Shown here piece after piece: positions 1-64,000 of a DNA stretch of 64,000 bases. The position numbers and the translations under genes were made by a program. This DNA is from Azospirillum sp. TSH100. GTDB lineage: Bacteria; Pseudomonadota; Alphaproteobacteria; Azospirillales; Azospirillaceae. The notes under the pieces were generated by a model. The model worked only from the letters and a program-made list of their open reading frames with translations, searched no databases and was not told where the DNA came from. The stretch is from the NCBI RefSeq assembly GCF_004923295.1, contig NZ_CP039636.1:284001-348000 (forward strand), read 5' to 3'. Within the stretch, counting starts at the first letter, position 1; every line of letters starts with the position of its first letter.

Positions 1-870
<870 letters not shown>

Positions 871-967
871 CCGGCACTCCGTTTCCATGGTCTCCCGCCC
901 AGCCATCCGGCGCGGGACGGCGCGTCCACGGTCCGCAAAATGCGCGACCGCCCGGCGCCTGATGGGT

Positions 968-996
968 AAATGGTTAACGGATTTGTGGCGATCAAG
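968..996 (-). promoter_or_regulatory. Putative sigma-32 heat-shock promoter of clpB
   Basis: Read on the minus strand, CTTGAT (991-996) is followed after 15 bases by AACCATTT (968-975). This resembles the heat-shock consensus CTTGAA-N13-17-CCCCATNT. Transcription would start near 961 and give a leader of about 90 bases before clpB, a classic RpoH target. The match is visible in the sequence; its use is inferred. The rest of the 329-bp gap (871-1199) shows nothing clear except the GGAGG ribosome site of the next gene. Confidence 0.45.
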
Positions 997-1199
997 AGGG
1001 GGAACCGTCCAATCCAGCACTGCATGCGACCAGCCCAAGCTGGGCTGTGACAAGCTTGCGCCTTGCCCGATGCCTGCAGTTTTTGGACGACCGCCAGCCC
1101 CGGCACCATGGCAACACTGGAGCGTGGATGGGCCGCCGGGATCAACCGGCACCGCCGATCGTCCGCAACGACCGGTGATCCCAAAGCGGAGGGTTAGGA

Positions 1200-1931
1200 A
1201 TGTGTCTGTTGTGCGAAACGGCGGGCCTCGGGCTGTCGCGCCGGCATCTGCTCAGGGCCGGCGCGGCGCTTGCCGGAACGGCCGGCGCCCTGACGATGAC
1301 TCCTGCCACTGTTGCGGCCAAGGAGAAGGCGGCGGCGCCATCCCCGCTGTCACCTGACAAGGCCTTGCGGAAACTGACGGCCGGAAATGCGCGTTATGCG
1401 GCAAACACCGCGCGCAACCGGGATTATTCGGTCGGCCGGGCGGCCCGGGCGGCAGCGCAGTTCCCCTTCGCCAGCATCGTCAGCTGCGCCGATTCCCGGG
1501 TCGCTCCCGAAATCCTGTTCGATCAGGGGCCGGGAGAGCTGTTCGTCGTCCGCGTGGCCGGCAATTTCGTCAATGACGACGGGCTCGCCAGCCTGGAATA
1601 TGGCGTGAAGGCGCTGAACATCCCGCTGATCCTGGTGCTGGGCCACACCAATTGCGGCGCCATCGGCGCCACCATCAAGGCTATCCAGGACGGGACACAG
1701 CTTCCCGGCCATCTGCCGCAACTGGTCGACGCGCTGAAGCCCGGCGTCGAAGCCGCGATCGCCCGCAAGCCCGCCGACCTGATGGCGGAAGCGACGGCGG
1801 AGAATGTCCGGCACAATGTCCGCCGCCTCGCCGCGGCCGAACCCCTCATCGCACCGCTGGCGGCCGACGGCCGGGTGAAGATCGTCGGCGGCCTCTACGA
1901 CATCGCCACTGGCAAGGTGGCGCTGCTCTGA
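1200..1931 (+). CDS. Tat-exported beta-class carbonic anhydrase
   Basis: Beta-class carbonic anhydrase, interconverting CO2 and bicarbonate. The 243-residue product opens with a twin-arginine signal (SRRHLLRAG, followed by a hydrophobic stretch and cleavage near residue 40), so the enzyme should act in the periplasm. The zinc site is intact: Cys96 and Asp98/Arg100 in CADSR, then His149 and Cys152 in HTNC. The ATG at 1200 has a strong GGAGG about 8 bases upstream. The gene stands alone on the plus strand. Its last 37 bp overlap the 3' end of the convergent regulator gene. Exported beta-carbonic anhydrases of this size are common in proteobacteria. Confidence 0.93.
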
Positions 1932-2866
1932 GCCACCGCGGCCGGAAGCGCGCCGGATGGCTGGGAAAGCGGCGGCGGATGCCCACCGTCGCCCGCCCGT
2001 TCCGCCCGGCGCGCCGCCGCCGCGATGCCGTCGATCTGATGGCAGACCCAGCGTTCCAGCAGCTCGATGAAGTGCGGCGTCGGCAGCAATCTGCGACGGC
2101 GTTCGTCCTGGCGGACCAGCCCGCGCAGTTCCATCGCATTGATCAGGTTGCGGATGTGGGACCGCGACACCCCGAGCAGCCCGGCAAGCTCGCTGGCCGA
2201 CGCCTCCACCCAGCCATCACCGGCCCCGTCATCCGTCACGTCTTGCGTCAGGCTGCGCTCTACCAGCGTCAGGGCCAGATAAAGGCCGCTGTCATGCTCG
2301 TCGAGCCATGCCAGTTCGGGAAATCGCAGCAGCGCCCGGTTGCGCGGGTCGAGAAGCACCGCGCATTCGCACAGCACCCGGTCGTAGAAACCGCGGTCGC
2401 GGCGCAGCCTCTCCCCGGCGTCCCCGCCGCCGGCCAGCCGGTGATGGCAGGCGAGATGCAGGGCCAGCCAGTCGCGCAAGCCATCCAGAATGACCGGGCC
2501 GGGCACCAGATAGCGGATGCGCCCGTCGCGCGGATCGCGTTCGCTCTGGACGATGCCGAAGCCGCGCAGCAAGGCGACGAAGGCGGCGGTCTGCCTGGTG
2601 CCGGGCAGACGCTCCTGAAGACGGGTCAGCGTCGGCCGTTCCTCCGGCGTCCGGGCGGTCGCATGCATCAAAACGATCCAGCCGGCGATCTCGCTCGGCG
2701 CCCGCTGGCCGAACAGCTTGATCATCAGCCGCTGGCCGCGCAACGGCGCGACCAGCCCGTCGCAGAAGCCGGCGAGCATGGCCGGAAATTCCGGATGGCG
2801 CCGCATCCATTCCGGTCCCTCTGCCGGCATATGGGCCGGCTCCGAAACAACAGGCCCCAAAACCAT
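1895..2866 (-). CDS. Transcriptional regulator with two winged-helix domains
   Basis: Probable DNA-binding regulator of 323 residues; no named family recognised with certainty. An N-terminal MarR-like winged helix (about 55-150, including TLTRLQERLPGTRQTAAFVALLRGFG) is joined by a linker to a second helix-turn-helix near 225-275 (ASELAGLLGVSRSHIRNLIN). The same two-domain plan and the SRSHIR/SRSHVR recognition-helix motif recur in the protein at 38460-39353. The ATG at 2866 is chosen because GCGGAGG precedes it by about 8 bases; an upstream start at 2995 lacks this. The C-terminal tail after about residue 290 is low-complexity and overlaps the carbonic anhydrase gene end to end. Targets are unknown. 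Confidence 0.75.
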   Translation of the reverse strand: MVLGPVVSEPAHMPAEGPEWMRRHPEFPAMLAGFCDGLVAPLRGQRLMIKLFGQRAPSEIAGWIVLMHATARTPEERPTLTRLQERLPGTRQTAAFVALLRGFGIVQSERDPRDGRIRYLVPGPVILDGLRDWLALHLACHHRLAGGGDAGERLRRDRGFYDRVLCECAVLLDPRNRALLRFPELAWLDEHDSGLYLALTLVERSLTQDVTDDGAGDGWVEASASELAGLLGVSRSHIRNLINAMELRGLVRQDERRRRLLPTPHFIELLERWVCHQIDGIAAAARRAERAGDGGHPPPLSQPSGALPAAVAQSSATLPVAMS

Positions 2867-2961
2867 AGGCTGGCCTCCGCGTCCGGGGTCCGGCTCACCG
2901 CTGGACGAGCCGACGCCACCGCTTCCCTCCCGCCAGTCTAAACCATTTCGCGTACGATCGA

Positions 2962-3017
2962 ATGGGCAACCATAGGCACACGCCCATATTGACACACGAT
3001 CCCCGCCGACTTCTTCA
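2962..3017 (+). promoter_or_regulatory. Promoter and dyad upstream of LysR gene
   Basis: A perfect inverted repeat, ATGGGC (2962-2967) and GCCCAT (2982-2987) with a 14-bp spacer, lies directly before a consensus -35 box TTGACA (2989-2994). The -10 region (about 3012-3018) is weak. The layout suits an autoregulated LysR promoter, or control of the divergent two-wHTH gene, but binding is inferred. Confidence 0.4.
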
Positions 3018-3053
3018 TAGCGCCATGGTATGGATAGCAGGAGGTCCGGCAGG

Positions 3054-3968
3054 ATGGATGTGCGGCAGCTTCGCTATTTCCTGGGCATCGTCGAGCATGG
3101 CTCGATCTCGCGCGCGGCGGATGCGCTGCGGGTGGCGCAGCCGGCGCTCAGCCTGCATCTGAAGCGGCTGGAGGAGGATTTCGGCTGCCAGCTCGTCCTG
3201 CGCACGGCGCGCGGCGTGGTGCCGACGGAAAGCGGCCGGCGGCTGGCGCAGCGGGCGGCGGCGCTGATCGAGCAGATGGACGGGCTGCGCGACGACGTGC
3301 GCGCGGTTGAGGCGGTGCCGGCCGGTCCGGCCATTGTCGGCATCCCGACCTCGCTGGGGCCGGTGCTGACCGTGCCGCTGGCGCTGGCGGTGCGGCGCAC
3401 CCATCCGCAGATCCGGCTGCGGGTGGTGGAGGGACTGTCCGGCCACATGCTGGAATGGGTGCTGTCGGGGCAGCTCGACCTGGCGCTGGTGTTCGGCACC
3501 AAGGAGATGGGCGGGCTGGAAACCCAGCTGGTGGCGCGGGAGAGGCTGCATCTTGTCGGGCCGGCGAACGACCCGCTGCTGCGCGGCCGGACCGCCATTC
3601 CCTTCGCCGAGGCGCTGGCCCTGCCTCTGGTCCTGCCCGGCCGGCCGCACGGCGTGCGCGAGGAGGTGGAGCATGCCGCCCTGCTGGCGCGGGCGGGCGT
3701 CAGCGTGGCGCTGGAGATCGACGCGCTCGAACAGATCAAGGCGCTGGTGGCGGAAGGCTGCGGCTACACCGTGCTGTCCGACCGGGTGGCCCGCCATGGC
3801 GTGGCGGCGGAGCGGCTGACCGGCCTGCCGATCGTCGATCCGCAGATCGACCGGACCATCCTGCTGGCCCATGCCGCCGGCCGGCCGCTGTCGGCCGCCG
3901 CCCGCGCCACCCATGCCATCCTGTCGGAGATCCTGGCCGGCCTGACCCAGGACGGCGGCTGGCGCTGA
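3054..3968 (+). CDS. LysR-family transcriptional regulator
   Basis: LysR-type regulator of 304 residues. The N-terminal winged helix-turn-helix (residues 1-60, QLRYFLGIVEHGSISRAADALRVAQPALSLHLKRLEE) is followed by a substrate-binding domain (about 90-295) that would bind a small-molecule coinducer. The core resembles the Nac/Cbl-like branch, but the assignment is only approximate. The ATG at 3054 has AGGAGG 9 bases upstream, which decides against the longer frame from 3030. The neighbours are a divergent two-wHTH regulator and, 183 bp downstream, an antiporter gene, so the target is not obvious. An inverted repeat and a TTGACA box lie just upstream. Confidence 0.88.
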   Translation: MDVRQLRYFLGIVEHGSISRAADALRVAQPALSLHLKRLEEDFGCQLVLRTARGVVPTESGRRLAQRAAALIEQMDGLRDDVRAVEAVPAGPAIVGIPTSLGPVLTVPLALAVRRTHPQIRLRVVEGLSGHMLEWVLSGQLDLALVFGTKEMGGLETQLVARERLHLVGPANDPLLRGRTAIPFAEALALPLVLPGRPHGVREEVEHAALLARAGVSVALEIDALEQIKALVAEGCGYTVLSDRVARHGVAAERLTGLPIVDPQIDRTILLAHAAGRPLSAAARATHAILSEILAGLTQDGGWR

Positions 3969-4151
3969 CGGCCGGGCAGAGGGCGACCAGAACAGGTGGG
4001 GCCGCGATACGGGGAGCGGAATAGTCCCCGGCTCGCGAAGCATGCATCGCTGCGGACCATTTTTGCCGCAGGACCGTCCGGTCCGCGGTCTTGCTCCCGC
4101 CACAGTGCGGCGATACCGTGCAGCCCACGCCGCAGCCGTCCCCGTGGAAAC

Positions 4152-6668
4152 ATGCACGACATCGTCATTCAAGTCCTCGGCGTTGCCGGGCTTCTCGCCC
4201 TCGTCAGTTTCCTGCCGCCGCTGGCCGCCCGCTTCCAGGTGCCCTACACGGTGCTGCTGGCCGGCGTCGGCGTGGCGCTGGGCGCGGTGATCCAGACCTT
4301 CGCCGGCACGCCGGGCACCGGACCGTTCCACGACTTCCTGGCATCGCTGGCGGAGCTGGACGTCTCGTCCGACGTGCTGCTGCACATCTTCCTGCCGATC
4401 CTGCTGTTCGAAACCGCGCTGGCGGTCGACGTGCGGAGGCTGTTCGACGATCTCGGGCCGATCCTGCTGATGGCGGTGGTGGCGGTGTTCGTCTGCACCT
4501 TCGCCGTCGGCTATGCGGTCAACCTGTTCACGCCGATGCCGCTGGTCGCCTGCCTGCTGCTGGGCGCCATCGTCGCCTCCACCGACCCGGCGGCGGTGAT
4601 CGGCATCTTCCGCGACCTGGGCGCGCCGCGGCGCCTGACCACGCTGGTCGAAGGCGAAAGCCTGCTGAACGACGCCGCCGCCATCGCGCTGTTCACCCTG
4701 CTGCTGGACATGCTGACGCGCACCTCCCATGGCGGGGCGGGTGCGGCGGCGCTGGACTTCCTGCGCGACTTCTCCGGCGGCGTCGTCACCGGCTATGTCT
4801 GCGGCCGCATCGTCTGCATGCTGGTGGAGCCGGTGCGCAACCAGCCGATGGCGGAGATCACGCTGACGGTGGCTTTGGCCTATCTGTCCTATGTGCTGGC
4901 CGACCATTATGTCGGCGCATCGGGCGTGGTGGCGGTGGTGACCTCGGCGCTGGTCATCGGATCGGTGGGGCGCACCCGCATCTCCCCCGCCACCTGGGGC
5001 GCCATGGAGCATGTCTGGCAGCAGTTGGGCTTCTGGGCCAACTCCATGATCTTCCTGCTGACCGCCATCCTGGTGCCGCGCCTGATGGCCGACGCCGGCT
5101 GGGCGGAGGTCGGGCTGGTGCTGGTCGTGGTGCTCGCCGCCTTCGCCGCGCGGGCGGTGGTGCTGTTCGGGCTGCTGCCGGTGCTGTCCTGGGCCGGGCT
5201 GGCGCAGAAGGTCAGCAACTCCTACAAGTCGGTGATGCTGTGGGGCGGCATGCGCGGGGCGGTGTCGCTGACGCTGGCCCTGGCGGTGACCGAGAATTTC
5301 CGCGTTCCCGACAAGCTCCAGAGCTTCATCGCGGTGATGGTCACCGGCTTCGTCTTCGTCACCCTGTTCGTCAACGGCACCACGCTGCGCTGGCTGATCC
5401 GCGTGTTGCGGCTGGACGAGCTGACGCCGGTGGAACGCGCCATGCGCAACCGCGCGCTGGCCCTGTCCACCGACAGCATCCGCGACCGCGTCTCCGCCGT
5501 CGCCAAGACCTATGAGGTCGATGGCGCCGTCAAGGACGTGATGATCGCCCGCTACGAGGAACGGCTGAAGAAGATCGACCGCGACAGCCAGGAGGAGGCC
5601 CAGCTGAGCGGCGAGGACCGCGTCACCATCGGCCTCGTCATCCTGGTGAACCGCGAGGAAGAACTCTATTACGCGCATTTCTCCGAAGGGGTGGTGTCGC
5701 GCGCGGTGATGGAGATGCTGTCCGGCCGCAGCGGGCGCCTGCTCGACGCGGTCAAGAGCCAGGGCCGCAACGGCTATCGCGCCTTCGAGGAGCCGTTCAT
5801 CGCCTTCTCCCCCTGGATGCGGGCGGCCAGCTGGCTCCAGCGCCGTTTCGGCATCCACCGGCCGCTGGCCCGGCGCCTGTCGATGCGGTTCGAGGTGCTG
5901 GTGGCGGTGCGCACCGTGCTGCGCGAGCTGCTGGCCTTCACCCGCGACCGGCTGGCCCGCGTGCTGGGCCAGGAGGTGGCGTTCGAGCTGGAGGGCATGC
6001 TGGTCGGCCGGCTGGGCATCGTCGAGCAGGCGCTGTCCGCCCTGAAGCTGCAATATCCGGACTATGCGGTGGTTCTGCAAAGCCGGTACGTCGGCCGCGC
6101 CGCCCTGCGGCTGGAGCATGCCGAATACCGCGCCATGCACGCCGAATCGATCATCAGCCAGGAGGTGCTGACCGACCTGGAACGCGATCTGGAACAGCGG
6201 CGCCGGGCACTGGAACGGCTGCCGAAGCTGGATGTCCGCTTCGACGTGGCGGAGCTGGTGCGCCGGGTGCCGCTGTTCGCCGGCCTGCCGTCGGAGCGGG
6301 TGGCGACCATCGCCACGCTGCTGCGCGCCCAGCTGGCGCTGCCGGGCGAGACCATCGTGCGCAAGGGCGACCGCGGCGACGCCATGTTCTTCATCGCGTC
6401 GGGTGCGGTCGAGGTGCTGGTGCCGATGCTGGCGGAGCCGGTGAAGCTCGGCACCGGCGACTTCTTCGGCGAGATGGCGCTCCTGTCCCGCCAGCGGCGC
6501 AATGCAGACGTGCGGGCGCTGGGCTATTGCCAATTGCTGGTGTTGGATGAGAAGGATTTCCGCCGGCTGGTGCAGAAGGACGCGGATTTGCAGTCCCACA
6601 TCCAGGCGGTCGCCGAAGCGCGCCGCCAGCCGACCAAGTCGTCTCCGGCCGTTCCGGCGGTGAGCTGA
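4152..6668 (+). CDS. CPA1-type Na+/H+ antiporter with C-terminal cNMP-binding domain
   Basis: Cation:proton antiporter of the CPA1/NhaP type, 838 residues, in the inner membrane. About a dozen membrane segments fill residues 1-420, with the ion-binding STDPAAV motif (near 141-147) and ESLLNDAAAI nearby. A long charged cytoplasmic region follows (430-690). It ends in a cyclic-nucleotide/CRP-like domain (about 700-815, with GDFFGEMALL in the phosphate-binding-cassette position). Fusion of exchanger and CNBD suggests gating by cAMP, c-di-AMP or another nucleotide; the ligand is not predictable here. The start at 4152 (MHDIVIQVLG) begins just before the first membrane helix; the longer frame from 3996 adds an unlikely Arg/Ser-rich leader. 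Its GGAAA ribosome site is weak. Confidence 0.88.
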   Translation: MHDIVIQVLGVAGLLALVSFLPPLAARFQVPYTVLLAGVGVALGAVIQTFAGTPGTGPFHDFLASLAELDVSSDVLLHIFLPILLFETALAVDVRRLFDDLGPILLMAVVAVFVCTFAVGYAVNLFTPMPLVACLLLGAIVASTDPAAVIGIFRDLGAPRRLTTLVEGESLLNDAAAIALFTLLLDMLTRTSHGGAGAAALDFLRDFSGGVVTGYVCGRIVCMLVEPVRNQPMAEITLTVALAYLSYVLADHYVGASGVVAVVTSALVIGSVGRTRISPATWGAMEHVWQQLGFWANSMIFLLTAILVPRLMADAGWAEVGLVLVVVLAAFAARAVVLFGLLPVLSWAGLAQKVSNSYKSVMLWGGMRGAVSLTLALAVTENFRVPDKLQSFIAVMVTGFVFVTLFVNGTTLRWLIRVLRLDELTPVERAMRNRALALSTDSIRDRVSAVAKTYEVDGAVKDVMIARYEERLKKIDRDSQEEAQLSGEDRVTIGLVILVNREEELYYAHFSEGVVSRAVMEMLSGRSGRLLDAVKSQGRNGYRAFEEPFIAFSPWMRAASWLQRRFGIHRPLARRLSMRFEVLVAVRTVLRELLAFTRDRLARVLGQEVAFELEGMLVGRLGIVEQALSALKLQYPDYAVVLQSRYVGRAALRLEHAEYRAMHAESIISQEVLTDLERDLEQRRRALERLPKLDVRFDVAELVRRVPLFAGLPSERVATIATLLRAQLALPGETIVRKGDRGDAMFFIASGAVEVLVPMLAEPVKLGTGDFFGEMALLSRQRRNADVRALGYCQLLVLDEKDFRRLVQKDADLQSHIQAVAEARRQPTKSSPAVPAVS

Positions 6669-6692
6669 CCGGACGGGGAAGGGACTTAAAAA

Positions 6693-7574
6693 ATGAGCGG
6701 GACCGCGACGGGCGGCCAGCCCTGGCTGCGCCTGATGCCGGGCCTTTTCGTGCTGCTGTGGAGCACCGGCTTCATCGGCGCGAAATACGGCCTGCCCTAT
6801 GTGGAGCCGCTGACATTCCTGCTGATCCGGCTGGGGCTGGTCGCCGTGGTGCTCGCGCTGGTGGCGCTGGCGAGCCGGGCTCCCTGGCCCCGGGACTGGG
6901 CGACCGCCGGGCGGATCGCGCTGGCCGGGCTGCTGGTGCACGGCGTCTATCTCAGCGGCGTCTTCCTCGCCATCGCCCATGGGCTGCCGGCCGGCGTCAC
7001 CGCGCTGATCGTCGGCATCCAGCCGCTGCTGACCGCCGCCCTGTCCGGCCCGCTGCTGGGCGAACGGGTGACCGGCCGGCAATGGGTGGGGCTGCTGCTG
7101 GGCCTTGCCGGCGTCGGGCTGGTGGTGCGCGAGAAGCTGTCGGTCGACGCCGAGCACCTGATCGGCATCGGCTATGCCGTCGCGGCGCTGGTCGGCATCA
7201 CGCTGGGCACGCTGTACCAGAAGCGCCATGGCGGTGGCATGGATCTGCGCAGCGGCACCGCCATCCAATATGCCGCCACCGCGGTCGCCCTGGGGATCGC
7301 CGCTCCGCTGACAGAGACGATGCAGGTGCAATGGACGGGAGAGTTCGTCTTCGCCCTGCTGTGGCTCTGCTTCGTGCTGTCGGTCGGCGCCATCTTCCTG
7401 CTGTTCGCCCTGATCCGCCGCGGTGCGGCGGCCAAGGTCGCCAGCCTGTTCTACCTGACCCCGCCGGTGACGGCCCTGGTCGCCTGGATGCTGTTCGGCG
7501 AGAAGCTGGGCATCGCCGCACTGGCCGGCATGGCGGTGGCGGTCTGCGGCGTGGCGCTGGTCAACCGGAAGTGA
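6693..7574 (+). CDS. EamA/DMT-family inner-membrane exporter
   Basis: Drug/metabolite transporter superfamily protein, 293 residues, with ten predicted membrane helices arranged as two EamA repeats (about 10-140 and 150-292). The hallmark GVTALIVGIQPLLTA segment is near residues 104-118, and LFYLTPPVTALVAW near 250-263 is its counterpart in the second repeat. Such proteins usually export amino acids or other small metabolites; the substrate cannot be read from sequence. The ATG at 6693 follows AAGGGA by about 8 bases, and the gene starts 24 bp after the antiporter, so the two may be cotranscribed. The 3' end faces the MBL-fold gene across a strong hairpin. Confidence 0.88.
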   Translation: MSGTATGGQPWLRLMPGLFVLLWSTGFIGAKYGLPYVEPLTFLLIRLGLVAVVLALVALASRAPWPRDWATAGRIALAGLLVHGVYLSGVFLAIAHGLPAGVTALIVGIQPLLTAALSGPLLGERVTGRQWVGLLLGLAGVGLVVREKLSVDAEHLIGIGYAVAALVGITLGTLYQKRHGGGMDLRSGTAIQYAATAVALGIAAPLTETMQVQWTGEFVFALLWLCFVLSVGAIFLLFALIRRGAAAKVASLFYLTPPVTALVAWMLFGEKLGIAALAGMAVAVCGVALVNRK

Positions 7575-7583
7575 GGCCGGAGA

Positions 7584-7605
7584 ACGTGGGGCGTCAGCCC
7601 CACGT
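7584..7605. terminator. Hairpin between convergent EamA and MBL genes
   Basis: A perfect 9-bp stem, ACGTGGGGC (7584-7592) and GCCCCACGT (7597-7605), with a 4-base loop. It covers the stop codon of the minus-strand MBL gene and follows the EamA stop by about 10 bases. It has no T-tract on either side, so it may work bidirectionally as a weak terminator or only as a 3' end stabiliser. Confidence 0.4.
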
Positions 7606-8508
7606 CATCTCGCCCAGCGCCACCTTGGCGCCGATGTCGAGCGCGATGCCCATCCCGGCGTCGGGATAGCGCCGCGTCATCGCGGCGATCAGCTCGGCGC
7701 TGGTCTTCGCCTTGGCAAGCTCCTCCTCGAAGGCCAGCAGATAGGCCCTGGTGTGGGCGATCGCGGCGGCATCGGGCGTGGCGCCTGGCGCGGCGTGACC
7801 GGCGACCACCACCGCCGGATTGCGGACGGCCATGGCGTCGAGCGCCTTCACCCAGGCGGCCCGTGCCTCCGCCGTCGGGGTGTCGGCGGTCCAGACATGC
7901 AGGCCGGAGAACACCAGCACCCCGCCGAAGACGGCCTGCAGCGACGGCACCCACAGGTGGCGGCGGTTCGGCAGCCCCTGGGCGTCGACGATCTCGATGG
8001 TCCGGCCCTCCAGCGTCAGGGCGGCGCCGTCGAACGGCTGCGGCATCACCACCTCGGCCAGGGTCTGCGGACCGTTCTCCTTCAGCTTCGGCCCCCAGAC
8101 CGCCAGCTTCTTGCCGACATTGTCCTTGATCGCCGCGACGGTGGCGGAGGCGGCGATAACGCGGGCCTTGGGGAAGGCAGCCTTCACCGGACCCAGGCCG
8201 AAATAGTAATCGGGATCGCTCTGGCTGACATAGATGGTGGTCAGCGTCTTGCCGGTGGCCCTGATGGCCTCGGCGAGCGCCTTGCCGTCGGACAGGGTGA
8301 AGCCGCCGTCGATCAGGATCGCCTCGCGGCTGCCGGACAGCAGGACCGGTGCCCGGAAGAAGCCGCCCTCGCCGGCCGGAAAGGCCCGCCAGCTCAGCGG
8401 AGCAGCCGCGGCGGCAAGCGCGCCGGCCGGGGTCAGGAGTGTCGCGGCGCCCGCCATCATGGAGGCGTGCAAAGCGGTGGCAAGGAGATCCCTGCGCGTC
8501 ATCATCAT
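7594..8508 (-). CDS. Exported MBL-fold protein with degenerate metal motif
   Basis: Metallo-beta-lactamase-fold protein of 304 residues with a Tat-like signal (MTRRDLLATAL, cleavage near 35). The fold is recognisable: AILIDGGFTLSDG near 63-75, then YFGLGPVKAAFP, and a late VVVAGHAAPG. The usual zinc motif HxHxDH is changed: at the aligned positions the protein has Gln96, Asp98, Asp100 and Tyr101 in SQSDPDYYFG. Only the Asp is kept, so classical dinuclear zinc hydrolysis is doubtful. The start is a run of three ATG codons (8508, 8505, 8502) after GAAGGG. It lies 41 bp downstream of the DsbA-like gene on the same strand, so the two probably form an operon opposite the LysR gene at 9332. Confidence 0.82.
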   Translation of the reverse strand: MMMTRRDLLATALHASMMAGAATLLTPAGALAAAAAPLSWRAFPAGEGGFFRAPVLLSGSREAILIDGGFTLSDGKALAEAIRATGKTLTTIYVSQSDPDYYFGLGPVKAAFPKARVIAASATVAAIKDNVGKKLAVWGPKLKENGPQTLAEVVMPQPFDGAALTLEGRTIEIVDAQGLPNRRHLWVPSLQAVFGGVLVFSGLHVWTADTPTAEARAAWVKALDAMAVRNPAVVVAGHAAPGATPDAAAIAHTRAYLLAFEEELAKAKTSAELIAAMTRRYPDAGMGIALDIGAKVALGEMTWG

Positions 8509-8549
8509 CGATGCCCTTCGTCTGGTTTGGCGGTCGTGTGGGTTCGCGG

Positions 8550-9194
8550 TCAGGCGGCGCTTAGAACCGCCGCCAGCCTGCCGGGTTTGGCAAAGAGGAT
8601 TTCGGAGTTGAGCTTGCGCCGGTGCGAACCGTCGTCGAACAGCAGGGTGGGCACGCCGTTGGCGCGGTAGGCGGCCATCAGCTGCCGTCCACGCTCCACC
8701 CGCCCGGCATCGGCGACGGTCAGTTCCTCCGCCCCCTCGGCAAGCAGCGACGCGGCGACGTCGAGCCCCAGGCCGGCCAGCACATGGGCCAGCACCGCCG
8801 GCGCCGTGATGTCGCGCCCGTCGGCATAGCGCGCCGACTGGATGGCGGCGAGCGCGGCGAACTCCCGCTCCGGCGCGGTCAGCGCCACCGCGGTCAGCGC
8901 CAGCGTCGCCGGACCGCTGTCGAGCCTCTGGCGCCGGTCGGCGAGAACGCCGGTGCGATACCGCTCGCTGAAGACCTGCCCGGTCAGGGCATGGATGCGC
9001 TGATCGGCCGCCCAGGCATGCGCGGCGAAGCCCTCGTCCAGCGGCCGGGCGCCGGCACCGGAGAACAGGCCGGTGGGCAGCAGCTCCAGCGCGAGATCCC
9101 CGATCTCCCGCAGCGTGGCGATCGCCGGGGAGGCGCCATAACACCAGCCGCAGAGCGGGTCGAACAGATAGGTGACGGTCCTGGTCCGGCTCAT
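8550..9194 (-). CDS. DsbA-family thiol oxidoreductase (cytoplasmic type)
   Basis: DsbA-like thioredoxin-fold protein, 214 residues, without a signal peptide. The redox site Cys15-Gly-Trp-Cys18 sits in FDPLCGWCYG at the first beta-alpha turn, and the cis-proline loop is NGVPTLLF near 187-194. Such proteins act as disulfide reductases/isomerases or glutathione-dependent enzymes in the cytoplasm. It is the first gene of a probable two-gene unit with the MBL-fold protein and is divergent from a LysR gene 137 bp away, which suggests LysR control. No good ribosome site was seen before the ATG at 9194. Confidence 0.85.
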   Translation of the reverse strand: MSRTRTVTYLFDPLCGWCYGASPAIATLREIGDLALELLPTGLFSGAGARPLDEGFAAHAWAADQRIHALTGQVFSERYRTGVLADRRQRLDSGPATLALTAVALTAPEREFAALAAIQSARYADGRDITAPAVLAHVLAGLGLDVAASLLAEGAEELTVADAGRVERGRQLMAAYRANGVPTLLFDDGSHRRKLNSEILFAKPGRLAAVLSAA

Positions 9195-9275
9195 GATCGC
9201 ATCCGTGGCTGGCGATGGCGTGATGCTGCGACCTTAACCGCTGCCGATTGTGCTGTGTAGCAGGCATAAAACCGA

Positions 9276-9286
9276 CATATCGTATG
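9276..9286. promoter_or_regulatory. Small dyad in LysR/DsbA-like divergent region
   Basis: CATA-TCG-TATG forms a short inverted repeat in the 137-bp region between the divergent dsbA-like and lysR genes. It could be part of a LysR operator, but the arms are only 4 bp and no clean T-N11-A box was found. Four bases downstream is TTGACA (9290-9295) without a matching -10 box. Confidence 0.25.
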
Positions 9287-9331
9287 CCATTGACAAACAA
9301 TCAGCGCATTCCCTCGCCAGGAACGGCAGTC

Positions 9332-10249
9332 ATGAGCGATCCCAGGCACCTGAACCGCATCGCCTATTTCGCGGCAGTGGTCGAAACCGGCTCCTTCACC
9401 GCGGCGGCGGCGCGGCTGGGGATCACCAAGGCCGTGGTCAGCCAGCAGGTGGCAAAGCTGGAGGAGGAGGTCGGCGCCAGCCTGCTGGTCCGCACCACCC
9501 GCAAGGTCCGGCCGACCGAAGCCGGCATGGCCTTTCACCGCCGCTGCGTCGTGATCCTGCGCGAGGCGGAGGATGCCTTCGGCGAACTGGCGGAAAATGC
9601 GGCGGCCCCCTCCGGCCTGCTGCGGCTGACAGCGCCCTTCGATTACGGGGTGTCGGTCGTCGTTCCCGCCATTGCCGCCTTCGTCGCCGCTTACCCCACC
9701 TGCAAGGCCGACATGGCCCTGTCCGACCAGTCGCTCGACCTCGTCGGCGGCACCTTCGACCTCGCCATCCGCGTCGGCTGGCTGGCCGACACCAGCCTCC
9801 AGGCCCGCCAGTTCGGCAGCTTCCGCCAGCTTCTGGTCGGTATTCCGGCCCTGGCCGCCGGGATCGGCGAACGGGCCGGGCCGGCCGCACCAGAAGACAT
9901 CACCACCCTGCCCTTCGTCGCCAACACGGCGCTGCGCAATCCGCTGACCTGGCAGTTCACCGCCGAAACCGGCGAGGCGCGCATGGTGACGCTCCGGGCG
10001 GCCATCGCGCTGGACGCCACCTTCGCCGTGCGGGAGGCGGTCCGCCAGGGGGCTGGGCTGTCGGTGCTGCCGGATTATTGCGTGGCCGACGATCTGGCAT
10101 CCGGCCGCCTCATCCAACTCTTGCCGGACTGGACCCTGCCGTCGGGCGGCATCCATGCCGTCTTCCCCGCCGCCCGCTTCCGCCCGACCAAGGTCCGCGC
10201 CTTCGTCGATCTGCTGACCGAGCGCGAACGGCAGCGGACGGCGGTTTGA
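9332..10249 (+). CDS. LysR-family transcriptional regulator (CrgA-like)
   Basis: LysR-type regulator of 305 residues. The N-terminal winged HTH (1-62, FAAVVETGSFTAAAARLGITKAVVSQQVAKLEE without interruption) is followed by the effector domain. The phrase LLRLTAPFDYG and the aligned core resemble the CrgA subgroup, whose members often regulate a divergent gene. Here that neighbour is the DsbA-like/MBL pair, so this is the likely local regulator. The ATG at 9332 (MSDPRHLNRIAYF) is favoured because it starts just before the HTH; the extension to 9248 reads through promoter-like sequence. The ribosome site (AGGAAC) is weak. Confidence 0.86.
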   Translation: MSDPRHLNRIAYFAAVVETGSFTAAAARLGITKAVVSQQVAKLEEEVGASLLVRTTRKVRPTEAGMAFHRRCVVILREAEDAFGELAENAAAPSGLLRLTAPFDYGVSVVVPAIAAFVAAYPTCKADMALSDQSLDLVGGTFDLAIRVGWLADTSLQARQFGSFRQLLVGIPALAAGIGERAGPAAPEDITTLPFVANTALRNPLTWQFTAETGEARMVTLRAAIALDATFAVREAVRQGAGLSVLPDYCVADDLASGRLIQLLPDWTLPSGGIHAVFPAARFRPTKVRAFVDLLTERERQRTAV

Positions 10250-10290
10250 AAGCGCGCTTTTCAAATTCTGCATACGCCGGCACCACCGCG

Positions 10291-10302
10291 GCAAAATTTC
10301 GC
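10291..10302. promoter_or_regulatory. Near-palindrome upstream of GMC oxidoreductase
   Basis: GCAAAATTTCGC is a palindrome with one mismatched pair, about 70 bp before the GMC start. A near copy, GCAAAAATTTCGC, lies in the equivalent position before the next gene (12036-12048). The shared AT-rich core in otherwise GC-rich DNA looks like an operator for a common regulator, perhaps of Lrp/AsnC type; this is inferred. Confidence 0.4.
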
Positions 10303-10371
10303 TGGATCGTTCGCGCGGTCAGCAATTTAATATGTCTGACAAATCGATAAATCCCTGGGGGGAAGGAAGCG

Positions 10372-12009
10372 ATGGCGGACGTGTTGGACTTCGGCAGCTT
10401 CGATTACATCATCGCGGGCGGCGGCACCGCCGGCTGCGTGCTGGCCAACCGGCTGTCGGCCGATCCGGACGTCTCGGTCCTGCTGCTGGAGGCCGGCGGC
10501 AAGGACAATTGGGTGTGGCTGCACATCCCCGCCGGCTATCTGTTCTGCATCGGCAACCCGCGCACCGACTGGTGCTTCAAGACGGAGGCCGAGCCGGGCC
10601 TGAACGGCCGCAGCATCCATTACGCCCGCGGCAAGGTGCTGGGCGGCTGCTCCTCGATCAACGGCATGATCGCCATGCGCGGGCAGGCGCGCGATTACGA
10701 CGAATGGGCCGCCATCACCGGCGACAGCCGCTGGAGCTGGAGGGAGGTGCTGCCGGTCTTCAAGGGCACGGAGGATTACTGGCGCGGCGCCGACGACATG
10801 CATGGCACGGGCGGGGAATGGCGGGTGGAGCGGCAGCGGCTGCGCTGGGACCTGCTCGACCGCTTCGCCGAAGCGGCGCAGCAGGTCGGCATTCCCCGCA
10901 GCGACGATTTCAACCGCGGCGACAATCTGGGTGTCGGCAGCTTCGAGGTGAACCAGAAGGGCGGCATCCGCTGGAGCGCGGCCAAGGCCTTCCTGCGCCC
11001 GGCGCTCGACCGTCCCAACCTGAAGCTCGTCATCGACGCCGCGATCGACACGGTGGAGGTCGCCGACGGCCGCGCCACCGGCATCCGCTTCACCGTGAAG
11101 GGCGAGCCGGCGCGGGCGGCCTCGAAGATCGAGACGGTGCTGGCCGCCGGGGCAATCGGCAGCCCGGCGATCCTCCAGCGCTCCGGCATCGGCCCGGCGG
11201 AGCATCTGAGGAAACTCGGGATTCCGGTGGTGCTGGACGCGCCGGACGTCGGCGCCAATTTGCAGGACCATCTGCAACTGCGGATGATCTACAAGGTCGA
11301 TGGCATCGTGACGCTGAACAAGCGGGCCGGCAGCCTGTTCGGCAAGGCGATGATGGGGCTGGAATATGCGCTGTTCCGCAAGGGACCGCTGACCATGGCG
11401 CCGAGTCAGCTCGGCGTCTTCGCCAAATCCTCGCCCGAGGTCGCGAGCGCCGACCTGGAATATCATGTGCAGCCGCTGTCGCTGGAGAAGTTCGGTGACC
11501 CGCTGCACGGCTTCCCGGCGTTCACCGCCAGCGTCTGCGACCTGCGCCCGGCCTCGCGCGGCTGGACCCGCATCACCACCGCCGATCACCGCGCCAATCC
11601 GGCCATCGCCCCCTGCTACCTGTCCGATCCGGCCGACCGGGCGAAGGCGGCAAAGGCGCTGGCGCTGACCCGCCGCATCGTCGCGCAGCCGGCGCTCGCC
11701 CCCTACCACCCGCAGGAATACAAGCCCGGCCCCAGCTTCCAGACCGAGGAGGAGTTGGCGCGCGCCGCCGGCGACATCGGCACCACCATCTTCCACCCCG
11801 TCGGCACCTGCCGGATGGGCGGCAAGGACGACCCGACCGCCGTCACCGACGCGGAGATGCGGGTGCGCGGGGTGCGTGGCTTGCGGGTGATCGACGCCTC
11901 GGTGATGCCGACGCTGACCTCCGGCAACACCAACACACCGACGGTGATGATCGCCGAACGCGGCGCCGCCCTGATGCGGGCCGACCGCCATGCCGCCCTG
12001 AGGGGGTAA
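10372..12009 (+). CDS. GMC-family FAD oxidoreductase (choline-dehydrogenase-like)
   Basis: FAD-dependent glucose-methanol-choline oxidoreductase, 545 residues, oxidising an alcohol group on an unknown substrate. The FAD-binding Rossmann motif (DYIIAGGGTAGCVLANRLS) is at residues 9-27, and the GMC signature GKVLGGCSSINGM at about 87-99. The catalytic His is in TIFHPVGTCRMG (near 474), with the second active-site residue in SGNTNTPT (about 517). The best description is alcohol or choline dehydrogenase-like, but no betaine genes accompany it. The ATG is preceded by GGGGGAAGGAAG. The downstream indolepyruvate oxidoreductase shares an upstream near-palindrome, hinting at joint control. Confidence 0.92.
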   Translation: MADVLDFGSFDYIIAGGGTAGCVLANRLSADPDVSVLLLEAGGKDNWVWLHIPAGYLFCIGNPRTDWCFKTEAEPGLNGRSIHYARGKVLGGCSSINGMIAMRGQARDYDEWAAITGDSRWSWREVLPVFKGTEDYWRGADDMHGTGGEWRVERQRLRWDLLDRFAEAAQQVGIPRSDDFNRGDNLGVGSFEVNQKGGIRWSAAKAFLRPALDRPNLKLVIDAAIDTVEVADGRATGIRFTVKGEPARAASKIETVLAAGAIGSPAILQRSGIGPAEHLRKLGIPVVLDAPDVGANLQDHLQLRMIYKVDGIVTLNKRAGSLFGKAMMGLEYALFRKGPLTMAPSQLGVFAKSSPEVASADLEYHVQPLSLEKFGDPLHGFPAFTASVCDLRPASRGWTRITTADHRANPAIAPCYLSDPADRAKAAKALALTRRIVAQPALAPYHPQEYKPGPSFQTEEELARAAGDIGTTIFHPVGTCRMGGKDDPTAVTDAEMRVRGVRGLRVIDASVMPTLTSGNTNTPTVMIAERGAALMRADRHAALRG

Positions 12010-12035
12010 GTCCGCCGGAAGACGCCGCAGCCTGC

Positions 12036-12048
12036 GCAAAAATTTCGC
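12036..12048. promoter_or_regulatory. Near-palindrome upstream of indolepyruvate oxidoreductase
   Basis: GCAAAAATTTCGC, followed by TG as in the copy at 10291-10302, which reads GCAAAATTTCGCTG. It lies about 130 bp before the oxidoreductase start. The region down to 12173 is unusually AT-rich for this DNA and probably holds the promoter. Confidence 0.4.
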
Positions 12049-12173
12049 TGCACGCATCAACAATCCGCAACAGGATTTTCCGAACACCGCCGATCCCCGG
12101 CCAACCCGCAAAATCATTTGCCTGCGAAAGGCGCAGACTTGTCTCCAACGATAGAAATCCGAGGGGACGAGAG

Positions 12174-15100
12174 ATGGACGGCATGCCGAAAGGCCTGCGG
12201 CCGGAACAGGCGGCAATCGACGACAGCTATCGCCTGGACGACCGCTATGCCCGAACGGAGGGACAGGTCTATCTGTCCGGCACCCAGGCGCTGGTCCGGC
12301 TGCTGCTGCTCCAGGCGGAGAGCGACCGGCGGGCGGGTCTGAACACCGCCGGCTTCGTCAGCGGCTATCGCGGCTCGCCGCTCGGCGGGCTGGATCAGGC
12401 GCTTTGGCAGGCGCGCAAGCATCTGGACGCCCACGCCATCCGCTTCGTCCCGGGCGTGAACGAGGATCTGGGCGCCACCGCCGTCATGGGCACCCAGCAG
12501 GTCGAATCCTCGGGCGAGGGCACCGTCGATGGCGTGTTCGGAATGTGGTACGGCAAGGGGCCGGGGGTGGACCGCTCCGGCGACGTGCTGAAGCACGCCA
12601 ACGCCTATGGCAGCTCGCCGCGCGGCGGGGTGCTGGCGGTGGCCGGCGACGACCATGGCTGCGTGTCCTCCAGCATGCCGCACCAGAGCGACCTTGCGAT
12701 GATCGCATGGTCGATGCCGGTGCTGAATCCGGCTGGCGTGCGCGAGTATCTGGATTTCGGCCTCTACGGCTACGCCCTGTCGCGCTTTTCCGGCGCCTGG
12801 GTCGGGTTCAAGGCGATCTCGGAATCGGTGGAAAGCTCGGCCACCGTCCGGCTGCCGGCGCTGGAGCGCGGCTTTCTGCCGGTGGCGTTCGATCCACCGC
12901 CGGGGGGCTTGCATTACCGCTGGCCCGACCTGCCCAGCCTCGCCATCGAGGAGCGTCTGGCCGCCAAGGTCGCGGCGGTGAAGGCCTTCGCCCGCGTCAA
13001 CCGGATCGACCGGACGGTGTTGGGGACGGGTGGCTGGCTGCGCGTCGTCACTACCGGCAAGGCGCATCTCGACCTGATGGAGGCGCTGCGCCTGCTGGGC
13101 ATCGGCCCGGCGGAGGCCGCCGAAATTGGCCTGTCGGTCCACAAGATCGGCCTGTCCTGGCCGCTGGAGCCCGACTTCGCCCTGACCGCCGCACGGGGGG
13201 CGGAGGAAATCCTCGTGGTCGAGGAGAAGGCGCCGGTCGTCGAAGGCCAGCTGAAGGACCTGCTGTTCCACCTGCCGGCCGGCGAGCGCCCGCGCGCCGT
13301 CATCGGCAAGACCGACGAGTTCGGCGCCCCGCTGCTGCCACCCACCGGCGAGCTGCGCCCCTGGATCGTCGCCAAGGCGCTGGTGGAGCGCATCCGCCAT
13401 CGTTTCCCGGACCATGACTTCACCAGTCGTCTGGCCGATCTGCTGCCGGGCGAAGCGGTCGCCGCACCTGCCCTGCCGCGCACGCCCTATTTCTGCTCCG
13501 GCTGTCCGCACAACAGCTCGACCAGGGTGCCGGAGGGCAGCAAGGCGATGGCCGGCATCGGCTGCCATTTCATGGCATCGTGGATGGACCGCGACACGGT
13601 CGGCCTCAGCCAGATGGGCGGCGAGGGCGTCAGCTGGATCGGGCAGGCGCCCTTCAGCAAGCGCCCGCACATTTTCCAGAATCTGGGCGAGGGCACCTAT
13701 TTCCATTCCGGCCTGCTGGCGATCCGGCAGGCGGTGGCCGCCAAGATCACCATCACCTACAAGATCCTGTTCAACGACGCCGTCGCCATGACCGGCGGCC
13801 AGCCGGTGGACGGCCCGATCTCCGTCGACGCCATCACCCGCCAGCTGGCGGCGGAGGGCATCACCCGCATCGCCGTGGTCAGCGACACGCCGGAGAAATA
13901 CGACAGCCGCAGCGGACTTGCCCCTTTCACCACGGTGCATCACCGCAAGGAGCTGGACGCCGTGCAGCGCGAGATGCGCGAGATTCCCGGCGTCACCGCC
14001 ATCGTCTATGAACAGACCTGTGCGGCCGAGAAACGCCGGCGGCGCAAGCGCGGCACCATAGCCGACCCGGCGCGGCGGATGGTCATCAACGATCTGGTCT
14101 GCGAAGGCTGCGGCGACTGCGGCAGGAAGTCGAACTGCCTGTCGGTGCAGCCCAAGCAGACCGAGTTCGGCGTGAAGCGGCAGATCGACCAGTCCAGCTG
14201 CAACAAGGATTATTCCTGCGCCGACGGTTTCTGCCCCAGCTTCGTCTCGGTGATCGGCGGAACCTTGCGCAAGCCGAACCCCGACGCGGTCGCCGCCCGC
14301 TTCGCCGACGATCTGGCGGCGCTGCCGCTGCCGCAGTACGGCGCGGTGGACGACCCGGCGGAAATCCTGATCGTCGGGGTCGGCGGCACCGGCGTCGTCA
14401 CAATCGGGGCGGTGCTGGCGATGGCGGCGCATCTGGAGGGCAAGGCGTCGTCGGTGCTGGACTTCATGGGTTTCGCGCAGAAGGGTGGCGCCGTTTACAG
14501 CTACCTGCGGGTGGCGGGCGACGCGGCGCGGCTCAACCAGGCGCGGATCGACCCCAAGCAGGCACAGCTGGTGCTGGCCTGCGACACGGTGGTCGCCGCC
14601 TCGCCGGACGCGCTGAAGACGGTGCGGCTGGGCCGGACGCGGGTGGTGGCGAACGCCCATGTCGCCCCCACCGGCGCCTTCACCCGCGACGGAGCCAAGC
14701 TGCCCGACGCCGGCGCCCTCCTGCGGAGCCTGCGCCGCGCCGCCGGGCCCGACCGGGTGGAGGTGGTCGACGCCAACCGGGTGGTCACCGCCCTGTTCGG
14801 CGACAGCATCCTCGCCAACGTGTTCCTGATGGGCGTCGCCTTCCAGAAGGGGTTGCTGCCGGTCGGGCTGGAGGCGCTGACCCGCGCCATCGAACTGAAC
14901 GGCACCGGTGTCGCCGCCAACCTGCGCGCCTTCGCCTTCGGCCGCCTCGCCGCGCACCGGCCGGAGCTGCTGGCGACGCTGGGTGCGGAGGAGGAGGCGC
15001 CGGCCACCGATCTGGCCGCCATCGTCGAGCGGCGCGCGGCGTTCCTGGCCGACTATCAGGACCGTGCCTATGCCGACCGCTACCGCGCCCTGGTCGAGCG

Positions 15101-15659
15101 GGCGCGGCAGGCGGAGGTCCGCGTCGCCCCAGGATCGGGCGCGCTGGCCGAGGCGGTGGCGCGCAGCGCCTTCAAACTGATGGCCTACAAGGACGAGTAT
15201 GAGGTCGCCCGCCTGCACAGCGACCCCAGCTTCCGCAAAAGCCTGGAGGACCGCTTCGAGGGCGACTGGAAGCCGGTCTTCCACCTCGCCCCGCCGCTGC
15301 TGGCGCGCGACACCAACGGCCATGGCGAGCCGCGCAAGATGGCGCTGGGCGCCTGGATCCTGCCGGTGTTCCGCAGTCTGGCGGCGATGAAACGGCTGCG
15401 CGGCACGGCGCTCGACCCGTTCGGCCATACGGCGGAACGGAAGATGGAACGCGCCCTGATCGCCCGCTACGAGGCCACGGTGGCGGAGATCGCCGAGCGC
15501 CTGTCGTCCGACCGCCTCGCCACCGCGGTGGAGCTAGCCGGCTTGCCGCAGGAGATCCGCGGCTTCGGCCCGGTGAAGCAGCGTGCGATGGACGCGGTCG
15601 AGCCGCGCTGGCGGGCGCTGGAGCAGCGGCTGCGGGAAAGGCCGGCGCGGGCGGCGTGA
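12174..15659 (+). CDS. Indolepyruvate:ferredoxin oxidoreductase, fused alpha/gamma form
   Basis: Single-chain 2-oxoacid:ferredoxin oxidoreductase, 1161 residues, that decarboxylates aryl-pyruvates such as indolepyruvate to the aryl-acyl-CoA, using thiamine diphosphate and Fe-S clusters. In order: pyrimidine-binding region (GYRGSPLGGLDQAL, about 62-75); Cys pair in CSGCPHNSS (about 441-444) before the TPP domain (IGCHFMASWMD); ferredoxin-like cysteines in CEGCGDCGRKSNC (about 642-654) and CNKDYSCADGFC (about 675-686); C-terminal gamma domain from VGVGGTGVVT (about 733). The length matches the fused proteobacterial form. The ATG at 12174 follows GAGGGGACGAG. In Azospirillum-like bacteria it would drain indolepyruvate, the precursor of indole-3-acetate. 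Confidence 0.95.
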   Translation: MDGMPKGLRPEQAAIDDSYRLDDRYARTEGQVYLSGTQALVRLLLLQAESDRRAGLNTAGFVSGYRGSPLGGLDQALWQARKHLDAHAIRFVPGVNEDLGATAVMGTQQVESSGEGTVDGVFGMWYGKGPGVDRSGDVLKHANAYGSSPRGGVLAVAGDDHGCVSSSMPHQSDLAMIAWSMPVLNPAGVREYLDFGLYGYALSRFSGAWVGFKAISESVESSATVRLPALERGFLPVAFDPPPGGLHYRWPDLPSLAIEERLAAKVAAVKAFARVNRIDRTVLGTGGWLRVVTTGKAHLDLMEALRLLGIGPAEAAEIGLSVHKIGLSWPLEPDFALTAARGAEEILVVEEKAPVVEGQLKDLLFHLPAGERPRAVIGKTDEFGAPLLPPTGELRPWIVAKALVERIRHRFPDHDFTSRLADLLPGEAVAAPALPRTPYFCSGCPHNSSTRVPEGSKAMAGIGCHFMASWMDRDTVGLSQMGGEGVSWIGQAPFSKRPHIFQNLGEGTYFHSGLLAIRQAVAAKITITYKILFNDAVAMTGGQPVDGPISVDAITRQLAAEGITRIAVVSDTPEKYDSRSGLAPFTTVHHRKELDAVQREMREIPGVTAIVYEQTCAAEKRRRRKRGTIADPARRMVINDLVCEGCGDCGRKSNCLSVQPKQTEFGVKRQIDQSSCNKDYSCADGFCPSFVSVIGGTLRKPNPDAVAARFADDLAALPLPQYGAVDDPAEILIVGVGGTGVVTIGAVLAMAAHLEGKASSVLDFMGFAQKGGAVYSYLRVAGDAARLNQARIDPKQAQLVLACDTVVAASPDALKTVRLGRTRVVANAHVAPTGAFTRDGAKLPDAGALLRSLRRAAGPDRVEVVDANRVVTALFGDSILANVFLMGVAFQKGLLPVGLEALTRAIELNGTGVAANLRAFAFGRLAAHRPELLATLGAEEEAPATDLAAIVERRAAFLADYQDRAYADRYRALVERARQAEVRVAPGSGALAEAVARSAFKLMAYKDEYEVARLHSDPSFRKSLEDRFEGDWKPVFHLAPPLLARDTNGHGEPRKMALGAWILPVFRSLAAMKRLRGTALDPFGHTAERKMERALIARYEATVAEIAERLSSDRLATAVELAGLPQEIRGFGPVKQRAMDAVEPRWRALEQRLRERPARAA

Positions 15660-15674
15660 GCCGCCCGCAAGACC

Positions 15675-16343
15675 CTACATCCCGCCCAGGTCCTGCGCCT
15701 CCAGGATGGTTTCCGGCAGGGTCAGGGTCATGCCGTCGAAGGGAGCGAGCAGGGCGCGGATGTTGGAACCGACGCCGCAGACCCGGTATTCGATCCGCAC
15801 CGCCTCGATCCGTTCCGGCAGCACCCGCTTGTGGTCGTTGATCAGCTGCCAGGCCAGGACGCAGGTGTTCTCCTGGTCCTGGGCGGTGACATAGTCATAG
15901 TCGCCGTAGCGGTTGCGGCGGGAGGTGTCGGCGACCTTCACCTTCATCTCCGGAAATTCGCGCCGGGTCGTCGCCGTCAGCGTTTCCATCGTGTAGAGCG
16001 GCACCGGGAAGACGCGCGGTGGCTGGACCAGCGCGCCGAAGAGGCTGTCGGGCAGGGTCTGCACGTCCACGGTCAGACGGTTTTCCCCAGCCAGGGAGGT
16101 CGGGTTGCCCAGCACCGCGTTGTAGGTCTTGTACACGGCGCCGGTGTCGCGCATGCGGGCGGCGACGATGGGGAAATCGCGGCTTTCCGGCAAGGTCACC
16201 GGCAGCGCCGCCGGCTGGATGCGGCGCCAGGGGGTGGCCGACTGGGTCAGGTTGTCGCGAACCCAGCCGGCGCAGCCGGAGGTCAGCAGCGTCACCGCCG
16301 CCAGCGCCGCCCACAGCGCGGCGCGTTTCAAAGCCACGGGCAT
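15675..16343 (-). CDS. bcsN: BcsN-like cellulose biosynthesis lipoprotein
   Basis: Predicted outer-membrane or periplasmic lipoprotein, 222 residues. Signal peptide 1-23 ends in LLTSGC with lipidated Cys24. It lies at the 3' end of the cellulose operon and resembles BcsN, an accessory protein of rhizobial-type (type III) bcs operons whose exact role is unclear. In the Rhizobiaceae order known to me bcsN leads the operon; here it is last. The ATG at 16343 has AGGGAG 6 bases upstream; an in-frame ATG at 16364 would overlap the preceding stop. The BcsN name rests on context and general resemblance, not a search. Confidence 0.68.
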   Translation of the reverse strand: MPVALKRAALWAALAAVTLLTSGCAGWVRDNLTQSATPWRRIQPAALPVTLPESRDFPIVAARMRDTGAVYKTYNAVLGNPTSLAGENRLTVDVQTLPDSLFGALVQPPRVFPVPLYTMETLTATTRREFPEMKVKVADTSRRNRYGDYDYVTAQDQENTCVLAWQLINDHKRVLPERIEAVRIEYRVCGVGSNIRALLAPFDGMTLTLPETILEAQDLGGM

Positions 16344-16353
16344 CGGGGCTCCC

Positions 16354-18204
16354 TTACCAGTCATGGTAGATCGTCTTCCAGGCTGTGGTGAGGCCTTCGC
16401 GCGACTCCTCGGTGCTCAGCCTGTCGTCGATCGACTTGAACTGGGCGTAGGCCTCGTCAAAGCGCATCAGGTTGTAAAGCGCCCAGCCGCGCAGGATGCC
16501 GAGGTTCCGCGGCTCGGGCTCCAGTTCCCGGCGGGCGTCGAGCAGGCGCAGCACGTCGTTGTAGCGCTTGTCCTCCAATGCGCGGCCGGCCTCCGTCGCC
16601 ATCAGCGAGGCGCGGATTTCCGCCTTCTGCTTCGGAGTCAGGTTGGCGCGCGGCAGGTCGCGGATCAGGCCGGTGACGTCCCCGGTCTCCAGCCGCGCGA
16701 TGGCCTGACCATAGGCGTTCTCCTGCGCCGGCGTCGGGGTCTGCTGCGCGCCCGATCCGGACTGGATGCCGTCGCCCCCCTTGCCGGCAGCGGATGCCCC
16801 GCCCTTCGCCGGTTTTGGCGCGGCCTTCGGAGCCGGCTCGCGCGCCGCCAGGGTCTGCGCCTCGGCGAAGGCGGCCTCGGCCTCCGACGGGCGCTTCAGC
16901 TCCAGCAGGCACCAGCCGCGCTGCTGCAACAGGGCGGCGGTCGGGCCGCTTCTGGCGATGGTGGCGCGGATGATGCCGAGGCAGCCGGCGAAATCGTGCC
17001 GGGCCAGCGCGCGGTCAAGCTCGCTCGGGCCCTGCGGCGCGGCGCTCCCACCGGAGCCGGAGGGACCGCGCGGCGGATCCACCGCCTTCAGCGCCTGATC
17101 GATGCGGCTCGACTTGCCCTTCCAGGGAGCTGCCGCGGCGCGGGCCTGGGCCTTCTCGCCCAGCCCGTTGTAGGCCAGCACCAGCCCTTCCGCCGCCTTG
17201 TCGGACGGCGTCCAGCCATTGGCCTGGGAGAACCAGCTTTGCGCCTCGGCATAGTTCTTCTGCTTCTGGAAGTACCAGCCGAGCGCGATGGCGCCGTCGG
17301 CGTCCTGCTTGTCGCGGATGATGCCCTGGACGCGCGACAGGTCGGCCGCCGACAGGGCGCCGGGCCTGGCGTTGCCGAGCCGCTCCAGCAGACGGCCGGT
17401 CTCCAGCTCCGCTTCGGCGGTGCGGACGCTGGAATAGTCCTCTCCGGTCGCCGGGTTGCTGGTGGCACCGAGCGCGGTCAGCTCGCGCAGCTGCTCCGGG
17501 CTGAGATAGCGGGACGCCTTGAAGATGGTGTCGCGCCGCTCCTTGGCCTTGGGGCAGGTGGTGACGATGGTCTTGTAGGTGTCGAAGGCGCGATCGGCCT
17601 GCTTCAGCTCGGCATAGGCTTCCGCCAGCCGCCAGGCATTGTCCAGCCGGTTGCAGGCCACCGCCTGCGGTTGGGCGGCGGCGGCATCGACCACCTCCTG
17701 CCAGCGCTTGGTGTCGCTGGCCGAGCGGATGCGGCCGGCGCTCTCGGCGAGGTCGAGTTCCTGGAGAAGCTTGTCGGACGGCTGCCAGGACGGCGACTTT
17801 CGGCGCTGTTCGGCGATGGCGGCCCGCGCCTCCGCCACCTTGCCGGCGGACAGCAGGGACCAGAACGGGCTTTCGTCGACGCCGGCGGTGGCCGGCTGCG
17901 GCGCGAACAGATCCTTGGGCGGTTCCCAGCCGGGGTCGAGCGCCCGCAGGCGGGCGATCTCCGCCTCCAGCCGCTCGCCGTCGCCGATGCGGGCGTAATA
18001 GCGCAGCGCCGTCTCGTCCACCTTGCCGGCGGCGGGGGCGGAGCCGCTGCCGGGGGCGGGAGCCACCTCCACCTTCACGCCGGGAGCGAGCGCGCGGGCA
18101 CCGCCGGTCGACTGGGCCCAGGCGCTGGACCAGACGCCGGCCCCGCCGCCGATCGCGGCGATGCCGGCGAGAAGAAGGGCCGGAAGATGGACAGGACGGG
18201 TCAC
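16354..18204 (-). CDS. bcsK: Periplasmic TPR protein of cellulose operon (BcsK-like)
   Basis: Tetratricopeptide-repeat protein, 616 residues, with an N-terminal signal (hydrophobic 9-30, then WSSAWAQ). Helical TPR-like repeats span about 55-300 and 385-610, separated by Gly/Pro/Ala-rich linkers (near 370 and 465). It lacks the C-terminal outer-membrane barrel of BcsC, as expected for the shorter BcsK found in type III operons, where it is thought to scaffold glucan export. Translation starts at GTG 18204, overlapping the bcsZ stop as GTGA. A longer open frame reaching 19146 is only antisense-free shadow reading of bcsZ in another frame. The bcsK name is inferred from position and lack of a barrel. 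Confidence 0.75.
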   Translation of the reverse strand: MTRPVHLPALLLAGIAAIGGGAGVWSSAWAQSTGGARALAPGVKVEVAPAPGSGSAPAAGKVDETALRYYARIGDGERLEAEIARLRALDPGWEPPKDLFAPQPATAGVDESPFWSLLSAGKVAEARAAIAEQRRKSPSWQPSDKLLQELDLAESAGRIRSASDTKRWQEVVDAAAAQPQAVACNRLDNAWRLAEAYAELKQADRAFDTYKTIVTTCPKAKERRDTIFKASRYLSPEQLRELTALGATSNPATGEDYSSVRTAEAELETGRLLERLGNARPGALSAADLSRVQGIIRDKQDADGAIALGWYFQKQKNYAEAQSWFSQANGWTPSDKAAEGLVLAYNGLGEKAQARAAAAPWKGKSSRIDQALKAVDPPRGPSGSGGSAAPQGPSELDRALARHDFAGCLGIIRATIARSGPTAALLQQRGWCLLELKRPSEAEAAFAEAQTLAAREPAPKAAPKPAKGGASAAGKGGDGIQSGSGAQQTPTPAQENAYGQAIARLETGDVTGLIRDLPRANLTPKQKAEIRASLMATEAGRALEDKRYNDVLRLLDARRELEPEPRNLGILRGWALYNLMRFDEAYAQFKSIDDRLSTEESREGLTTAWKTIYHDW

Positions 18205-19259
18205 GGATCGATCCCCAGGCTTTGCGCCGCGAGCGCGGAAAAATGGGCCAAGGTGGTGGAGTAATAGTCTTCGTCCGGCGCCAGCGGCGGCACCGTCACC
18301 GCATCGCCGGCCCCGGCGAGACGGCAGGCCAGCCGGTAGACCGCGAGCATGCCGACCGACGCCGCCACCTGGGTGGTGGTGCCGCCGGGCAACGAAACGG
18401 TAGCGGGAACCGCCGTGCCGCCATATTTCGTCGCCAGCGTGGCGAAGGGGCGGAAATAATAGGGGTCGCGGTAGCCGTCCAGCGCCAGATAGAGCGGCAC
18501 CCGCACGGCGTCGTAGCCGTACTGCTTCTTGAAGCCGTCGGCGATGCCCACCGTTCCGGATGCCTCGAGCGTCATCCAGTCCGGCGGCAGCTGGAAGCCG
18601 CCGAAGCGCGCCTTCGACAGCAGGACCAGCCCGGAATCGGACAGCTTGCCCCAGCGCTCGCCCCCCGGCAGAGCGGCGAAGGCGCGGATGGCCGGAAAAA
18701 TCCAATAGCTGGGGTTGAGGACCAGCGTGTCGCCCTTGCGGAAGCCGTCGCGTCCCGGCAGCACCACCGTCAGCCCGGCCTGCTCGACCAGCAGCCCGGA
18801 GGCCAGCGCCTTGACGATGGCGACGGCGGCGGTGCGGTAGGCCTCCGCCTGCCAGGTTTCCGCGGCGCGCAGCAGCGCCCAGGCGATCAGCATGTCGCCA
18901 TCCGACGCATTGTTTCGGTCGGCGACCCCGCCGTCGGGCGTCCAGCGCCACGCCACCAGCCCGTCGCCGCGCACCATAAGCACGCGCTGGGTCCAGCTCC
19001 AAAGCCGGTCGAAGGCGGCACGGTCGCCCCCCGCCACCGCCAGCAGCATGCCGTACCCCTGTCCTTCCGAATGGCTGATGCCCTTGTTGCCGGTATCGAC
19101 GATGCGGCCTTCCGGCAGCAGAAACCGTTCGGCGTAGCGGCGCCATGCCGCCCCGTCGTAGGGGGCGGCGCGCACGGCCCCCGGCAATGCCGCGGCCAAG
19201 CCCAGGGAGGCCGTGCCGATCAGCATGTCGCGCCGCGATGTTCCGGCAGGTGGCGTCAT
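18201..19259 (-). CDS. bcsZ: Endo-1,4-beta-glucanase BcsZ (GH8)
   Basis: Periplasmic cellulase of glycoside hydrolase family 8, 352 residues, that trims nascent glucan and is standard in bcs operons. A Tat-like signal (SRRDMLIGTASLG) covers 1-31. The catalytic acid is Glu65 in SHSEGQGYGM; Asp120 in NNASDGD lines the substrate site; the later YGYDAVRVPL carries the Asp equivalent to the catalytic base of E. coli BcsZ. The start ATG overlaps the bcsB stop (ATGA) and its own stop overlaps the next GTG, so the genes are translationally coupled. Confidence 0.93.
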   Translation of the reverse strand: MTPPAGTSRRDMLIGTASLGLAAALPGAVRAAPYDGAAWRRYAERFLLPEGRIVDTGNKGISHSEGQGYGMLLAVAGGDRAAFDRLWSWTQRVLMVRGDGLVAWRWTPDGGVADRNNASDGDMLIAWALLRAAETWQAEAYRTAAVAIVKALASGLLVEQAGLTVVLPGRDGFRKGDTLVLNPSYWIFPAIRAFAALPGGERWGKLSDSGLVLLSKARFGGFQLPPDWMTLEASGTVGIADGFKKQYGYDAVRVPLYLALDGYRDPYYFRPFATLATKYGGTAVPATVSLPGGTTTQVAASVGMLAVYRLACRLAGAGDAVTVPPLAPDEDYYSTTLAHFSALAAQSLGIDP

Positions 19260-21838
19260 GACCCGCTCCGTTCCCGATGCCCGCTCTTCAGCAGCAGGCG
19301 CATGCTGACCGTCAGCACCACCGCCGTTCCCAGCAGCAGGGCGAACAGAAGCTCGATCCGCTGCGACAGATTGCGGGCCAGAATCAGGATCAGGTTGCCG
19401 ATGTCAAAGGGATTGAGAATGATCTGGTAGGGACGCGAGGTTTCCAGCGTGGTGATGGCCGGCGCGGCACTGCTCCACAGCGCCCCGCCGCCGCGCAGCT
19501 TGTCCCACAGGCCGGCCTCGCCCAGGCTGCGCATGGCGCGGTCGACGGCGCGCGGGTCGGCGGCGGTCAGCAGCGTCCAGGTCAGCGGATCGGCCCCCGG
19601 CGCGCGGTATTGCAGCAGGGCCGCCTCGGGCAGGGTCTCTGCATTCTCGGTCAGCGCGACCACGTCGACCGGCGCATCCTCCACCGTCCAGTGGTTGATG
19701 TAGCGCGCCGCCGCGCCCATCACCCGACGCGCCCAATCGGGCACCCAGCCACGGCCGGCGGCGGCCGGGTCCTTGGCATCGCCGGCCATCCGCTGCCAGC
19801 GGTTGGCGGCACCGCCATCCGCCGCCAGGGCGGCTCCCGCGATGCCCATCGGTTGCCCGATCCCCTGGCCCATGCCCTGCGGCATGGCCCCCGACCGCGC
19901 CGGCCCCGGACGGGCGGCGTTGCCCGACCAGCCCAGCCGCAGCCGGTCGGCCAGGGCGCGGCGGTCGGATGCCGCCATCGGCTCGCCGCGGGCCTTGGCC
20001 TGCGCGATCAGGGCGCCCGCCTCCAGAAGACCGGCCAGACGGTCGGCCGGCAGCGGGGCGGCGGTGAAGACCGCCTGCGGCAGCGCCGCCACCGGACCGA
20101 CGATCAGCGCATTGTCGTTCGGTGCGCCGTCCCAGCCGGTATAGGGCACGACGGCCAACAGGTCGCCCGCCCGCTGCGCCAGCCGGGCGGTCAGGCTCCA
20201 GGCGGCACCGAACCAGGCCGGATCGCGCCCGACGACGACGAGGTCGAAGGGGGGCGCCTGCTCTCCCCCGGCGGTGCCGCCATAGGGAAAGGCGGTGTTG
20301 GCGAAGCCGCCCAGATTCGGCAACGTGACCAGACGGGCGAAGCCGGGGATCTCGATGCTCGACGTATCCGACAGGGTGAAGGTCGGGCGCCGCACGGCGA
20401 AGACACAGTCGGTGCCGCCGGCCGGCGGTAGCTCCGCCTCCACCTCGATCACATTGGGGCCGGGACGGAACAGCGCCATCGGCAGCGGCATCTCGCCATT
20501 GTCGATGATGCCGCTGGACCGCTTGTCGATTTCCATGGCGCCGGCCGACTTGCCGTTCACCTGGACATTCAGGATGGCGCCGGGCCCGAGATTGCCCTCG
20601 AACGCGGCGTTGACGTGGAACAGGATGGAGCGATCGCTGACCGGGGCGAAACCGGCCGGCAGGGTCAGGCCGAAGCGGCCGGTATAGCGGTAGCCGCTGT
20701 GCTGCACCGTCTGGAACCCCAGCTCCGACAGGTGGTAGCGCCCCTCCACCTGCACCGGCGGGGCCGGCGGGGCGCCGGGAAGCGCCGCGTCGGTGACGAT
20801 GGTCGCACTCTGGGTCGGCAACGGCCGCGTCACGTCGGACAGCCGCATCACCGCCTGGTCCACCTCCTGCTGCGTGCGGCCCGACGCCACGGCGACGAAG
20901 CCGCCGCCGGCGGTGCTGCCGGTGCCGCTTCCCTCCGGACCGGCTTTGCCGGCGGGAAGCGGATAGACGGCCAGGAACGGCCCGGTGATGGCGGCGGCGC
21001 GCGCTTCACCCAGCAGGGGAGCGATGCGGTCGCGGGTTCCGATCAGGATGTTCTTGCCGCCAGGCAGGGGCAGGCTTTCCAGCGTCGGCCCCCCGCTGCC
21101 GGGCGCGGTGCCGGCAGGCTTCACCGGCACCGCCACCACCCGTGGCGTCTGGTCGCCCAGCAGCAGGCCGTAGGACTGCGCCACCATGGACCCCCAGCCG
21201 AGAGCGTCGGCGTCGATCTCGCCGCCGGGATGGATGATCGCCAGCGGCTCCCGCGCACGGTCGGCGGAGGCCAGAAGCTGGCGCATCATCGCCAGATCCG
21301 GTTCCGGCACCCCGCCGTCCGACAGCAGCGTCAGCGACGAGGCGGCGAGGTTGACCCGCGCCCACAGATCGTAGGTGCCACGGACCGTGCAGATGGCGCG
21401 GTGCTGGGCGGCAGTCTGGAAGACGATCTGGTTCTCGCCGGGCCGGATCAGGCTGCTCGGCAGCGTGATGGAGGCGTTGACCGGCCCGCGGAAGGCGGCC
21501 AGCGGCAGGTCGGCCACCGGAGAGCCGTTGATGAAGACCGACATCGCCCCCTTTTCGGGCAGGATGTCGATGCCGTTCTCGTAGGTCAGCGTCAGCATGG
21601 CGCTGGTCAGCCCGATCACCGGCGGCAGCACGGCCCGCAGCGCCACCGTCTCGGTCTCGCCATGCAGGGTCACCTCCGGCTGGCCGTCGCGCAGGTTCGA
21701 CAGCGGAATCACCCGGCGGTCGGCGGCCAGCGACGGCGCCGCACCGGCGATCCACTGGGCCAGCAGCGCCAGCAGGGCCAGCACCGCCCACAACAGCCGG
21801 CCGGCGCCGGTATGGTTGCCAATCCCCACCATCGCCAT
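19256..21838 (-). CDS. bcsB: Cellulose synthase subunit BcsB
   Basis: Periplasmic, membrane-anchored partner of BcsA that guides the glucan chain, 860 residues. Signal peptide 1-36 is followed by paired jelly-roll/flavodoxin-like halves, and a single C-terminal membrane anchor lies near 835-857 (LLFALLLGTAVVLTVSMRLLL region). Typical BcsB phrases include RLSDVTRPLPTQ-like and FDLVVVGRDP segments. The ATG at 21838 shares bases with the bcsA stop (TAATG), the tightest coupling in this operon. An open frame continues upstream to 22195 inside bcsA but starts without a ribosome site. Confidence 0.93.
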   Translation of the reverse strand: MAMVGIGNHTGAGRLLWAVLALLALLAQWIAGAAPSLAADRRVIPLSNLRDGQPEVTLHGETETVALRAVLPPVIGLTSAMLTLTYENGIDILPEKGAMSVFINGSPVADLPLAAFRGPVNASITLPSSLIRPGENQIVFQTAAQHRAICTVRGTYDLWARVNLAASSLTLLSDGGVPEPDLAMMRQLLASADRAREPLAIIHPGGEIDADALGWGSMVAQSYGLLLGDQTPRVVAVPVKPAGTAPGSGGPTLESLPLPGGKNILIGTRDRIAPLLGEARAAAITGPFLAVYPLPAGKAGPEGSGTGSTAGGGFVAVASGRTQQEVDQAVMRLSDVTRPLPTQSATIVTDAALPGAPPAPPVQVEGRYHLSELGFQTVQHSGYRYTGRFGLTLPAGFAPVSDRSILFHVNAAFEGNLGPGAILNVQVNGKSAGAMEIDKRSSGIIDNGEMPLPMALFRPGPNVIEVEAELPPAGGTDCVFAVRRPTFTLSDTSSIEIPGFARLVTLPNLGGFANTAFPYGGTAGGEQAPPFDLVVVGRDPAWFGAAWSLTARLAQRAGDLLAVVPYTGWDGAPNDNALIVGPVAALPQAVFTAAPLPADRLAGLLEAGALIAQAKARGEPMAASDRRALADRLRLGWSGNAARPGPARSGAMPQGMGQGIGQPMGIAGAALAADGGAANRWQRMAGDAKDPAAAGRGWVPDWARRVMGAAARYINHWTVEDAPVDVVALTENAETLPEAALLQYRAPGADPLTWTLLTAADPRAVDRAMRSLGEAGLWDKLRGGGALWSSAAPAITTLETSRPYQIILNPFDIGNLILILARNLSQRIELLFALLLGTAVVLTVSMRLLLKSGHRERSGS

Positions 21839-24123
21839 TACGGGGCCTGGAAGGTCAGGATGCGGCGCAGCGCGCCGGGCAGGGCCAGCAGCACATGGCC
21901 CAGCCGCGGAACCACCCGTGTGGCGAAGAACAGCAGCCCGCCGAAGAAGGTCGGGGCGGCCACCCGCTTGCGGTCGAGGAAACTGTCCCAGCCGACGCTG
22001 TTGCCGAAGACGAAGCGCGCCATCTCGACGATGTCCTGGCGGTCGCGCGGGGCGAAACCGGCGCCGACCGCCAACTCGCCATTGCGCATCTCGATCCGGA
22101 AGATGCGGACGCCGGTGGTGGTCGCGGCCTCCGTGTCCGTCGCGGAGATGGTCAGTACCGGGGTCTGGTCGGGCCGGTTCAGCAGGTCGCGCCATGCCGG
22201 ATCGACCAGCAGCCCGACGCCGCCGGCCGACACGTCCGCGACCATCAGGTCGATGGTGGTGCCGTCAGCGAACTTGAGCAGCGCCGGGCGGTCGACGGTG
22301 AAACGCTCCTGCCGGCGGACGCGCTTGCGCTCGTAGACGACGGCAAGCCCGCCGAGGGCCAGCAGGAAGCTGAGCGAGCACCACACCGCCACCGGCACGA
22401 TGGCGGCGCGGTGTTCCGGGAAGATCGAATAACGCCACGCGCAGGCCGCCAGCCCGGCGGCAAGCAGCAGCGTGGTGATGATGAAGGGCGTGGCGAGCGG
22501 AGAGAAACCGTCCTCCTCCACCGACTGCCCCTTGGCGGTGACCTTGAACACCGGGTCGCGCGGCCGCAGCAGCGTCGCGAGCGCGGCGCGGGAAACGTGG
22601 AAGGACTGGAGATACTCGTACAGCTCCGAGAACAGCGGCCAGCGCATCCGCCCATGCAGGAACTGCGACAGGAAGGCCGCGGCGAAGACGTGCGGGATGA
22701 CGAAGCAGGCGAAGTCCGGCAGGTTGATGCGGTAGATCTCCAGCCCGAACAGGGCATAGCACAGCGGCGACAGCAGGAAGATCGGCCGCCAGAACCAGAA
22801 GAACCAGTACATCATGGTGCTGAGGTAGCACAGCCGCTGCGAGATGGTCAGGCCGCTCTTGAACAGCGGATTCTTCAAGAGGAACAGCTGGATCATGCCC
22901 TGGGTCCAGCGCGACCGCTGGGCGATGAAGCTGTCGAAGGTTTCCGGCTGAAGCCCGGCGATCAGCGGACGCGGCAGATAGACGCTGCGCCAGCCGCGCG
23001 AATGCAGTTCGAGCGCCGTCTCGCAATCCTCCGTCACCGTGTCGCCGCTGAAGCCGCCGACCTCCTCCAGCGCCGCGCGGCGGAGGATGGCGGCCGATCC
23101 GCAGAAGAAGGAGCCGTTCCAGCGATCCAGCCCGGGCTGGATCGAGTAATAGAACATCTCGTTCTCGCTGGGCATCCGCTCGAAGGTGCCGAGATTGTAT
23201 TCGACCGGGTCGGGATTGACGAAGAAATGCGGCGTCTGGACCAGGAACAGGCCGGGATCCTGCTGGAAGAAGCCGGCCGTCGCCTGGAGGATGCCCACCG
23301 TCGGCACATGGTCGGCATCCAGGATCAGCACCAGATCGCCCGACGTCTTCTGGAAGGCGTGGTTGATGTTGCCGGCCTTGGCATGCTCGTTGCGCGGCCG
23401 GGTCATGTAGGTGACCTGAAGCCGTTCGCACAGCGCGGTCAGCGTCTCGCGCCGGGCCGAAGCCGCGGCGGCCTGCCGGGGGTCGCTGTGGGCCAGCTTC
23501 TGGTCGGTGCCGCCATCGTCCAGCAGATAGACGCGCAGCTTGTCGCGCGGGTAATCGATGCAGACCGCGGCGGCCAGCGTCGTCTCCAGCAGCTCCGGCT
23601 CCTCGTTGTAGGAGGGGATGTAGACGTCGACGCTGGGCCAGAAGGCGGGATCGCCCGTCGGCTCCGACGGTTCACGGGCGAGCGGGTCGATGATGACGAA
23701 CAGCGAGGTCAGGAACAGGACGAAGGACAGCGCTTCGGCCGCGAACAGCGTCACGCCGGGAATGAAGTTCACCGGATCGTCCACCGGCGGCAGCGTGCCG
23801 GTCAGCCGCCAGAAGAAATAGCGGAAGGTGACGAAGGCCAGCAGCAGGACCGTCAGCGTGCGGGCATGCCAGAAGCGCTGGGCGAAACGCCCCAGCACGA
23901 AGGCGGCAGCCACCACGCCGGCCGATATGGCGGCACTTGCAAATCTTCCAACGGGAAGGGCAGCCAGCGCAAGAAACAAACCCGCCGACAGCAACAATAG
24001 AATCCAGAGCAGAACCGCACGCAGCGAGAATCGGCGACTGTTCGGATTCGGCTGTCGTTTGGATTGCTGCGCCTTATTGTTCAGGGGCCGAACAACGGTC
24101 TTGGCGCCGGGCGAGGTTGTCAT
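21838..24123 (-). CDS. bcsA: Cellulose synthase catalytic subunit BcsA with PilZ domain
   Basis: UDP-glucose-dependent, processive beta-1,4-glucan synthase in the inner membrane, 761 residues. Membrane helices near 35-110 and 125-145 precede the GT2 domain, which has the full catalytic set: DDGGTD (202-207), DAD (269-271), TED (364-366) and QRSRW (402-406). More helices follow, then a PilZ domain with the c-di-GMP-binding RRQER segment and DVSAGG. Synthesis should therefore be switched on by c-di-GMP. It is the first gene of bcsABZ-TPR-bcsN. The ATG at 24123 has a poor ribosome site. The upstream gap holds a direct repeat that may be regulatory. Confidence 0.96.
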   Translation of the reverse strand: MTTSPGAKTVVRPLNNKAQQSKRQPNPNSRRFSLRAVLLWILLLLSAGLFLALAALPVGRFASAAISAGVVAAAFVLGRFAQRFWHARTLTVLLLAFVTFRYFFWRLTGTLPPVDDPVNFIPGVTLFAAEALSFVLFLTSLFVIIDPLAREPSEPTGDPAFWPSVDVYIPSYNEEPELLETTLAAAVCIDYPRDKLRVYLLDDGGTDQKLAHSDPRQAAAASARRETLTALCERLQVTYMTRPRNEHAKAGNINHAFQKTSGDLVLILDADHVPTVGILQATAGFFQQDPGLFLVQTPHFFVNPDPVEYNLGTFERMPSENEMFYYSIQPGLDRWNGSFFCGSAAILRRAALEEVGGFSGDTVTEDCETALELHSRGWRSVYLPRPLIAGLQPETFDSFIAQRSRWTQGMIQLFLLKNPLFKSGLTISQRLCYLSTMMYWFFWFWRPIFLLSPLCYALFGLEIYRINLPDFACFVIPHVFAAAFLSQFLHGRMRWPLFSELYEYLQSFHVSRAALATLLRPRDPVFKVTAKGQSVEEDGFSPLATPFIITTLLLAAGLAACAWRYSIFPEHRAAIVPVAVWCSLSFLLALGGLAVVYERKRVRRQERFTVDRPALLKFADGTTIDLMVADVSAGGVGLLVDPAWRDLLNRPDQTPVLTISATDTEAATTTGVRIFRIEMRNGELAVGAGFAPRDRQDIVEMARFVFGNSVGWDSFLDRKRVAAPTFFGGLLFFATRVVPRLGHVLLALPGALRRILTFQAP

Positions 24124-24511
24124 GCGGGTCCGCAGAATGATGCCATTGCACCCTAGTGGGTGACCTCTTATGGCTCAAGCTTCGTTACAAATCGTTACTG
24201 ACTTGAGACAAAGCCTGCTCAAAAACCTTGTTTCGTTAGGCCTGTGTCGTTCCGATAACGGTCATTCCGCCGCCGCGTCCCGGCAGCGCGGCATACTACT
24301 GGCTGCGACTCGGGGAAAAAATTGCCTACCGATCGCCCAAGGGGCTGGAAACGCAGCCGCAATCCGATTCCCGTGCGCGGCTGCCCTGCGCCACGGCTTG
24401 GGCTTGGGGGGATGACGGCGGGCGGGAATGCCGCCATGGTGGCTGACTATTCGTCCATCCACCGGTTGCAGCGCAAGGGTTCCGCCAGTCTTCATGCCAG
24501 CCTCCATGCCG
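24124..24511. promoter_or_regulatory. bcsA / AEC divergent intergenic region with direct repeats
   Basis: 388 bp without a convincing gene. The bcsA-proximal half is AT-richer and carries TCGTTAC at 24182-24188 and again at 24192-24198 (10-bp period), with a third TCGTTA at 24233-24238. A possible minus-strand promoter is TTGTCT-N18-TAACGA over the repeats. The rest, towards the AEC gene, shows no clear signal. Interpretation as a regulator-binding region is inferred. Confidence 0.35.
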
Positions 24512-25399
24512 ATGTCCACCCTTCTGTCCGACGCCTTCGCCGTGCTGGCCCCGGTTTTCGTGGTGGCCGCGCTCGGCTATGGCTGGACTCGGGGGAAGCT
24601 GCCTTACGACAGCGCCTTCATCACCACCTTCGCGATCAACGTGTCGTCGCCCTGCCTGGTCTTCTCCGCCCTGACCCGGCTGCACCTGTCCGCCGACGTC
24701 ATGGGGGAGATCGCGTTGGCCGCCACCCTGTGCATGGGGCTGACGGCGCTGGCCTCCATCCCGGTGCTGCTGGCGTCGGGTCTGTCGCTGCGGGTCTATG
24801 TGCCGGCGATGGCCTTCCCCAACGCCGGCAACCTGGGCCTGCCGGTCTGCCTGTTCGCCTTCGGGGAAAACGGCCTCAGCCTCGCCGTGCTGTTCTATGC
24901 AGTGATGTCGGTCGGCCAGTTCACCCTGGGGCCGGCGCTGGCCGCCGGACGGTTCGACCTGGGGCAGATGGCGCGCACCCCGACGATCTACGCGGTGGCG
25001 CTGGCTGTGGCGATCCAGCTGGCCGGGTGGCCGCTGCCGGTGTGGATCGGCAACACCACCACGCTGCTGGGCAACTGCGCCGTGCCGCTGATGCTGTTCT
25101 CGCTGGGGGTGGCGCTGTCGAAGCTGCGCCTGTCCGGAGCGGTGCGGGCGCTGTCGATGTCGGCCTTCCGTCTGGCCGTCGGCTTCGCCATGGGACTGCT
25201 GGTGGCCTGGGCGATGGGGCTGACCGGGGCGGCGCGCGGCGTGGTGCTGGTGCAGAGCTCCATGCCGGTGGCGGTCTTCAACTATCTCTGGGCGCTGCGC
25301 TACGGCAATTCGCCGGAGGATGTGGCCGGCATGGTCCTGGGGTCCACCGCCATGGCCTTCATCGGCCTGCCGGCGCTATTGATGTTCGTGATGCAATAG
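24512..25399 (+). CDS. AEC-family membrane transporter
   Basis: Auxin-efflux-carrier (AEC/BART superfamily) permease, 295 residues with about ten membrane helices and the family's central NAGNLGLPV motif (near 108-116). Bacterial members usually carry small organic acids or amino acids; the family name does not imply auxin transport. The start is uncertain: ATG at 24494, 24506 or 24512 are in frame and none has a clear ribosome site; 24512 (MSTLLSDAFAVLAPVF) begins closest to the first helix. It is followed after 14 bp by an OsmC-like and then a nitroreductase gene, probably one transcript. Confidence 0.87.
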   Translation: MSTLLSDAFAVLAPVFVVAALGYGWTRGKLPYDSAFITTFAINVSSPCLVFSALTRLHLSADVMGEIALAATLCMGLTALASIPVLLASGLSLRVYVPAMAFPNAGNLGLPVCLFAFGENGLSLAVLFYAVMSVGQFTLGPALAAGRFDLGQMARTPTIYAVALAVAIQLAGWPLPVWIGNTTTLLGNCAVPLMLFSLGVALSKLRLSGAVRALSMSAFRLAVGFAMGLLVAWAMGLTGAARGVVLVQSSMPVAVFNYLWALRYGNSPEDVAGMVLGSTAMAFIGLPALLMFVMQ

Positions 25400-25413
25400 A
25401 AGGGAGGGGTCTC

Positions 25414-25911
25414 ATGGCGCACAGGGAACACCGCTACGCCGTCCGGCTCGACTGGACCGGCAATCTCGGCACCGGCACCTCGTCCTACCGGGCCTACAGT
25501 CGCGACCACACGCTGAGCGCCGGGACCAAGCCGGCAATCCCCGCCACCTCGGACGCGGCCTTCCGCGGCGATCCGGCACGCTGGAACCCGGAGGAGATGC
25601 TGGTCGGTTCCCTGTCCTCCTGCCACCAGCTCTGGTACCTGCATCTCTGTTCGGCCGCCGGGATCGTCGTCACCGGCTACAGCGACGACGCGGACGGGGT
25701 GATGGAGGAGGAGGCCGACGGCGGCGGCCAGTTCACCGCCGTGGTCCTGCGGCCGCGGGTGACCCTGGCGCCGGGATCGGACGCCGGCAAGGCGTTGGCC
25801 CTGCACCACGAGGCGGCGGAGAAATGCTTCATCGCCCGGTCCGTCAATTTCCCGGTCCGGCATGAACCGGAGGTCGAGGTCGAAGCAGAGGCGGCCGACA
25901 ATGGCCGCTGA
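25414..25911 (+). CDS. OsmC/Ohr-family peroxide-reducing protein
   Basis: OsmC-like protein, 165 residues, in a family of thiol peroxidases that reduce organic hydroperoxides. The two redox cysteines are present: Cys70 in SLSSCHQLW and Cys138 in EKCFIAR, 68 residues apart as in OsmC. The ATG at 25414 follows AAGGGAGGGG. The stop overlaps the start of the nitroreductase gene by 11 bp. A role in oxidative or electrophile defence with its neighbours is inferred. Confidence 0.9.
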   Translation: MAHREHRYAVRLDWTGNLGTGTSSYRAYSRDHTLSAGTKPAIPATSDAAFRGDPARWNPEEMLVGSLSSCHQLWYLHLCSAAGIVVTGYSDDADGVMEEEADGGGQFTAVVLRPRVTLAPGSDAGKALALHHEAAEKCFIARSVNFPVRHEPEVEVEAEAADNGR

Positions 25912-26614
25912 CCCCATGAGCATGCCGATGGAAGGTGCCCCCGCCCTGTCCGTCCTGGACGCCGTCGCCGGCCGGCGCAGCGTCCGTGCCTTTTTGGCCA
26001 GGCCGGTGGAGCGGGAGACGGTTCTGCGCATCCTCGATCTCGCCGCCCGCGCGCCGAGCGGCTCCAACATCCAGCCCTGGAAGGTCCATGCCATCGCCGG
26101 GGAGGCGCGCGCCGCCCTGTCGGCCGAGCTGCTGGCCGCCCATGAGGCGGGGGAGCCGGAAGTGCCGGAATATCCCTATTACCCGGAAAGCTGGCGCGAA
26201 CCCTATCTCGGCCGCCGGCGGGCGGTCGGCTGGGCGCTCTACGGCTCCATCGGCATCGGCAAGGGCGACCGCGAGCGGATGGCGCGCCAGCATGGCCGCA
26301 ACTGGCTGTTCTTCGGCGCGCCGGTCGGGCTGTTCTTCACCATCGACCGCGACATGGGCAAGGGCGCCTGGCTCGACCTCGGCATGTTCATGCAGAACGT
26401 CATGATCGTCGCCCGCGGCTTCGGGCTGGAGACCTGCCCGCAGGCCGCCTTCTGCTACCGCCACGCCATCACCGCACGGCATCTGGGCCTGCCCGATACG
26501 GAGATCATCGCCAGCGGCATGGCGCTGGGCTTCGCCGACTGGTCGGCACCGGAAAACAACTTCCCGACCGACCGCGAACCGGCCGAGGGATTCACCCGTT
26601 TCACCGGGTTCTGA
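25901..26614 (+). CDS. Nitroreductase-family FMN oxidoreductase
   Basis: FMN-dependent nitroreductase-fold enzyme, 237 residues. The N-terminal RRSVRAFLARPVERETV and the FMN-contact ARAPSGSNIQPWKVH segment are diagnostic; GLGxE-type FGLETCPQAAF lies in the C-terminal part. It would reduce nitroaromatics, quinones or similar electrophiles with NAD(P)H. The ATG at 25901 overlaps the OsmC-like gene by 11 bp, indicating coupling; a second in-frame ATG at 25916 is also possible. Its 3' end is 10 bp from the convergent response regulator gene. Confidence 0.92.
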   Translation: MAADPMSMPMEGAPALSVLDAVAGRRSVRAFLARPVERETVLRILDLAARAPSGSNIQPWKVHAIAGEARAALSAELLAAHEAGEPEVPEYPYYPESWREPYLGRRRAVGWALYGSIGIGKGDRERMARQHGRNWLFFGAPVGLFFTIDRDMGKGAWLDLGMFMQNVMIVARGFGLETCPQAAFCYRHAITARHLGLPDTEIIASGMALGFADWSAPENNFPTDREPAEGFTRFTGF

Positions 26615-26624
26615 AAACGGCGTC

Positions 26625-27023
26625 CTACAGGGTGATGAACCCGTTCGGCGCCACCGCCGACGGCGCACAGGGCGACAGCAGCCCGGCGACGAAGGCGGCG
26701 GTCTGGACCAGCACGCGCGGCGAGAAGGGCTTGGCGATATAGCCCAGCCCGGCCCCGCCGGCCTGCGCCTTGTTGGGCGGGTTCCCGGTGGCGAAGACGC
26801 AGGCGATCCCCATCGCCTTCAAGGCGCGGGCGACGTCGAGTCCGTTCGACCCGTTGGCCAGCTTGATGTCGACGAAGGCCATGTCGGGCTTCTCCTGCCC
26901 GGCCAGGGCCAGCGCGGTCGGCAGATCCTCGGCGATTCCCGTCACCTCGTGGCCGGCTGACTGAAGGGTCAGCGACACGCCCTCGGCGATCAGAAATTCG
27001 TCCTCTATGATCAATATCTTCAT
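26625..27023 (-). CDS. Single-domain response regulator
   Basis: Stand-alone CheY-like receiver, 132 residues. The acidic pair Glu7/Asp8, phosphoacceptor Asp52 (FVDIKLANG), Thr79 and Lys98 (IAKPFSP) are all present, so it should be phosphorylated. It has no output domain. It lies 37 bp downstream of a HisKA_2 kinase on the same strand and is the probable partner. Such receivers often relay phosphate or act on another protein. The ATG start follows AAAACAATG with only a weak AGAAAA ribosome site. Confidence 0.92.
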   Translation of the reverse strand: MKILIIEDEFLIAEGVSLTLQSAGHEVTGIAEDLPTALALAGQEKPDMAFVDIKLANGSNGLDVARALKAMGIACVFATGNPPNKAQAGGAGLGYIAKPFSPRVLVQTAAFVAGLLSPCAPSAVAPNGFITL

Positions 27024-27060
27024 TGTTTTTCTTGTAAATTTTGCAGGACGGCCGGAAGGG

Positions 27061-28380
27061 TCACGCCCGGGTTGGCGTTCTTGGCTTCATCGGGAAAGTT
27101 AAAAGGAAGCGCGTCCCCGGAGTCAAACGTTCGATCTCCAGACGCCCTTTCAGTTGCCGCGTAAGATTGCGGACCGTGTTCAGACCGAAGCCGCCGCCGT
27201 TGCTTGCAACCTCGTCCGGCAGGCCAATCCCGTCGTCGGCGACGTCGATGCGGACCTCGTTCCCCGCCACCTCCATGTCCAGCTTGACCGTGCCGCGCCG
27301 CCCATCGGGAAAGGCGTGCTTGTAGCTGTTGGTCAGCAGTTCGTTGACGATCAGCGCCACCGGCACCGCGGTGTCGACCGGGGCGGGCAATGGCGCCCGG
27401 ACCGCCATGGTCATCGCCGGCTCGCCGCCGCCGGTGGGCGGGATCGCGTTCTCGGCGATGCTGCGGATCAGGTCCGACAGCTCCACCGTGTCGTACACCG
27501 TCCCTTCGCCATAGAGGCGGCGATGAACCTCGGCGATCGCCAGCACGCGGCTGCTGCTGTCCAGCAGTTCCTCCCGCACCTCCTGGCTGCGATGCCGCAT
27601 CGCCTGGGTCCGCAGCAGGTTGGCGACGATCTGCAGGGAGTTCTTGACCCGGTGGTTGACCTCGTCGAGCAGGATCCGGTTCTCCTGCAACGCCGTGGCC
27701 AGCGCCGCCCCCTCCGCCCGCTCGGCCTGGTAATCCCGCTCCAGCCGCCGGACGGTGGAGAAGCCGAGCCAGCCGATGACCGTGACGAAGACGATCCCAT
27801 AGGCGATCATCAGCAATTCGAGAATGGTGGCGTGCCGGCTGCGCCGGGCGAGCAGCATGTCCTCCTCCGCCCGCATGGTGGCGGTCAGGCGCCGGATCCC
27901 GGCCATCGTGCTGGCGCCCTTCCCCTCGCGGATGGTCACCAGTGCCCGCTCCAGCCCGTCTTCGGTGGCCTGGCGCAAAACCTCGGCGATCTGGTCCAGC
28001 CTGTCGGCGGTCAGAGAGCGCAGGGCCTTCAGGGTATCCTGCTGAACCGGATTGTCGGCGGTCAGCGACCCGATGCTGTCCAGCAGCCGGCGGCTGCGCT
28101 CCCTCCCCTCCTCATAGGCGGCGAGATGAGCGGGATCCGACAACAGCAGGTATCCGCGCTGGCCGGATTCGGTGTCGGACAGGGTGGATTGCAGGGATTC
28201 GACGGTGGAGATGACCTCGTGGGTGTGGTCGACCCAGTCGATGGCGCGGCGATATTCGAGGAAGACGGCGACGAGCAGCAGGAAACCGACGAACAGGCCG
28301 CCGAGCAGCATCGCCGATACTCTGGCGGCTCGGGCGCGCACGGTGCGGCGCGCAAGGCTGGCGTCGGTGTTGGTGGGCAT
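27061..28380 (-). CDS. CHASE3 sensor histidine kinase (HisKA_2 type)
   Basis: Membrane sensor kinase, 439 residues. A membrane helix at 21-42, a CHASE3 extracytoplasmic domain (about 45-180, with DTESGQRGYLL at 69-80) and a second helix (about 185-208) precede the HisKA_2 dimerisation box with His243 in DEVNHRVKNSLQ. The ATPase domain has the N-box NELLTNSYKH and DDGIGLP. HisKA_2 kinases are common in alphaproteobacteria and usually pair with receivers like the downstream gene. The ATG at 28380 has GGGACGG upstream; an in-frame start at 28470 is less likely. An FNR/FixK-type box lies about 80 bp upstream. Confidence 0.92.
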   Translation of the reverse strand: MPTNTDASLARRTVRARAARVSAMLLGGLFVGFLLLVAVFLEYRRAIDWVDHTHEVISTVESLQSTLSDTESGQRGYLLLSDPAHLAAYEEGRERSRRLLDSIGSLTADNPVQQDTLKALRSLTADRLDQIAEVLRQATEDGLERALVTIREGKGASTMAGIRRLTATMRAEEDMLLARRSRHATILELLMIAYGIVFVTVIGWLGFSTVRRLERDYQAERAEGAALATALQENRILLDEVNHRVKNSLQIVANLLRTQAMRHRSQEVREELLDSSSRVLAIAEVHRRLYGEGTVYDTVELSDLIRSIAENAIPPTGGGEPAMTMAVRAPLPAPVDTAVPVALIVNELLTNSYKHAFPDGRRGTVKLDMEVAGNEVRIDVADDGIGLPDEVASNGGGFGLNTVRNLTRQLKGRLEIERLTPGTRFLLTFPMKPRTPTRA

Positions 28381-28456
28381 GGACCGTCCCCGTTTCGCGC
28401 CGTCACTGACCTCTCGGAACAGCCCGCACAGTCTGGATCTTCCCGCATCGGGGGCA

Positions 28457-28470
28457 TTGACGTGAGTCAA
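28457..28470. promoter_or_regulatory. FNR/FixK-like box upstream of CHASE3 kinase
   Basis: TTGACGTGAGTCAA is a dyad matching the anaerobox pattern TTGA-N6-TCAA. It lies 77 bp before the kinase start, in the 141-bp gap between the hybrid kinase and this gene. The position suits activation by an FNR/FixK-type regulator, so the kinase/receiver pair may have its own oxygen-responsive promoter. No good -10 box was found. Confidence 0.4.
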
Positions 28471-28521
28471 AACAAGTTAAGTTGATGAACAACCAATATA
28501 GCTACCAACGCAGGATTTTCC

Positions 28522-31170
28522 TCACCCGCCTTGCAGATTCAGCGCCGACGCCAGCGTATCCTGCAGGCGGCTGGGCTGGATCGGCTTGTGCAGCAGCGCG
28601 CACTGGGCGCCCGCCGCCTCGCGCAGCCGGTCGGCCGAGGTGTCGCCGGTCAGCAGCACGCCGGGAACGTCGCGCGACAGGCGGCTGCGGACCATGTCCA
28701 TCACCATCAGCCCGGTGGTGCCTTCCGGCAGGCGGTAATCGGCCAGGATCACGTCGGGCTTTTCCCCGCTGTCGATCAGGCTGCCCAGAAGCTCCTCCGC
28801 CTCGGCTCCGCTGCCGGCCTCCGCCACGCGATAGCCCCAATCCTCCAGCATCAGCACCAGCGCCATGCGGATGACGGCATCGTCCTCCACCAGCATGACC
28901 AGCCGCCCGCCATCGTCGGCGGCCCCGCCGCTGTCGGCGGCGCCAACGCCGCCCGCCTGTTCGAGGGCGTCGGATTTCGCCTCGCTCAGCGGCAGGCTGA
29001 CGGTGAAGCGGCTGCCACGGCCGAGCGAGGAGGTCACGTCGATGGTGCCGCCCAGCATGGCGACCAGCCGCCGGGCGATGCTCAGCCCAAGCCCAAGCCC
29101 CTCCCGCCGGTCGCGGGCGGCGTTGCCGACCTGGAAGAAGTCCTGGAAGATGCGGTCGATGTGCTGGTCGGCGATGCCGATGCCGCTGTCCCACACCTCG
29201 ATCTGCACCTGGTCGCCGCGTCGGCGCGCGCCAAGCAGAACCCGCCCGCCAGGCGCGAAACGCAGCGCATTGGACAGCAGGTTGCGCAGCACCCGCTCCA
29301 GCAGGCGCGGGTCGGTGCGCGTCGTCATCCGCGGCGCCACCAGACGCAGGCTCTGGCCGGCCTTCTCGGCCTGGGGAGCGAATTCCCCGTGCAGGCGGCC
29401 CAGCAGGGCGGCGAGATCGACGGCCTCCGGGCTGGCGGCGACCAACCCGGCTTCCAGCTTGGAGATGTCGAGCATCCGGTCCAGCATGCCGCCCAGCCCG
29501 CCGAGCGAGGACTGGATCTGCTCCGCCATCCGCCGCGCGCCGGCCGAGAGCTTTTCCTTCATCAGCAGGTCGGACAGCAGCAGCAGCGCCTGAACCGGCT
29601 GGCGCAGATCGTGGCTCGCCGCCGCCAGGAAGCGTTCGCGGGCATCGAGCGCCACGTTCAGATCGCGTTCGAGCGCTTTCACCGCGGTGATGTCGGCGAC
29701 GCTGGACACCACGGCCTCCACCCCGCCGGCCGGATCGGCGACCGGGTGACTCGACACCCGCAGCCAGCGGGTGGGGGCGGTCGCCTCCTCCCCCTCGACC
29801 ACGCCGATGATGCGTTCGGCCACCGGCTTGCCGCTGCGCGCCGCCTCCGCCGCCGGGGGAAGCCCGTGCAGCCGGTTGCCGTTGGCGTCGATGAAGCGGC
29901 GGCCGGCGGTGGTCGGGACCATCGTCGCCGGGGCGGTGGCCGGCGCCAGTTGCCCGTCCGCCCCACGCTCTCCCCGGCCTTCTCCCTCCAGGGCCGCCGC
30001 GGTGGGATCGAGCAGCGCGCGGGCCGGCCCGCCCAGCAGCCGCTCCGCCATGGCGTTCGCCAGCAGGCTGCGGCCGTCGACGGCGGTCATCGCCAGCGCG
30101 TCGTGCAGCGACTGGACCAGCACCCGGTGCCGCCGTTCGCTGAGGTTCAGCGCCGCTTCCGCCGTCCGCCGCGCGGTGACGTCGCGGAAGGCGACGACGG
30201 CGCCCTGGATGCGCTCCGCCATCGGGGCGAGCCGCATGCCGGACGACAGCATGGGGGAGATGGTCACCTCCACCAGCAGCGTCCCGCCATCCTCGCGCCT
30301 CAGCTTTTCGCAGGCGACGCTGCGCGGCCGGCCGTCGGTCAGCGACAGGGCCAGCGCGCGGGCCGCGCCAGCGGAAATCGGGGGCGTTTCGTCACCCGGC
30401 ACCCGCTCCGCCTCCCCGGCCGGACCGGCCAGCAGGTCCGACGGCGGGCGGCCGATCAGGTCGAGGTCGAGATGGCCGGTCATCGCCGTCGCGGCGGCAT
30501 TGACGAAGCGGATGCGGCCGTCGGCGTCCACCCCCAGGATGCCGTCGCCGACCGATTGCAGGATGTGGTGATAGTCGGCGCGCGCCCGTTCGGCGTCGTC
30601 GCGGGACTGCTGCACCTCGCGCAGCCAGGCGTTGCGTTCGGTCAGGTCGGTGATGGTCAGCAGCACGTCGCCACGGTCGCTGTCGTCCAGCGTCACCCGG
30701 CGGGCGTCGGTCAGCCCGTCGATGACCGTGCCCTGCGGGCCGAGGAAACGGAACTCCTGCCGGACCCACTCACCATGGTCGCGCAGCCGGCCGAGCGCGG
30801 TGAACAGCCGGCCATGGTCGACGCCGTCGACCAGCAGGGTCAGCGGCCGGCCCTTCAGCCGCAGCATCGGCAGGCCGAACTGCCGTTCGGCCGCGGCGTT
30901 CGCCTCGCCGACGATGCCGGCGGCATTGACCGCCAGGCAGGCCAGCGGCACCGACTGGAACAGCTGGAGATATTGCAGCCGCGACGCCTCCAGCGCCTGC
31001 TGGGCGCCGCGCAGTTCCTCGTTCTGGATCTCCAGCTCGGCCTGATGGACATACAGCTCGTGCAGCAGTTCCTTCATCGAGGTGGCGGTGATGTCCGACG
31101 CCTCGAAATGCCCGCCGCTGAGGATGGTTTCGGCACGGCGCCGCAGTCGGCCGGAGGAATCCTCGCTCAT
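28522..31170 (-). CDS. Soluble PAS hybrid histidine kinase with receiver
   Basis: Cytoplasmic hybrid sensor kinase, 882 residues, with no membrane segment. PAS-like domains lie at about 65-180, 200-335 and 345-500; then HisKA with His520 in AASHDLRQPVQALL; an HATPase domain (VLRNLLSNALRFAP; GLGLSIARRL); and a C-terminal receiver (about 755-882) with Asp811 in LADYRLPEG. The SHDLRQP H-box is typical of this hybrid subfamily. The start overlaps the CheB-CheR gene stop as ATGA, so the two are translationally coupled and likely work together. The coiled region at 40-62 may match the coiled coil of the CheB-CheR protein. Confidence 0.93.
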   Translation of the reverse strand: MSEDSSGRLRRRAETILSGGHFEASDITATSMKELLHELYVHQAELEIQNEELRGAQQALEASRLQYLQLFQSVPLACLAVNAAGIVGEANAAAERQFGLPMLRLKGRPLTLLVDGVDHGRLFTALGRLRDHGEWVRQEFRFLGPQGTVIDGLTDARRVTLDDSDRGDVLLTITDLTERNAWLREVQQSRDDAERARADYHHILQSVGDGILGVDADGRIRFVNAAATAMTGHLDLDLIGRPPSDLLAGPAGEAERVPGDETPPISAGAARALALSLTDGRPRSVACEKLRREDGGTLLVEVTISPMLSSGMRLAPMAERIQGAVVAFRDVTARRTAEAALNLSERRHRVLVQSLHDALAMTAVDGRSLLANAMAERLLGGPARALLDPTAAALEGEGRGERGADGQLAPATAPATMVPTTAGRRFIDANGNRLHGLPPAAEAARSGKPVAERIIGVVEGEEATAPTRWLRVSSHPVADPAGGVEAVVSSVADITAVKALERDLNVALDARERFLAAASHDLRQPVQALLLLSDLLMKEKLSAGARRMAEQIQSSLGGLGGMLDRMLDISKLEAGLVAASPEAVDLAALLGRLHGEFAPQAEKAGQSLRLVAPRMTTRTDPRLLERVLRNLLSNALRFAPGGRVLLGARRRGDQVQIEVWDSGIGIADQHIDRIFQDFFQVGNAARDRREGLGLGLSIARRLVAMLGGTIDVTSSLGRGSRFTVSLPLSEAKSDALEQAGGVGAADSGGAADDGGRLVMLVEDDAVIRMALVLMLEDWGYRVAEAGSGAEAEELLGSLIDSGEKPDVILADYRLPEGTTGLMVMDMVRSRLSRDVPGVLLTGDTSADRLREAAGAQCALLHKPIQPSRLQDTLASALNLQGG

Positions 31171-34100
31171 TCCTCTCCTCCATCGCCCCTGGCGTCGGCT
31201 TCACCGGTTCCGTCCAGTTGCAACTCCATCAGCTTGCGGTTGGTGATGTTGATGTGGCTGACGACGATGCCGCCGTCATGGTCTTTCAGGCGGGTGGCGT
31301 GCATCAGGAACCAGCGCTGCTCGTCGGGCGAATGGCAGGGATATTCGATGGAAAAACCGTCGGCCTCGCCGTCCAGGATGCGGCGCAGCCCGTCATGCAC
31401 CGCGCGGGCGACGCTGTCCGTCGAAGCCGCCTCCGGCGCCAGGCAGACCTCCAGATAGTTGGTGCCGACACCGCAGCGCTCGATCGCTGGGGCGCCGTTG
31501 CGCCGGGCGAAGCCGCGCCAGGCGGCGTTCACCATGACGATCCGGCCTTCCCCGTCGGTGACGGCGATATGCTCCGGCAGGCTGTCCAGCACCTTTTGCA
31601 GCCGCTCCTGCGCCTGCTTGGTGTCCGTCACGTCGACGAAGGTCACCACCACGCCGGCGGTCTGATTCTTGTCGGTCAGATAGGGCAGGATGCGGGTCAG
31701 CACCCAGCGGCCGTCCCAGCGGCCGTCTTGGACGCGGACATGGCGTTCCACCGCCTCCTGCCCGTCGAACACCTTGCGGATGTCGCCGAGAAAGTCGGGA
31801 TAGTCGATGTTGGTCGACAGATGCGCGATGGACCGGCCGATGTCGCGCGGGATGATGTTGATGAAGCCGGCCGCCGCCGGGGTGAAGCGGCGGATGACGA
31901 AATCGCCGTCGAGAAACACTGTGCCGATCTCGGTCGAGCGCAGCAGATTGTCCAGATCGTTGGTGATCTCGGTCAGCTCCTCCACCTTCGCCTGATATTC
32001 GGCGTTGACGGAGTACAGCTCCTCATTGACCGATTGCAGTTCCTCGTTGGTGCTCTGCAACTCCTCGTTCGAGGCCAGCAGTTCCTCGTTGGTCGCCTGG
32101 AGTTCCTCGTTGGCGGTCTCCAGCTCCTCGATGGTCGCCTGGAGATTCTCGCCGCGCGACAGCAGCTCCTGCTCCAGCCCGCGGATGCGCTCGGCGGCGT
32201 CGGCGTTCAGGTCGAACTCCGAATCCGGCACCGACAGCGGCAGCATGTTGGCGCGGTCCAGCACGACCAGGGCGAAGCGACGCCCGGTCTTGCGCGCGAC
32301 ATAGGGCTTGACCCGCAGGCTGAGCGCCGCCACGCCTTCGCAGTCCTTCACCGGAATGTTGGACAGTGCGAACTCCTCGCCGGAGCGGAAGGCCCGGTTC
32401 AGCGCGGTGCCCGTCACCATGGCGACCGACGACGGCAGCAGCTTCAGCACGTTCAGCGTCGCCTCGCCCGGCGGCACCTTCAGCAGGGACGAGGCATCGC
32501 CGAACACATGCATGATGGTCATCTGTTCGTTGACCAGCAGGCAGGGCGGCACATAGGCCTTCATCAGCGTCGCCATCGCCTCGTCGATGGCCGCGCCCTC
32601 CTCCATCGCCTGGGACGGCCCCTCGTCGCCATGGCGGGCCAGCGGCGCCGCGACCGTCGGAACCAGCAGCCGCGATAGCCGGAAGGACCCGGCTCGCAGG
32701 CTCTGGAAGACCTTGTTGCGGCTGTCGACGGTGTGGAAGTCGGACTGGAGGTCGCCCAGCGTCTCGCTGGTGCCGAGGAACAGGAAGCCGCTCTGGCGCA
32801 GCGCGTACTGGAACAGGCTCAGCACCTTGCGCTGCAGCGGCTGGTCCATATAGATCAGCAGGTTGCGGCAGCTCAGCAGGTCGATCTTGGTGAAGGGCGG
32901 GTCGCGCATGATGTTGTGGGCGGCGAACACCACCATCCGGCGGATGTCGCGCGACACCACATAGCTGTCGCCCCGCGCGGTGAAGAAGCGGGCCAGCCGT
33001 TCCTGCGACACGTCATCGGCGATCGCGCGCGGGTACTCGCCAAGGCTCGCCACCTCGATGCTGTCCTGGTCGATGTCGGTGGCGAAGATCTTGACGTCGA
33101 CGCTGCGGCCCAGCCGCTCCTGCGCCTCGGCGAACAGGATGGCGAGGGAATAGGCCTCTTCGCCGCTGGCGCAGCCGCAGACCCAGACACGGATCATGTC
33201 GGTCGGGCTGCGGTTGGCGAGCAGGCTGGGGATCACCCGCTCGGCCAGAACACGGAACGCCGCCTCGTCGCGGAAGAAGCGGGTCACGCCGATCAGCATC
33301 TCCTTGTAGAGATTGACCGCCTCCGCACTGTTCCGCCGCAGAAGCGCGGCATACTCCTCCATCGACTCCAGCCCGGCCCCCTGCATGCGCCGCTCGATCC
33401 GCCGCAACAGCGTCGCCAACTTGTAATGCTGGAAATCGACGCCGGTGACAGAGCGGATCACCGCGATGATCTGGGCCAGCGGGTCGTCGCCATCCTCGCG
33501 CCGCTGCCTGGCCGGCATCGGGCGGGCACGGGCCAGCGCCTTGCGCGCATGCTCGATCAGCCGGGCCGGCAATTCCTCGGGCGGCAGGGTGGCGTCGATC
33601 TGCCCGGTGGCGAGCGCGCTGCGCGGCATGCCGTCGAACTGGGCCGTCTCCGGCTGCTGGACCGCGGCGAATCCGCCGGCCGACTTGATCGCCATCAGGC
33701 CGCGCGTGCCGTCCGACCCGGTCCCCGACAGGATCAGGCCGATGGCCAGCGGGCCCTGGTCGCGGGCCAGCGCCGTCAGGAAGATGTCGATCGGCAGGCT
33801 CATCCCGCCGCCGACATCCTTGGCGGTCAGCCGCAGGCGGCCGTCCTCGATGCTCAGATGCTTACCCGGCGGCAGCAGATAGACGGTGTTGCGCAGGACC
33901 GGGACGCCTTCGGTCGCCTGCACCACCTCCATGGCCGTGTGCTTCGCCAGCAGATCGACCATCAGGCTCTTGTGCACCGGCGACAGGTGCTGGACCACGA
34001 CATAGGCGAGGTCGCTATCGCCCGGCACCGCGTCGAAGAAACGCTGCAACGCCTCCAGCCCCCCGGCCGAGGCGCCGATGCCGACGATGCAGCAGGCCTG

Positions 34101-34250
34101 TTCCGCCGCCGCGGCCTCTTCGACCGCCACGGCCGCGCTTTCCGCATCGGGCGATGCGCTGTTGCTCGGGGCGGGCTGCGTGACCGGCGTATCGGTTGGC
34201 ACGATGATAAACGAGTCCTTCTGGCGTCGGCCTGCCGGTTCTCGGTGCAA
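31167..34250 (-). CDS. CheB-CheR-PAS fusion chemotaxis-type protein
   Basis: Fusion of a CheB methylesterase (about 50-235; Ser61, His88, Asp180 in [14 protein letters not shown] and LSGTGSDG) with a CheR methyltransferase (about 255-510; SAM region [14 protein letters not shown]), 1027 residues. Both active sites look intact. A striking heptad coiled coil of repeated NEEL units (about 700-755) follows, then two PAS domains (about 760-1015). No receiver precedes CheB, unlike classical CheB. The start is TTG at 34250: AGGAG lies 6 bases before it, while GTG at 34202 is less well placed. It probably signals with the coupled hybrid kinase rather than in flagellar chemotaxis itself. Confidence 0.93.
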
Positions 34251-34560
34251 GCGAGCTCCTGGCTATATCCAACGCACTTGGTTTGGTCAACTTGACTATC
34301 GCAGGAGATCATCCTGCAACATCCTCATTTTAACTGGAATGCCCGTATCTCCGCATCGATTTGACTTTGGTTTTATAACGAATGTATCGTGTCTTAATCA
34401 TTTTGCGTCTTCTCACCGGCACCGGCCCATCCGAAAGGCCCGAATGCCGGCCGTCATCGGGACGGGAGACCTGACGCGCGCGAAAATCCTGCTATGTTTG
34501 CTTCCCCCAGGCGCCACATCCTGGAGCGCCCCAGGGCATGCAAGGCAGCGGGAACGGGTC
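34251..34560. promoter_or_regulatory. Divergent region between CheB-CheR gene and nadE
   Basis: 310 bp without a gene, with an AT-rich centre (about 34310-34410). Two dyads lie on the CheB-CheR side: GTCAA-C-TTGAC at 34286-34296 and GCAGGA-N5-TCCTGC at 34301-34317. On the minus strand TATAAA (34372-34377) has TGATTA 17 bases upstream (34395-34400), a plausible promoter for the signalling genes. No clear promoter was found for nadE. Confidence 0.4.
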
Positions 34561-36606
<2,046 letters not shown>

Positions 36607-36613
36607 GGACAGC

Positions 36614-36639
36614 GGCCCGGTGACGGATGCATCCGGGCC
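36614..36639. terminator. Hairpin after nadE
   Basis: GGCCCGG (36614-36620) pairs with CCGGGCC (36633-36639) across a 12-base loop, 8 bases after the nadE stop and just after the convergent lipocalin-like stop. There is no strong T-tract (TTCTC only), so it may be a weak bidirectional terminator. Confidence 0.4.
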
Positions 36640-36642
36640 TTC

Positions 36643-37131
36643 TCACCTCACGCGCTCGAACTCCAGATGCGGCACATACTGGCGGCCGCTCGGGTCGGTG
36701 ATCGGCGATGCAACGACCTTCAGACGGTCGGCCCCCAGTTCTTCGACCTTGCGCATCTGGGTCACCCCCTGCCAGGGGGGAAAGGTGGATTGCGACACCT
36801 TGGTGGCGAAGGTGCCCGCGGCCTCGTCTACGCTGAAGGATCCGAAATAGGCGATCGCCGGACCGACGGGATCCGTCGGTACGGTGTTCGGTCTGGCGGC
36901 GCGATCCCCGGCGACGATGATGGCGCTGAACATGCCTTCCGGCGTGAAGACCAGGAGCCCCTGCGGCGCGGGCCCCCAGGTCTCCCGCTTCGTCCCGTCG
37001 GTGAACTGGTCGTAGACGACCACAAGCTTCCAGGTGCCGACAAGTCCGGCACGGATCGTCTCGCCGGCCCAGGCAATGCAGCTGGCGCAGGTGACGAGCC
37101 CGACGATGGCGGCGGCAAGCTTCTTCTTCAT
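36643..37131 (-). CDS. Exported lipocalin-like domain protein
   Basis: Small secreted protein, 162 residues, with a signal peptide (MKKKLAAAIVGLVTCASCIAWA, cut near 22 into two short phrases here). The mature part resembles the lipocalin-like family, with LVGTWKLV near the start and repeated beta-strand phrases (GLLVFTPEGMFSAIIV; AIAYFGSFSVDEAAGTF). The usual ligand and role of the family are unknown. It lies 69 bp downstream of the dihaem cytochrome gene on the same strand, with a hairpin and tandem repeat between them. The ATG at 37131 is preceded by AAAGG. Confidence 0.75.
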   Translation of the reverse strand: MKKKLAAAIVGLVTCASCIAWAGETIRAGLVGTWKLVVVYDQFTDGTKRETWGPAPQGLLVFTPEGMFSAIIVAGDRAARPNTVPTDPVGPAIAYFGSFSVDEAAGTFATKVSQSTFPPWQGVTQMRKVEELGADRLKVVASPITDPSGRQYVPHLEFERVR

Positions 37132-37144
37132 GGAAAGGGACCTT

Positions 37145-37176
37145 TCTTTCGGGAGGCGGGTCTTTCGGGAGGCGGG
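37145..37176. repeat. Tandem 16-bp repeat, two copies
   Basis: TCTTTCGGGAGGCGGG occurs twice in perfect tandem (37145-37160 and 37161-37176) between the cytochrome c and lipocalin-like genes. It directly abuts a hairpin. It may be a slippage duplication with no function. Confidence 0.9.
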
Positions 37177-37190
37177 CGCGGAGCGCGCCC
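37174..37190. terminator. GC-rich hairpin after cytochrome c gene
   Basis: GGGCGCG (37174-37180) pairs with CGCGCCC (37184-37190) with a 3-base loop, 10 bases after the minus-strand cytochrome c stop. No T-tract follows, so partial termination or mRNA 3' protection is more likely than full termination. Confidence 0.4.
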
Positions 37191-37200
37191 GGCCTGAAGT

Positions 37201-38172
37201 TCACGGCGTCAGCGATGCCGCATATGCGGCCAGCGCGACCATCTCCGGGACGGTCATCCGCGCGGCGTTCTCCTTCATCGGCTCCGCCATCGATCCACCC
37301 CTCAGGCCGTGCTTGAACTCGTAGAGCTGGCGGACGATGTAGGAGGGCGAGCGGCCGGCCAGCGGCGGGATGTCGGCGACGCCTTCAAGGCGTTCCCCGT
37401 GGCAGGCGATACAGGCGACGATGCGGTCGGGGCTCCCCTCCCTGGCGATCGTCCCGCCGAGTGCGAGGCTGCCGACCGGCACATAGGCGGTGAACGTCAC
37501 GCGGGAGTCCCGATTGATGAAATTCTCCTCGTCATCGGGCATCTCGATGATGCGGCCGGCCAGCGGCTCCGAACCACCACCCTTCCTGGGCGTGTAATAC
37601 CAGGATGGGACATAGCTGGCGGGAACGCTGTCGGTTTCGACGACCCTGATGCGGGCCGGAAGCGGCTGCGACGCATAATACGCCACCGCCTGCCTGATCT
37701 CGTCGTCGGTCAATTCCTTCAGACCGGTGATCATGCGGAACACGTGCGCACGCTCCTTCACTCCGGTGGAGCGCGCCCCACTGCGGAAGTCGTCGATCTG
37801 GCGCAGCATATAGGCCGCCGGCAGGCCGGCGAGGCTCGCATTCTCCGGCCCGCCGACCCCCTCGGGCCGATGACAGACGCCACAGGGCCGCAGATTCGGC
37901 TTACGCCCTTCGGCAACCACCGGCGGCATCGGGGGGTGAGCCTGCGGGAACCAGTCACGGGCAACGAAAAGATCGCGGATCTCGGTCAGGGTATAGCCGC
38001 GGATGCTGCCCGGCACCTGGCGAACCGTGCCATCGTCCTTGGGAGGCACATAATCCTGCGGGGCGATCGGATAGGCCCAAACCGGAGGAGCCTCGTCGGC
38101 TCCGGCAGCCGTCGCGGCAAGGCAAAGGGCGGCGAACATCACGGTGCGAGCCGCGCGGATGGGAGACTGCAT
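37201..38172 (-). CDS. Exported dihaem cytochrome c
   Basis: Periplasmic c-type cytochrome, 323 residues, with a signal peptide (1-24) and two haem-binding sites, Cys97-x-x-Cys100-His101 (CGVCH) and Cys254-x-x-Cys257-His258 (CIACH). These mark two class I cytochrome domains as in electron-transfer subunits of alcohol or aldehyde dehydrogenases and cytochrome c4-like proteins. Two adjacent ATG codons, 38175 and 38172, are possible; the latter has the better spacing from GGAG. It lies downstream of a two-wHTH regulator (287 bp gap) and before the lipocalin-like gene. No partner dehydrogenase is adjacent. Confidence 0.9.
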   Translation of the reverse strand: MQSPIRAARTVMFAALCLAATAAGADEAPPVWAYPIAPQDYVPPKDDGTVRQVPGSIRGYTLTEIRDLFVARDWFPQAHPPMPPVVAEGRKPNLRPCGVCHRPEGVGGPENASLAGLPAAYMLRQIDDFRSGARSTGVKERAHVFRMITGLKELTDDEIRQAVAYYASQPLPARIRVVETDSVPASYVPSWYYTPRKGGGSEPLAGRIIEMPDDEENFINRDSRVTFTAYVPVGSLALGGTIAREGSPDRIVACIACHGERLEGVADIPPLAGRSPSYIVRQLYEFKHGLRGGSMAEPMKENAARMTVPEMVALAAYAASLTP

Positions 38173-38459
38173 CATTGGCTCCAAACTCTAACGTGGGACG
38201 GACCGGTCTCCCCTGTTCCGGATCGGAGGTTCGGGACCGCCCCCGGATGTCCGCCACAGGTCTCCGCTCACATCGATCGGCGGCGGTTGCACGCCCGGTC
38301 AGCCGCTCCCCTTTCAGGGAACGCGACCGCCGTTGTCAGACCGCAGCGGACGAATCATAGCCGGGGGCCGACGCCGGCATTTGTCGAAGTTTGCGTCTAT
38401 TCGACGGGACGGGATGAGGGAACCGGAGCAGCCGGAGGGGTCGTGACCGCCGGAGGCCG

Positions 38460-39353
38460 TCACTCAGCAGGGGCAAGCTCGACCGATGCACGGAGAAAGG
38501 CGATGTCGCGAAGTCTGGCGCCCACACCGTGACCGACGGCATCGCTGCGCCACAGGGGTGGCAGGATCTCCACCAACCGGCCGCCGCGGCCATGAAGCTT
38601 GATGAAACCGGCGGCTTCGGCGGCCTGCACCACACTGCGGACATGGGAGCGGGACAGACCGAACCGGTCGGCGACATCCCCAAAGGCAAAGGGGCTTTGC
38701 CAGCCGTCGGCTGACGACAGCGCCGCCTCGAACAGGGCCTCGAGGACCATCAGGCCACCCGGCCGGCTGAAGAACAGCAGGAAATCCGTCTGAGCGGAAA
38801 GCAGGCGCGCTCCCTCGGGCAGCAGGGCGAGCGACTGGCGCCGGATCGCGGCATGAAGGAACGGGTCGCGGTTTCTGACCCGGCCATAGCCGTTCTCGGG
38901 ACGCAGTGCATCGAGGATGACGTAGTCAGTGGCCAGCCACTCGCGATCATGGGCCAGCATCCTGTCGGTGAGCCGCAGCAGAGTCACGCGGCGATCGCCC
39001 GGCGGATGGGCGGTCTCGACAAATCCAACGGCACACATGCGCTCGATGAGATGATCGACATGGCGGGGGCTGGTCATTCCGAACACCGCCATCCGCTCCT
39101 TGAGACGGCCCACCGTGAACCACGTCTCCCGCCGTTCGATATCGTGGTTGGCGTCAAGGATGACCGAGACCGTAAACAGAAGGTACCGGCTTGTGTCAGT
39201 CAACAACCGTATGAGAAACGGGTTGCGGTCGAACAACGCGAGAAAGCTCTCCGAATACAGTTTCCGTGCCTGAAGATAGCGAGGATGGCCGGCGATCTCC
39301 TCAACCGAAACAGGCAAACGCGGCAACGAAGCAAAATCGGCATCGTGCGGCAT
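38460..39353 (-). CDS. Transcriptional regulator with two winged-helix domains (second paralogue)
   Basis: Probable DNA-binding regulator, 297 residues, sharing its plan with the protein at 1895-2866. An N-terminal winged helix (about 80-150, TVGRLKERMAVFGMTSPRHVDHLIERM) is joined to a second HTH at about 225-275 (FGDVADRFGLSRSHVRSVVQAAEAAGF). The family is not known to me by name. The ATG at 39353 has GGAGGGAGG directly upstream; the frame extends to 39383 without support. The downstream cytochrome c and lipocalin-like genes are on the same strand and are plausible targets. Confidence 0.75.
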   Translation of the reverse strand: MPHDADFASLPRLPVSVEEIAGHPRYLQARKLYSESFLALFDRNPFLIRLLTDTSRYLLFTVSVILDANHDIERRETWFTVGRLKERMAVFGMTSPRHVDHLIERMCAVGFVETAHPPGDRRVTLLRLTDRMLAHDREWLATDYVILDALRPENGYGRVRNRDPFLHAAIRRQSLALLPEGARLLSAQTDFLLFFSRPGGLMVLEALFEAALSSADGWQSPFAFGDVADRFGLSRSHVRSVVQAAEAAGFIKLHGRGGRLVEILPPLWRSDAVGHGVGARLRDIAFLRASVELAPAE

Positions 39354-39707
39354 GGCCCCTCCCTCCAGATTACGACAGCGCACCGCTTTGTCGTGGCCTG
39401 TCCAGGCGGATCAAGATGACAGATCCGCATCGCCAAACGAACGGATATCGCCTGTCAGGCCAAGTCATGGAAAGGAATTGCAATCACCGCTCTTGCAGCA
39501 GAATTTGATTGACGCATTCTGGTGGTACTGAAAACTTCCCCAACACCAAAATGGACGGATGCTTTTCCGTTAGGACGCGTCTTTGGTTCTACACGGCCTT
39601 CCAGCTCGGCCGGGAAGGATCGAGACCGGTCACCGGTATGCCGCCGTCAAAAAAAAGCCGGCGCCCCATCGGAGCGCCGGCCTCTCTTCTGTCGGTCCCA
39701 ATACGGC
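39354..39707. other. 354-bp intergenic region between regulator and flaF
   Basis: No gene is supported here. The part near 39649-39682 is the flaF terminator. The part next to 39354 should contain the promoter of the regulator gene, but no clear -35/-10 pair was found. Short open frames in the region lack ribosome sites and protein-like composition. Confidence 0.6.
39649..39682 (-). terminator. Intrinsic terminator of flaF
   Basis: On the minus strand an 8-bp GC stem (GCCGGCGC at 39674-39681 as read, pairing with 39657-39664) with a 9-base loop is followed by eight consecutive T residues (A-run at 39649-39656 on the plus strand). It lies 26 bp after the flaF stop. This is the clearest rho-independent terminator in the window. 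Confidence 0.88.
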
Positions 39708-40259
39708 TCAGATCGAAATGCGCAGGGACTCGCGGTTGACCGGAGCGGCGTCCGGGCTGGTCATCGGGCGTGGCGGCGCGGCCGGACGCATGCCGGCCGG
39801 CGGCTGACCCGGCGCCGGGGCGGCGGCCGGAGCAGCCTGGGCCTGGGGAGCGGCCGTCTGCGGCGTGCCCGGATGCGGCTGGGTCGCCTGCTGGGCGGCG
39901 ATGAACTGGCCCTGTGCGGTCAGGCCGCTGGCGACGTTGCGGTTGATGTTGACCAGCGTGTCGATCTTGTCGAAATCCAGGTCGATCAGACGGTTGGTCG
40001 TCTCGCGGTCGACCAGCAGCGACAGGGCGGCGATGTTCGTCCGGACTTCCGGCGGGTGGCCGCAATCCTCTTCGGTGATCGCCGCCTGAAAGATCGTCCA
40101 CAGGCGTTGGTTCAACTGAAGAGCCTCGCGGAAGGCCTTTTCATCCTTGGCATGGCCGGCGGCGATCATACGACGCGCCGCTTCCGCCAGGGCCCAAGCC
40201 TCGACGTCGCGCGGATTGTCCGAGGTCGGCTTGTTGGCGTAGGTGGGAGTCGGCTTCAT
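39708..40259 (-). CDS. flaF: Flagellar biosynthesis regulator FlaF
   Basis: FlaF, an alphaproteobacterial protein needed for flagellin synthesis and secretion, usually acting with FlbT on flagellin translation. Residues 14-113 match the family closely (ALQLNQRLWTIFQAAITEED; IDTLVNINRNVASGL). The protein has 183 residues, longer than the usual 110-130, because of a Pro/Ala/Gln-rich tail from about 125. The ATG at 40259 has GAGGG 7 bases upstream. No flagellin or flbT gene is in the window. It is downstream of lptF and the GT9 gene on the same strand but has its own candidate promoter and a strong terminator. Confidence 0.92.
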   Translation of the reverse strand: MKPTPTYANKPTSDNPRDVEAWALAEAARRMIAAGHAKDEKAFREALQLNQRLWTIFQAAITEEDCGHPPEVRTNIAALSLLVDRETTNRLIDLDFDKIDTLVNINRNVASGLTAQGQFIAAQQATQPHPGTPQTAAPQAQAAPAAAPAPGQPPAGMRPAAPPRPMTSPDAAPVNRESLRISI

Positions 40260-40321
40260 TCCAAACCCTCGGGGGAAAACCCATCCGTCGGGGCGGACCT
40301 GCCCCTTTTCTTCGTCGCGGA

Positions 40322-40350
40322 AGTGTCGGTTATCCGACAGGCTTTGTCAA
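40322..40350 (-). promoter_or_regulatory. Candidate flaF promoter with embedded dyad
   Basis: On the minus strand a perfect -35 TTGACA (40345-40350) is followed after 17 bases by GACACT (40322-40327), a weak -10. A perfect dyad TGTCGG-N4-CCGACA (40324-40339) fills the spacer and covers the -10 box, as an operator would. The -35 overlaps the end of the GT9 gene. The dyad could also be a weak 3' hairpin of that gene. Confidence 0.42.
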
Positions 40351-41357
40351 CGCAACGGGGGTAGTTCGGCAGTTGCGGAAGACCCTGACGCAAACTGGTC
40401 ACAAGTCCTATGCGCTTCGGACAGGACATCCATGGCCACCTCCGCCACCCGCTCCTCGTCGATGCCGTCCATCAGATCGCGGGCGTTCGGGTCGGCGGCG
40501 ACGCGGGCCAGCAGCTCCGGCTGGGGGACCCGGCTCGTCACCACACGCCCACGCGGCCCCCAGGGGCCATAGATGCCGGGATAGCCCGGACCGAACAGCC
40601 CCACCGTCGGCACGCCCGCCGCCGCCGCGATGTGCATCAGCCCGCTGTCGTTGCCGACATAGAGCGCCGCCCGCTCCAGGCAGGCGGCGGCGGCCATCGG
40701 GTCGGTCCGGCCGGTCAGGTCGATGGCGCGTGTCCCCAGCGCCTCCAACACAGGCCGCGCCCGCTCCCGCTCCGGCCCGGCGGCCAGCACCGCCACCCGG
40801 GCGCCGGCCAGCGGCCCGCCGTCTCCGGTCAGGCGCAGGGCCAGCCGGGCGAAACGCTCCGCCGGCCATTCCTTGCCCAGCCAGTTTGCCGTGGGGCCGA
40901 TGGCGAGGAAGACGCCGGTTCCGGCGGGGATCAGCGCGTCGGCCTGCCGTTTCGCCTCCGCGTCGATCCACAGCCGTGGGGCCGGCGGCGGCGACAGGGC
41001 GAGCACGGCGGCATTCTCCTCCACCTTGTGCATCGGGCGGGCGGCCTTGGCGTGGAAGACGCGGTGCCGGGCGGGAACCAGCCGCCCGACCGCCGAGTTG
41101 CGCAGATCCACCACCAGGTCCCAGCGCGTGCCGACGCAGTCCAGCCACAGCCGCAGCCAGTGCCGGGCATAGGAGCGCTTCGCCAGCGGGATCAGCCGCT
41201 CCAGCCCCGGAACGGCACGGAACAGCGGCGCCGGCAGCGGCCCGCAGGCGATGGTCAGCCGCGCCCCCGGATAGGCTTCGGTCAGGTGGCCGAGCAGCCC
41301 GGTCGACAGCACCGCGTCGCCCAGGCGGTTGGAGGTGATGAAGAGGATGCGGCTCAT
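40347..41357 (-). CDS. GT9/heptosyltransferase-like glycosyltransferase
   Basis: Family 9 glycosyltransferase, 336 residues, of the ADP-heptose:LPS heptosyltransferase fold. The start MSRILFITSNRLGDAVLSTG is the family's N-terminal Rossmann strand and glycine loop; the C-terminal nucleotide-sugar site is in YVGNDSGLMHIAAAAGVPTVGLFG. The substrate may be LPS core or another glycan. The ATG at 41357 overlaps the lptF stop (ATGA), so LPS export and this enzyme are coupled. The following gene on the strand is flaF. Confidence 0.92.
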   Translation of the reverse strand: MSRILFITSNRLGDAVLSTGLLGHLTEAYPGARLTIACGPLPAPLFRAVPGLERLIPLAKRSYARHWLRLWLDCVGTRWDLVVDLRNSAVGRLVPARHRVFHAKAARPMHKVEENAAVLALSPPPAPRLWIDAEAKRQADALIPAGTGVFLAIGPTANWLGKEWPAERFARLALRLTGDGGPLAGARVAVLAAGPERERARPVLEALGTRAIDLTGRTDPMAAAACLERAALYVGNDSGLMHIAAAAGVPTVGLFGPGYPGIYGPWGPRGRVVTSRVPQPELLARVAADPNARDLMDGIDEERVAEVAMDVLSEAHRTCDQFASGSSATAELPPLR

Positions 41358-42517
41358 GACACCGACCCGGCCGGGCCGGCACCGGGGCCAACAGCCGGGT
41401 CGACATCGGGCGTGCCCTGCCGGCGTCCCGGCCGCAGGCTGAGGCCGCGCGACATCACCCACAGCGGCGGCAGCAGTGCCAGCAGGGGCATGGCGTACAT
41501 CAGCGGCACGAACATCGTGGCCTTGCCGGCGAGGCTGGTCAGCCCCAGCGCCCCCGCCTGCAACCCCATCACCAGAAGCACGGCGATGGTGACGCGGGAG
41601 GACTGGCCGCGCCGGTTGAACTCGCCCGACAGCAGGGCCGACAGCGCCACCAGCGCATAGGTCAGGGCCAGCAGCGGCGAGGAGAAGCGGTGGTGCAGCT
41701 CGGCGATCAGGCCACGGCGCATGCGGTCGTCCTGGGCCGGGACGTTGCCGTCCATCAGTTCCGCCGTCGTCCGTTCGCGGGCATCGGGCCAGCGGTCGGC
41801 CGCCTGGGGCGCCACCGCCTTCAGGTCGACGGCATAGCGCTCGAAGAAGAGCTGCGACAGCCGGTTGGTCTTGCGGTCCAGCTCCTGCCGGTTGCCGTCA
41901 TAGACGACGAAGCGGGTGCCATCCGGCCCGGTCTGCATCACCGCGCGGTCGCCCATGATCGTCACCGGCTTGTCCGGCTGGCGGCCGTCATGGATCAGCA
42001 CCTTGTGCAGGTTGCCGTCGGCGTCGCGGTCGCGCAGGAAGACGCTGAAACGGTCGCCGACCTCGTTGAACACGCCCTCGCGCAGGAACAGCTGCGAATA
42101 GTCGCTGCGCACGGTGTATTCCATCCGCACCAGTTCGCGGTGGGCCGCCGGGGTGATCCAGACGTTCAGGACGAAGACGACGGCCATCACCCCCACCGCC
42201 ATAACCAGCGCCGGCGTCGACAGCGAGAAGGGCCCGACCCCCGCCGCGCGCATCACCACCAGTTCGCTGTCGGTCGCCATCTTGTTGTAGGTGAACAGGA
42301 TGGCCCCGACCAGCGCCAGCGGCAGCACGATGCCGAGGAAGGTCGGCACGGTCAGCAGCAGCAGCCACAGGAACATGCCCATCGGCGCGCCGGCGCTGAC
42401 CACGATCTCGATCAGGCGCAGCGACTGGCTGAGCCAGATGGTCAGCGTCAGTCCGGCCGTCGAATAGAGCGTGGCGATCAGCAGGTTGCGGAACAGGTAC
42501 CGTTGCAGTCGGTTCAT
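41354..42517 (-). CDS. lptF: LPS export permease LptF (YjgP/YjgQ family)
   Basis: Inner-membrane permease of the LptB2FG lipopolysaccharide exporter, 387 residues. It has six membrane helices, three at each end (about 10-110 and 285-370), around a periplasmic beta-jellyroll domain. The SELVVMRAAGVG segment near 85-96 is the cytoplasmic coupling helix. The N-terminal RYLFRNLL and SLRLIEIVV context fits alphaproteobacterial LptF better than LptG; the expected lptG partner does not follow, and a GT9 glycosyltransferase takes its place. The start is an ATG at 42517, divergent from the GT41 gene 140 bp away. Confidence 0.9.
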   Translation of the reverse strand: MNRLQRYLFRNLLIATLYSTAGLTLTIWLSQSLRLIEIVVSAGAPMGMFLWLLLLTVPTFLGIVLPLALVGAILFTYNKMATDSELVVMRAAGVGPFSLSTPALVMAVGVMAVVFVLNVWITPAAHRELVRMEYTVRSDYSQLFLREGVFNEVGDRFSVFLRDRDADGNLHKVLIHDGRQPDKPVTIMGDRAVMQTGPDGTRFVVYDGNRQELDRKTNRLSQLFFERYAVDLKAVAPQAADRWPDARERTTAELMDGNVPAQDDRMRRGLIAELHHRFSSPLLALTYALVALSALLSGEFNRRGQSSRVTIAVLLVMGLQAGALGLTSLAGKATMFVPLMYAMPLLALLPPLWVMSRGLSLRPGRRQGTPDVDPAVGPGAGPAGSVS

Positions 42518-42657
42518 GGGGGATCGGCCGAAGGCTGTATAAGGCCGGCAAGCTGACCGCCCCGGCCCGCCGGGTCAAGTGTTGAAAACCGCTCGGCGCG
42601 GACAAGGGGTGCCTTATCGGCAGGGGAAAGCGCTGGCGCCCGCACCCGCCAGCCGGT

Positions 42658-44832
42658 ATGACGGTCGTCATGGCGACGATCCAGGAAGCGATGGCTGCCG
42701 CGGTGGCGCATCATCAGGCCGGCCGGCTCGGCGAGGCGGCGGCGCTCTACCATGCCGTGCTGGACGCCCTGCCCGGCCATGCCGACGCCGCCCATCTGCT
42801 GGGGGTCGTCCATCTGCAATCCGGCCAGCCCGACCGCGCCGTCAGCCTGATCCGCGGCGCCATCCAGCACAACCACCGGGTCGCCGATTATCACGACAAT
42901 CTCGGCAGCGCGCTGAAAGCGCTGGGAAAACTGGAGGAGGCCGTCGCCTCCCACCGGCAGGCGGTGCGGCTGCGGCCGGACTTCGCCCAGGCGCTCTACA
43001 ATCTGGGCAACGCGCTGGAGGCGCTCGGCCGGCTGGAAGAGGCGGCGACCGCCTTCCGGCAGGCGGCGGCACGGCGCCCCGGCTATGCCCGCGCCCGCTT
43101 CAACCTGGGCAACGTGCTGGCGGCACTCGGCCGGAGGGCGGAGGCCGACGACGCCTATCGCGCCGCCGTGGCCGACGATGCGACCTTCGTCGAGGCGCAT
43201 GCCAACCGCGGCGCCCTGCTGCTGGCGCTGGACCGCCCGCGCGAGGCGGCGGCGGATCTGGCCCGCGCGCTGGCGCTGCGCCCTGACCACGCCCCGGCAC
43301 TGTCCAACCTCGCGGCGGCCCGGCTGGCGCTGGGCGACCGCGACAGCGCGGAGCTTGCGGCCCGCCATGCCGTCACCGCCCGGCCGGATCTGGCCGACTG
43401 TCTGCTGCGGCTGGGCGAGGTGCGCCAGCGCGCCGACCGGCTGGGGGCCGCCGCCGACGCCTACGGGGCGGCGCTGGCCTGGAACCCGGCACTGGCGGAG
43501 GCGCACGCGAACCTCGCTCTGGTGCGGCAGGGCCAGGGACTGCTCGACGCGGCGGAGACCGGGGACCGGCGAGCGCTGGCGCTTGACCCGTCGCTGGCCG
43601 ACGTGCGCTCCAACCTCGCCTATCTGCTGCTGTTCCGGCCGGGGGGGACGGCGGAAGCGGTGCTGGAGGCCCATCGCGACTGGGACCGCGTCCACGGCAC
43701 GCCGCACCGCGGGCGCTGGGTGAAGCCCGGAAAGGCCGGGTCAAGGAAGGGACCGCTGACCGTCGCCATCCTGTCCGGCGATTTCCGCCGCCATCCCGCC
43801 GGCCTGTTCGCCATCCGCACGGTGGAGTCGCTGCCGGGACAGGACATCCGCCTGCTGCTCTACGCCAACCAGACCGAAGCCGACGACGTGACCGACCGCT
43901 TCCGCAAGGCGGCGGCACACTGGATCCCGGTCGCCGGCCTGACGGATGCGGAGGTCGCCTCCCGGATCCGCCAGGACCGGCCGGACATCCTGATCGACCT
44001 TGCCGGCCACAATGCCCGCGGCCGTCCCGGCGTCTTCGCGCGCAAGCCGGCGCCGGTGCAGGTGGCATGGTCGGGCTATATGGCCACCACCGGGCTGGCG
44101 GCGATGGATGCGCTGGTCGCCGACCGCCACCATGTGCCGGACGGAATGGAACGCTTCTATTCCGAACGGGTGCTGCGCATGCCCGACGCCTTCATCGCCT
44201 ACGATCCGCCGGACGTCGAGGAACTGCCGCTGACGCCGCCGCCCTCGCTGTCGGGCAAGCCGGTGACCTTCGGCAGCTTCAACATCCTGACCAAGCTGAA
44301 CGACGGGGTGCTGGCGGCCTGGGCGGCGATCCTGGGCCGGGTGCCGGGGTCACGCCTGCTGATGAAGACCAAGGCGCTGTCCTGCCCGGCCACCGCCGCC
44401 CTGTGGCGCGGCCGGCTGGCCGCCGCCGGCATCGCACCGGACCGGGTGACCATGGTCGGTGCGACAAGCAGCCTGGACCATATGCGCTGGTGCGCCTCGG
44501 TCGATGTGGCGCTCGACCCCTTCCCCTTCTCCGGCAGCACGACGACGCTGGAGACGCTGTGGATGGGGGTGCCGGTCGTCACCCTGCCGGGGGAGACCTT
44601 CTCCAGCCGCCATTCGCTGGCCTTCCTGACCGTGGCGGGGGTGGAGGGCTGCATCGCCGCCGATCCGGCGGATTATGTCGAGCGCGCGGTCGGCTGGGCC
44701 GCCGACCCGCAACGGCTGGCGGAGCTGCGCCGGACCCTGCGGCCCCGCATGGCCGCCGGGCCGCTGTGCGATGGCGAGACGCTGGCTGGGGCCCTGGCGG
44801 CGGAACTGCGGACGCTGCTGCCCACGCCCTGA
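42658..44832 (+). CDS. TPR-GT41 glycosyltransferase (O-GlcNAc-transferase-like)
   Basis: Protein of 724 residues with about nine TPR repeats (about 10-330; canonical phrases such as [19 protein letters not shown] and [18 protein letters not shown]) fused to a C-terminal O-GlcNAc-transferase/SPINDLY-like GT41 domain (about 360-720). The catalytic region includes [39 protein letters not shown] and [13 protein letters not shown]. It should transfer a nucleotide-activated sugar to Ser/Thr of a protein. Flagellin is a plausible target given nearby flaF, but no flagellin is in the window. ATG 42658 or the in-frame ATG at 42670 could start it; neither has a strong ribosome site. Confidence 0.92.
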
Positions 44833-44929
44833 CCCCATCAACGGAAACTCCCGCAACGGAACCAACCGGAACGTGCCGGCGTTGAGCGTGGGTACTCCCT
44901 CCACGCCCACAGACGCGGGATTTCGGCGC

Positions 44930-46291
44930 ATGCACAGCACCACACGGTTCGCCCTCATGCTTTCGGCGACTGTCGCCGTCCTGTCGCTCGCCGGCTGCGG
45001 CGATCAGGCGTCCCTGCCGGTGTCGGCCGGCACCGGCCCCAACCCGACCCTGCCGGCGCCGAAATCCTCGCTGATCCCGACGGTCAACATCGCCGACGCC
45101 ATCGGCTGGCCGCAGGGCGCGCAGCCTACCGCCGCGCAAGGATTGAGCGTCACCGCCTTCGCCACCGGCCTGGACCATCCGCGCTGGATGCTGGCCCTGC
45201 CGAACGGCGACATCCTGGTGGCGGAGACCAACGCCCCCCCCAAGCCGGAGGACGGCAAGGGAATCAAGGGCTGGGTCATGGGGCTGGTGATGGGCAAGGC
45301 CGGCGCCAAGACGCCCAGCGCAAACCGCATCACCCTGCTGCGCGACAGCGACGGCGACGGCAAGGCCGACGTCCGCGAGCCGTTTCTCGAGGGGCTGAAC
45401 TCCCCCTTCGGCATGGCGCTGGTCGGCGGCGATCTCTACATCGCCGACACCGACGCGGTGGTGAAGGTCCCCTACAAGCCGGGCGACACCCGGATCGCCG
45501 CCAAGCCGGAAAAGGTCGTCGACCTGCCGGGCGGGCCGATCAACCACCATTGGACCAAGAACATCATCGCCAGCCGCGACAGCTCCAAGCTCTACGCCAC
45601 CGTCGGCTCCAACAGCAATGTCGGCGAGAACGGGATCGAGGCGGAGCAGGACCGCGCCGCCATCTGGGAGATCGACCTGAAGACCGGCGCCCACCGCGTC
45701 TTCGCGTCGGGCCTGCGCAACCCGAACGGCATGGATTGGGCACCCACCACCGGCGCCCTGTGGACCGCCGTCAACGAGCGGGACGAGATCGGCAGCGACC
45801 TCGTCCCCGACTACATGACCTCGGTGAAGGATGGCGGCTTCTACGGCTGGCCCTACAGCTATTACGGCCAGCATGTCGACCAGCGGGTGGAGCCGCAGCG
45901 CCCCGACCTCGTCGCCAAGGCGATTCAGCCCGACTATGCGCTGGGGCCGCACACCGCCTCGCTCGGCTTCGCCTTCTCGCGTCAGGGAGACCTGCCGCCG
46001 AACCTTCAGGAGGGCGCCTTCATCGGCCAGCACGGCTCGTGGAACCGCGAGCCGGCCAGCGGCTACAAGGTGATCTTCGTGCCCTTCCGCAACGGCAAGC
46101 CGGCGGGCGAGCCGGTCGACGTGCTGACCGGCTTCCTCGACAAGGACGGCAAGGCCCAGGGCCGCCCGGTCGGCGTGATCCTGGACAGGAAGGGCGCGCT
46201 GCTGGTCGCCGACGATGTCGGCAACACCATCTGGCGCGTCAGCGGCGCCGCCGCCCAGTCGGCCGAGCGGCCGGACCAGCCGGCGCAGTGA
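44930..46291 (+). CDS. PQQ-type sorbosone dehydrogenase lipoprotein
   Basis: Six-bladed beta-propeller of the L-sorbosone/soluble glucose dehydrogenase family, 453 residues. A lipoprotein signal ends in LSLAGC with Cys23 lipidated. Family phrases include [41 protein letters not shown] and [16 protein letters not shown]. The stretch DSDGDGKAD near 143-151 looks like an EF-hand-type calcium loop. The enzyme would oxidise a sugar or aldehyde in the periplasm using PQQ, but the substrate is unknown. The ATG at 44930 sits just before the signal; the open frame from 44675 overlaps the GT41 gene and is not credible. Its ribosome site is poor. Confidence 0.88.
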
Positions 46292-46358
46292 TGGTCCGGC
46301 GGCGGCGGGAGGCGGGCATCCCCCTCCCCTTCCGCCTGCAAAGGCGCGATACTGCGCC

Positions 46359-47471
46359 ATGATCTATCTCGACCATCTGGCCTCGACCCCGCTCGACCCG
46401 CTGGTGCTGGAGGCGATGCTGCCCTGGATGCGGCCGGAGGCGGCCGGCAATCCGCACGCCGCCCATCCGGCCGGCTGGCGCGCCGCCGACGCCATCGAGC
46501 AGGCGCGGGGCGAGGTCGCCGCCCTGGTCGGCGCCCAGCCGGGCGAGGTCGTCTTCACCTCCGGCGCCACCGAGGCGAACGCGCTGGCCCTGCTGGGCGG
46601 CGTACCGGCGGGCGGCGGCGGCGTCGTCTCCGCGGTGGAGCATGCCAGCGTCCTGGGCTGCCTGCCGGAGTTGCGGCGGCGCGGCCATCCGGTGACGGTG
46701 CTGCCGGTGGACGGCGCCGGCCGGGTCGATCCCGCCGCACTCGACGATGCCCTGACCGACATGCGGCACTCTTCGATTGTCTCAGTGATGGCCGCCAACA
46801 ACGAGGTCGGAACGGTCCAGCCGCTGGCCGAACTGGCGGCGGTCGCAGCGCGCCATGGCGCGTTGATGCACAGCGACGCCGTGCAGGCCCTCGGCACGCG
46901 GATGCTCGACATGGCGGCGCTCGGCCTGCATGGGCTCAGCCTGTCGGGCCACAAGCTTTACGGGCCGATGGGCGTCGGCGCCCTGATCGTCCGCCCGCCC
47001 TTCCGGCCGGTGCCGGCCTCGGCCGGCGGCGGGCAGCAGCGGGGCTTGCGCGGGGGAACGCTGCCGACGCCGCTCTGCGTCGGATTGGGCGCGGCCTGCC
47101 GGCTGGCGCGCGAGAGGCGGGAGGAGGACGCCCGCCACATCGGCGGGCTGCGCGACCGGCTGTGGCAGCGGCTGCGGGACCGGTTGCCCGGCATCCGCCG
47201 CAATGGCGCGACGGACGGGCTGGCCGGCTGCCTGAACGTCACCATTCCCGGCATAGACGCCGCCGACCGGCTGCTCGATCTGCCGGACCTTGCCGTCGCC
47301 ACCGGGTCCGCCTGCCACAGCGGTGTGGGGGAGCCGTCGCATGTCCTGCTGGCGGTCGGCCTGTCGGCCGCCGACGCCCATGCCAGCCTGCGCTTCGGCC
47401 TTGGCCGCGGCAGCACGGCGGCGGAGGTGGACGAGGCGGCCGACCGGCTGGCGGCCCTGTTGGCTGGCTGA
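46359..47471 (+). CDS. Cysteine desulfurase (NifS/IscS-like)
   Basis: PLP-dependent cysteine desulfurase, 370 residues, releasing sulfur from cysteine for Fe-S clusters or thio-cofactors. PLP-binding Lys199 is in SGHKLYGP and the persulfide-forming Cys319 in ATGSACHSG. The N-terminal YLDHLASTPLDP (3-14) is standard, with Leu where Asn or Ala is often found. The start ATG at 46359 is 67 bp after the sorbosone dehydrogenase. No isc, suf or nif genes accompany it, so the acceptor is unknown. The stop is 4 bp from the convergent porin-like gene. Confidence 0.93.
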   Translation: MIYLDHLASTPLDPLVLEAMLPWMRPEAAGNPHAAHPAGWRAADAIEQARGEVAALVGAQPGEVVFTSGATEANALALLGGVPAGGGGVVSAVEHASVLGCLPELRRRGHPVTVLPVDGAGRVDPAALDDALTDMRHSSIVSVMAANNEVGTVQPLAELAAVAARHGALMHSDAVQALGTRMLDMAALGLHGLSLSGHKLYGPMGVGALIVRPPFRPVPASAGGGQQRGLRGGTLPTPLCVGLGAACRLARERREEDARHIGGLRDRLWQRLRDRLPGIRRNGATDGLAGCLNVTIPGIDAADRLLDLPDLAVATGSACHSGVGEPSHVLLAVGLSAADAHASLRFGLGRGSTAAEVDEAADRLAALLAG

Positions 47472-47475
47472 TCGC

Positions 47476-48240
47476 TCAGAACACCAGCCGCGCGCCGACC
47501 TTCACCACCGTGCCCAGGGTCTCCGCACCGGTGTCGATGTTGGTGTCGGCCACCACCTGCCAGCGCGGCGTGATGCGATAGGCCAGATCGGCGAGGTAAT
47601 GGTCGCTGGCAGCACCATTCTCCGGCAGTGTCCGCCTTGCCCGGAAGGACAGGCTCAGGTCGCCGCGGCCATAGGCCAGCGCCGCGTTCAAACTGCGGAC
47701 CGACAGGCCATCGGCCTCCTGCTGTTGCCGCAGGTCGCCGTCGAGCGTCACGCTCCGCCAGACGAACTGGGTGCCGACGATCCAGGATTGGCGCGGCAGC
47801 CGGCGGCTGTCGCCACGCACCCGCGCCCGGCTGGTGCCGGCGGAAAAGCGGGTGCTGATGCCGCCCATCAGGATGGTCTTGCGCACCGCCGCCTCCACCA
47901 GATGCAAAGCTTCGCGCGGATCGGGCATGTCGCCGGCGCCGCGCGGCATCGGCGTATAGCTGGCGCCCAGCTCGAAGCCGCGCAGCGGCGGGGTGTAGTA
48001 GGTCAGCTTCGCGCTGCGGCTTCCGGCCCCGGTGGAAGCCGGCAAGGCCGCCGTCCCCACCAGCCGGTTGCGGGCACTGTCGGCCTGCCCGATCTCCAGC
48101 TCGCCCCACGAGACATCGACGGCCAGGAAATGTCGTTGATCTGAAAAACTGTCCTTTTGGTATAGGACATCAGCAGACGCACCGCTTGCCGATAAAATCG
48201 CCATTGCCGCCAGACCAGGCATGGAAATTCTTCGTTTCAT
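47476..48240 (-). CDS. Porin-like outer-membrane protein
   Basis: Predicted beta-barrel protein, 254 residues, with a signal peptide (1-23, ending ASGASA) and alternating aromatic/hydrophobic strands (SAKLTYYTPPLRGFELGASYTPM interrupted by turns; WQVVADTNID). It ends in a terminal Phe as required for barrel insertion (GARLVF). It resembles Gram-negative porin_4-type proteins but is about 100 residues shorter than typical general porins. The substrate is unknown. The ATG at 48240 (MKRRISM) starts directly at the signal; the frame to 48393 lacks support. The upstream 202 bp are AT-rich with an inverted TTTTTGC/GCAAAAA pair. Confidence 0.72.
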   Translation of the reverse strand: MKRRISMPGLAAMAILSASGASADVLYQKDSFSDQRHFLAVDVSWGELEIGQADSARNRLVGTAALPASTGAGSRSAKLTYYTPPLRGFELGASYTPMPRGAGDMPDPREALHLVEAAVRKTILMGGISTRFSAGTSRARVRGDSRRLPRQSWIVGTQFVWRSVTLDGDLRQQQEADGLSVRSLNAALAYGRGDLSLSFRARRTLPENGAASDHYLADLAYRITPRWQVVADTNIDTGAETLGTVVKVGARLVF

Positions 48241-48442
48241 TTGGCAAGCCCTGTGCTGTTTGGCCGATGCTCGACTATCCATTTTGTCGAGATGGTCTTG
48301 GTCTATCCTTTCCGGTTTGAGGGATGTTCGTCTAAAATTCTGACAAAACTGTGACCTGCTTTTTTGCATGCTGCGGCGCAAAAATGCAGGCATGTTCGCG
48401 TAATGGGCGAGTTATGGGGCGGAGGCAACGCCCTGCCTGGGA

Positions 48443-49210
48443 TCAATCACGTCCGACCGCCCGCACAGCCACCCCCGCCGCCTCCAGCGCGCGGCGGACC
48501 GTGGCCGCCATGGCGACCGCCGTCGGGGTGTCGCCATGCACGCAGATGGTGTCCGCCACGATCGGCAGCCGCGTGCCGTGGCGGCTTTCCACCGCCCCAT
48601 CCAGGACCATCCGCACCACCCGTGCCGCCGCCAGAACCGGGTCGTGGATCACCGATCCGGCCACCGACCGCGGCGTTAGCGTGCCGTCATCCTCATAGGT
48701 GCGGTCGGCGAATGCCTCGCGCGCCACGCGCAGGCCGACATCCAGCCCGGCGCGTTCCATTGCGCTCAAGGGCGGGACGACGAACAGCAGGGCGGGGTCC
48801 ACCGCCTTGACGGCGCGGGCGATGGCGCCGGCCAGATCCGCCTCCACCGCCGCCATGTTGTAGAGGGCGCCGTGCGGCTTCACATGGGTCACCCGCTGAC
48901 CCGAAAGGGCGGCGCAGGCCTGGAGCGCGCCGACCTGATAGGCGACCAGCCGTTCGACCTCCGTGGTCGTGATGCCGCGCATGACGCGGCGGCCGAAGCC
49001 GGAGCGGTCCTCGAAGCCGGGATGGGCACCGATGCGCACCCCCTTCTCCCCGGCCAGCCGGGCGGTGTCGGCCATGATGGTGGGGTCGCCGGCATGGAAG
49101 CCGCAGGCGATGTTGGCGGAGGTGACGATGTCCAGCATCACCCGGTCGTCGCCCATGGTCCAGGCGCCGTACCCTTCGCCCATGTCGCAGTTCAGATCGA
49201 TGCTCGGCAT
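48443..49210 (-). CDS. pxpA: 5-oxoprolinase subunit PxpA (LamB/YcsF family)
   Basis: PxpA, 255 residues, the LamB/YcsF-family subunit of the ATP-dependent prokaryotic 5-oxoprolinase that opens pyroglutamate to glutamate. The hallmark start IDLNCDMGEGYG (4-15) and SANIACGFHAGDP (31-43), plus IGAHPGFEDRSGFGRR, are present. The ATG at 49210 has GAGGGAAG upstream. It is separated from pxpB/pxpC by the chemoreceptor gene, all on the same strand, and is the last gene of the block. Confidence 0.94.
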   Translation of the reverse strand: MPSIDLNCDMGEGYGAWTMGDDRVMLDIVTSANIACGFHAGDPTIMADTARLAGEKGVRIGAHPGFEDRSGFGRRVMRGITTTEVERLVAYQVGALQACAALSGQRVTHVKPHGALYNMAAVEADLAGAIARAVKAVDPALLFVVPPLSAMERAGLDVGLRVAREAFADRTYEDDGTLTPRSVAGSVIHDPVLAAARVVRMVLDGAVESRHGTRLPIVADTICVHGDTPTAVAMAATVRRALEAAGVAVRAVGRD

Positions 49211-49252
49211 GGCGCTTCCCTCGGTTCATTGACAAAAAAGGACTGGGCAGTC

Positions 49253-50827
49253 TTACGCCGCATCCGACTGTCGCAGGGAATGGATGAAGCCGGCAACCTC
49301 GCTGCGCATGGTTCCCATCTGCTCCGTCAGCATGCCGGCGGCGCTGTCCAACTGGCTGGAGGCGTCGCCGGTCTGCCCGGCGACCTCCGACGTCGCGTTG
49401 ACGTCGCCCAGCAGGGCGCGCACGCCTTGCGCGGCCTCGCTGACACCCCGGCCGATCTCCGCCGTCGCGGCGTTCTGCTCCTCCACCGCCGCGGCGATCG
49501 ACGCGCTGATCTGGCTCAGGCTCTCCACCACGCGGGCGATCTCGACGATCTCGTCGGCGGCGGAGCCGGTGGAGCCCTGGATGGCGCGGATCTGCGTCTC
49601 GATGTCCTCGGTCGCCTTGGCGGTCTGGGTCGCCAGCGCCTTCACCTCGCCGGCCACCACGGCGAAGCCCTTCCCCGCCTCGCCGGCCCGCGCGGCCTCG
49701 ATGGTGGCGTTGAGAGCCAGCAGATTGGTCTGCTTGGCGATGGCGTGGATCAGCGTCACCACCGCCGACACCCGGTCGGAGGCATGGACCAGCCCGGCCA
49801 CCTGTTCAGTCGCCTTCGAGGCGCGACGCGACGCCTCGTCGGCGATCGACTGCGACTGCTGGGCCTGGGCCGAGATCTCGCGGATGGAGGCGACCAGCTC
49901 GTCCACCGCGGCGGCCATGCCGTCGACCGAGGCGTTCACCGCCGCCGCGTTGCCGGCGGCCTGCCGGCTGACCTGCCCGTTGTGCTCCGCCACCCCGGCA
50001 AGGCTGCGGGTCGCCACACCCATGCCGTCGGTGGTGCGCAGCACCTCGCCCAGCGCGCTGCCGACGCGGCGTTCAAAATCGTCGGCGACGGCGGCGATGG
50101 CGGCACGCCGCTCCGCCTCCGCCTGCCGGCGCAGTTCAACCTGTTCGGCCTCCAGACGCTGCTTGGCGGCCCCCTGCTCCTTGAAGACCTGAACGGCTTC
50201 GGCCATGCGGCCGATCTCGTCACGGCGGTCGAGCGAGGGCACCTCGACCGCGCGCTCGCCGGCCGCCAGCCGCGTCATCACCCCGGTCAGCCTGACGATC
50301 GGCCGGGTGGCCCCGCGCACCATCACGAACAGCACGCCGCAGAGAGCGACCAGCGCCGCCAGCCCGCCGCCGGCCAGCAGCCACGCCCGCTCGCGCGCCT
50401 GTCCCTCGGCGCGGCGGGGCGACAGGTGGATCTCGACCGTGCCGAGCTTGTCCAGCCGAGCACCGGTCTTGCGCTGGATGTCGGCGCGGCGGACCAGCAC
50501 CGACGGGTCGCTGTCCGACACGTCGCCGCTCTTGGCGAAGACCTGCCCCTTGGGATCGAGCACCCGGCTGCCGAGATAGTCAGGGTCGTTGGTGAGAGCC
50601 GCCAACTGCGCCGCGGCGGACTCGGCATCGACGTTCCACAGCGGCTCGGCCAGCCCGCCGGCGATGACGCGGACGGTGACCGCCGCCCGGTCCTCCAACG
50701 CGGTGCGGGCATCCTCGCGGTTGACGGTGACGACGGCGGCTATGCCGGTCGCGCTGATGATGGTGACCATCAGGGCGATGGGAACGACGACACGCATGGC
50801 AAGGGTACGGCCCACACGCTGCAGCAT
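49253..50827 (-). CDS. Methyl-accepting chemotaxis protein
   Basis: Transmembrane chemoreceptor, 524 residues. TM1 (about 11-34) and TM2 (about 153-175) flank a small periplasmic sensor of about 115 residues ([12 protein letters not shown] near 57-68). A HAMP linker (about 175-225) and the signalling domain follow; the hairpin tip ([30 protein letters not shown], split by residue range about 358-387) is intact. The ATG at 50827 is chosen because GGAG lies 8 bases before it; a GTG at 50836 overlaps that site. It sits between pxpC and pxpA, so its ligand may be pyroglutamate or a related compound, perhaps via the orphan binding protein upstream. Confidence 0.92.
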
Positions 50828-50871
50828 CAGGTCCACTCCATTGTGGGTGTTGGGGCGTTGGAAAGGAGAGA

Positions 50872-51894
50872 TCAGTCCCAGCCGGTGACGGCGCCGCCGA
50901 TCAGGTTGAAACCGAGCAGCCGGCCGCTGTCATAGAGCGCGAAGCCGCCGGCCGATTGCAGGAGGGCCGGCAGACCGTCCACCAGTTCGCGATGGCGGGC
51001 CTGGATACGGCCGGCCTCCGCCGCATCGACGGCGGCGAAGCGCAGCCGCTCGCCCGGCCGCATCTGCGCCAGCGCCGCGACGTCCGGCCCGACGACACAG
51101 GCGATCTTGGGATAGCCGCCGGTGGTCTGGCGGTCGGCCAGCAGAACGATGGGCCGCCCGGTGCCGGGCACCTGCACCGCCCCCAGCGGAATGCCGTCGG
51201 AGGTGATGTTGAAGCCGCGAGCATGTTCGATCGACGGGCCGTCGAGGCGGCAGCCCATGCGGTCGGCCTCGTGGCTGACCGTATAGTCCTCCTCAAGGAA
51301 GGCTTCGATCCCGGCCGGGGTGAAGTAATCCTGCTGCGGCCCCAGCATGACGCGCAGGCGGCCGCTCCGCGCCGGCAGCAGGGAAGGGTCGAGACAGCGC
51401 TCTCCCCGGTCCGCCGCCCGGTCGAGCGCCAGCGGCAACCGGTCGCCCGCCTTCAGGGCCCCGCCATCCATCCCACCCATACGGCTGCGTATGTGGGTGG
51501 CGACGCTGCCCAGTACCGGCTGAAGTGCGAAGCCGCCCTCAACAGCCCAATAGCCGCGCATGCCCCCGCGCAAGGCGCCGATGCGCAGGGTCTGGCCGTC
51601 GTTCAGGCGCAGGCTGGTCCAGCCCGGCACCGGTTCGCCATCCACCGTCAGCTCGGCATCGGCGGCAACGGCGATGCGCACCGGCCCGCCTTCCACCACG
51701 ACGCTGTCGCCGGCCAGGGTGAACTCCACCGCCCCGTCCCCCGGCCGGTTGCCGACCAGGGCGTTGGCGGCGGCATGCAGCAGCGGATCGGCCGCCCCGG
51801 CGACCGAGACGCCATACCGCTGATAGCCGACCCGGCCGCGGTCCTGAATGGTGGAGCTGGGACCGGCGGCGACGACACGCAGATGGGTGGTCAT
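50872..51894 (-). CDS. pxpC: 5-oxoprolinase subunit PxpC (KipA family)
   Basis: PxpC, 340 residues, the biotin-dependent-carboxyltransferase-like subunit of prokaryotic 5-oxoprolinase. Family phrases are [24 protein letters not shown] (split at 14-37), GYWAVEGGF and [14 protein letters not shown]. The start overlaps the pxpB stop as ATGA, as usual for the PxpB/PxpC pair, which form a complex. No biotin-carboxylase genes are nearby, which favours 5-oxoprolinase over urea-type carboxylase. Confidence 0.93.
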
Positions 51895-52658
51895 GCGGCG
51901 GCTCCCTGCATCAGGGCGACGGAGGGCGTCACCGTCTCGCACTCCGGCAGATAGCCGCTGATCCCCTCCAGCCGGTCATATTCGGCGGCGCTGATGGCGG
52001 TGAAGCGGATGCGGTCGCCGGGCGCCAGCAGGAAAGGCGGCTCTCGTTTAAGATCGAAGGTGCGCGCCGGGGTGCGGCCCAGCAGGTGCCAGCCGCTGGG
52101 CATGGCGATGGGGGAGATCGCCGCCTGCGCCCCGCCCTGCATGACGCTGCCGGCCGGGGTGAGCATGCGCGGGTTCTCGCGCCGGGGCTGGTGCAGCACC
52201 TCCGGCAACCCGCCGAGATAGGCGAAGCCGGGGGAGAAGCCAAGCATGTAGACGCGATAGTCGGCGGTGCAGTGCAGCCGCACCACCTCCTCCGTCGTCA
52301 ATCCCGAGCGGCGTGCCACCTCGTCCAGATCCTCGCCGTGGGTGCCGCCGAAGCAGACAGGGACGATCCAGCGCAGCTGCGGTTCCGCCGCCGATTGCGT
52401 CAGTCCCGCCGCCAAGTCCAGCAGGGCCTGTCCGAGCGGCTCCGCCGCCGTCACCGCCGGATCGAACTGCACCAGGATCGAGCGGTATGTCGGCACCGTT
52501 TCCACGATGCCGGGCAAATCGGCGTCGGCGATGCGGCGGTCGAGCCGATGGACCGCGGCATTCAGGTCCTGGGCGATGCCGTCGCCCAACTCGACGATCA
52601 GGGCGCTGTCGCCGGCCGCCCGCAGAACGGGGGCCGGAAACGGGGTGGTCACGCTCAT
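51891..52658 (-). CDS. pxpB: 5-oxoprolinase subunit PxpB (KipI family)
   Basis: PxpB, 255 residues, the KipI-like subunit of 5-oxoprolinase; the ATP-binding partner of PxpC. Diagnostic phrases are YMLGFSPGFAYLGGLPEVL, PRRENPRMLTPAGSV and GWHLLGRTP. It is the first of the pxpB-pxpC pair and lies 45 bp downstream of the solute-binding protein gene. An ATG at 52658 starts the frame, with GAGAAGCC upstream. Confidence 0.93.
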   Translation of the reverse strand: MSVTTPFPAPVLRAAGDSALIVELGDGIAQDLNAAVHRLDRRIADADLPGIVETVPTYRSILVQFDPAVTAAEPLGQALLDLAAGLTQSAAEPQLRWIVPVCFGGTHGEDLDEVARRSGLTTEEVVRLHCTADYRVYMLGFSPGFAYLGGLPEVLHQPRRENPRMLTPAGSVMQGGAQAAISPIAMPSGWHLLGRTPARTFDLKREPPFLLAPGDRIRFTAISAAEYDRLEGISGYLPECETVTPSVALMQGAAA

Positions 52659-52703
52659 GGCGGCTTCTCGAAAGCTGGTCGAAGGGGAAAAGCGGCCCGC
52701 AGA

Positions 52704-53477
52704 TCAGCGGGCGTATTTGTCCAGAATCTGCTGATAGGCGCCGCTGGCCTTCATCGCCGCAACGCCGGCGTCGAACTCGTCACGCAGCTTGCCGGTGTCG
52801 CGCGCCTTGGTGAAGGCGATGTAGCTGGGGATGTCCTGCACTGCCGGGGTCAGTTCCTTGACTTGGTCCAGGGCACCAGCCTGCTTCAGGAAATACTGCG
52901 CGACGTAACGGTTGCTCGGCATCACCTCGAAGCGGCCGGAGACCAGCTTCTTGACGTTGCTGTCGCTGTCGTTGGATTTCTCCACCGCCGGCAGCACGCC
53001 GGCCTTGATCGCGTCGTCGAGGATGGAACCGTAGCTGATCTGGTTGACCACGCCGAACTTGCGGTCGGCCAGCTTGGACAGATCGCCGTCGAAGCTGACC
53101 GGGCTGTCCTTCGCCACGAACAGCGACACCACCTGCGGCACCAGCACCTGGGTGGAGTAATTCAGGAACTGTTCGCGCTCCGGCGTCTTGTAGGCGGTGA
53201 AGATGGCGTCGGCCCCGCCCTCGCGCACGGTGTCGAGCGCCCGCGCCCACGGCATGATCTCCACCGTGACGCTGTGCCCGGCGGCCTTCATCGCCTCGGT
53301 CACGATGTCGTAGGCGATGCCGGCCGGCTTGCCGCCGTCGTCGTAGATGAGCGGCGGAAAGCTGAGCGCCACCATGCGCAGCTGGTCGGCGGAGGCCGGC
53401 GCCGCAACGGCCGTCAGCAGCAGAGCGGTGCCCAGAACACTGGGAGAGAGCAGGCGGAATGAAAACGGGGTTGGCAT
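52704..53477 (-). CDS. Periplasmic solute-binding protein (family 3), orphan
   Basis: Amino-acid-type periplasmic binding protein, 257 residues, with a signal peptide (1-30, ending APASA). The domain starts LRMVALSFPPLIYDDGGKPAGIAYDIV, split at about 34-60, as in SBP family 3. No matching ABC permease or ATPase is adjacent (the nearby transporter is branched-chain type with its own LivK). It might deliver ligand to the chemoreceptor 2 kb downstream or to a distant transporter. The ATG at 53477 follows GGAGG with 8-base spacing. Confidence 0.88.
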   Translation of the reverse strand: MPTPFSFRLLSPSVLGTALLLTAVAAPASADQLRMVALSFPPLIYDDGGKPAGIAYDIVTEAMKAAGHSVTVEIMPWARALDTVREGGADAIFTAYKTPEREQFLNYSTQVLVPQVVSLFVAKDSPVSFDGDLSKLADRKFGVVNQISYGSILDDAIKAGVLPAVEKSNDSDSNVKKLVSGRFEVMPSNRYVAQYFLKQAGALDQVKELTPAVQDIPSYIAFTKARDTGKLRDEFDAGVAAMKASGAYQQILDKYAR

Positions 53478-53561
53478 CGGGCAAGCCTCCACCGTCTCCG
53501 CGCGGGGCGGAATGCCCGCGCGGCGGCCGGTCATGCAGGGGTGAAGCGGGGGGAAGTGGGG

Positions 53562-54350
53562 TCAGAGCACCGACAGATGCGTGTTGAGCAGGTCGGTGAT
53601 CAGCATCGTGCCGGGGCTGTGGGTGATGGCGATCGGCGGGCGGGCAGTGCGGATCGCGACCTGTGGCGTCACCCCGCAGGCCCAGAAGACGGGCACCTCG
53701 CCGGGTTCGACCGGAACCGCCTCGCCATGCTCGGGCTTGGCGATGTCGCGGATGCCGATGGCGGCCGGATCGCCGAAATGCACCGGCGCGCCATGCACCG
53801 ACGGGAAGCGCGAGGTGATCTGGATGGCGCGGATGGCGTCCTTCGGCACCATCGGCCGCATCGACACCACCATGGTGCCGCTGAAGCGGCCGGCCGGCGT
53901 GCAGGGAATGCTGGTCTCGTACATCGGCACATTGCGGTTCATCGCGATGTGGCGCACCGGCACGCCATCAGCCAGCAGGGCCTCCTCGAAGGAGAAGGAA
54001 CAGCCGATCAGGAAGGCGACGAAATCGTCCTGCCACAGGTCGGTGATGTCGGTCGGCTCGGTGGTCAGCACGCCGTCGCGATAGACGCGGTAGCGCGGCA
54101 CGTCGGTGCGGATGTCGATGTCCTGGCCGAGAGTCGGCAGGCGCGGATCGCCGACCTCCGACACCGCCAGCAGCGGACAGGGCCGCGGGTTCGCCTGGCA
54201 GAAGCGCAGGAAGTCGCCGGCCCAGTCGGCCGGCAGGATGGCGAGGTTCGCCTGGACATGGCCGGGGGCGAGGCCGGCGGTCTGGCCGCTGTTGGCACCG
54301 CTGCGGATGCGCAGGCGTTCGGCGGCGGGGGTGAGGGGAGTGGTCGTCAT
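53562..54350 (-). CDS. DUF1445 (YcsI-like) putative hydro-lyase
   Basis: DUF1445 protein, 262 residues, related to Bacillus YcsI, whose gene sits beside the ycsF/kip (pxp) genes. Conserved phrases are [47 protein letters not shown] and the C-terminal [12 protein letters not shown]. From memory, the same domain also occurs in mammalian D-glutamate cyclase, which makes 5-oxo-D-proline. That fits the linked 5-oxoprolinase genes, but its reaction here is unproven. An ATG at 54350 starts it. Confidence 0.88.
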
Positions 54351-54384
54351 GGGAATGGTCCGGGGTTTGGTGTTTTATATATCC

Positions 54385-54407
54385 CCCTCTCCCGCCCCGG
54401 GAGAGGG
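54385..54407. repeat. REP-like palindrome between livF and DUF1445 gene
   Basis: A 9-bp perfect stem CCCTCTCCC (54385-54393) and GGGAGAGGG (54399-54407) with loop GCCCC. Similar palindromes recur between genes in many proteobacterial genomes. Here it may stabilise the upstream liv mRNA or reduce readthrough to the catabolic genes. No other copy was found in this window. Confidence 0.6.
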
Positions 54408-54449
54408 CAACGGCCGCAAGAGCTGGGGGCCGGCAACGGCCACGCTCTC

Positions 54450-55217
54450 TCACATGCCGAGATACGCCTGCCGCACCTCGTCGTTGCCGAGCAGATCCTG
54501 GCCGCTGCCTTCCATCACGACGCGGCCCGTCTGGATGACATAGCCGCGGTCGGCGATCTCCAGCGCGCGGTGGACGTTCTGTTCGACCAGCAGCACGGTG
54601 ATGCCGCGCCGGCGGATCAGCTGGATGGTCTCGAAGATGCGGGTCACCAGCTTCGGCGCCACGCCCCAGGACGGCTCGTCCAGCATCAGCAGGTCGGGCT
54701 GGCTCATCAGGCCGCGGCACATCGCCAGCATCTGTTGTTCGCCGCCCGACAGGGTGCCGGCCTGCTGCTTGCGCCGCTCGCCCAGCACCGTGAAGGTGTC
54801 GTAGGCGAATTGGAGCGTTTCCTCGCGCTTGGCCGCATCACTGCTGGTGAAGCCGCCCAGCATCAGGTTCTGTTCGACCGTCAGGCGCGGGAAGAGGCGG
54901 CGGCCTTCCGGCACCAGGACCAGCCCGCGCTTCACCCGCTCGTGGGCAGGGACGGACGAAATGTCCTGGCCTTTCAGCAGGACCGACCCACCGTCAAGCG
55001 CGTTCAGCCCGGCGACGGCGCGCAGCGTGGTCGACTTGCCATTGCCGTTGCCGCCAACCAGGGCGACGATCTCCCCGCGGTTCAGGGTCAGGCTGACGTC
55101 GCGGATCGCAGGGACGCGGCGGTAGCTGGACTGGATGTTGCGGACCTGCAGCATCGTCTCGCCCACGGGTGCGACAGCGACGGGGCGGACGGGTTCGGAC
55201 AGCATCGGTTGCAGCAT
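54450..55217 (-). CDS. livF: Branched-chain-type ABC transporter ATPase LivF
   Basis: LivF-type ATPase, 255 residues, one of two nucleotide-binding subunits of a HAAT-family importer. Walker A GGNGNGKST (about 55-63), signature LSGGEQQ and Walker B LLMLDEPS are intact. The ATG at 55217 has GGGGAGTG 6 bases upstream and lies 4 bp after livG's stop; the open frame to 55301 reads into livG. It ends the tightly packed livHMGF set. Confidence 0.94.
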   Translation of the reverse strand: MLQPMLSEPVRPVAVAPVGETMLQVRNIQSSYRRVPAIRDVSLTLNRGEIVALVGGNGNGKSTTLRAVAGLNALDGGSVLLKGQDISSVPAHERVKRGLVLVPEGRRLFPRLTVEQNLMLGGFTSSDAAKREETLQFAYDTFTVLGERRKQQAGTLSGGEQQMLAMCRGLMSQPDLLMLDEPSWGVAPKLVTRIFETIQLIRRRGITVLLVEQNVHRALEIADRGYVIQTGRVVMEGSGQDLLGNDEVRQAYLGM

Positions 55218-55221
55218 CGTG

Positions 55222-55941
55222 TCACTCCCCCAGATAGGCGGCGATGACCGCCGGGTTCTCGGCGATCTCGGCCGGGGTGCCGTCGGCGATCTTGGCGCCA
55301 TAATCCAGCACGAGCATCCGGTGGGCGATGGGCATGATGCCCTCCATCACATGTTCGACGATGATGCTGGCGATGCCGCGCTGGTGGATGCGGTGAACCA
55401 GGGCGGATGCCTCGCGCACCTCGGTCGGGTTGAGGCCGGCCATCACCTCGTCCAGCAGGATCAGCTTCGGTTCGGTGGCGAGCGCACGGGCGACCTCCAG
55501 CCGCTTCTGCTCCGACACCGTCAGGTCGGACGCCGGGGTGTCCGCCCGGTGCGACAGGCCGACGAAGGCCAGCTCCTGCTCCGCCCGGTCGCGCGCCTCG
55601 GCCACCCGCTTGTTGCGCAGCATGGCGCCGACCATCACGTTCTCCAGCGCCGTCATCGACTGGAAGACACGGACGATCTGGAAGGTGCGGGCGATGCCGA
55701 GCGCCGCGGCCGCTTCGGGCGTGGAGCCGGTGATGTCGTGCCCTTCGAAGGCGATGCGGCCGGTGGTCGGGGTGTGGAAGCCGGCGAGGCAGTTGAACAG
55801 GGTGGTCTTGCCGGCGCCGTTCGGGCCGATGAGACCGATGATCTCGCCATGATGGACGACGAAGCTGATGTCGCGGTTGGCGACCAGTCCGTCGAAGGCC
55901 TTGCCCAGGCCGTCGACGGCAAGCAGGGGAGCGGTGTTCAC
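55222..55941 (-). CDS. livG: Branched-chain-type ABC transporter ATPase LivG
   Basis: LivG-type ATPase, 239 residues. Walker A GPNGAGKT (39-46) and Walker B LILLDEVMAGL are intact, with the expected HAAT Q-loop region. The C-loop reads LTVSEQ instead of LSGGQ/LSYGQ, a variant known in some LivG proteins. Translation starts at GTG 55941, overlapping the livM stop as GTGA. Confidence 0.93.
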   Translation of the reverse strand: MNTAPLLAVDGLGKAFDGLVANRDISFVVHHGEIIGLIGPNGAGKTTLFNCLAGFHTPTTGRIAFEGHDITGSTPEAAAALGIARTFQIVRVFQSMTALENVMVGAMLRNKRVAEARDRAEQELAFVGLSHRADTPASDLTVSEQKRLEVARALATEPKLILLDEVMAGLNPTEVREASALVHRIHQRGIASIIVEHVMEGIMPIAHRMLVLDYGAKIADGTPAEIAENPAVIAAYLGE

Positions 55942-56954
55942 GGGCGGATCTCCTTGGCGCTGGTCTTGCCCCCGGCCGGCTTGGCACCGGGCAGGTGGCG
56001 ACGCAGGTCGCCCAGCAGGCCCAGCACGCCGGACGGGCTGAACACGGCGACCAGGATGATCATGGCCGCGTAGATGATCATGTCGGTGCCGGACCCGGTG
56101 CTGCCGAACAGGGTGCGGCTGTATTCCTCGATGGTGATGAGGATGACGGCGCCCAGCACCGGGCCGGTCAGCCGGCCCACCCCGCCCAGGATGGCGATCA
56201 GCGCGATCTTGATCGAGATCGTCCCGGCGAAGACGGAGCCCGGATCGATGAACATCTCCTTCTGGGCGTAGAAGCTACCGCCCATCGCGGTCAGAAAGGC
56301 CGACACCGACAGCGCGATCAGCTTGTAGCGGGTCAGGCTGACGCCCAGCGCGCGGGCCGCTTCCGGCTCGTCCTTGATGGCGCGGAAATAATAGCCGATG
56401 TGGCTGCGCTCGATCGCCCAGGACACCAGCACCGTCAGCACCAGCAGGCCGAGGATGACGTAGTAGTAGGGCAGCTTGGACAGGAAGATCAGCCAGCCCC
56501 AGCCGCTGCGGTCCATCGGCAGATAAAGGCCGACGGCACCCTCCAGGAAGTCGCTGTTGGTGACCAGGATCTGCATGATCTCCGCCACCGCGATGGTCGC
56601 CATGGCGAAATAATGCCCCTTCAGCCGGAAGCAGGGCCACCCCATGGCGAGCGCGAAGACCGCAGCCAGCAGGCCGCCCGCCAGGGCGCCGATCCAGGGC
56701 GTCAGCCCCAGCACCGTCAGCAGCATGGTCGAGCTGTAGGCGCCGATGCCATAGAACACCGCATGGCCGAGCGAGACCTGACCGGCATAGCCGCCGACGA
56801 TGTTCCAGGCGACGCCCATCTGGGCGCCCATCAGGATCAGGATCAGGAAATTCTGCTGCGACGGTTCGGTGATCGCCAGCGGCAGGACGGCGGCGAGCGC
56901 CAGCAGGGCGGCAGTGCCCATTGCCTTGCGGGAGGAGTTGGTTCCGGTCGTCAT
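55938..56954 (-). CDS. livM: Branched-chain-type ABC permease LivM
   Basis: LivM-type inner-membrane permease, 338 residues, with about ten helices and the HAAT coupling region (RSHIGYYFRAIKDEPEAARALGVSLTRYK, about 207-235). The ATG at 56954 shares bases with the livH stop (TGATG). The frame extends upstream to 57350 inside livH and is not used. With LivH it forms the pore for amino acids, amides or other small anions. Confidence 0.93.
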   Translation of the reverse strand: MTTGTNSSRKAMGTAALLALAAVLPLAITEPSQQNFLILILMGAQMGVAWNIVGGYAGQVSLGHAVFYGIGAYSSTMLLTVLGLTPWIGALAGGLLAAVFALAMGWPCFRLKGHYFAMATIAVAEIMQILVTNSDFLEGAVGLYLPMDRSGWGWLIFLSKLPYYYVILGLLVLTVLVSWAIERSHIGYYFRAIKDEPEAARALGVSLTRYKLIALSVSAFLTAMGGSFYAQKEMFIDPGSVFAGTISIKIALIAILGGVGRLTGPVLGAVILITIEEYSRTLFGSTGSGTDMIIYAAMIILVAVFSPSGVLGLLGDLRRHLPGAKPAGGKTSAKEIRP

Positions 56955-57820
56955 CAGGCTTTCCCCAGCAGGCCGCGCGGACGCACAAGCAGCACGACCA
57001 GCAGCAGCGACAGCACGATGGCGGTCTTGTATTCCGGGCCGATCAGGAAACCGCCCAGCACCTCGATCAGGCCGACGATGATGCCGGCCAGGAAAGCGCC
57101 GGTGACGCTGCCGAAGCCGCCCAGCACGACCACCACGAAGGCGATCAGGATGAAGTTCGATCCCACCTCCGGAAAGATCGGGAAGAAGGTGGCGATCAGC
57201 CCGCCGGCCAGGCCGGCGCAGGCGGCGCCGATGCCCCAGGCAAGGGCGAACATCTTCTGCCCGTCGATGCCCATCAGGGTGGCCGCCTCGCGGTCGATGG
57301 CGGTGGCTTCCAGCGCGGTGCCGAGACGGGTGCGGTGCAGGAATATCCATAGGGCACCGGTGACGCCGACGGCCCCGAGCGCCGCCACGAACTGCGGCAG
57401 GCCGAACTGGACGGGTCCCAACGCGATGTTGCCGCTGACCAGGCTGTGGGGGATCAGCCGGTGGTCCGGCTTCCAGAAGAACTGCGCCAGACCGCGCAGC
57501 AGGATCATCAGGCCGAAGGTCGCGAAGATCTGCGAGAGCATCGGCGCCTTCAGGATGCGGCGGATCACCGTCTGGTAGACGATGACGCCGACCGCGAACA
57601 GCAGCAGCGCGGTCAGGGGAAGCGCCACGATGGGGTCGATGGCGAAGAGGGCGAAGGCCCAGAAGCTGGCATACATGCCCAGCATCAGGAATTCGCCATG
57701 GGCGAAATTGACGATGTCCATCACGCCGAAGATCAGCGTCAGGCCCACCGCGACCAGGGCATAGATCAGCCCGATCAGCAGGCCCGAGACGAGCACTTGG
57801 ATGAGAATGTCTGCGGTCAT
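56954..57820 (-). CDS. livH: Branched-chain-type ABC permease LivH
   Basis: LivH-type inner-membrane permease, 288 residues with about eight helices and the family start (QVLVSGLLIGLIYALVAVGLTLIFGV, split near 8-33). The C-terminal VVVLGGFGSVTGAFLAGI is standard. It starts at ATG 57820, 228 bp after livK and beyond a strong hairpin, which may lower its expression relative to the binding protein. Confidence 0.94.
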   Translation of the reverse strand: MTADILIQVLVSGLLIGLIYALVAVGLTLIFGVMDIVNFAHGEFLMLGMYASFWAFALFAIDPIVALPLTALLLFAVGVIVYQTVIRRILKAPMLSQIFATFGLMILLRGLAQFFWKPDHRLIPHSLVSGNIALGPVQFGLPQFVAALGAVGVTGALWIFLHRTRLGTALEATAIDREAATLMGIDGQKMFALAWGIGAACAGLAGGLIATFFPIFPEVGSNFILIAFVVVVLGGFGSVTGAFLAGIIVGLIEVLGGFLIGPEYKTAIVLSLLLVVLLVRPRGLLGKA

Positions 57821-57970
57821 CGCAGCACCCCTTTTTCGGTCAGGGTGGGCCGGAGGAGCTGTGCGGGAAAATCCCCTTCCTCATCCGGGAATGGGTGGCG
57901 CCCAAGGCGCCGGGCAGGAGGTGCATCGTGGATCGAAGCGCGGGACCGACGGTACATCTCCGATGCCCTA

Positions 57971-57990
57971 CCCGCCGCGAAAGCGGCGGG
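57971..57990 (-). terminator. livK-livH intercistronic hairpin
   Basis: CCCGCCGC (57971-57978) and GCGGCGGG (57983-57990) form a perfect 8-bp stem with a 4-base loop, 57 bp after the livK stop. No T-tract follows. Such hairpins after binding-protein genes usually stabilise that mRNA and attenuate the permease genes. Confidence 0.6.
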
Positions 57991-58047
57991 TTGCCCTGTT
58001 TCCGGAAAGGGAAAGGGTAAGCAGCAGTCCGATGAAGGAAGCGGTGG

Positions 58048-59388
58048 TCAGCGGCCGTCCCAGGCCGGCATCGGGTAGACGACCGGCTTGGTCGCGACGT
58101 CGAACGGCCACACCGTCACATACTGGCCGCCCTGCACCTGGACGATGATGCCCTGGCCCAATTCGTTCTGGCCGTTGGCGTCGAACTTGACGCCCTTCCA
58201 CGGCATGATGAGGCCGCTGGCCGGGATGTCGGTCTTCTGGAGCGCCTCGCGGATGGCGTCCGGCTTGGTCGAACCGGCGCGGTCCAGCGCGTCGGCAAGC
58301 ACTGCGATGCCGGTGAAGGCGCGGGCAGAGTTGCCGTTGAAGTTCACGCCGGCGCGCTGCCGCATCAGGTCGTTGACCTGTTTGATCAGCGGGTTGCGTT
58401 CGGCCTGATCGAGCGCCCAGACCTCGCGGCTGATGACGAACTCGCCATCCTTGCCCATGGTCTTCAGGAACTCGCTGTCGTTGAAGCCGGCGTCGTTGGC
58501 CAGCAGCATCTTCGGCGAGAAGCCCAGTTCCTTGTAGGTCTTCATCGACAGGATGGCGTCGCCGAGATAGCTCGACTGCATGATGACCGCCGGGGCGGCG
58601 GCCTTGATGCGCTGCACCTCCGACGTCATCTGGGTGGTCTTGGCCGGGTAGAGGATCTTCTCGGCGATGGTGAACTTCTGCTCCTCCGCCAGCTTCACCT
58701 GCAGCTTGGTCGTCTCGTTGCCCCACAGCGTGTTCTCGTTGAACAGCGCGATGCTGCGCAGCTTGTCGCCGGTCTTCTTCTCCATGTCGCCGAGGAAGGT
58801 GAAGAAGTTGCCGACAAACAGGTCGTCATGCGGCGTGGTGCGGAAGAACCATTTGAACTTGCGCTGGGTCAGCGAGGCGGAGGAGGACTCGCCGTTGAGG
58901 AATGGCACGCCGTAGCGTTCGGCGACCTGGCTGGCGGTGGCGGTGACGTTGGAGAAATAGGCGCCGGTCAGCGCCACGACCTTCTCGCTGGTGATCAGCC
59001 GCTCCGCCTCGGTGGCGCCGACCTGCGGGTTGCCCTGGTGATCGCCGAAGATCAGCTTGATCTTGGCCCCCTTCAGGTTCGGCAGGCCGATGCCGGCGAC
59101 CAGACCGGGCGGGGCGGGGATTTCCTTGTTGACGATGGCGGCGGCCAGTTCGGCGGCGGCCTTCAGTTCAACGCCGGTGGAGGCGGCGGCACCGGTCAGC
59201 GGATAGATCACGCCGATGCGGATTTCATCCTCGGCATGGGCCGGGGCGGCGCCGAAGCCGATGCCGGTCAGCGCGGTCGTGGTCAGCAGGGCCGCCGCGG
59301 CAAGCATGCGCTTGATCGTCTGGCGCCGGGTGGAAGCGTTGCCTTTGGGCGTGCGGGTGGGTTCGGTGATCGCTGCCGCGAACCGCAT
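58048..59388 (-). CDS. livK: Branched-chain-type periplasmic binding protein LivK-like
   Basis: HAAT-family periplasmic binding protein (Peripla_BP_6), 446 residues. The long N-terminus carries a Tat-like TRRQTIKRM and a hydrophobic stretch before APAHA (cleavage near residue 52). The mature start EIRIGVIYPLTGAAASTG is diagnostic. It would capture the transported substrate; context suggests pyroglutamate or related compounds rather than leucine, but this is inference. The ATG at 59388 has GAGGAG 8 bases upstream; the frame to 59577 covers the promoter. Confidence 0.92.
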   Translation of the reverse strand: MRFAAAITEPTRTPKGNASTRRQTIKRMLAAAALLTTTALTGIGFGAAPAHAEDEIRIGVIYPLTGAAASTGVELKAAAELAAAIVNKEIPAPPGLVAGIGLPNLKGAKIKLIFGDHQGNPQVGATEAERLITSEKVVALTGAYFSNVTATASQVAERYGVPFLNGESSSASLTQRKFKWFFRTTPHDDLFVGNFFTFLGDMEKKTGDKLRSIALFNENTLWGNETTKLQVKLAEEQKFTIAEKILYPAKTTQMTSEVQRIKAAAPAVIMQSSYLGDAILSMKTYKELGFSPKMLLANDAGFNDSEFLKTMGKDGEFVISREVWALDQAERNPLIKQVNDLMRQRAGVNFNGNSARAFTGIAVLADALDRAGSTKPDAIREALQKTDIPASGLIMPWKGVKFDANGQNELGQGIIVQVQGGQYVTVWPFDVATKPVVYPMPAWDGR

Positions 59389-59469
59389 CGTGAAATCTCC
59401 TCTGTTCAGTGCCTTGGTGGCTTGCAGCGCGGGCCTTTGCGGCTGTTTGGTTGCGCTTCTGACAGGATG

Positions 59470-59498
59470 ATGACACGAACAGTCTTGGGTCCGTCCAA
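59470..59498 (-). promoter_or_regulatory. livK promoter
   Basis: On the minus strand TTGGAC (59493-59498) and TGTCAT (59470-59475) are separated by exactly 17 bases. Transcription would start near 59463, about 75 bases before livK. The LysR-type operator centre (59528) would then be at about -65, the standard activator recognition position. Confidence 0.6.
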
Positions 59499-59514
59499 TC
59501 GTATGTTTTGATCT

Positions 59515-59541
59515 CGATTGATAAGCAACGGCGATCAATCG
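59515..59541. promoter_or_regulatory. LysR-type operator (T-N11-A) upstream of livK
   Basis: CGATTGAT (59515-59522) and ATCAATCG (59534-59541) form a perfect 8-bp inverted repeat with an 11-bp spacer, giving an exact T-N11-A. It lies between the LysR gene (stop at 59574) and livK, and about 65 bp upstream of the predicted start site. It is the probable binding site of the adjacent LysR protein. Confidence 0.72.
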
Positions 59542-59573
59542 CCCGCCGACCGTCTGTGCTTGCTCTGCCGCGG

Positions 59574-60494
59574 TCATTCCACCATCTGGGGCGCCTCGTT
59601 GCCTGTCGTCGCCTCGTATTCGGCGGCCACGGCGGCGGCCAGATCCGCGACGACCGACGCCATATGGTTCTCCGCGGTGGCGGAATGGGCGGCACAGAAG
59701 GTCATGCCGGGCAGCGGCGCCTGCGACCGGATCAGCCGCAGCCGCCCCTCGGCCAGTTCCCGCTGGACGATCACCGTCGGGATCACGCTGACGCCGACCG
59801 CATCCACCGCCATGCGGACGACGCTGGCGAGCGAGCTGTTGCCGAACATCCGCACCGGCAGGCCGACGGAGGAGAACATCTCGCGGATCACGCCGTAGGG
59901 CTGGGTGGTGCGGGAGAAGGTGATGATCGGCCAGGCCGCCAGATCGCTCAGCGACACCGGTTCTTCCGGCAGGCGCAGAGCCGGGCTGGCCACCCAGCCC
60001 AGCGGATAGCTGCCGACCGGGATCGCCCTGAAGCGCACGTCGGTGTAGGAGGCAAGCATCACCGCCACGTCCAGCTCGTGCCGGGCGAGCGCATCGCGCA
60101 GGCTGGGCGAGGTCTCGACCTCGATCTCAAGCGACACGGCGGGGTACAAGGCGTTCAACCGTTCGATCAACTGGCTGAGCCAGGTGTGGACGACCGTCTC
60201 CGCCACGCCCAGCCGGATGACGCCGCGAATGGCGCTGCGGTCGGCCACCGCGGTCAGCAGCTCCGACCTGAGCGCCATCATCTTCTCGGCATAGGTCAGC
60301 AGGACCATCGCCTGCGGCGTCGGCGCCACCCGGCGGCCGACCCGCTCGAACAGCACCACGCCCAGCTCGTCCTGAAGCTGGGCGATGCGGGCGGAGACGG
60401 CGGGCTGGGTGGTGTTCAGCCGCTCGGCCGCCCGGCGGAACCCGCCCAGCCGCATCGTCCAGATGAAGGTCTCCAGCGACTTCAGGTCCAGCAT
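59574..60494 (-). CDS. LysR-family regulator of the liv-pxp block
   Basis: LysR-type regulator, 306 residues. The N-terminal HTH (MLDLKSLETFIWTMRLGG and RRAAERLNTTQPAVSARIAQLQ) is followed by an effector domain with FRAIPVGSYPLGWVASPAL. Unlike most LysR genes it is codirectional with, and upstream of, the genes it probably controls; a perfect T-N11-A site lies between it and livK. The ATG at 60494 begins the frame with GGGGATGAGTGAAGC before it. The effector may be pyroglutamate or a relative. Confidence 0.9.
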   Translation of the reverse strand: MLDLKSLETFIWTMRLGGFRRAAERLNTTQPAVSARIAQLQDELGVVLFERVGRRVAPTPQAMVLLTYAEKMMALRSELLTAVADRSAIRGVIRLGVAETVVHTWLSQLIERLNALYPAVSLEIEVETSPSLRDALARHELDVAVMLASYTDVRFRAIPVGSYPLGWVASPALRLPEEPVSLSDLAAWPIITFSRTTQPYGVIREMFSSVGLPVRMFGNSSLASVVRMAVDAVGVSVIPTVIVQRELAEGRLRLIRSQAPLPGMTFCAAHSATAENHMASVVADLAAAVAAEYEATTGNEAPQMVE

Positions 60495-60549
60495 GCTTCA
60501 CTCATCCCCGTTCCGGATCATCGCACGCCGCACCACCGTCGCCGGTCGA

Positions 60550-61119
60550 TCAGTCCCGGCCGTCCAGCGTCGCCAGTTCGGTCTCGATCACCGACAGCCG
60601 CTCGCGCAGCCGATCACGTTCCGCCTCCAGCGCCTCGCGGCGGCTGACATGGTCGATGGCGCGGTTGCGCAGGTCGCGCTTGAAGCGGACGATCTCCGGC
60701 CGGGTGACGTCGGGCCGGATCAGGTTGCGCTGGTCGGCCAACCGCAGCTGTTCGCTGTTGAGCGTGGCCAGCTGGTAGACGGTGGCATAGCTCGGCGGCA
60801 GTTTCGCCCCTGGCAGGCGGCCGCTGTCCACCGCCTCCGCCACCATGCGCAGCTGGTAGGCGACCTGATAGCCGAACGGCAGTTCATTCTCGACCATCGC
60901 CTGGAACTCGCCATGCGGCAGGCGCGCCCGCGCCTGGACCAGATAGCGGCCGATCAGCAGGAACTTCTCCTGCGCGCTGCGCCAGAGGGTCGAGATTTCC
61001 TGGACGAACTCCTCGCGCCGGACGAGGTCGACCGTCGCTTCCGACATGCGCTCGATCCGCTCGTCCACCGCGATGTGGCGGCGGGCCTGGGCCTTGGAAA
61101 CCTGTTTGAACCCGCTCAT
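60550..61119 (-). CDS. DUF3102-like partner protein downstream of ParA
   Basis: Protein of 189 residues, not a recognised ParB. Residues 40-100 (SAQEKFLLIGRYLVQARARLPHGEFQAMVE, split in two) resemble DUF3102, a plasmid- and phage-associated domain. The C-terminal third (150-189) is a charged coiled coil. The start overlaps the parA stop as ATGA, so it is probably the DNA-binding or adaptor partner of ParA in plasmid partition, taking ParB's place. This role is inferred from position. Confidence 0.68.
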   Translation of the reverse strand: MSGFKQVSKAQARRHIAVDERIERMSEATVDLVRREEFVQEISTLWRSAQEKFLLIGRYLVQARARLPHGEFQAMVENELPFGYQVAYQLRMVAEAVDSGRLPGAKLPPSYATVYQLATLNSEQLRLADQRNLIRPDVTRPEIVRFKRDLRNRAIDHVSRREALEAERDRLRERLSVIETELATLDGRD

Positions 61120-61778
61120 TGCGCCAGCTCCAGTTCATGGCGGACGAAGGCCCAGACGCCGGCGACATGCTCCGCGCCCTTGCCGCCTTTCAGCTCCAGC
61201 AGGCCGAGACCACGGCCGGCGGTGAACTGGATGTCCTCGTAATCCGGCACCTCGACCGGGCAGATCCGGCCGTCGCCCAGCAGCTTGCGTTGCGCCTCGG
61301 TGAAGCCGCGGGTGCGCGGCTTGACGCGGTTCATCACGAAAGCGGCATTCTTGCCATAGCGGCGGACGAAGCGCATCCAGGGCCGGACGGAATCGAGGTC
61401 GTCGTCGCTCTGCCCGGTCGGCACCACGATCAGGTCGGACGACAGCGCCAGCAGCTTGAATTCCTCCGGATGGTCCTCGATCGACGGCGGCGTGTCGATC
61501 ACCAGCAGGTCGAAGCCCGCGATGCCGTCCAGGGCAGCGCGGATGTCGACCGGCGTCATGCCGGCCTCGAAATGGGTGATGGTGGCCATGCCGTCCGGCC
61601 GCTTGGCGAACCATTTGGTCAGGCTGCGCTGCGGATCGAGGTCCAGCGTCGCCACCGTGCAGCCGTCCAGCGCAGCCGCCACCGCGATGTTGCGGCTGAG
61701 GGTCGTCTTGCCGATCCCGCCCTTCGGGCCATTGACCAGCAAGCGCTTCACCGGCCCGTGTCCCGTGTCGTTGCCCAT
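61116..61778 (-). CDS. parA: ParA-family partition ATPase
   Basis: Small ParA/Soj-type ATPase, 220 residues, without an N-terminal HTH. The deviant Walker A KGGIGKTT is at 19-26, DLDPQRSLTKW follows, and FDLLVIDTPPSIEDHPE carries Walker A'/B. It partitions the replicon by nucleoid-bound gradients. The ATG at 61778 has AAGGGG 8 bases upstream; an in-frame ATG at 61799 is less likely. A perfect 16-bp palindrome about 65-80 bp upstream may be its operator. It is in the rep-hyp-parA-DUF3102 gene row. Confidence 0.93.
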   Translation of the reverse strand: MGNDTGHGPVKRLLVNGPKGGIGKTTLSRNIAVAAALDGCTVATLDLDPQRSLTKWFAKRPDGMATITHFEAGMTPVDIRAALDGIAGFDLLVIDTPPSIEDHPEEFKLLALSSDLIVVPTGQSDDDLDSVRPWMRFVRRYGKNAAFVMNRVKPRTRGFTEAQRKLLGDGRICPVEVPDYEDIQFTAGRGLGLLELKGGKGAEHVAGVWAFVRHELELAQ

Positions 61779-61842
61779 TGCAGTGCCCCTTATCGCCATC
61801 GGCTGTGCGCCCCTTTTACCAAAGGGCGGCCGTGACGCAAAT

Positions 61843-61858
61843 CTAAGACATGTCTTAG
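61843..61858. promoter_or_regulatory. Palindromic operator upstream of parA
   Basis: CTAAGACATGTCTTAG is a perfect 16-bp palindrome in the 148-bp gap before parA. A second, half copy CTAAGACA lies at 61906-61913. Autoregulation of parA, or a centromere-type binding site for the ParA partner, is likely; which one cannot be decided from sequence. Confidence 0.6.
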
Positions 61859-61926
61859 CTTCGCCGTGCCCGGACAGGGTGTCGTCCCCGCCACAGACCA
61901 GCTCCCTAAGACAGAAATCATCCCCA

Positions 61927-62568
61927 TCATCGCATACGGCGCATCGCCGACGCCAGCATCGGCCGCACAGCACCGGCTCCACCGCCAGTTTCCCCAACCC
62001 GCTCACCGGCCATCGCGATCGCGCGCAACTGGTCGGCGAGTGCGCGTTCGACGGCGCAGGCCTCTTCGCACAGGCTGCGGATCTCGGCGATGCTCGGCCG
62101 CCATTTGCGGGTGCGGCGCCAGCGCCGCGCCGCCTGATCGATGGCCCAGGCCGGAAACTCTCCCAGATCGTCGGCCCAGTCCATCGCGAGCAATTGCTCC
62201 ACCTCCGGCGTCGTTGCCTTCGCCGGGAAATGGCTGAGCAGAGCCAGCACCCGACCGAGCAGATGGTTTGCCGGTGCCGGCGCCAGGATACTGTCGTCGA
62301 TTTCCGCGAGAGCCTTCCTGGCCAATGCGGCATGGCGCGGCGTCACGCCGTCCGGCGGCGTCCAGTCCTCCACCACGTCGGCGAAGCCATCTTCGGTGAA
62401 CCGGCTGTGACGGCCCACATGCCCACGGTCGAGCAGACATCGCAACGGCTCCGGCAACGCCTCGCGCAGCATCCGGCTGCGCAAGGCCGGCGTCATTGCC
62501 GGATCGAAGGGCAGCGGCAGGCTGGGCGGCGCAGCCGGCGATGCGGGAAACGGATGGAGATTGCTCAT
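61927..62568 (-). CDS. Hypothetical protein between rep and parA
   Basis: Protein of 213 residues with no family recognised with confidence. The middle (about 95-185; LSHFPAKATTPEVEQLLAMDW, then EFPAWAIDQAARRWRRTRKWRPSIAEIRSLC) resembles small phage and plasmid proteins near replication genes, some described as helicase-loader-like. The N-terminal 25 residues are Pro-rich. The start overlaps the rep stop as ATGA, so it is coupled to rep and likely helps replication or its control. Confidence 0.6.
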   Translation of the reverse strand: MSNLHPFPASPAAPPSLPLPFDPAMTPALRSRMLREALPEPLRCLLDRGHVGRHSRFTEDGFADVVEDWTPPDGVTPRHAALARKALAEIDDSILAPAPANHLLGRVLALLSHFPAKATTPEVEQLLAMDWADDLGEFPAWAIDQAARRWRRTRKWRPSIAEIRSLCEEACAVERALADQLRAIAMAGERVGETGGGAGAVRPMLASAMRRMR

Positions 62569-63446
62569 GCGACTCCCCAGGGATTGGCGGATGCGTTGGA
62601 GGGCGTGCCGTTCAGGCGCGCGGCGACGCTGGCCCAGGCCGAGAGGCGTTGTTCGGCAGCCATCGTCGCCTCGGACGATGTTGAACGGCGCCCTGCCCGG
62701 CTCTTCGCTTCACGGACTGCTGCCGCGGGCTGTGGCGCCATACGCCCGGCGTCCTGCAACAGCCAGGATCGCCATGCGGCAGCCGGATCGCGATACCGAT
62801 AGCCATGGGCGCGGCATTGCTGGACGAAGCGTTCAGCATGGGCATCGACATCGACGGCCGGGAAGCGCCCGGCCGCCCAGTGCCGGTCGGCCGGGGCCGG
62901 CAACCAGTCCTGCGGAACCTGTTCAGCGGCACCGACAATCTTCCGGTTGGCACTTCCTTGATCAGCGATCCCGTCATGTGCGCGTCGGTGGAGCGTGTCA
63001 GGAATCTGTTCTGATTCAGGCTGTTCGTGACTCGCTGCTGAACAGGGGGAGTCCATTGCTGAATCAGCGGGGTTGTCCATCCCCGCACCCTCGCCGGCCC
63101 GGTCGGCCACCCTGTCGTCGGCCAGCAGAACCAGCCGGTACCGGCAGCTCAGACGTCCGCCATTGGCCGAGCGGCGGTGTTCGATGCCAACCAGTCCAAG
63201 CGCTTCCAGCCTGCCGAGGATCCGGTTGACGGTCGGCCGGCTGCGCTTCAGCTTTTCCGCCAGTGTCGCCTGCGACGGCCAGCACACCCCCGCCTCGTCG
63301 GCGTAGGTGCTGAGCGCCGCCAGCACGGCAAGGCCGTCGGCGTCGAGGTCGGGATGGTCGAGCCACCAGGCCGGGATCCGGCCCCAGCGGTTCTGTCCGG
63401 TGCGGCTTTGGCCGGTGCGGTTGGGGTTCGTGCTGTTCTCAATCAT
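62565..63446 (-). CDS. Probable replication initiator (Rep) with winged helix
   Basis: Protein of 293 residues with an N-terminal HTH_36-type winged helix (about 38-108; CWPSQATLAEKLKRSRPTVNRILGRL split at 55-80). A variable linker (115-190) and a C-terminal domain (about 200-293) follow. It lies directly beside the iteron array and upstream of parA, so it is the best candidate initiator, though it is not a RepC, RepA_N or Rep_3 protein I can name. The ATG at 63446 has GGAGGAG 11 bases upstream. That ribosome site lies inside a 10-codon frame (63439-63471) that overlaps the start and might regulate it. Confidence 0.7.
   Translation of the reverse strand: MIENSTNPNRTGQSRTGQNRWGRIPAWWLDHPDLDADGLAVLAALSTYADEAGVCWPSQATLAEKLKRSRPTVNRILGRLEALGLVGIEHRRSANGGRLSCRYRLVLLADDRVADRAGEGAGMDNPADSAMDSPCSAASHEQPESEQIPDTLHRRAHDGIADQGSANRKIVGAAEQVPQDWLPAPADRHWAAGRFPAVDVDAHAERFVQQCRAHGYRYRDPAAAWRSWLLQDAGRMAPQPAAAVREAKSRAGRRSTSSEATMAAEQRLSAWASVAARLNGTPSNASANPWGVA
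63011..63067. repeat. Nested inverted repeats inside rep
   Basis: CTGATTCAG (63011-63019) pairs with CTGAATCAG (63059-63067), and inside them CTGTTC (63021-63026) pairs with GAACAG (63040-63045). They fall in the part of rep encoding the variable linker. The arrangement could form a cruciform or RNA stem; it may also be chance in a low-constraint region. Confidence 0.45.
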
Positions 63447-63545
63447 CTGTGGCGATACTCCTCCGCGCCATGAGCGCAAGATTGGCCGCATGGCTGGCCG
63501 TCTCTATTGGCTGGGAGGATTCGGAGCGGTGGGCGGCAGAGTCGA

Positions 63546-64000
63546 ATCGCGGGCAGCAACTCCATGGCCGACCCATGGAGCAGAAACCCGCGTATGGTCA
63601 GCGACAGCCCGCGACCGTAAAGCCCCTGCCCGCGACCATGGAGCATTAGCCCGCGATGTCCGGCCGAATCGGAATCCTGGTGCCTTTGATCGCGGATATG
63701 GAGCTTTTGCCCGCGATTGGCCTGCCGTTGCTCGCCGCGATCCTGGAGCAACAGCCCGCGATTGTCCGCTGACAGCGGCGGTCGCGAGCAATCCGGCCAT
63801 TCATCCATCCGCTCCCGACGGCCATGGAGCCGCAGCCCGCGGTTCGGCTTCTGATGCCGGATGGCTGGCTGCGGCCGATTCTCCCCGATTCTTCAAGGAG
63901 TCGCGGCTGCGGGCCCTGTCAGACGAGGCTCGATGCGCCAATCGCGGGCTATCGCTCCATGATCGCGGGCCGTTGCTCCATCATCGCGGGGCGGAGCGCC
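63546..64000. repeat. Iteron array: replication origin
   Basis: About a dozen copies of a 20-bp repeat, consensus ATGGAGCNNNNGCCCGCGAT. Plus orientation: 63575-63594, 63596-63615, 63617-63636 and 63638-63657 (exact 21-bp period; the middle two are degenerate in the first half), then 63698-63717, 63722-63741 (degenerate), 63743-63762 and 63824-63843. Minus orientation: 63546-63565, 63941-63960, 63962-63981 and a copy from 63983 cut by the window edge. The conserved core is GCCCGCGA. The array lies 100 bp upstream of rep and should be its binding site. No DnaA box was identified. The array continues beyond the window. Confidence 0.85.

Follow-up and report, generated by a model that had tools for sequence, protein, structure and literature searches.

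The DNA analysed here, called the window below, is a stretch of 64,000 nucleotides from Azospirillum sp. TSH100 that corresponds to C3:284001-348000, within the 917,252-bp contig C3 of a genome of 7.17 Mb in 8 contigs. An iteron array lies at its right edge, between a divergent gene set with partition genes and a Rep gene that starts just past the window, and the window numbering is continued beyond 64000. The features are as follows.

60550..61119, minus strand: small protein beside ParA; weak DUF3102 match, 4.6e-4, below cut-off
61116..61778, minus strand: ParA-family partition ATPase; PHROG ParA-like 9.4e-30, Pfam CbiA 1.8e-12
61927..62568, minus strand: partner of the HTH protein, 213 aa, matching no named family
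62565..63491, minus strand: HTH_36 protein of 308 aa, phage O/DnaD-like, divergent from Rep
63547..63565, minus strand: lone outward iteron copy, 1 mismatch
63575..63842, plus strand: plus block of eight copies, the first four in exact 21-bp steps; starts (mismatches) 63575 (1), 63596 (4), 63617 (3), 63638 (0), 63677 (5), 63698 (0), 63743 (1) and 63824-63842 (1), with those at 63596, 63617 and 63677 degenerate
63843..63941, no strand: inter-block gap of 99 bp, not AT-rich
63877..63902, no strand: three GANTC (CcrM) sites, GATTC at 63877, GATTC at 63887 and GAGTC at 63898
63942..64023 (in the window to 64000), minus strand: proximal minus block of four copies (mismatches), 63942 (0), 63963 (0), 63984-64002 (1) and 64005-64023 (2)
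64106..65338 (C3:348106-349338; L005:4606-5838), plus strand: Rep, 410 aa, just past the window

A scan with the pattern ATGGAGCNNNNNCCCGCGA, that is ATGGAGC-N5-CCCGCGA, placed the array at 63547-64023, past the window end, with 10 copies at no more than two mismatches and 3 degenerate copies, the latter counted solely because they stand in the 21-bp register. Matches with 4-5 mismatches at 63722, 63782, 63901 and 63923 were left uncounted, and such matches are common throughout the 15 kb. The steps are exactly 21 bp in two runs of four copies (63575/63596/63617/63638 and 63942/63963/63984/64005). An earlier sequence-only reading of this DNA had proposed about twelve repeats, several spaced by 21 bp, in two blocks facing each other across about 100 bp, and all three proposals agreed with our scan; extension past 64000, which it had suggested, showed that the minus block continues and that its last copy ends at 64023. 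The lone minus copy ahead of the plus block was absent from that reading. Its placement of the genes has to be corrected: it had put the plus block next to rep, where the neighbour is the O/DnaD-like HTH gene at 62565-63491, and the Rep-like initiator was found beyond the minus block, at 64106.

The array was far denser than chance would give. The form TGGAGC-N4-GCCCGCG, at up to two mismatches, matched 17 times in 15 kb, with 11 of the matches inside the array; 200 dinucleotide shuffles averaged 3.75 matches (sd 1.96) and never exceeded 8. The de novo motif score at the array locus was 68, compared with 19-24 in 8 simple shuffles. Genome-wide, the exact core form occurred 6 times, all at C3:347639-347980 and thus within the array, while matches with up to two mismatches showed no excess (909, against 1039 for the reversed control). 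A second scan pattern, GCTCCAT-N2-TCGCGGGC, which spans two adjoining copies, gave 68 whole-genome matches at up to two mismatches, of which 4 lie in the array, whereas its reversed control gave 28; the excess consists of weak single matches, scattered and mostly beyond the array. Among the matches listed genome-wide for either pattern there was no second cluster of copies, apart from a periodic run on C7 (C7:269124-271843), where one strand carries loose iteron-pattern matches at intervals of about 300 bp. That run probably belongs to a long gene of repetitive sequence that has nothing to do with the origin.

The 410-aa Rep, whose start lies 83 bp from the last minus-block copy, had no Pfam or NCBIfam match above cut-off and no match in a PDB profile search. 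With tblastn it matched 1274 plasmid records, and the 60 listed included an IncC plasmid at 26%; aligned with IncC RepA, it showed 26.3% identity over 86% (E about 1e-24). Its plasmid-borne relatives carry annotations such as "plasmid replication protein" and "hypothetical protein". When 39 aligned Rep relatives were searched at E no greater than 0.01, PF10134 (RPA) was found in 4 and PF01051 (Rep_3) in 2, the best Rep_3 value being 2.5e-5, and the focal protein had neither. The hhalign comparison with F RepE was weak (E 0.0015, probability 16.7%), although the match was colinear over 157 columns, with Rep residues 164-338 aligned to RepE 80-242, so membership of Rep_3 is only weakly indicated. 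Rep is the best initiator candidate at the locus and a distant relative of IncC RepA; phased direct repeats would then lie beside the initiator gene, as expected of an iteron origin. In a search of the genus, 43 of the 45 genomes had a member of the family. In one genome, two partial Rep matches (G010:C3:515922-530134) were seen besides the fuller one at 496692, and these are possible decayed duplicates.

On the other side of the array, the HTH protein matched Pfam HTH_36 at 1.4e-10 and, among PHROG families, replication initiation (1.3e-16), O-like (8.9e-13) and DnaD-like loader (6.7e-7) proteins, which makes it a candidate helicase-recruitment factor. The 213-aa protein encoded next to it had 211 relatives, and those with a name among the 120 listed were hypothetical proteins, nearly all from Azospirillum. 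The small protein next to ParA is, by its position, a candidate for the partner in the ParB role.

We then compared loci. At 27 loci found by Rep sequence, ten of which, all in Azospirillum, carry a Rep 94-98% identical to the focal one, the focal-consensus test found focal iterons at 25; L041 and L044 had none of that sequence. For a wider comparison, 108 loci were reduced to 80 distinct upstream sequences by dropping 28 duplicates, and were oriented by hand with the distal block as plus. An array was called where the de novo motif score reached 1.5 times or more that of the highest-scoring of five simple shuffles. This was so at 79 of the 80 loci, the exception being IncC (L052, 20 against 19). 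Proximal minus copies in steps of 20-22 or 41-44 bp were found at 78 of these 79 loci, a plus run of at least three copies in 20-22 bp steps at 65, and a lone minus copy 10-45 bp ahead of the plus run at 69; since the loci are related, these counts are not independent and describe a pattern, not a significance level. Irregular loci were L053 (Skermanella), L095, L099 and L113. The paralogue locus L017 scored 33 against 25-32, without an array, presumably because its orientation was not matched to the Rep strand; the more complete locus L054, which was oriented by Rep, does show an array.

The iteron sequences themselves differed. Average linkage gave 10 clusters among 67 loci, the one that joins L095 with L111 being doubtful; single linkage was dropped, as marginal links merged visibly different classes. 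Examples of classes are ATGGAGC..GCCCGCG, TGTCCC.TTTGCCCGCG, TGTCG.AAAACTCGCG, TAGGTGACAGGCGCG and AGGTTTGCGGTGCAG. The layout is thus largely kept where the iteron sequence is not. The neighbouring genes are also of the same kinds whatever the iteron class: an HTH homologue stood upstream of Rep at 79 of 80 loci, IncC again being the exception, and the 213-aa protein was found at 68 of 80, missing from IncC, L053 and ten more (L113 and nine short loci), where the gene is probably just out of reach. At L113 some 2.3 kb separate the HTH match from Rep, compared with about 0.8 kb at other loci, as if there had been an insertion between the HTH gene and Rep.

Which protein goes with the iterons was analysed in the 67 loci with both HTH and 213-aa matches (L051, L052, L053 and L113 were left out by hand, and at other loci the genes were out of reach). 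Iteron similarity followed Rep identity closely (Spearman 0.895; 0.893 given HTH), HTH identity weakly (0.233; 0.182 given Rep) and 213-aa protein identity at 0.412. As predictors of shared iterons, the AUC was 0.992 for Rep, 0.802 for the 213-aa protein and 0.646 for HTH. Phage lambda O is an iteron-binding initiator, and the HTH_36 protein at 62565-63491 might play that part here with Rep as an accessory; it has the PHROG matches to replication-initiation and O-like families, its gene adjoins the plus block, and a homologue sits beside the origin at nearly every locus. We regard this as improbable, however, because HTH divergence barely tracks the iteron class, with pairs of different iterons at up to 86.6% HTH identity and pairs of common iterons at as little as 44.8%, and because the IncC relative has iterons and Rep, yet no upstream HTH match. 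The HTH protein was accordingly set aside as the iteron binder, given its weak co-variation with the iterons, and Rep was retained.

Between genomes, iterons were shared by 79% of 169 pairs at 62-68% Rep identity, by 4 of 5 pairs at 68-80% and by all 276 pairs above 80%, and almost never below 58% (fraction 0.00). Within the 25 genomes that have two or three Reps, none of the 37 Rep pairs had iterons in common, a count that adds little beyond Rep identity since 34 of the 37 pairs lie below 58%, with one alone at 62-68%; the largest relative iteron score within a genome was 0.43, on a scale where 0 is shuffled and 1 is the locus's own. The within-genome count means that, as judged from their sequences, co-resident Reps are of different classes, and nothing further. 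Taken with the co-variation, it suggests that each iteron sequence pairs with its own Rep and that co-resident replicons differ, as in an iteron origin. Since co-resident replicons keep the layout and have their own Rep and iterons, several can coexist.

The gap between the blocks had been suggested as the unwinding site, an idea that our results did not support. Over 76 loci the mean AT content was 0.307 in gaps and 0.327 in arrays, no AT-rich unwinding region was found in either, and DnaA boxes, taken as TTATCCACA with up to one mismatch, numbered 2 where 3.0 were expected. The gaps were rich instead in GANTC. In the C3 stretches searched (799 kb, the overlap of the window with L005 counted twice), three GANTC within 30 bp occurred at two places, one of them the focal gap. 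At least one GANTC was present in 71 of 78 gaps, the 7 gaps without it being partly a matter of how the gap was cut, and the total was 145 in 6705 bp, compared with 18.0 expected from shuffles. Over the 76 loci, density was 22.1/kb in the 110 bp that precede the minus block and 8.6/kb elsewhere in the origin, GANTC being raised in other parts of the array too; in two 50-kb samples from replicons of A. lipoferum 4B, the background was 2.88/kb in 41 ordinary intergenic stretches, one of which holds 4 GANTC within 95 bp, and 1.35/kb in genes. Among 13 representatives hand-picked to span the iteron types, two of them from the focal class, 12 gaps contained GANTC (1000 shuffles averaged 2.86, with a maximum of 8 of 13), and the top 7-mer was CGATTCG, in 9 of 13 (largest 5 in 200 shuffles). 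The GANTC/CGATTCG element of the gap is, on these comparisons, conserved independently of iteron class. A pattern match to a GANTC pair at C1:2496288-2496316 was dropped for want of a surrounding GANTC cluster.

A predicted CcrM-like methylase is encoded in the genome: a 473-aa frame that, like CcrM, combines an N6_N4_Mtase domain (4.1e-66) with a RAMA domain (3.1e-14); in the control for the RAMA search, Caulobacter alone matched among 14 control genomes. There is a sizeable chance, if a minority one, that GANTC/CGATTCG is instead a site for the HTH protein or another shared factor and that its overlap with the CcrM motif is incidental. The commonest flanked form in gaps, C-GATTC-G (45), is longer than GANTC, and both the element and the HTH protein are largely independent of iteron class. 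GANTC lacking one or both of these flanks is also frequent, though (C-GATTC-T 32, G-GAGTC-G 23), and the arrays of C2 and C6, with other Rep types, are likewise GANTC-dense.

Other replicons of the same genome were analysed as well. C4 carries a second copy of the Rep/iteron system, with TGTCCC-type iterons. The Rep of C2 (1.16 Mb) is of the RPA type (PF10134, 5.4e-48), and the focal Rep profile showed no significant match to it (probability 1.2%, E 0.046); the iterons of C2, CGAACGTCGTCGTTCTGCC, stand in two opposed sets with an HTH homologue adjacent (36%), and in this region (L166 3669-4200, about 637669-638200) three GATTC follow in exact 11-bp steps at 4009/4020/4031, among the HTH-side iteron copies and not between the opposed sets. 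C6 (0.50 Mb) has a Rep-like ORF (L171 3101-4123) with an RPA match below cut-off, iterons TTGAACTTTGGTGACGC interspersed in both orientations (L171 2387-3099, about 134387-135099), and 13 GANTC in 901 bp beside the ORF. Within stretch bounds that we set ourselves, GANTC counts around the arrays, observed (expected), were 12 (3.8) on C2, 8 (1.9) on C3, 8 (2.4) on C4 and 13 (3.4) on C6. On C8 (54 kb, RPA) the two flanks of Rep gave 2 (3.1) and 0 (3.1); the C8 repeats, TGCGGGTGATCCGCCGA (L172), contain GATC and show no GANTC enrichment. RepC (PF03428) of repABC had 0 matches in the genome, in a profile search run without a repABC-bearing positive control.

The cumulative GC skew of C3 has its minimum near 494 kb, about 146 kb away from the array and within a broad trough of 240-510 kb, and the array locus lies roughly opposite a late maximum near 770 kb. 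The distance to the minimum, together with the lack of an AT-rich unwinding element or DnaA box, would fit a regulatory or incompatibility/copy-control locus with the true origin elsewhere on C3. This seems unlikely to us, because the array keeps the company of Rep and the HTH gene on many replicons, whereas the partition genes do not stay with them, and because the trough is broad and the locus faces the maximum. Still far less probable is a parS-like partition centromere for the adjacent ParA and its partner. ParA is indeed only about 1.8 kb away, but AZO_p2 and A. argentinense p2 have no par genes listed within 7 kb on either side (the PLSDB gene table is incomplete), Sp7 p3 has ParA across Rep, on the opposite side, and the iterons track Rep.

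Most probably, the repeats mark the site where replication of a large second replicon starts, and it is quite probable that the segment is the origin of the 917-kb C3, of the Rep/iteron kind, with Rep-bound blocks, helicase recruitment through the HTH protein and, less surely, gating by CcrM. What stands of the sequence-only reading is the phased iterons, the opposed blocks and a replication locus of a large secondary replicon; adjacency to rep and the unwinding segment do not. From the strong co-variation, we infer that Rep binds the 21-bp-phased iterons of both blocks on one face of the DNA, and the distal plus block, the lone inverted copy and the proximal minus block would form one initiation complex that spans the gap. 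Lying 83 bp ahead of the rep start, the proximal block may additionally repress rep. Family resemblance and synteny suggest that the O/DnaD-like HTH protein and the 213-aa partner recruit the replicative helicase. The gap GANTC/CGATTCG sites may also be methylated by CcrM, in which case firing would follow methylation state and be tied to the cell cycle; this step is weaker than the others, and the origin is only possibly gated in this way.

More tentatively, and as less likely than not, we propose that a shared design of two layers runs several large Azospirillum replicons. In this proposal the specific layer, Rep and its iterons, would be free to diverge and so keep the replicons compatible, and the shared layer, CGANTCG in or near the gap with the HTH protein and its partner, would provide a tie to the cell cycle via CcrM. 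The shared design goes with two Rep types or more, that of C3 and C4 and the RPA type of C2, and a GANTC-dense iteron array was found on C6 too, though not on C8. The GANTC sites and common layout may help to explain how many replicons are copied side by side. If our reading of the locus is right, it points to the probable origins of many such replicons, allows Reps to be paired with their iterons by sequence, and makes it possible to test directly for a methylation clock on replicons other than repABC ones.

According to the parts consulted of a 2026 survey, 59.4% of Azospirillum DNA lies on extrachromosomal replicons, and such genomes motivate work on replication coordination (PMC13342612). 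The secondary replicons of four strains were described, in the portion available to us, as having repABC/parAB-type systems (PMC3899980). The Rep/iteron system was found here on AZO_p3 and AZO_p2 of A. lipoferum 4B, one of those four strains, and the same portion of that paper, which is loosely worded, does not name it (PMC3899980). The main text of PMC3245306 contained none of five replication terms, the consulted parts of PMC12456017 do not treat the focal origin, and the titles and abstract openings listed in our survey of open-access papers gave no description of it.

Among the closest known systems is the IncA/IncC (A/C) RepA replicon, with a homologous Rep (26%, about 1e-24) and iterons of about 19 bp with two conserved halves, for which the consulted text gives the consensus yaTRTGGGNNcgcTGCACG (PMC7433901). 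The L111 iteron (GTGGGAACGGCTCGCG) has TGGGAACG in common with IncC iteron copies. However, the IncC iterons lie downstream of repA, whereas the focal array lies upstream of Rep and has another sequence; a DnaA box is reported there, in the text consulted (PMC7433901), and shows no excess at the 76 loci compared here; no HTH or 213-aa match was found upstream of the IncC Rep; and no opposed blocks were seen among the IncC repeats listed. Rep_3 iteron plasmids such as F (RepE) resemble the focal system in the colinear Rep alignment and in phased iterons near rep, but the match is weak (16.7%), and the focal origin has opposed blocks and a lone copy and no AT-rich element.

The repABC chromids, such as that with ori2 of A. 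tumefaciens, are likewise alphaproteobacterial secondary replicons with a GANTC-rich origin. As far as the consulted sections go, the CcrM level alters ori2 firing in A. tumefaciens, where three GANTC overlap the putative ori2 (PMC11514494), and repABC origins are GANTC-rich, with RepC binding in vitro independent of methylation (PMC6090056). Unlike these, the focal genome has no RepC match and has an iteron array and a different Rep instead.

Phage lambda O/P-type origins use the O protein plus P, and an O-like HTH protein with an adjacent small protein is present here too, but the focal iterons lie outside the HTH gene and track Rep rather than HTH. Vibrio chromosome II, whose RctB works with iterons, is alike in its working: a secondary chromosome has an iteron origin linked to methylation, by Dam in Vibrio and, as proposed here, by CcrM. 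The link of its replication to Dam methylation is described in the parts consulted of PMC2865523. At origins of the focal kind, unlike Vibrio, the methylation motif is densest between the two blocks.
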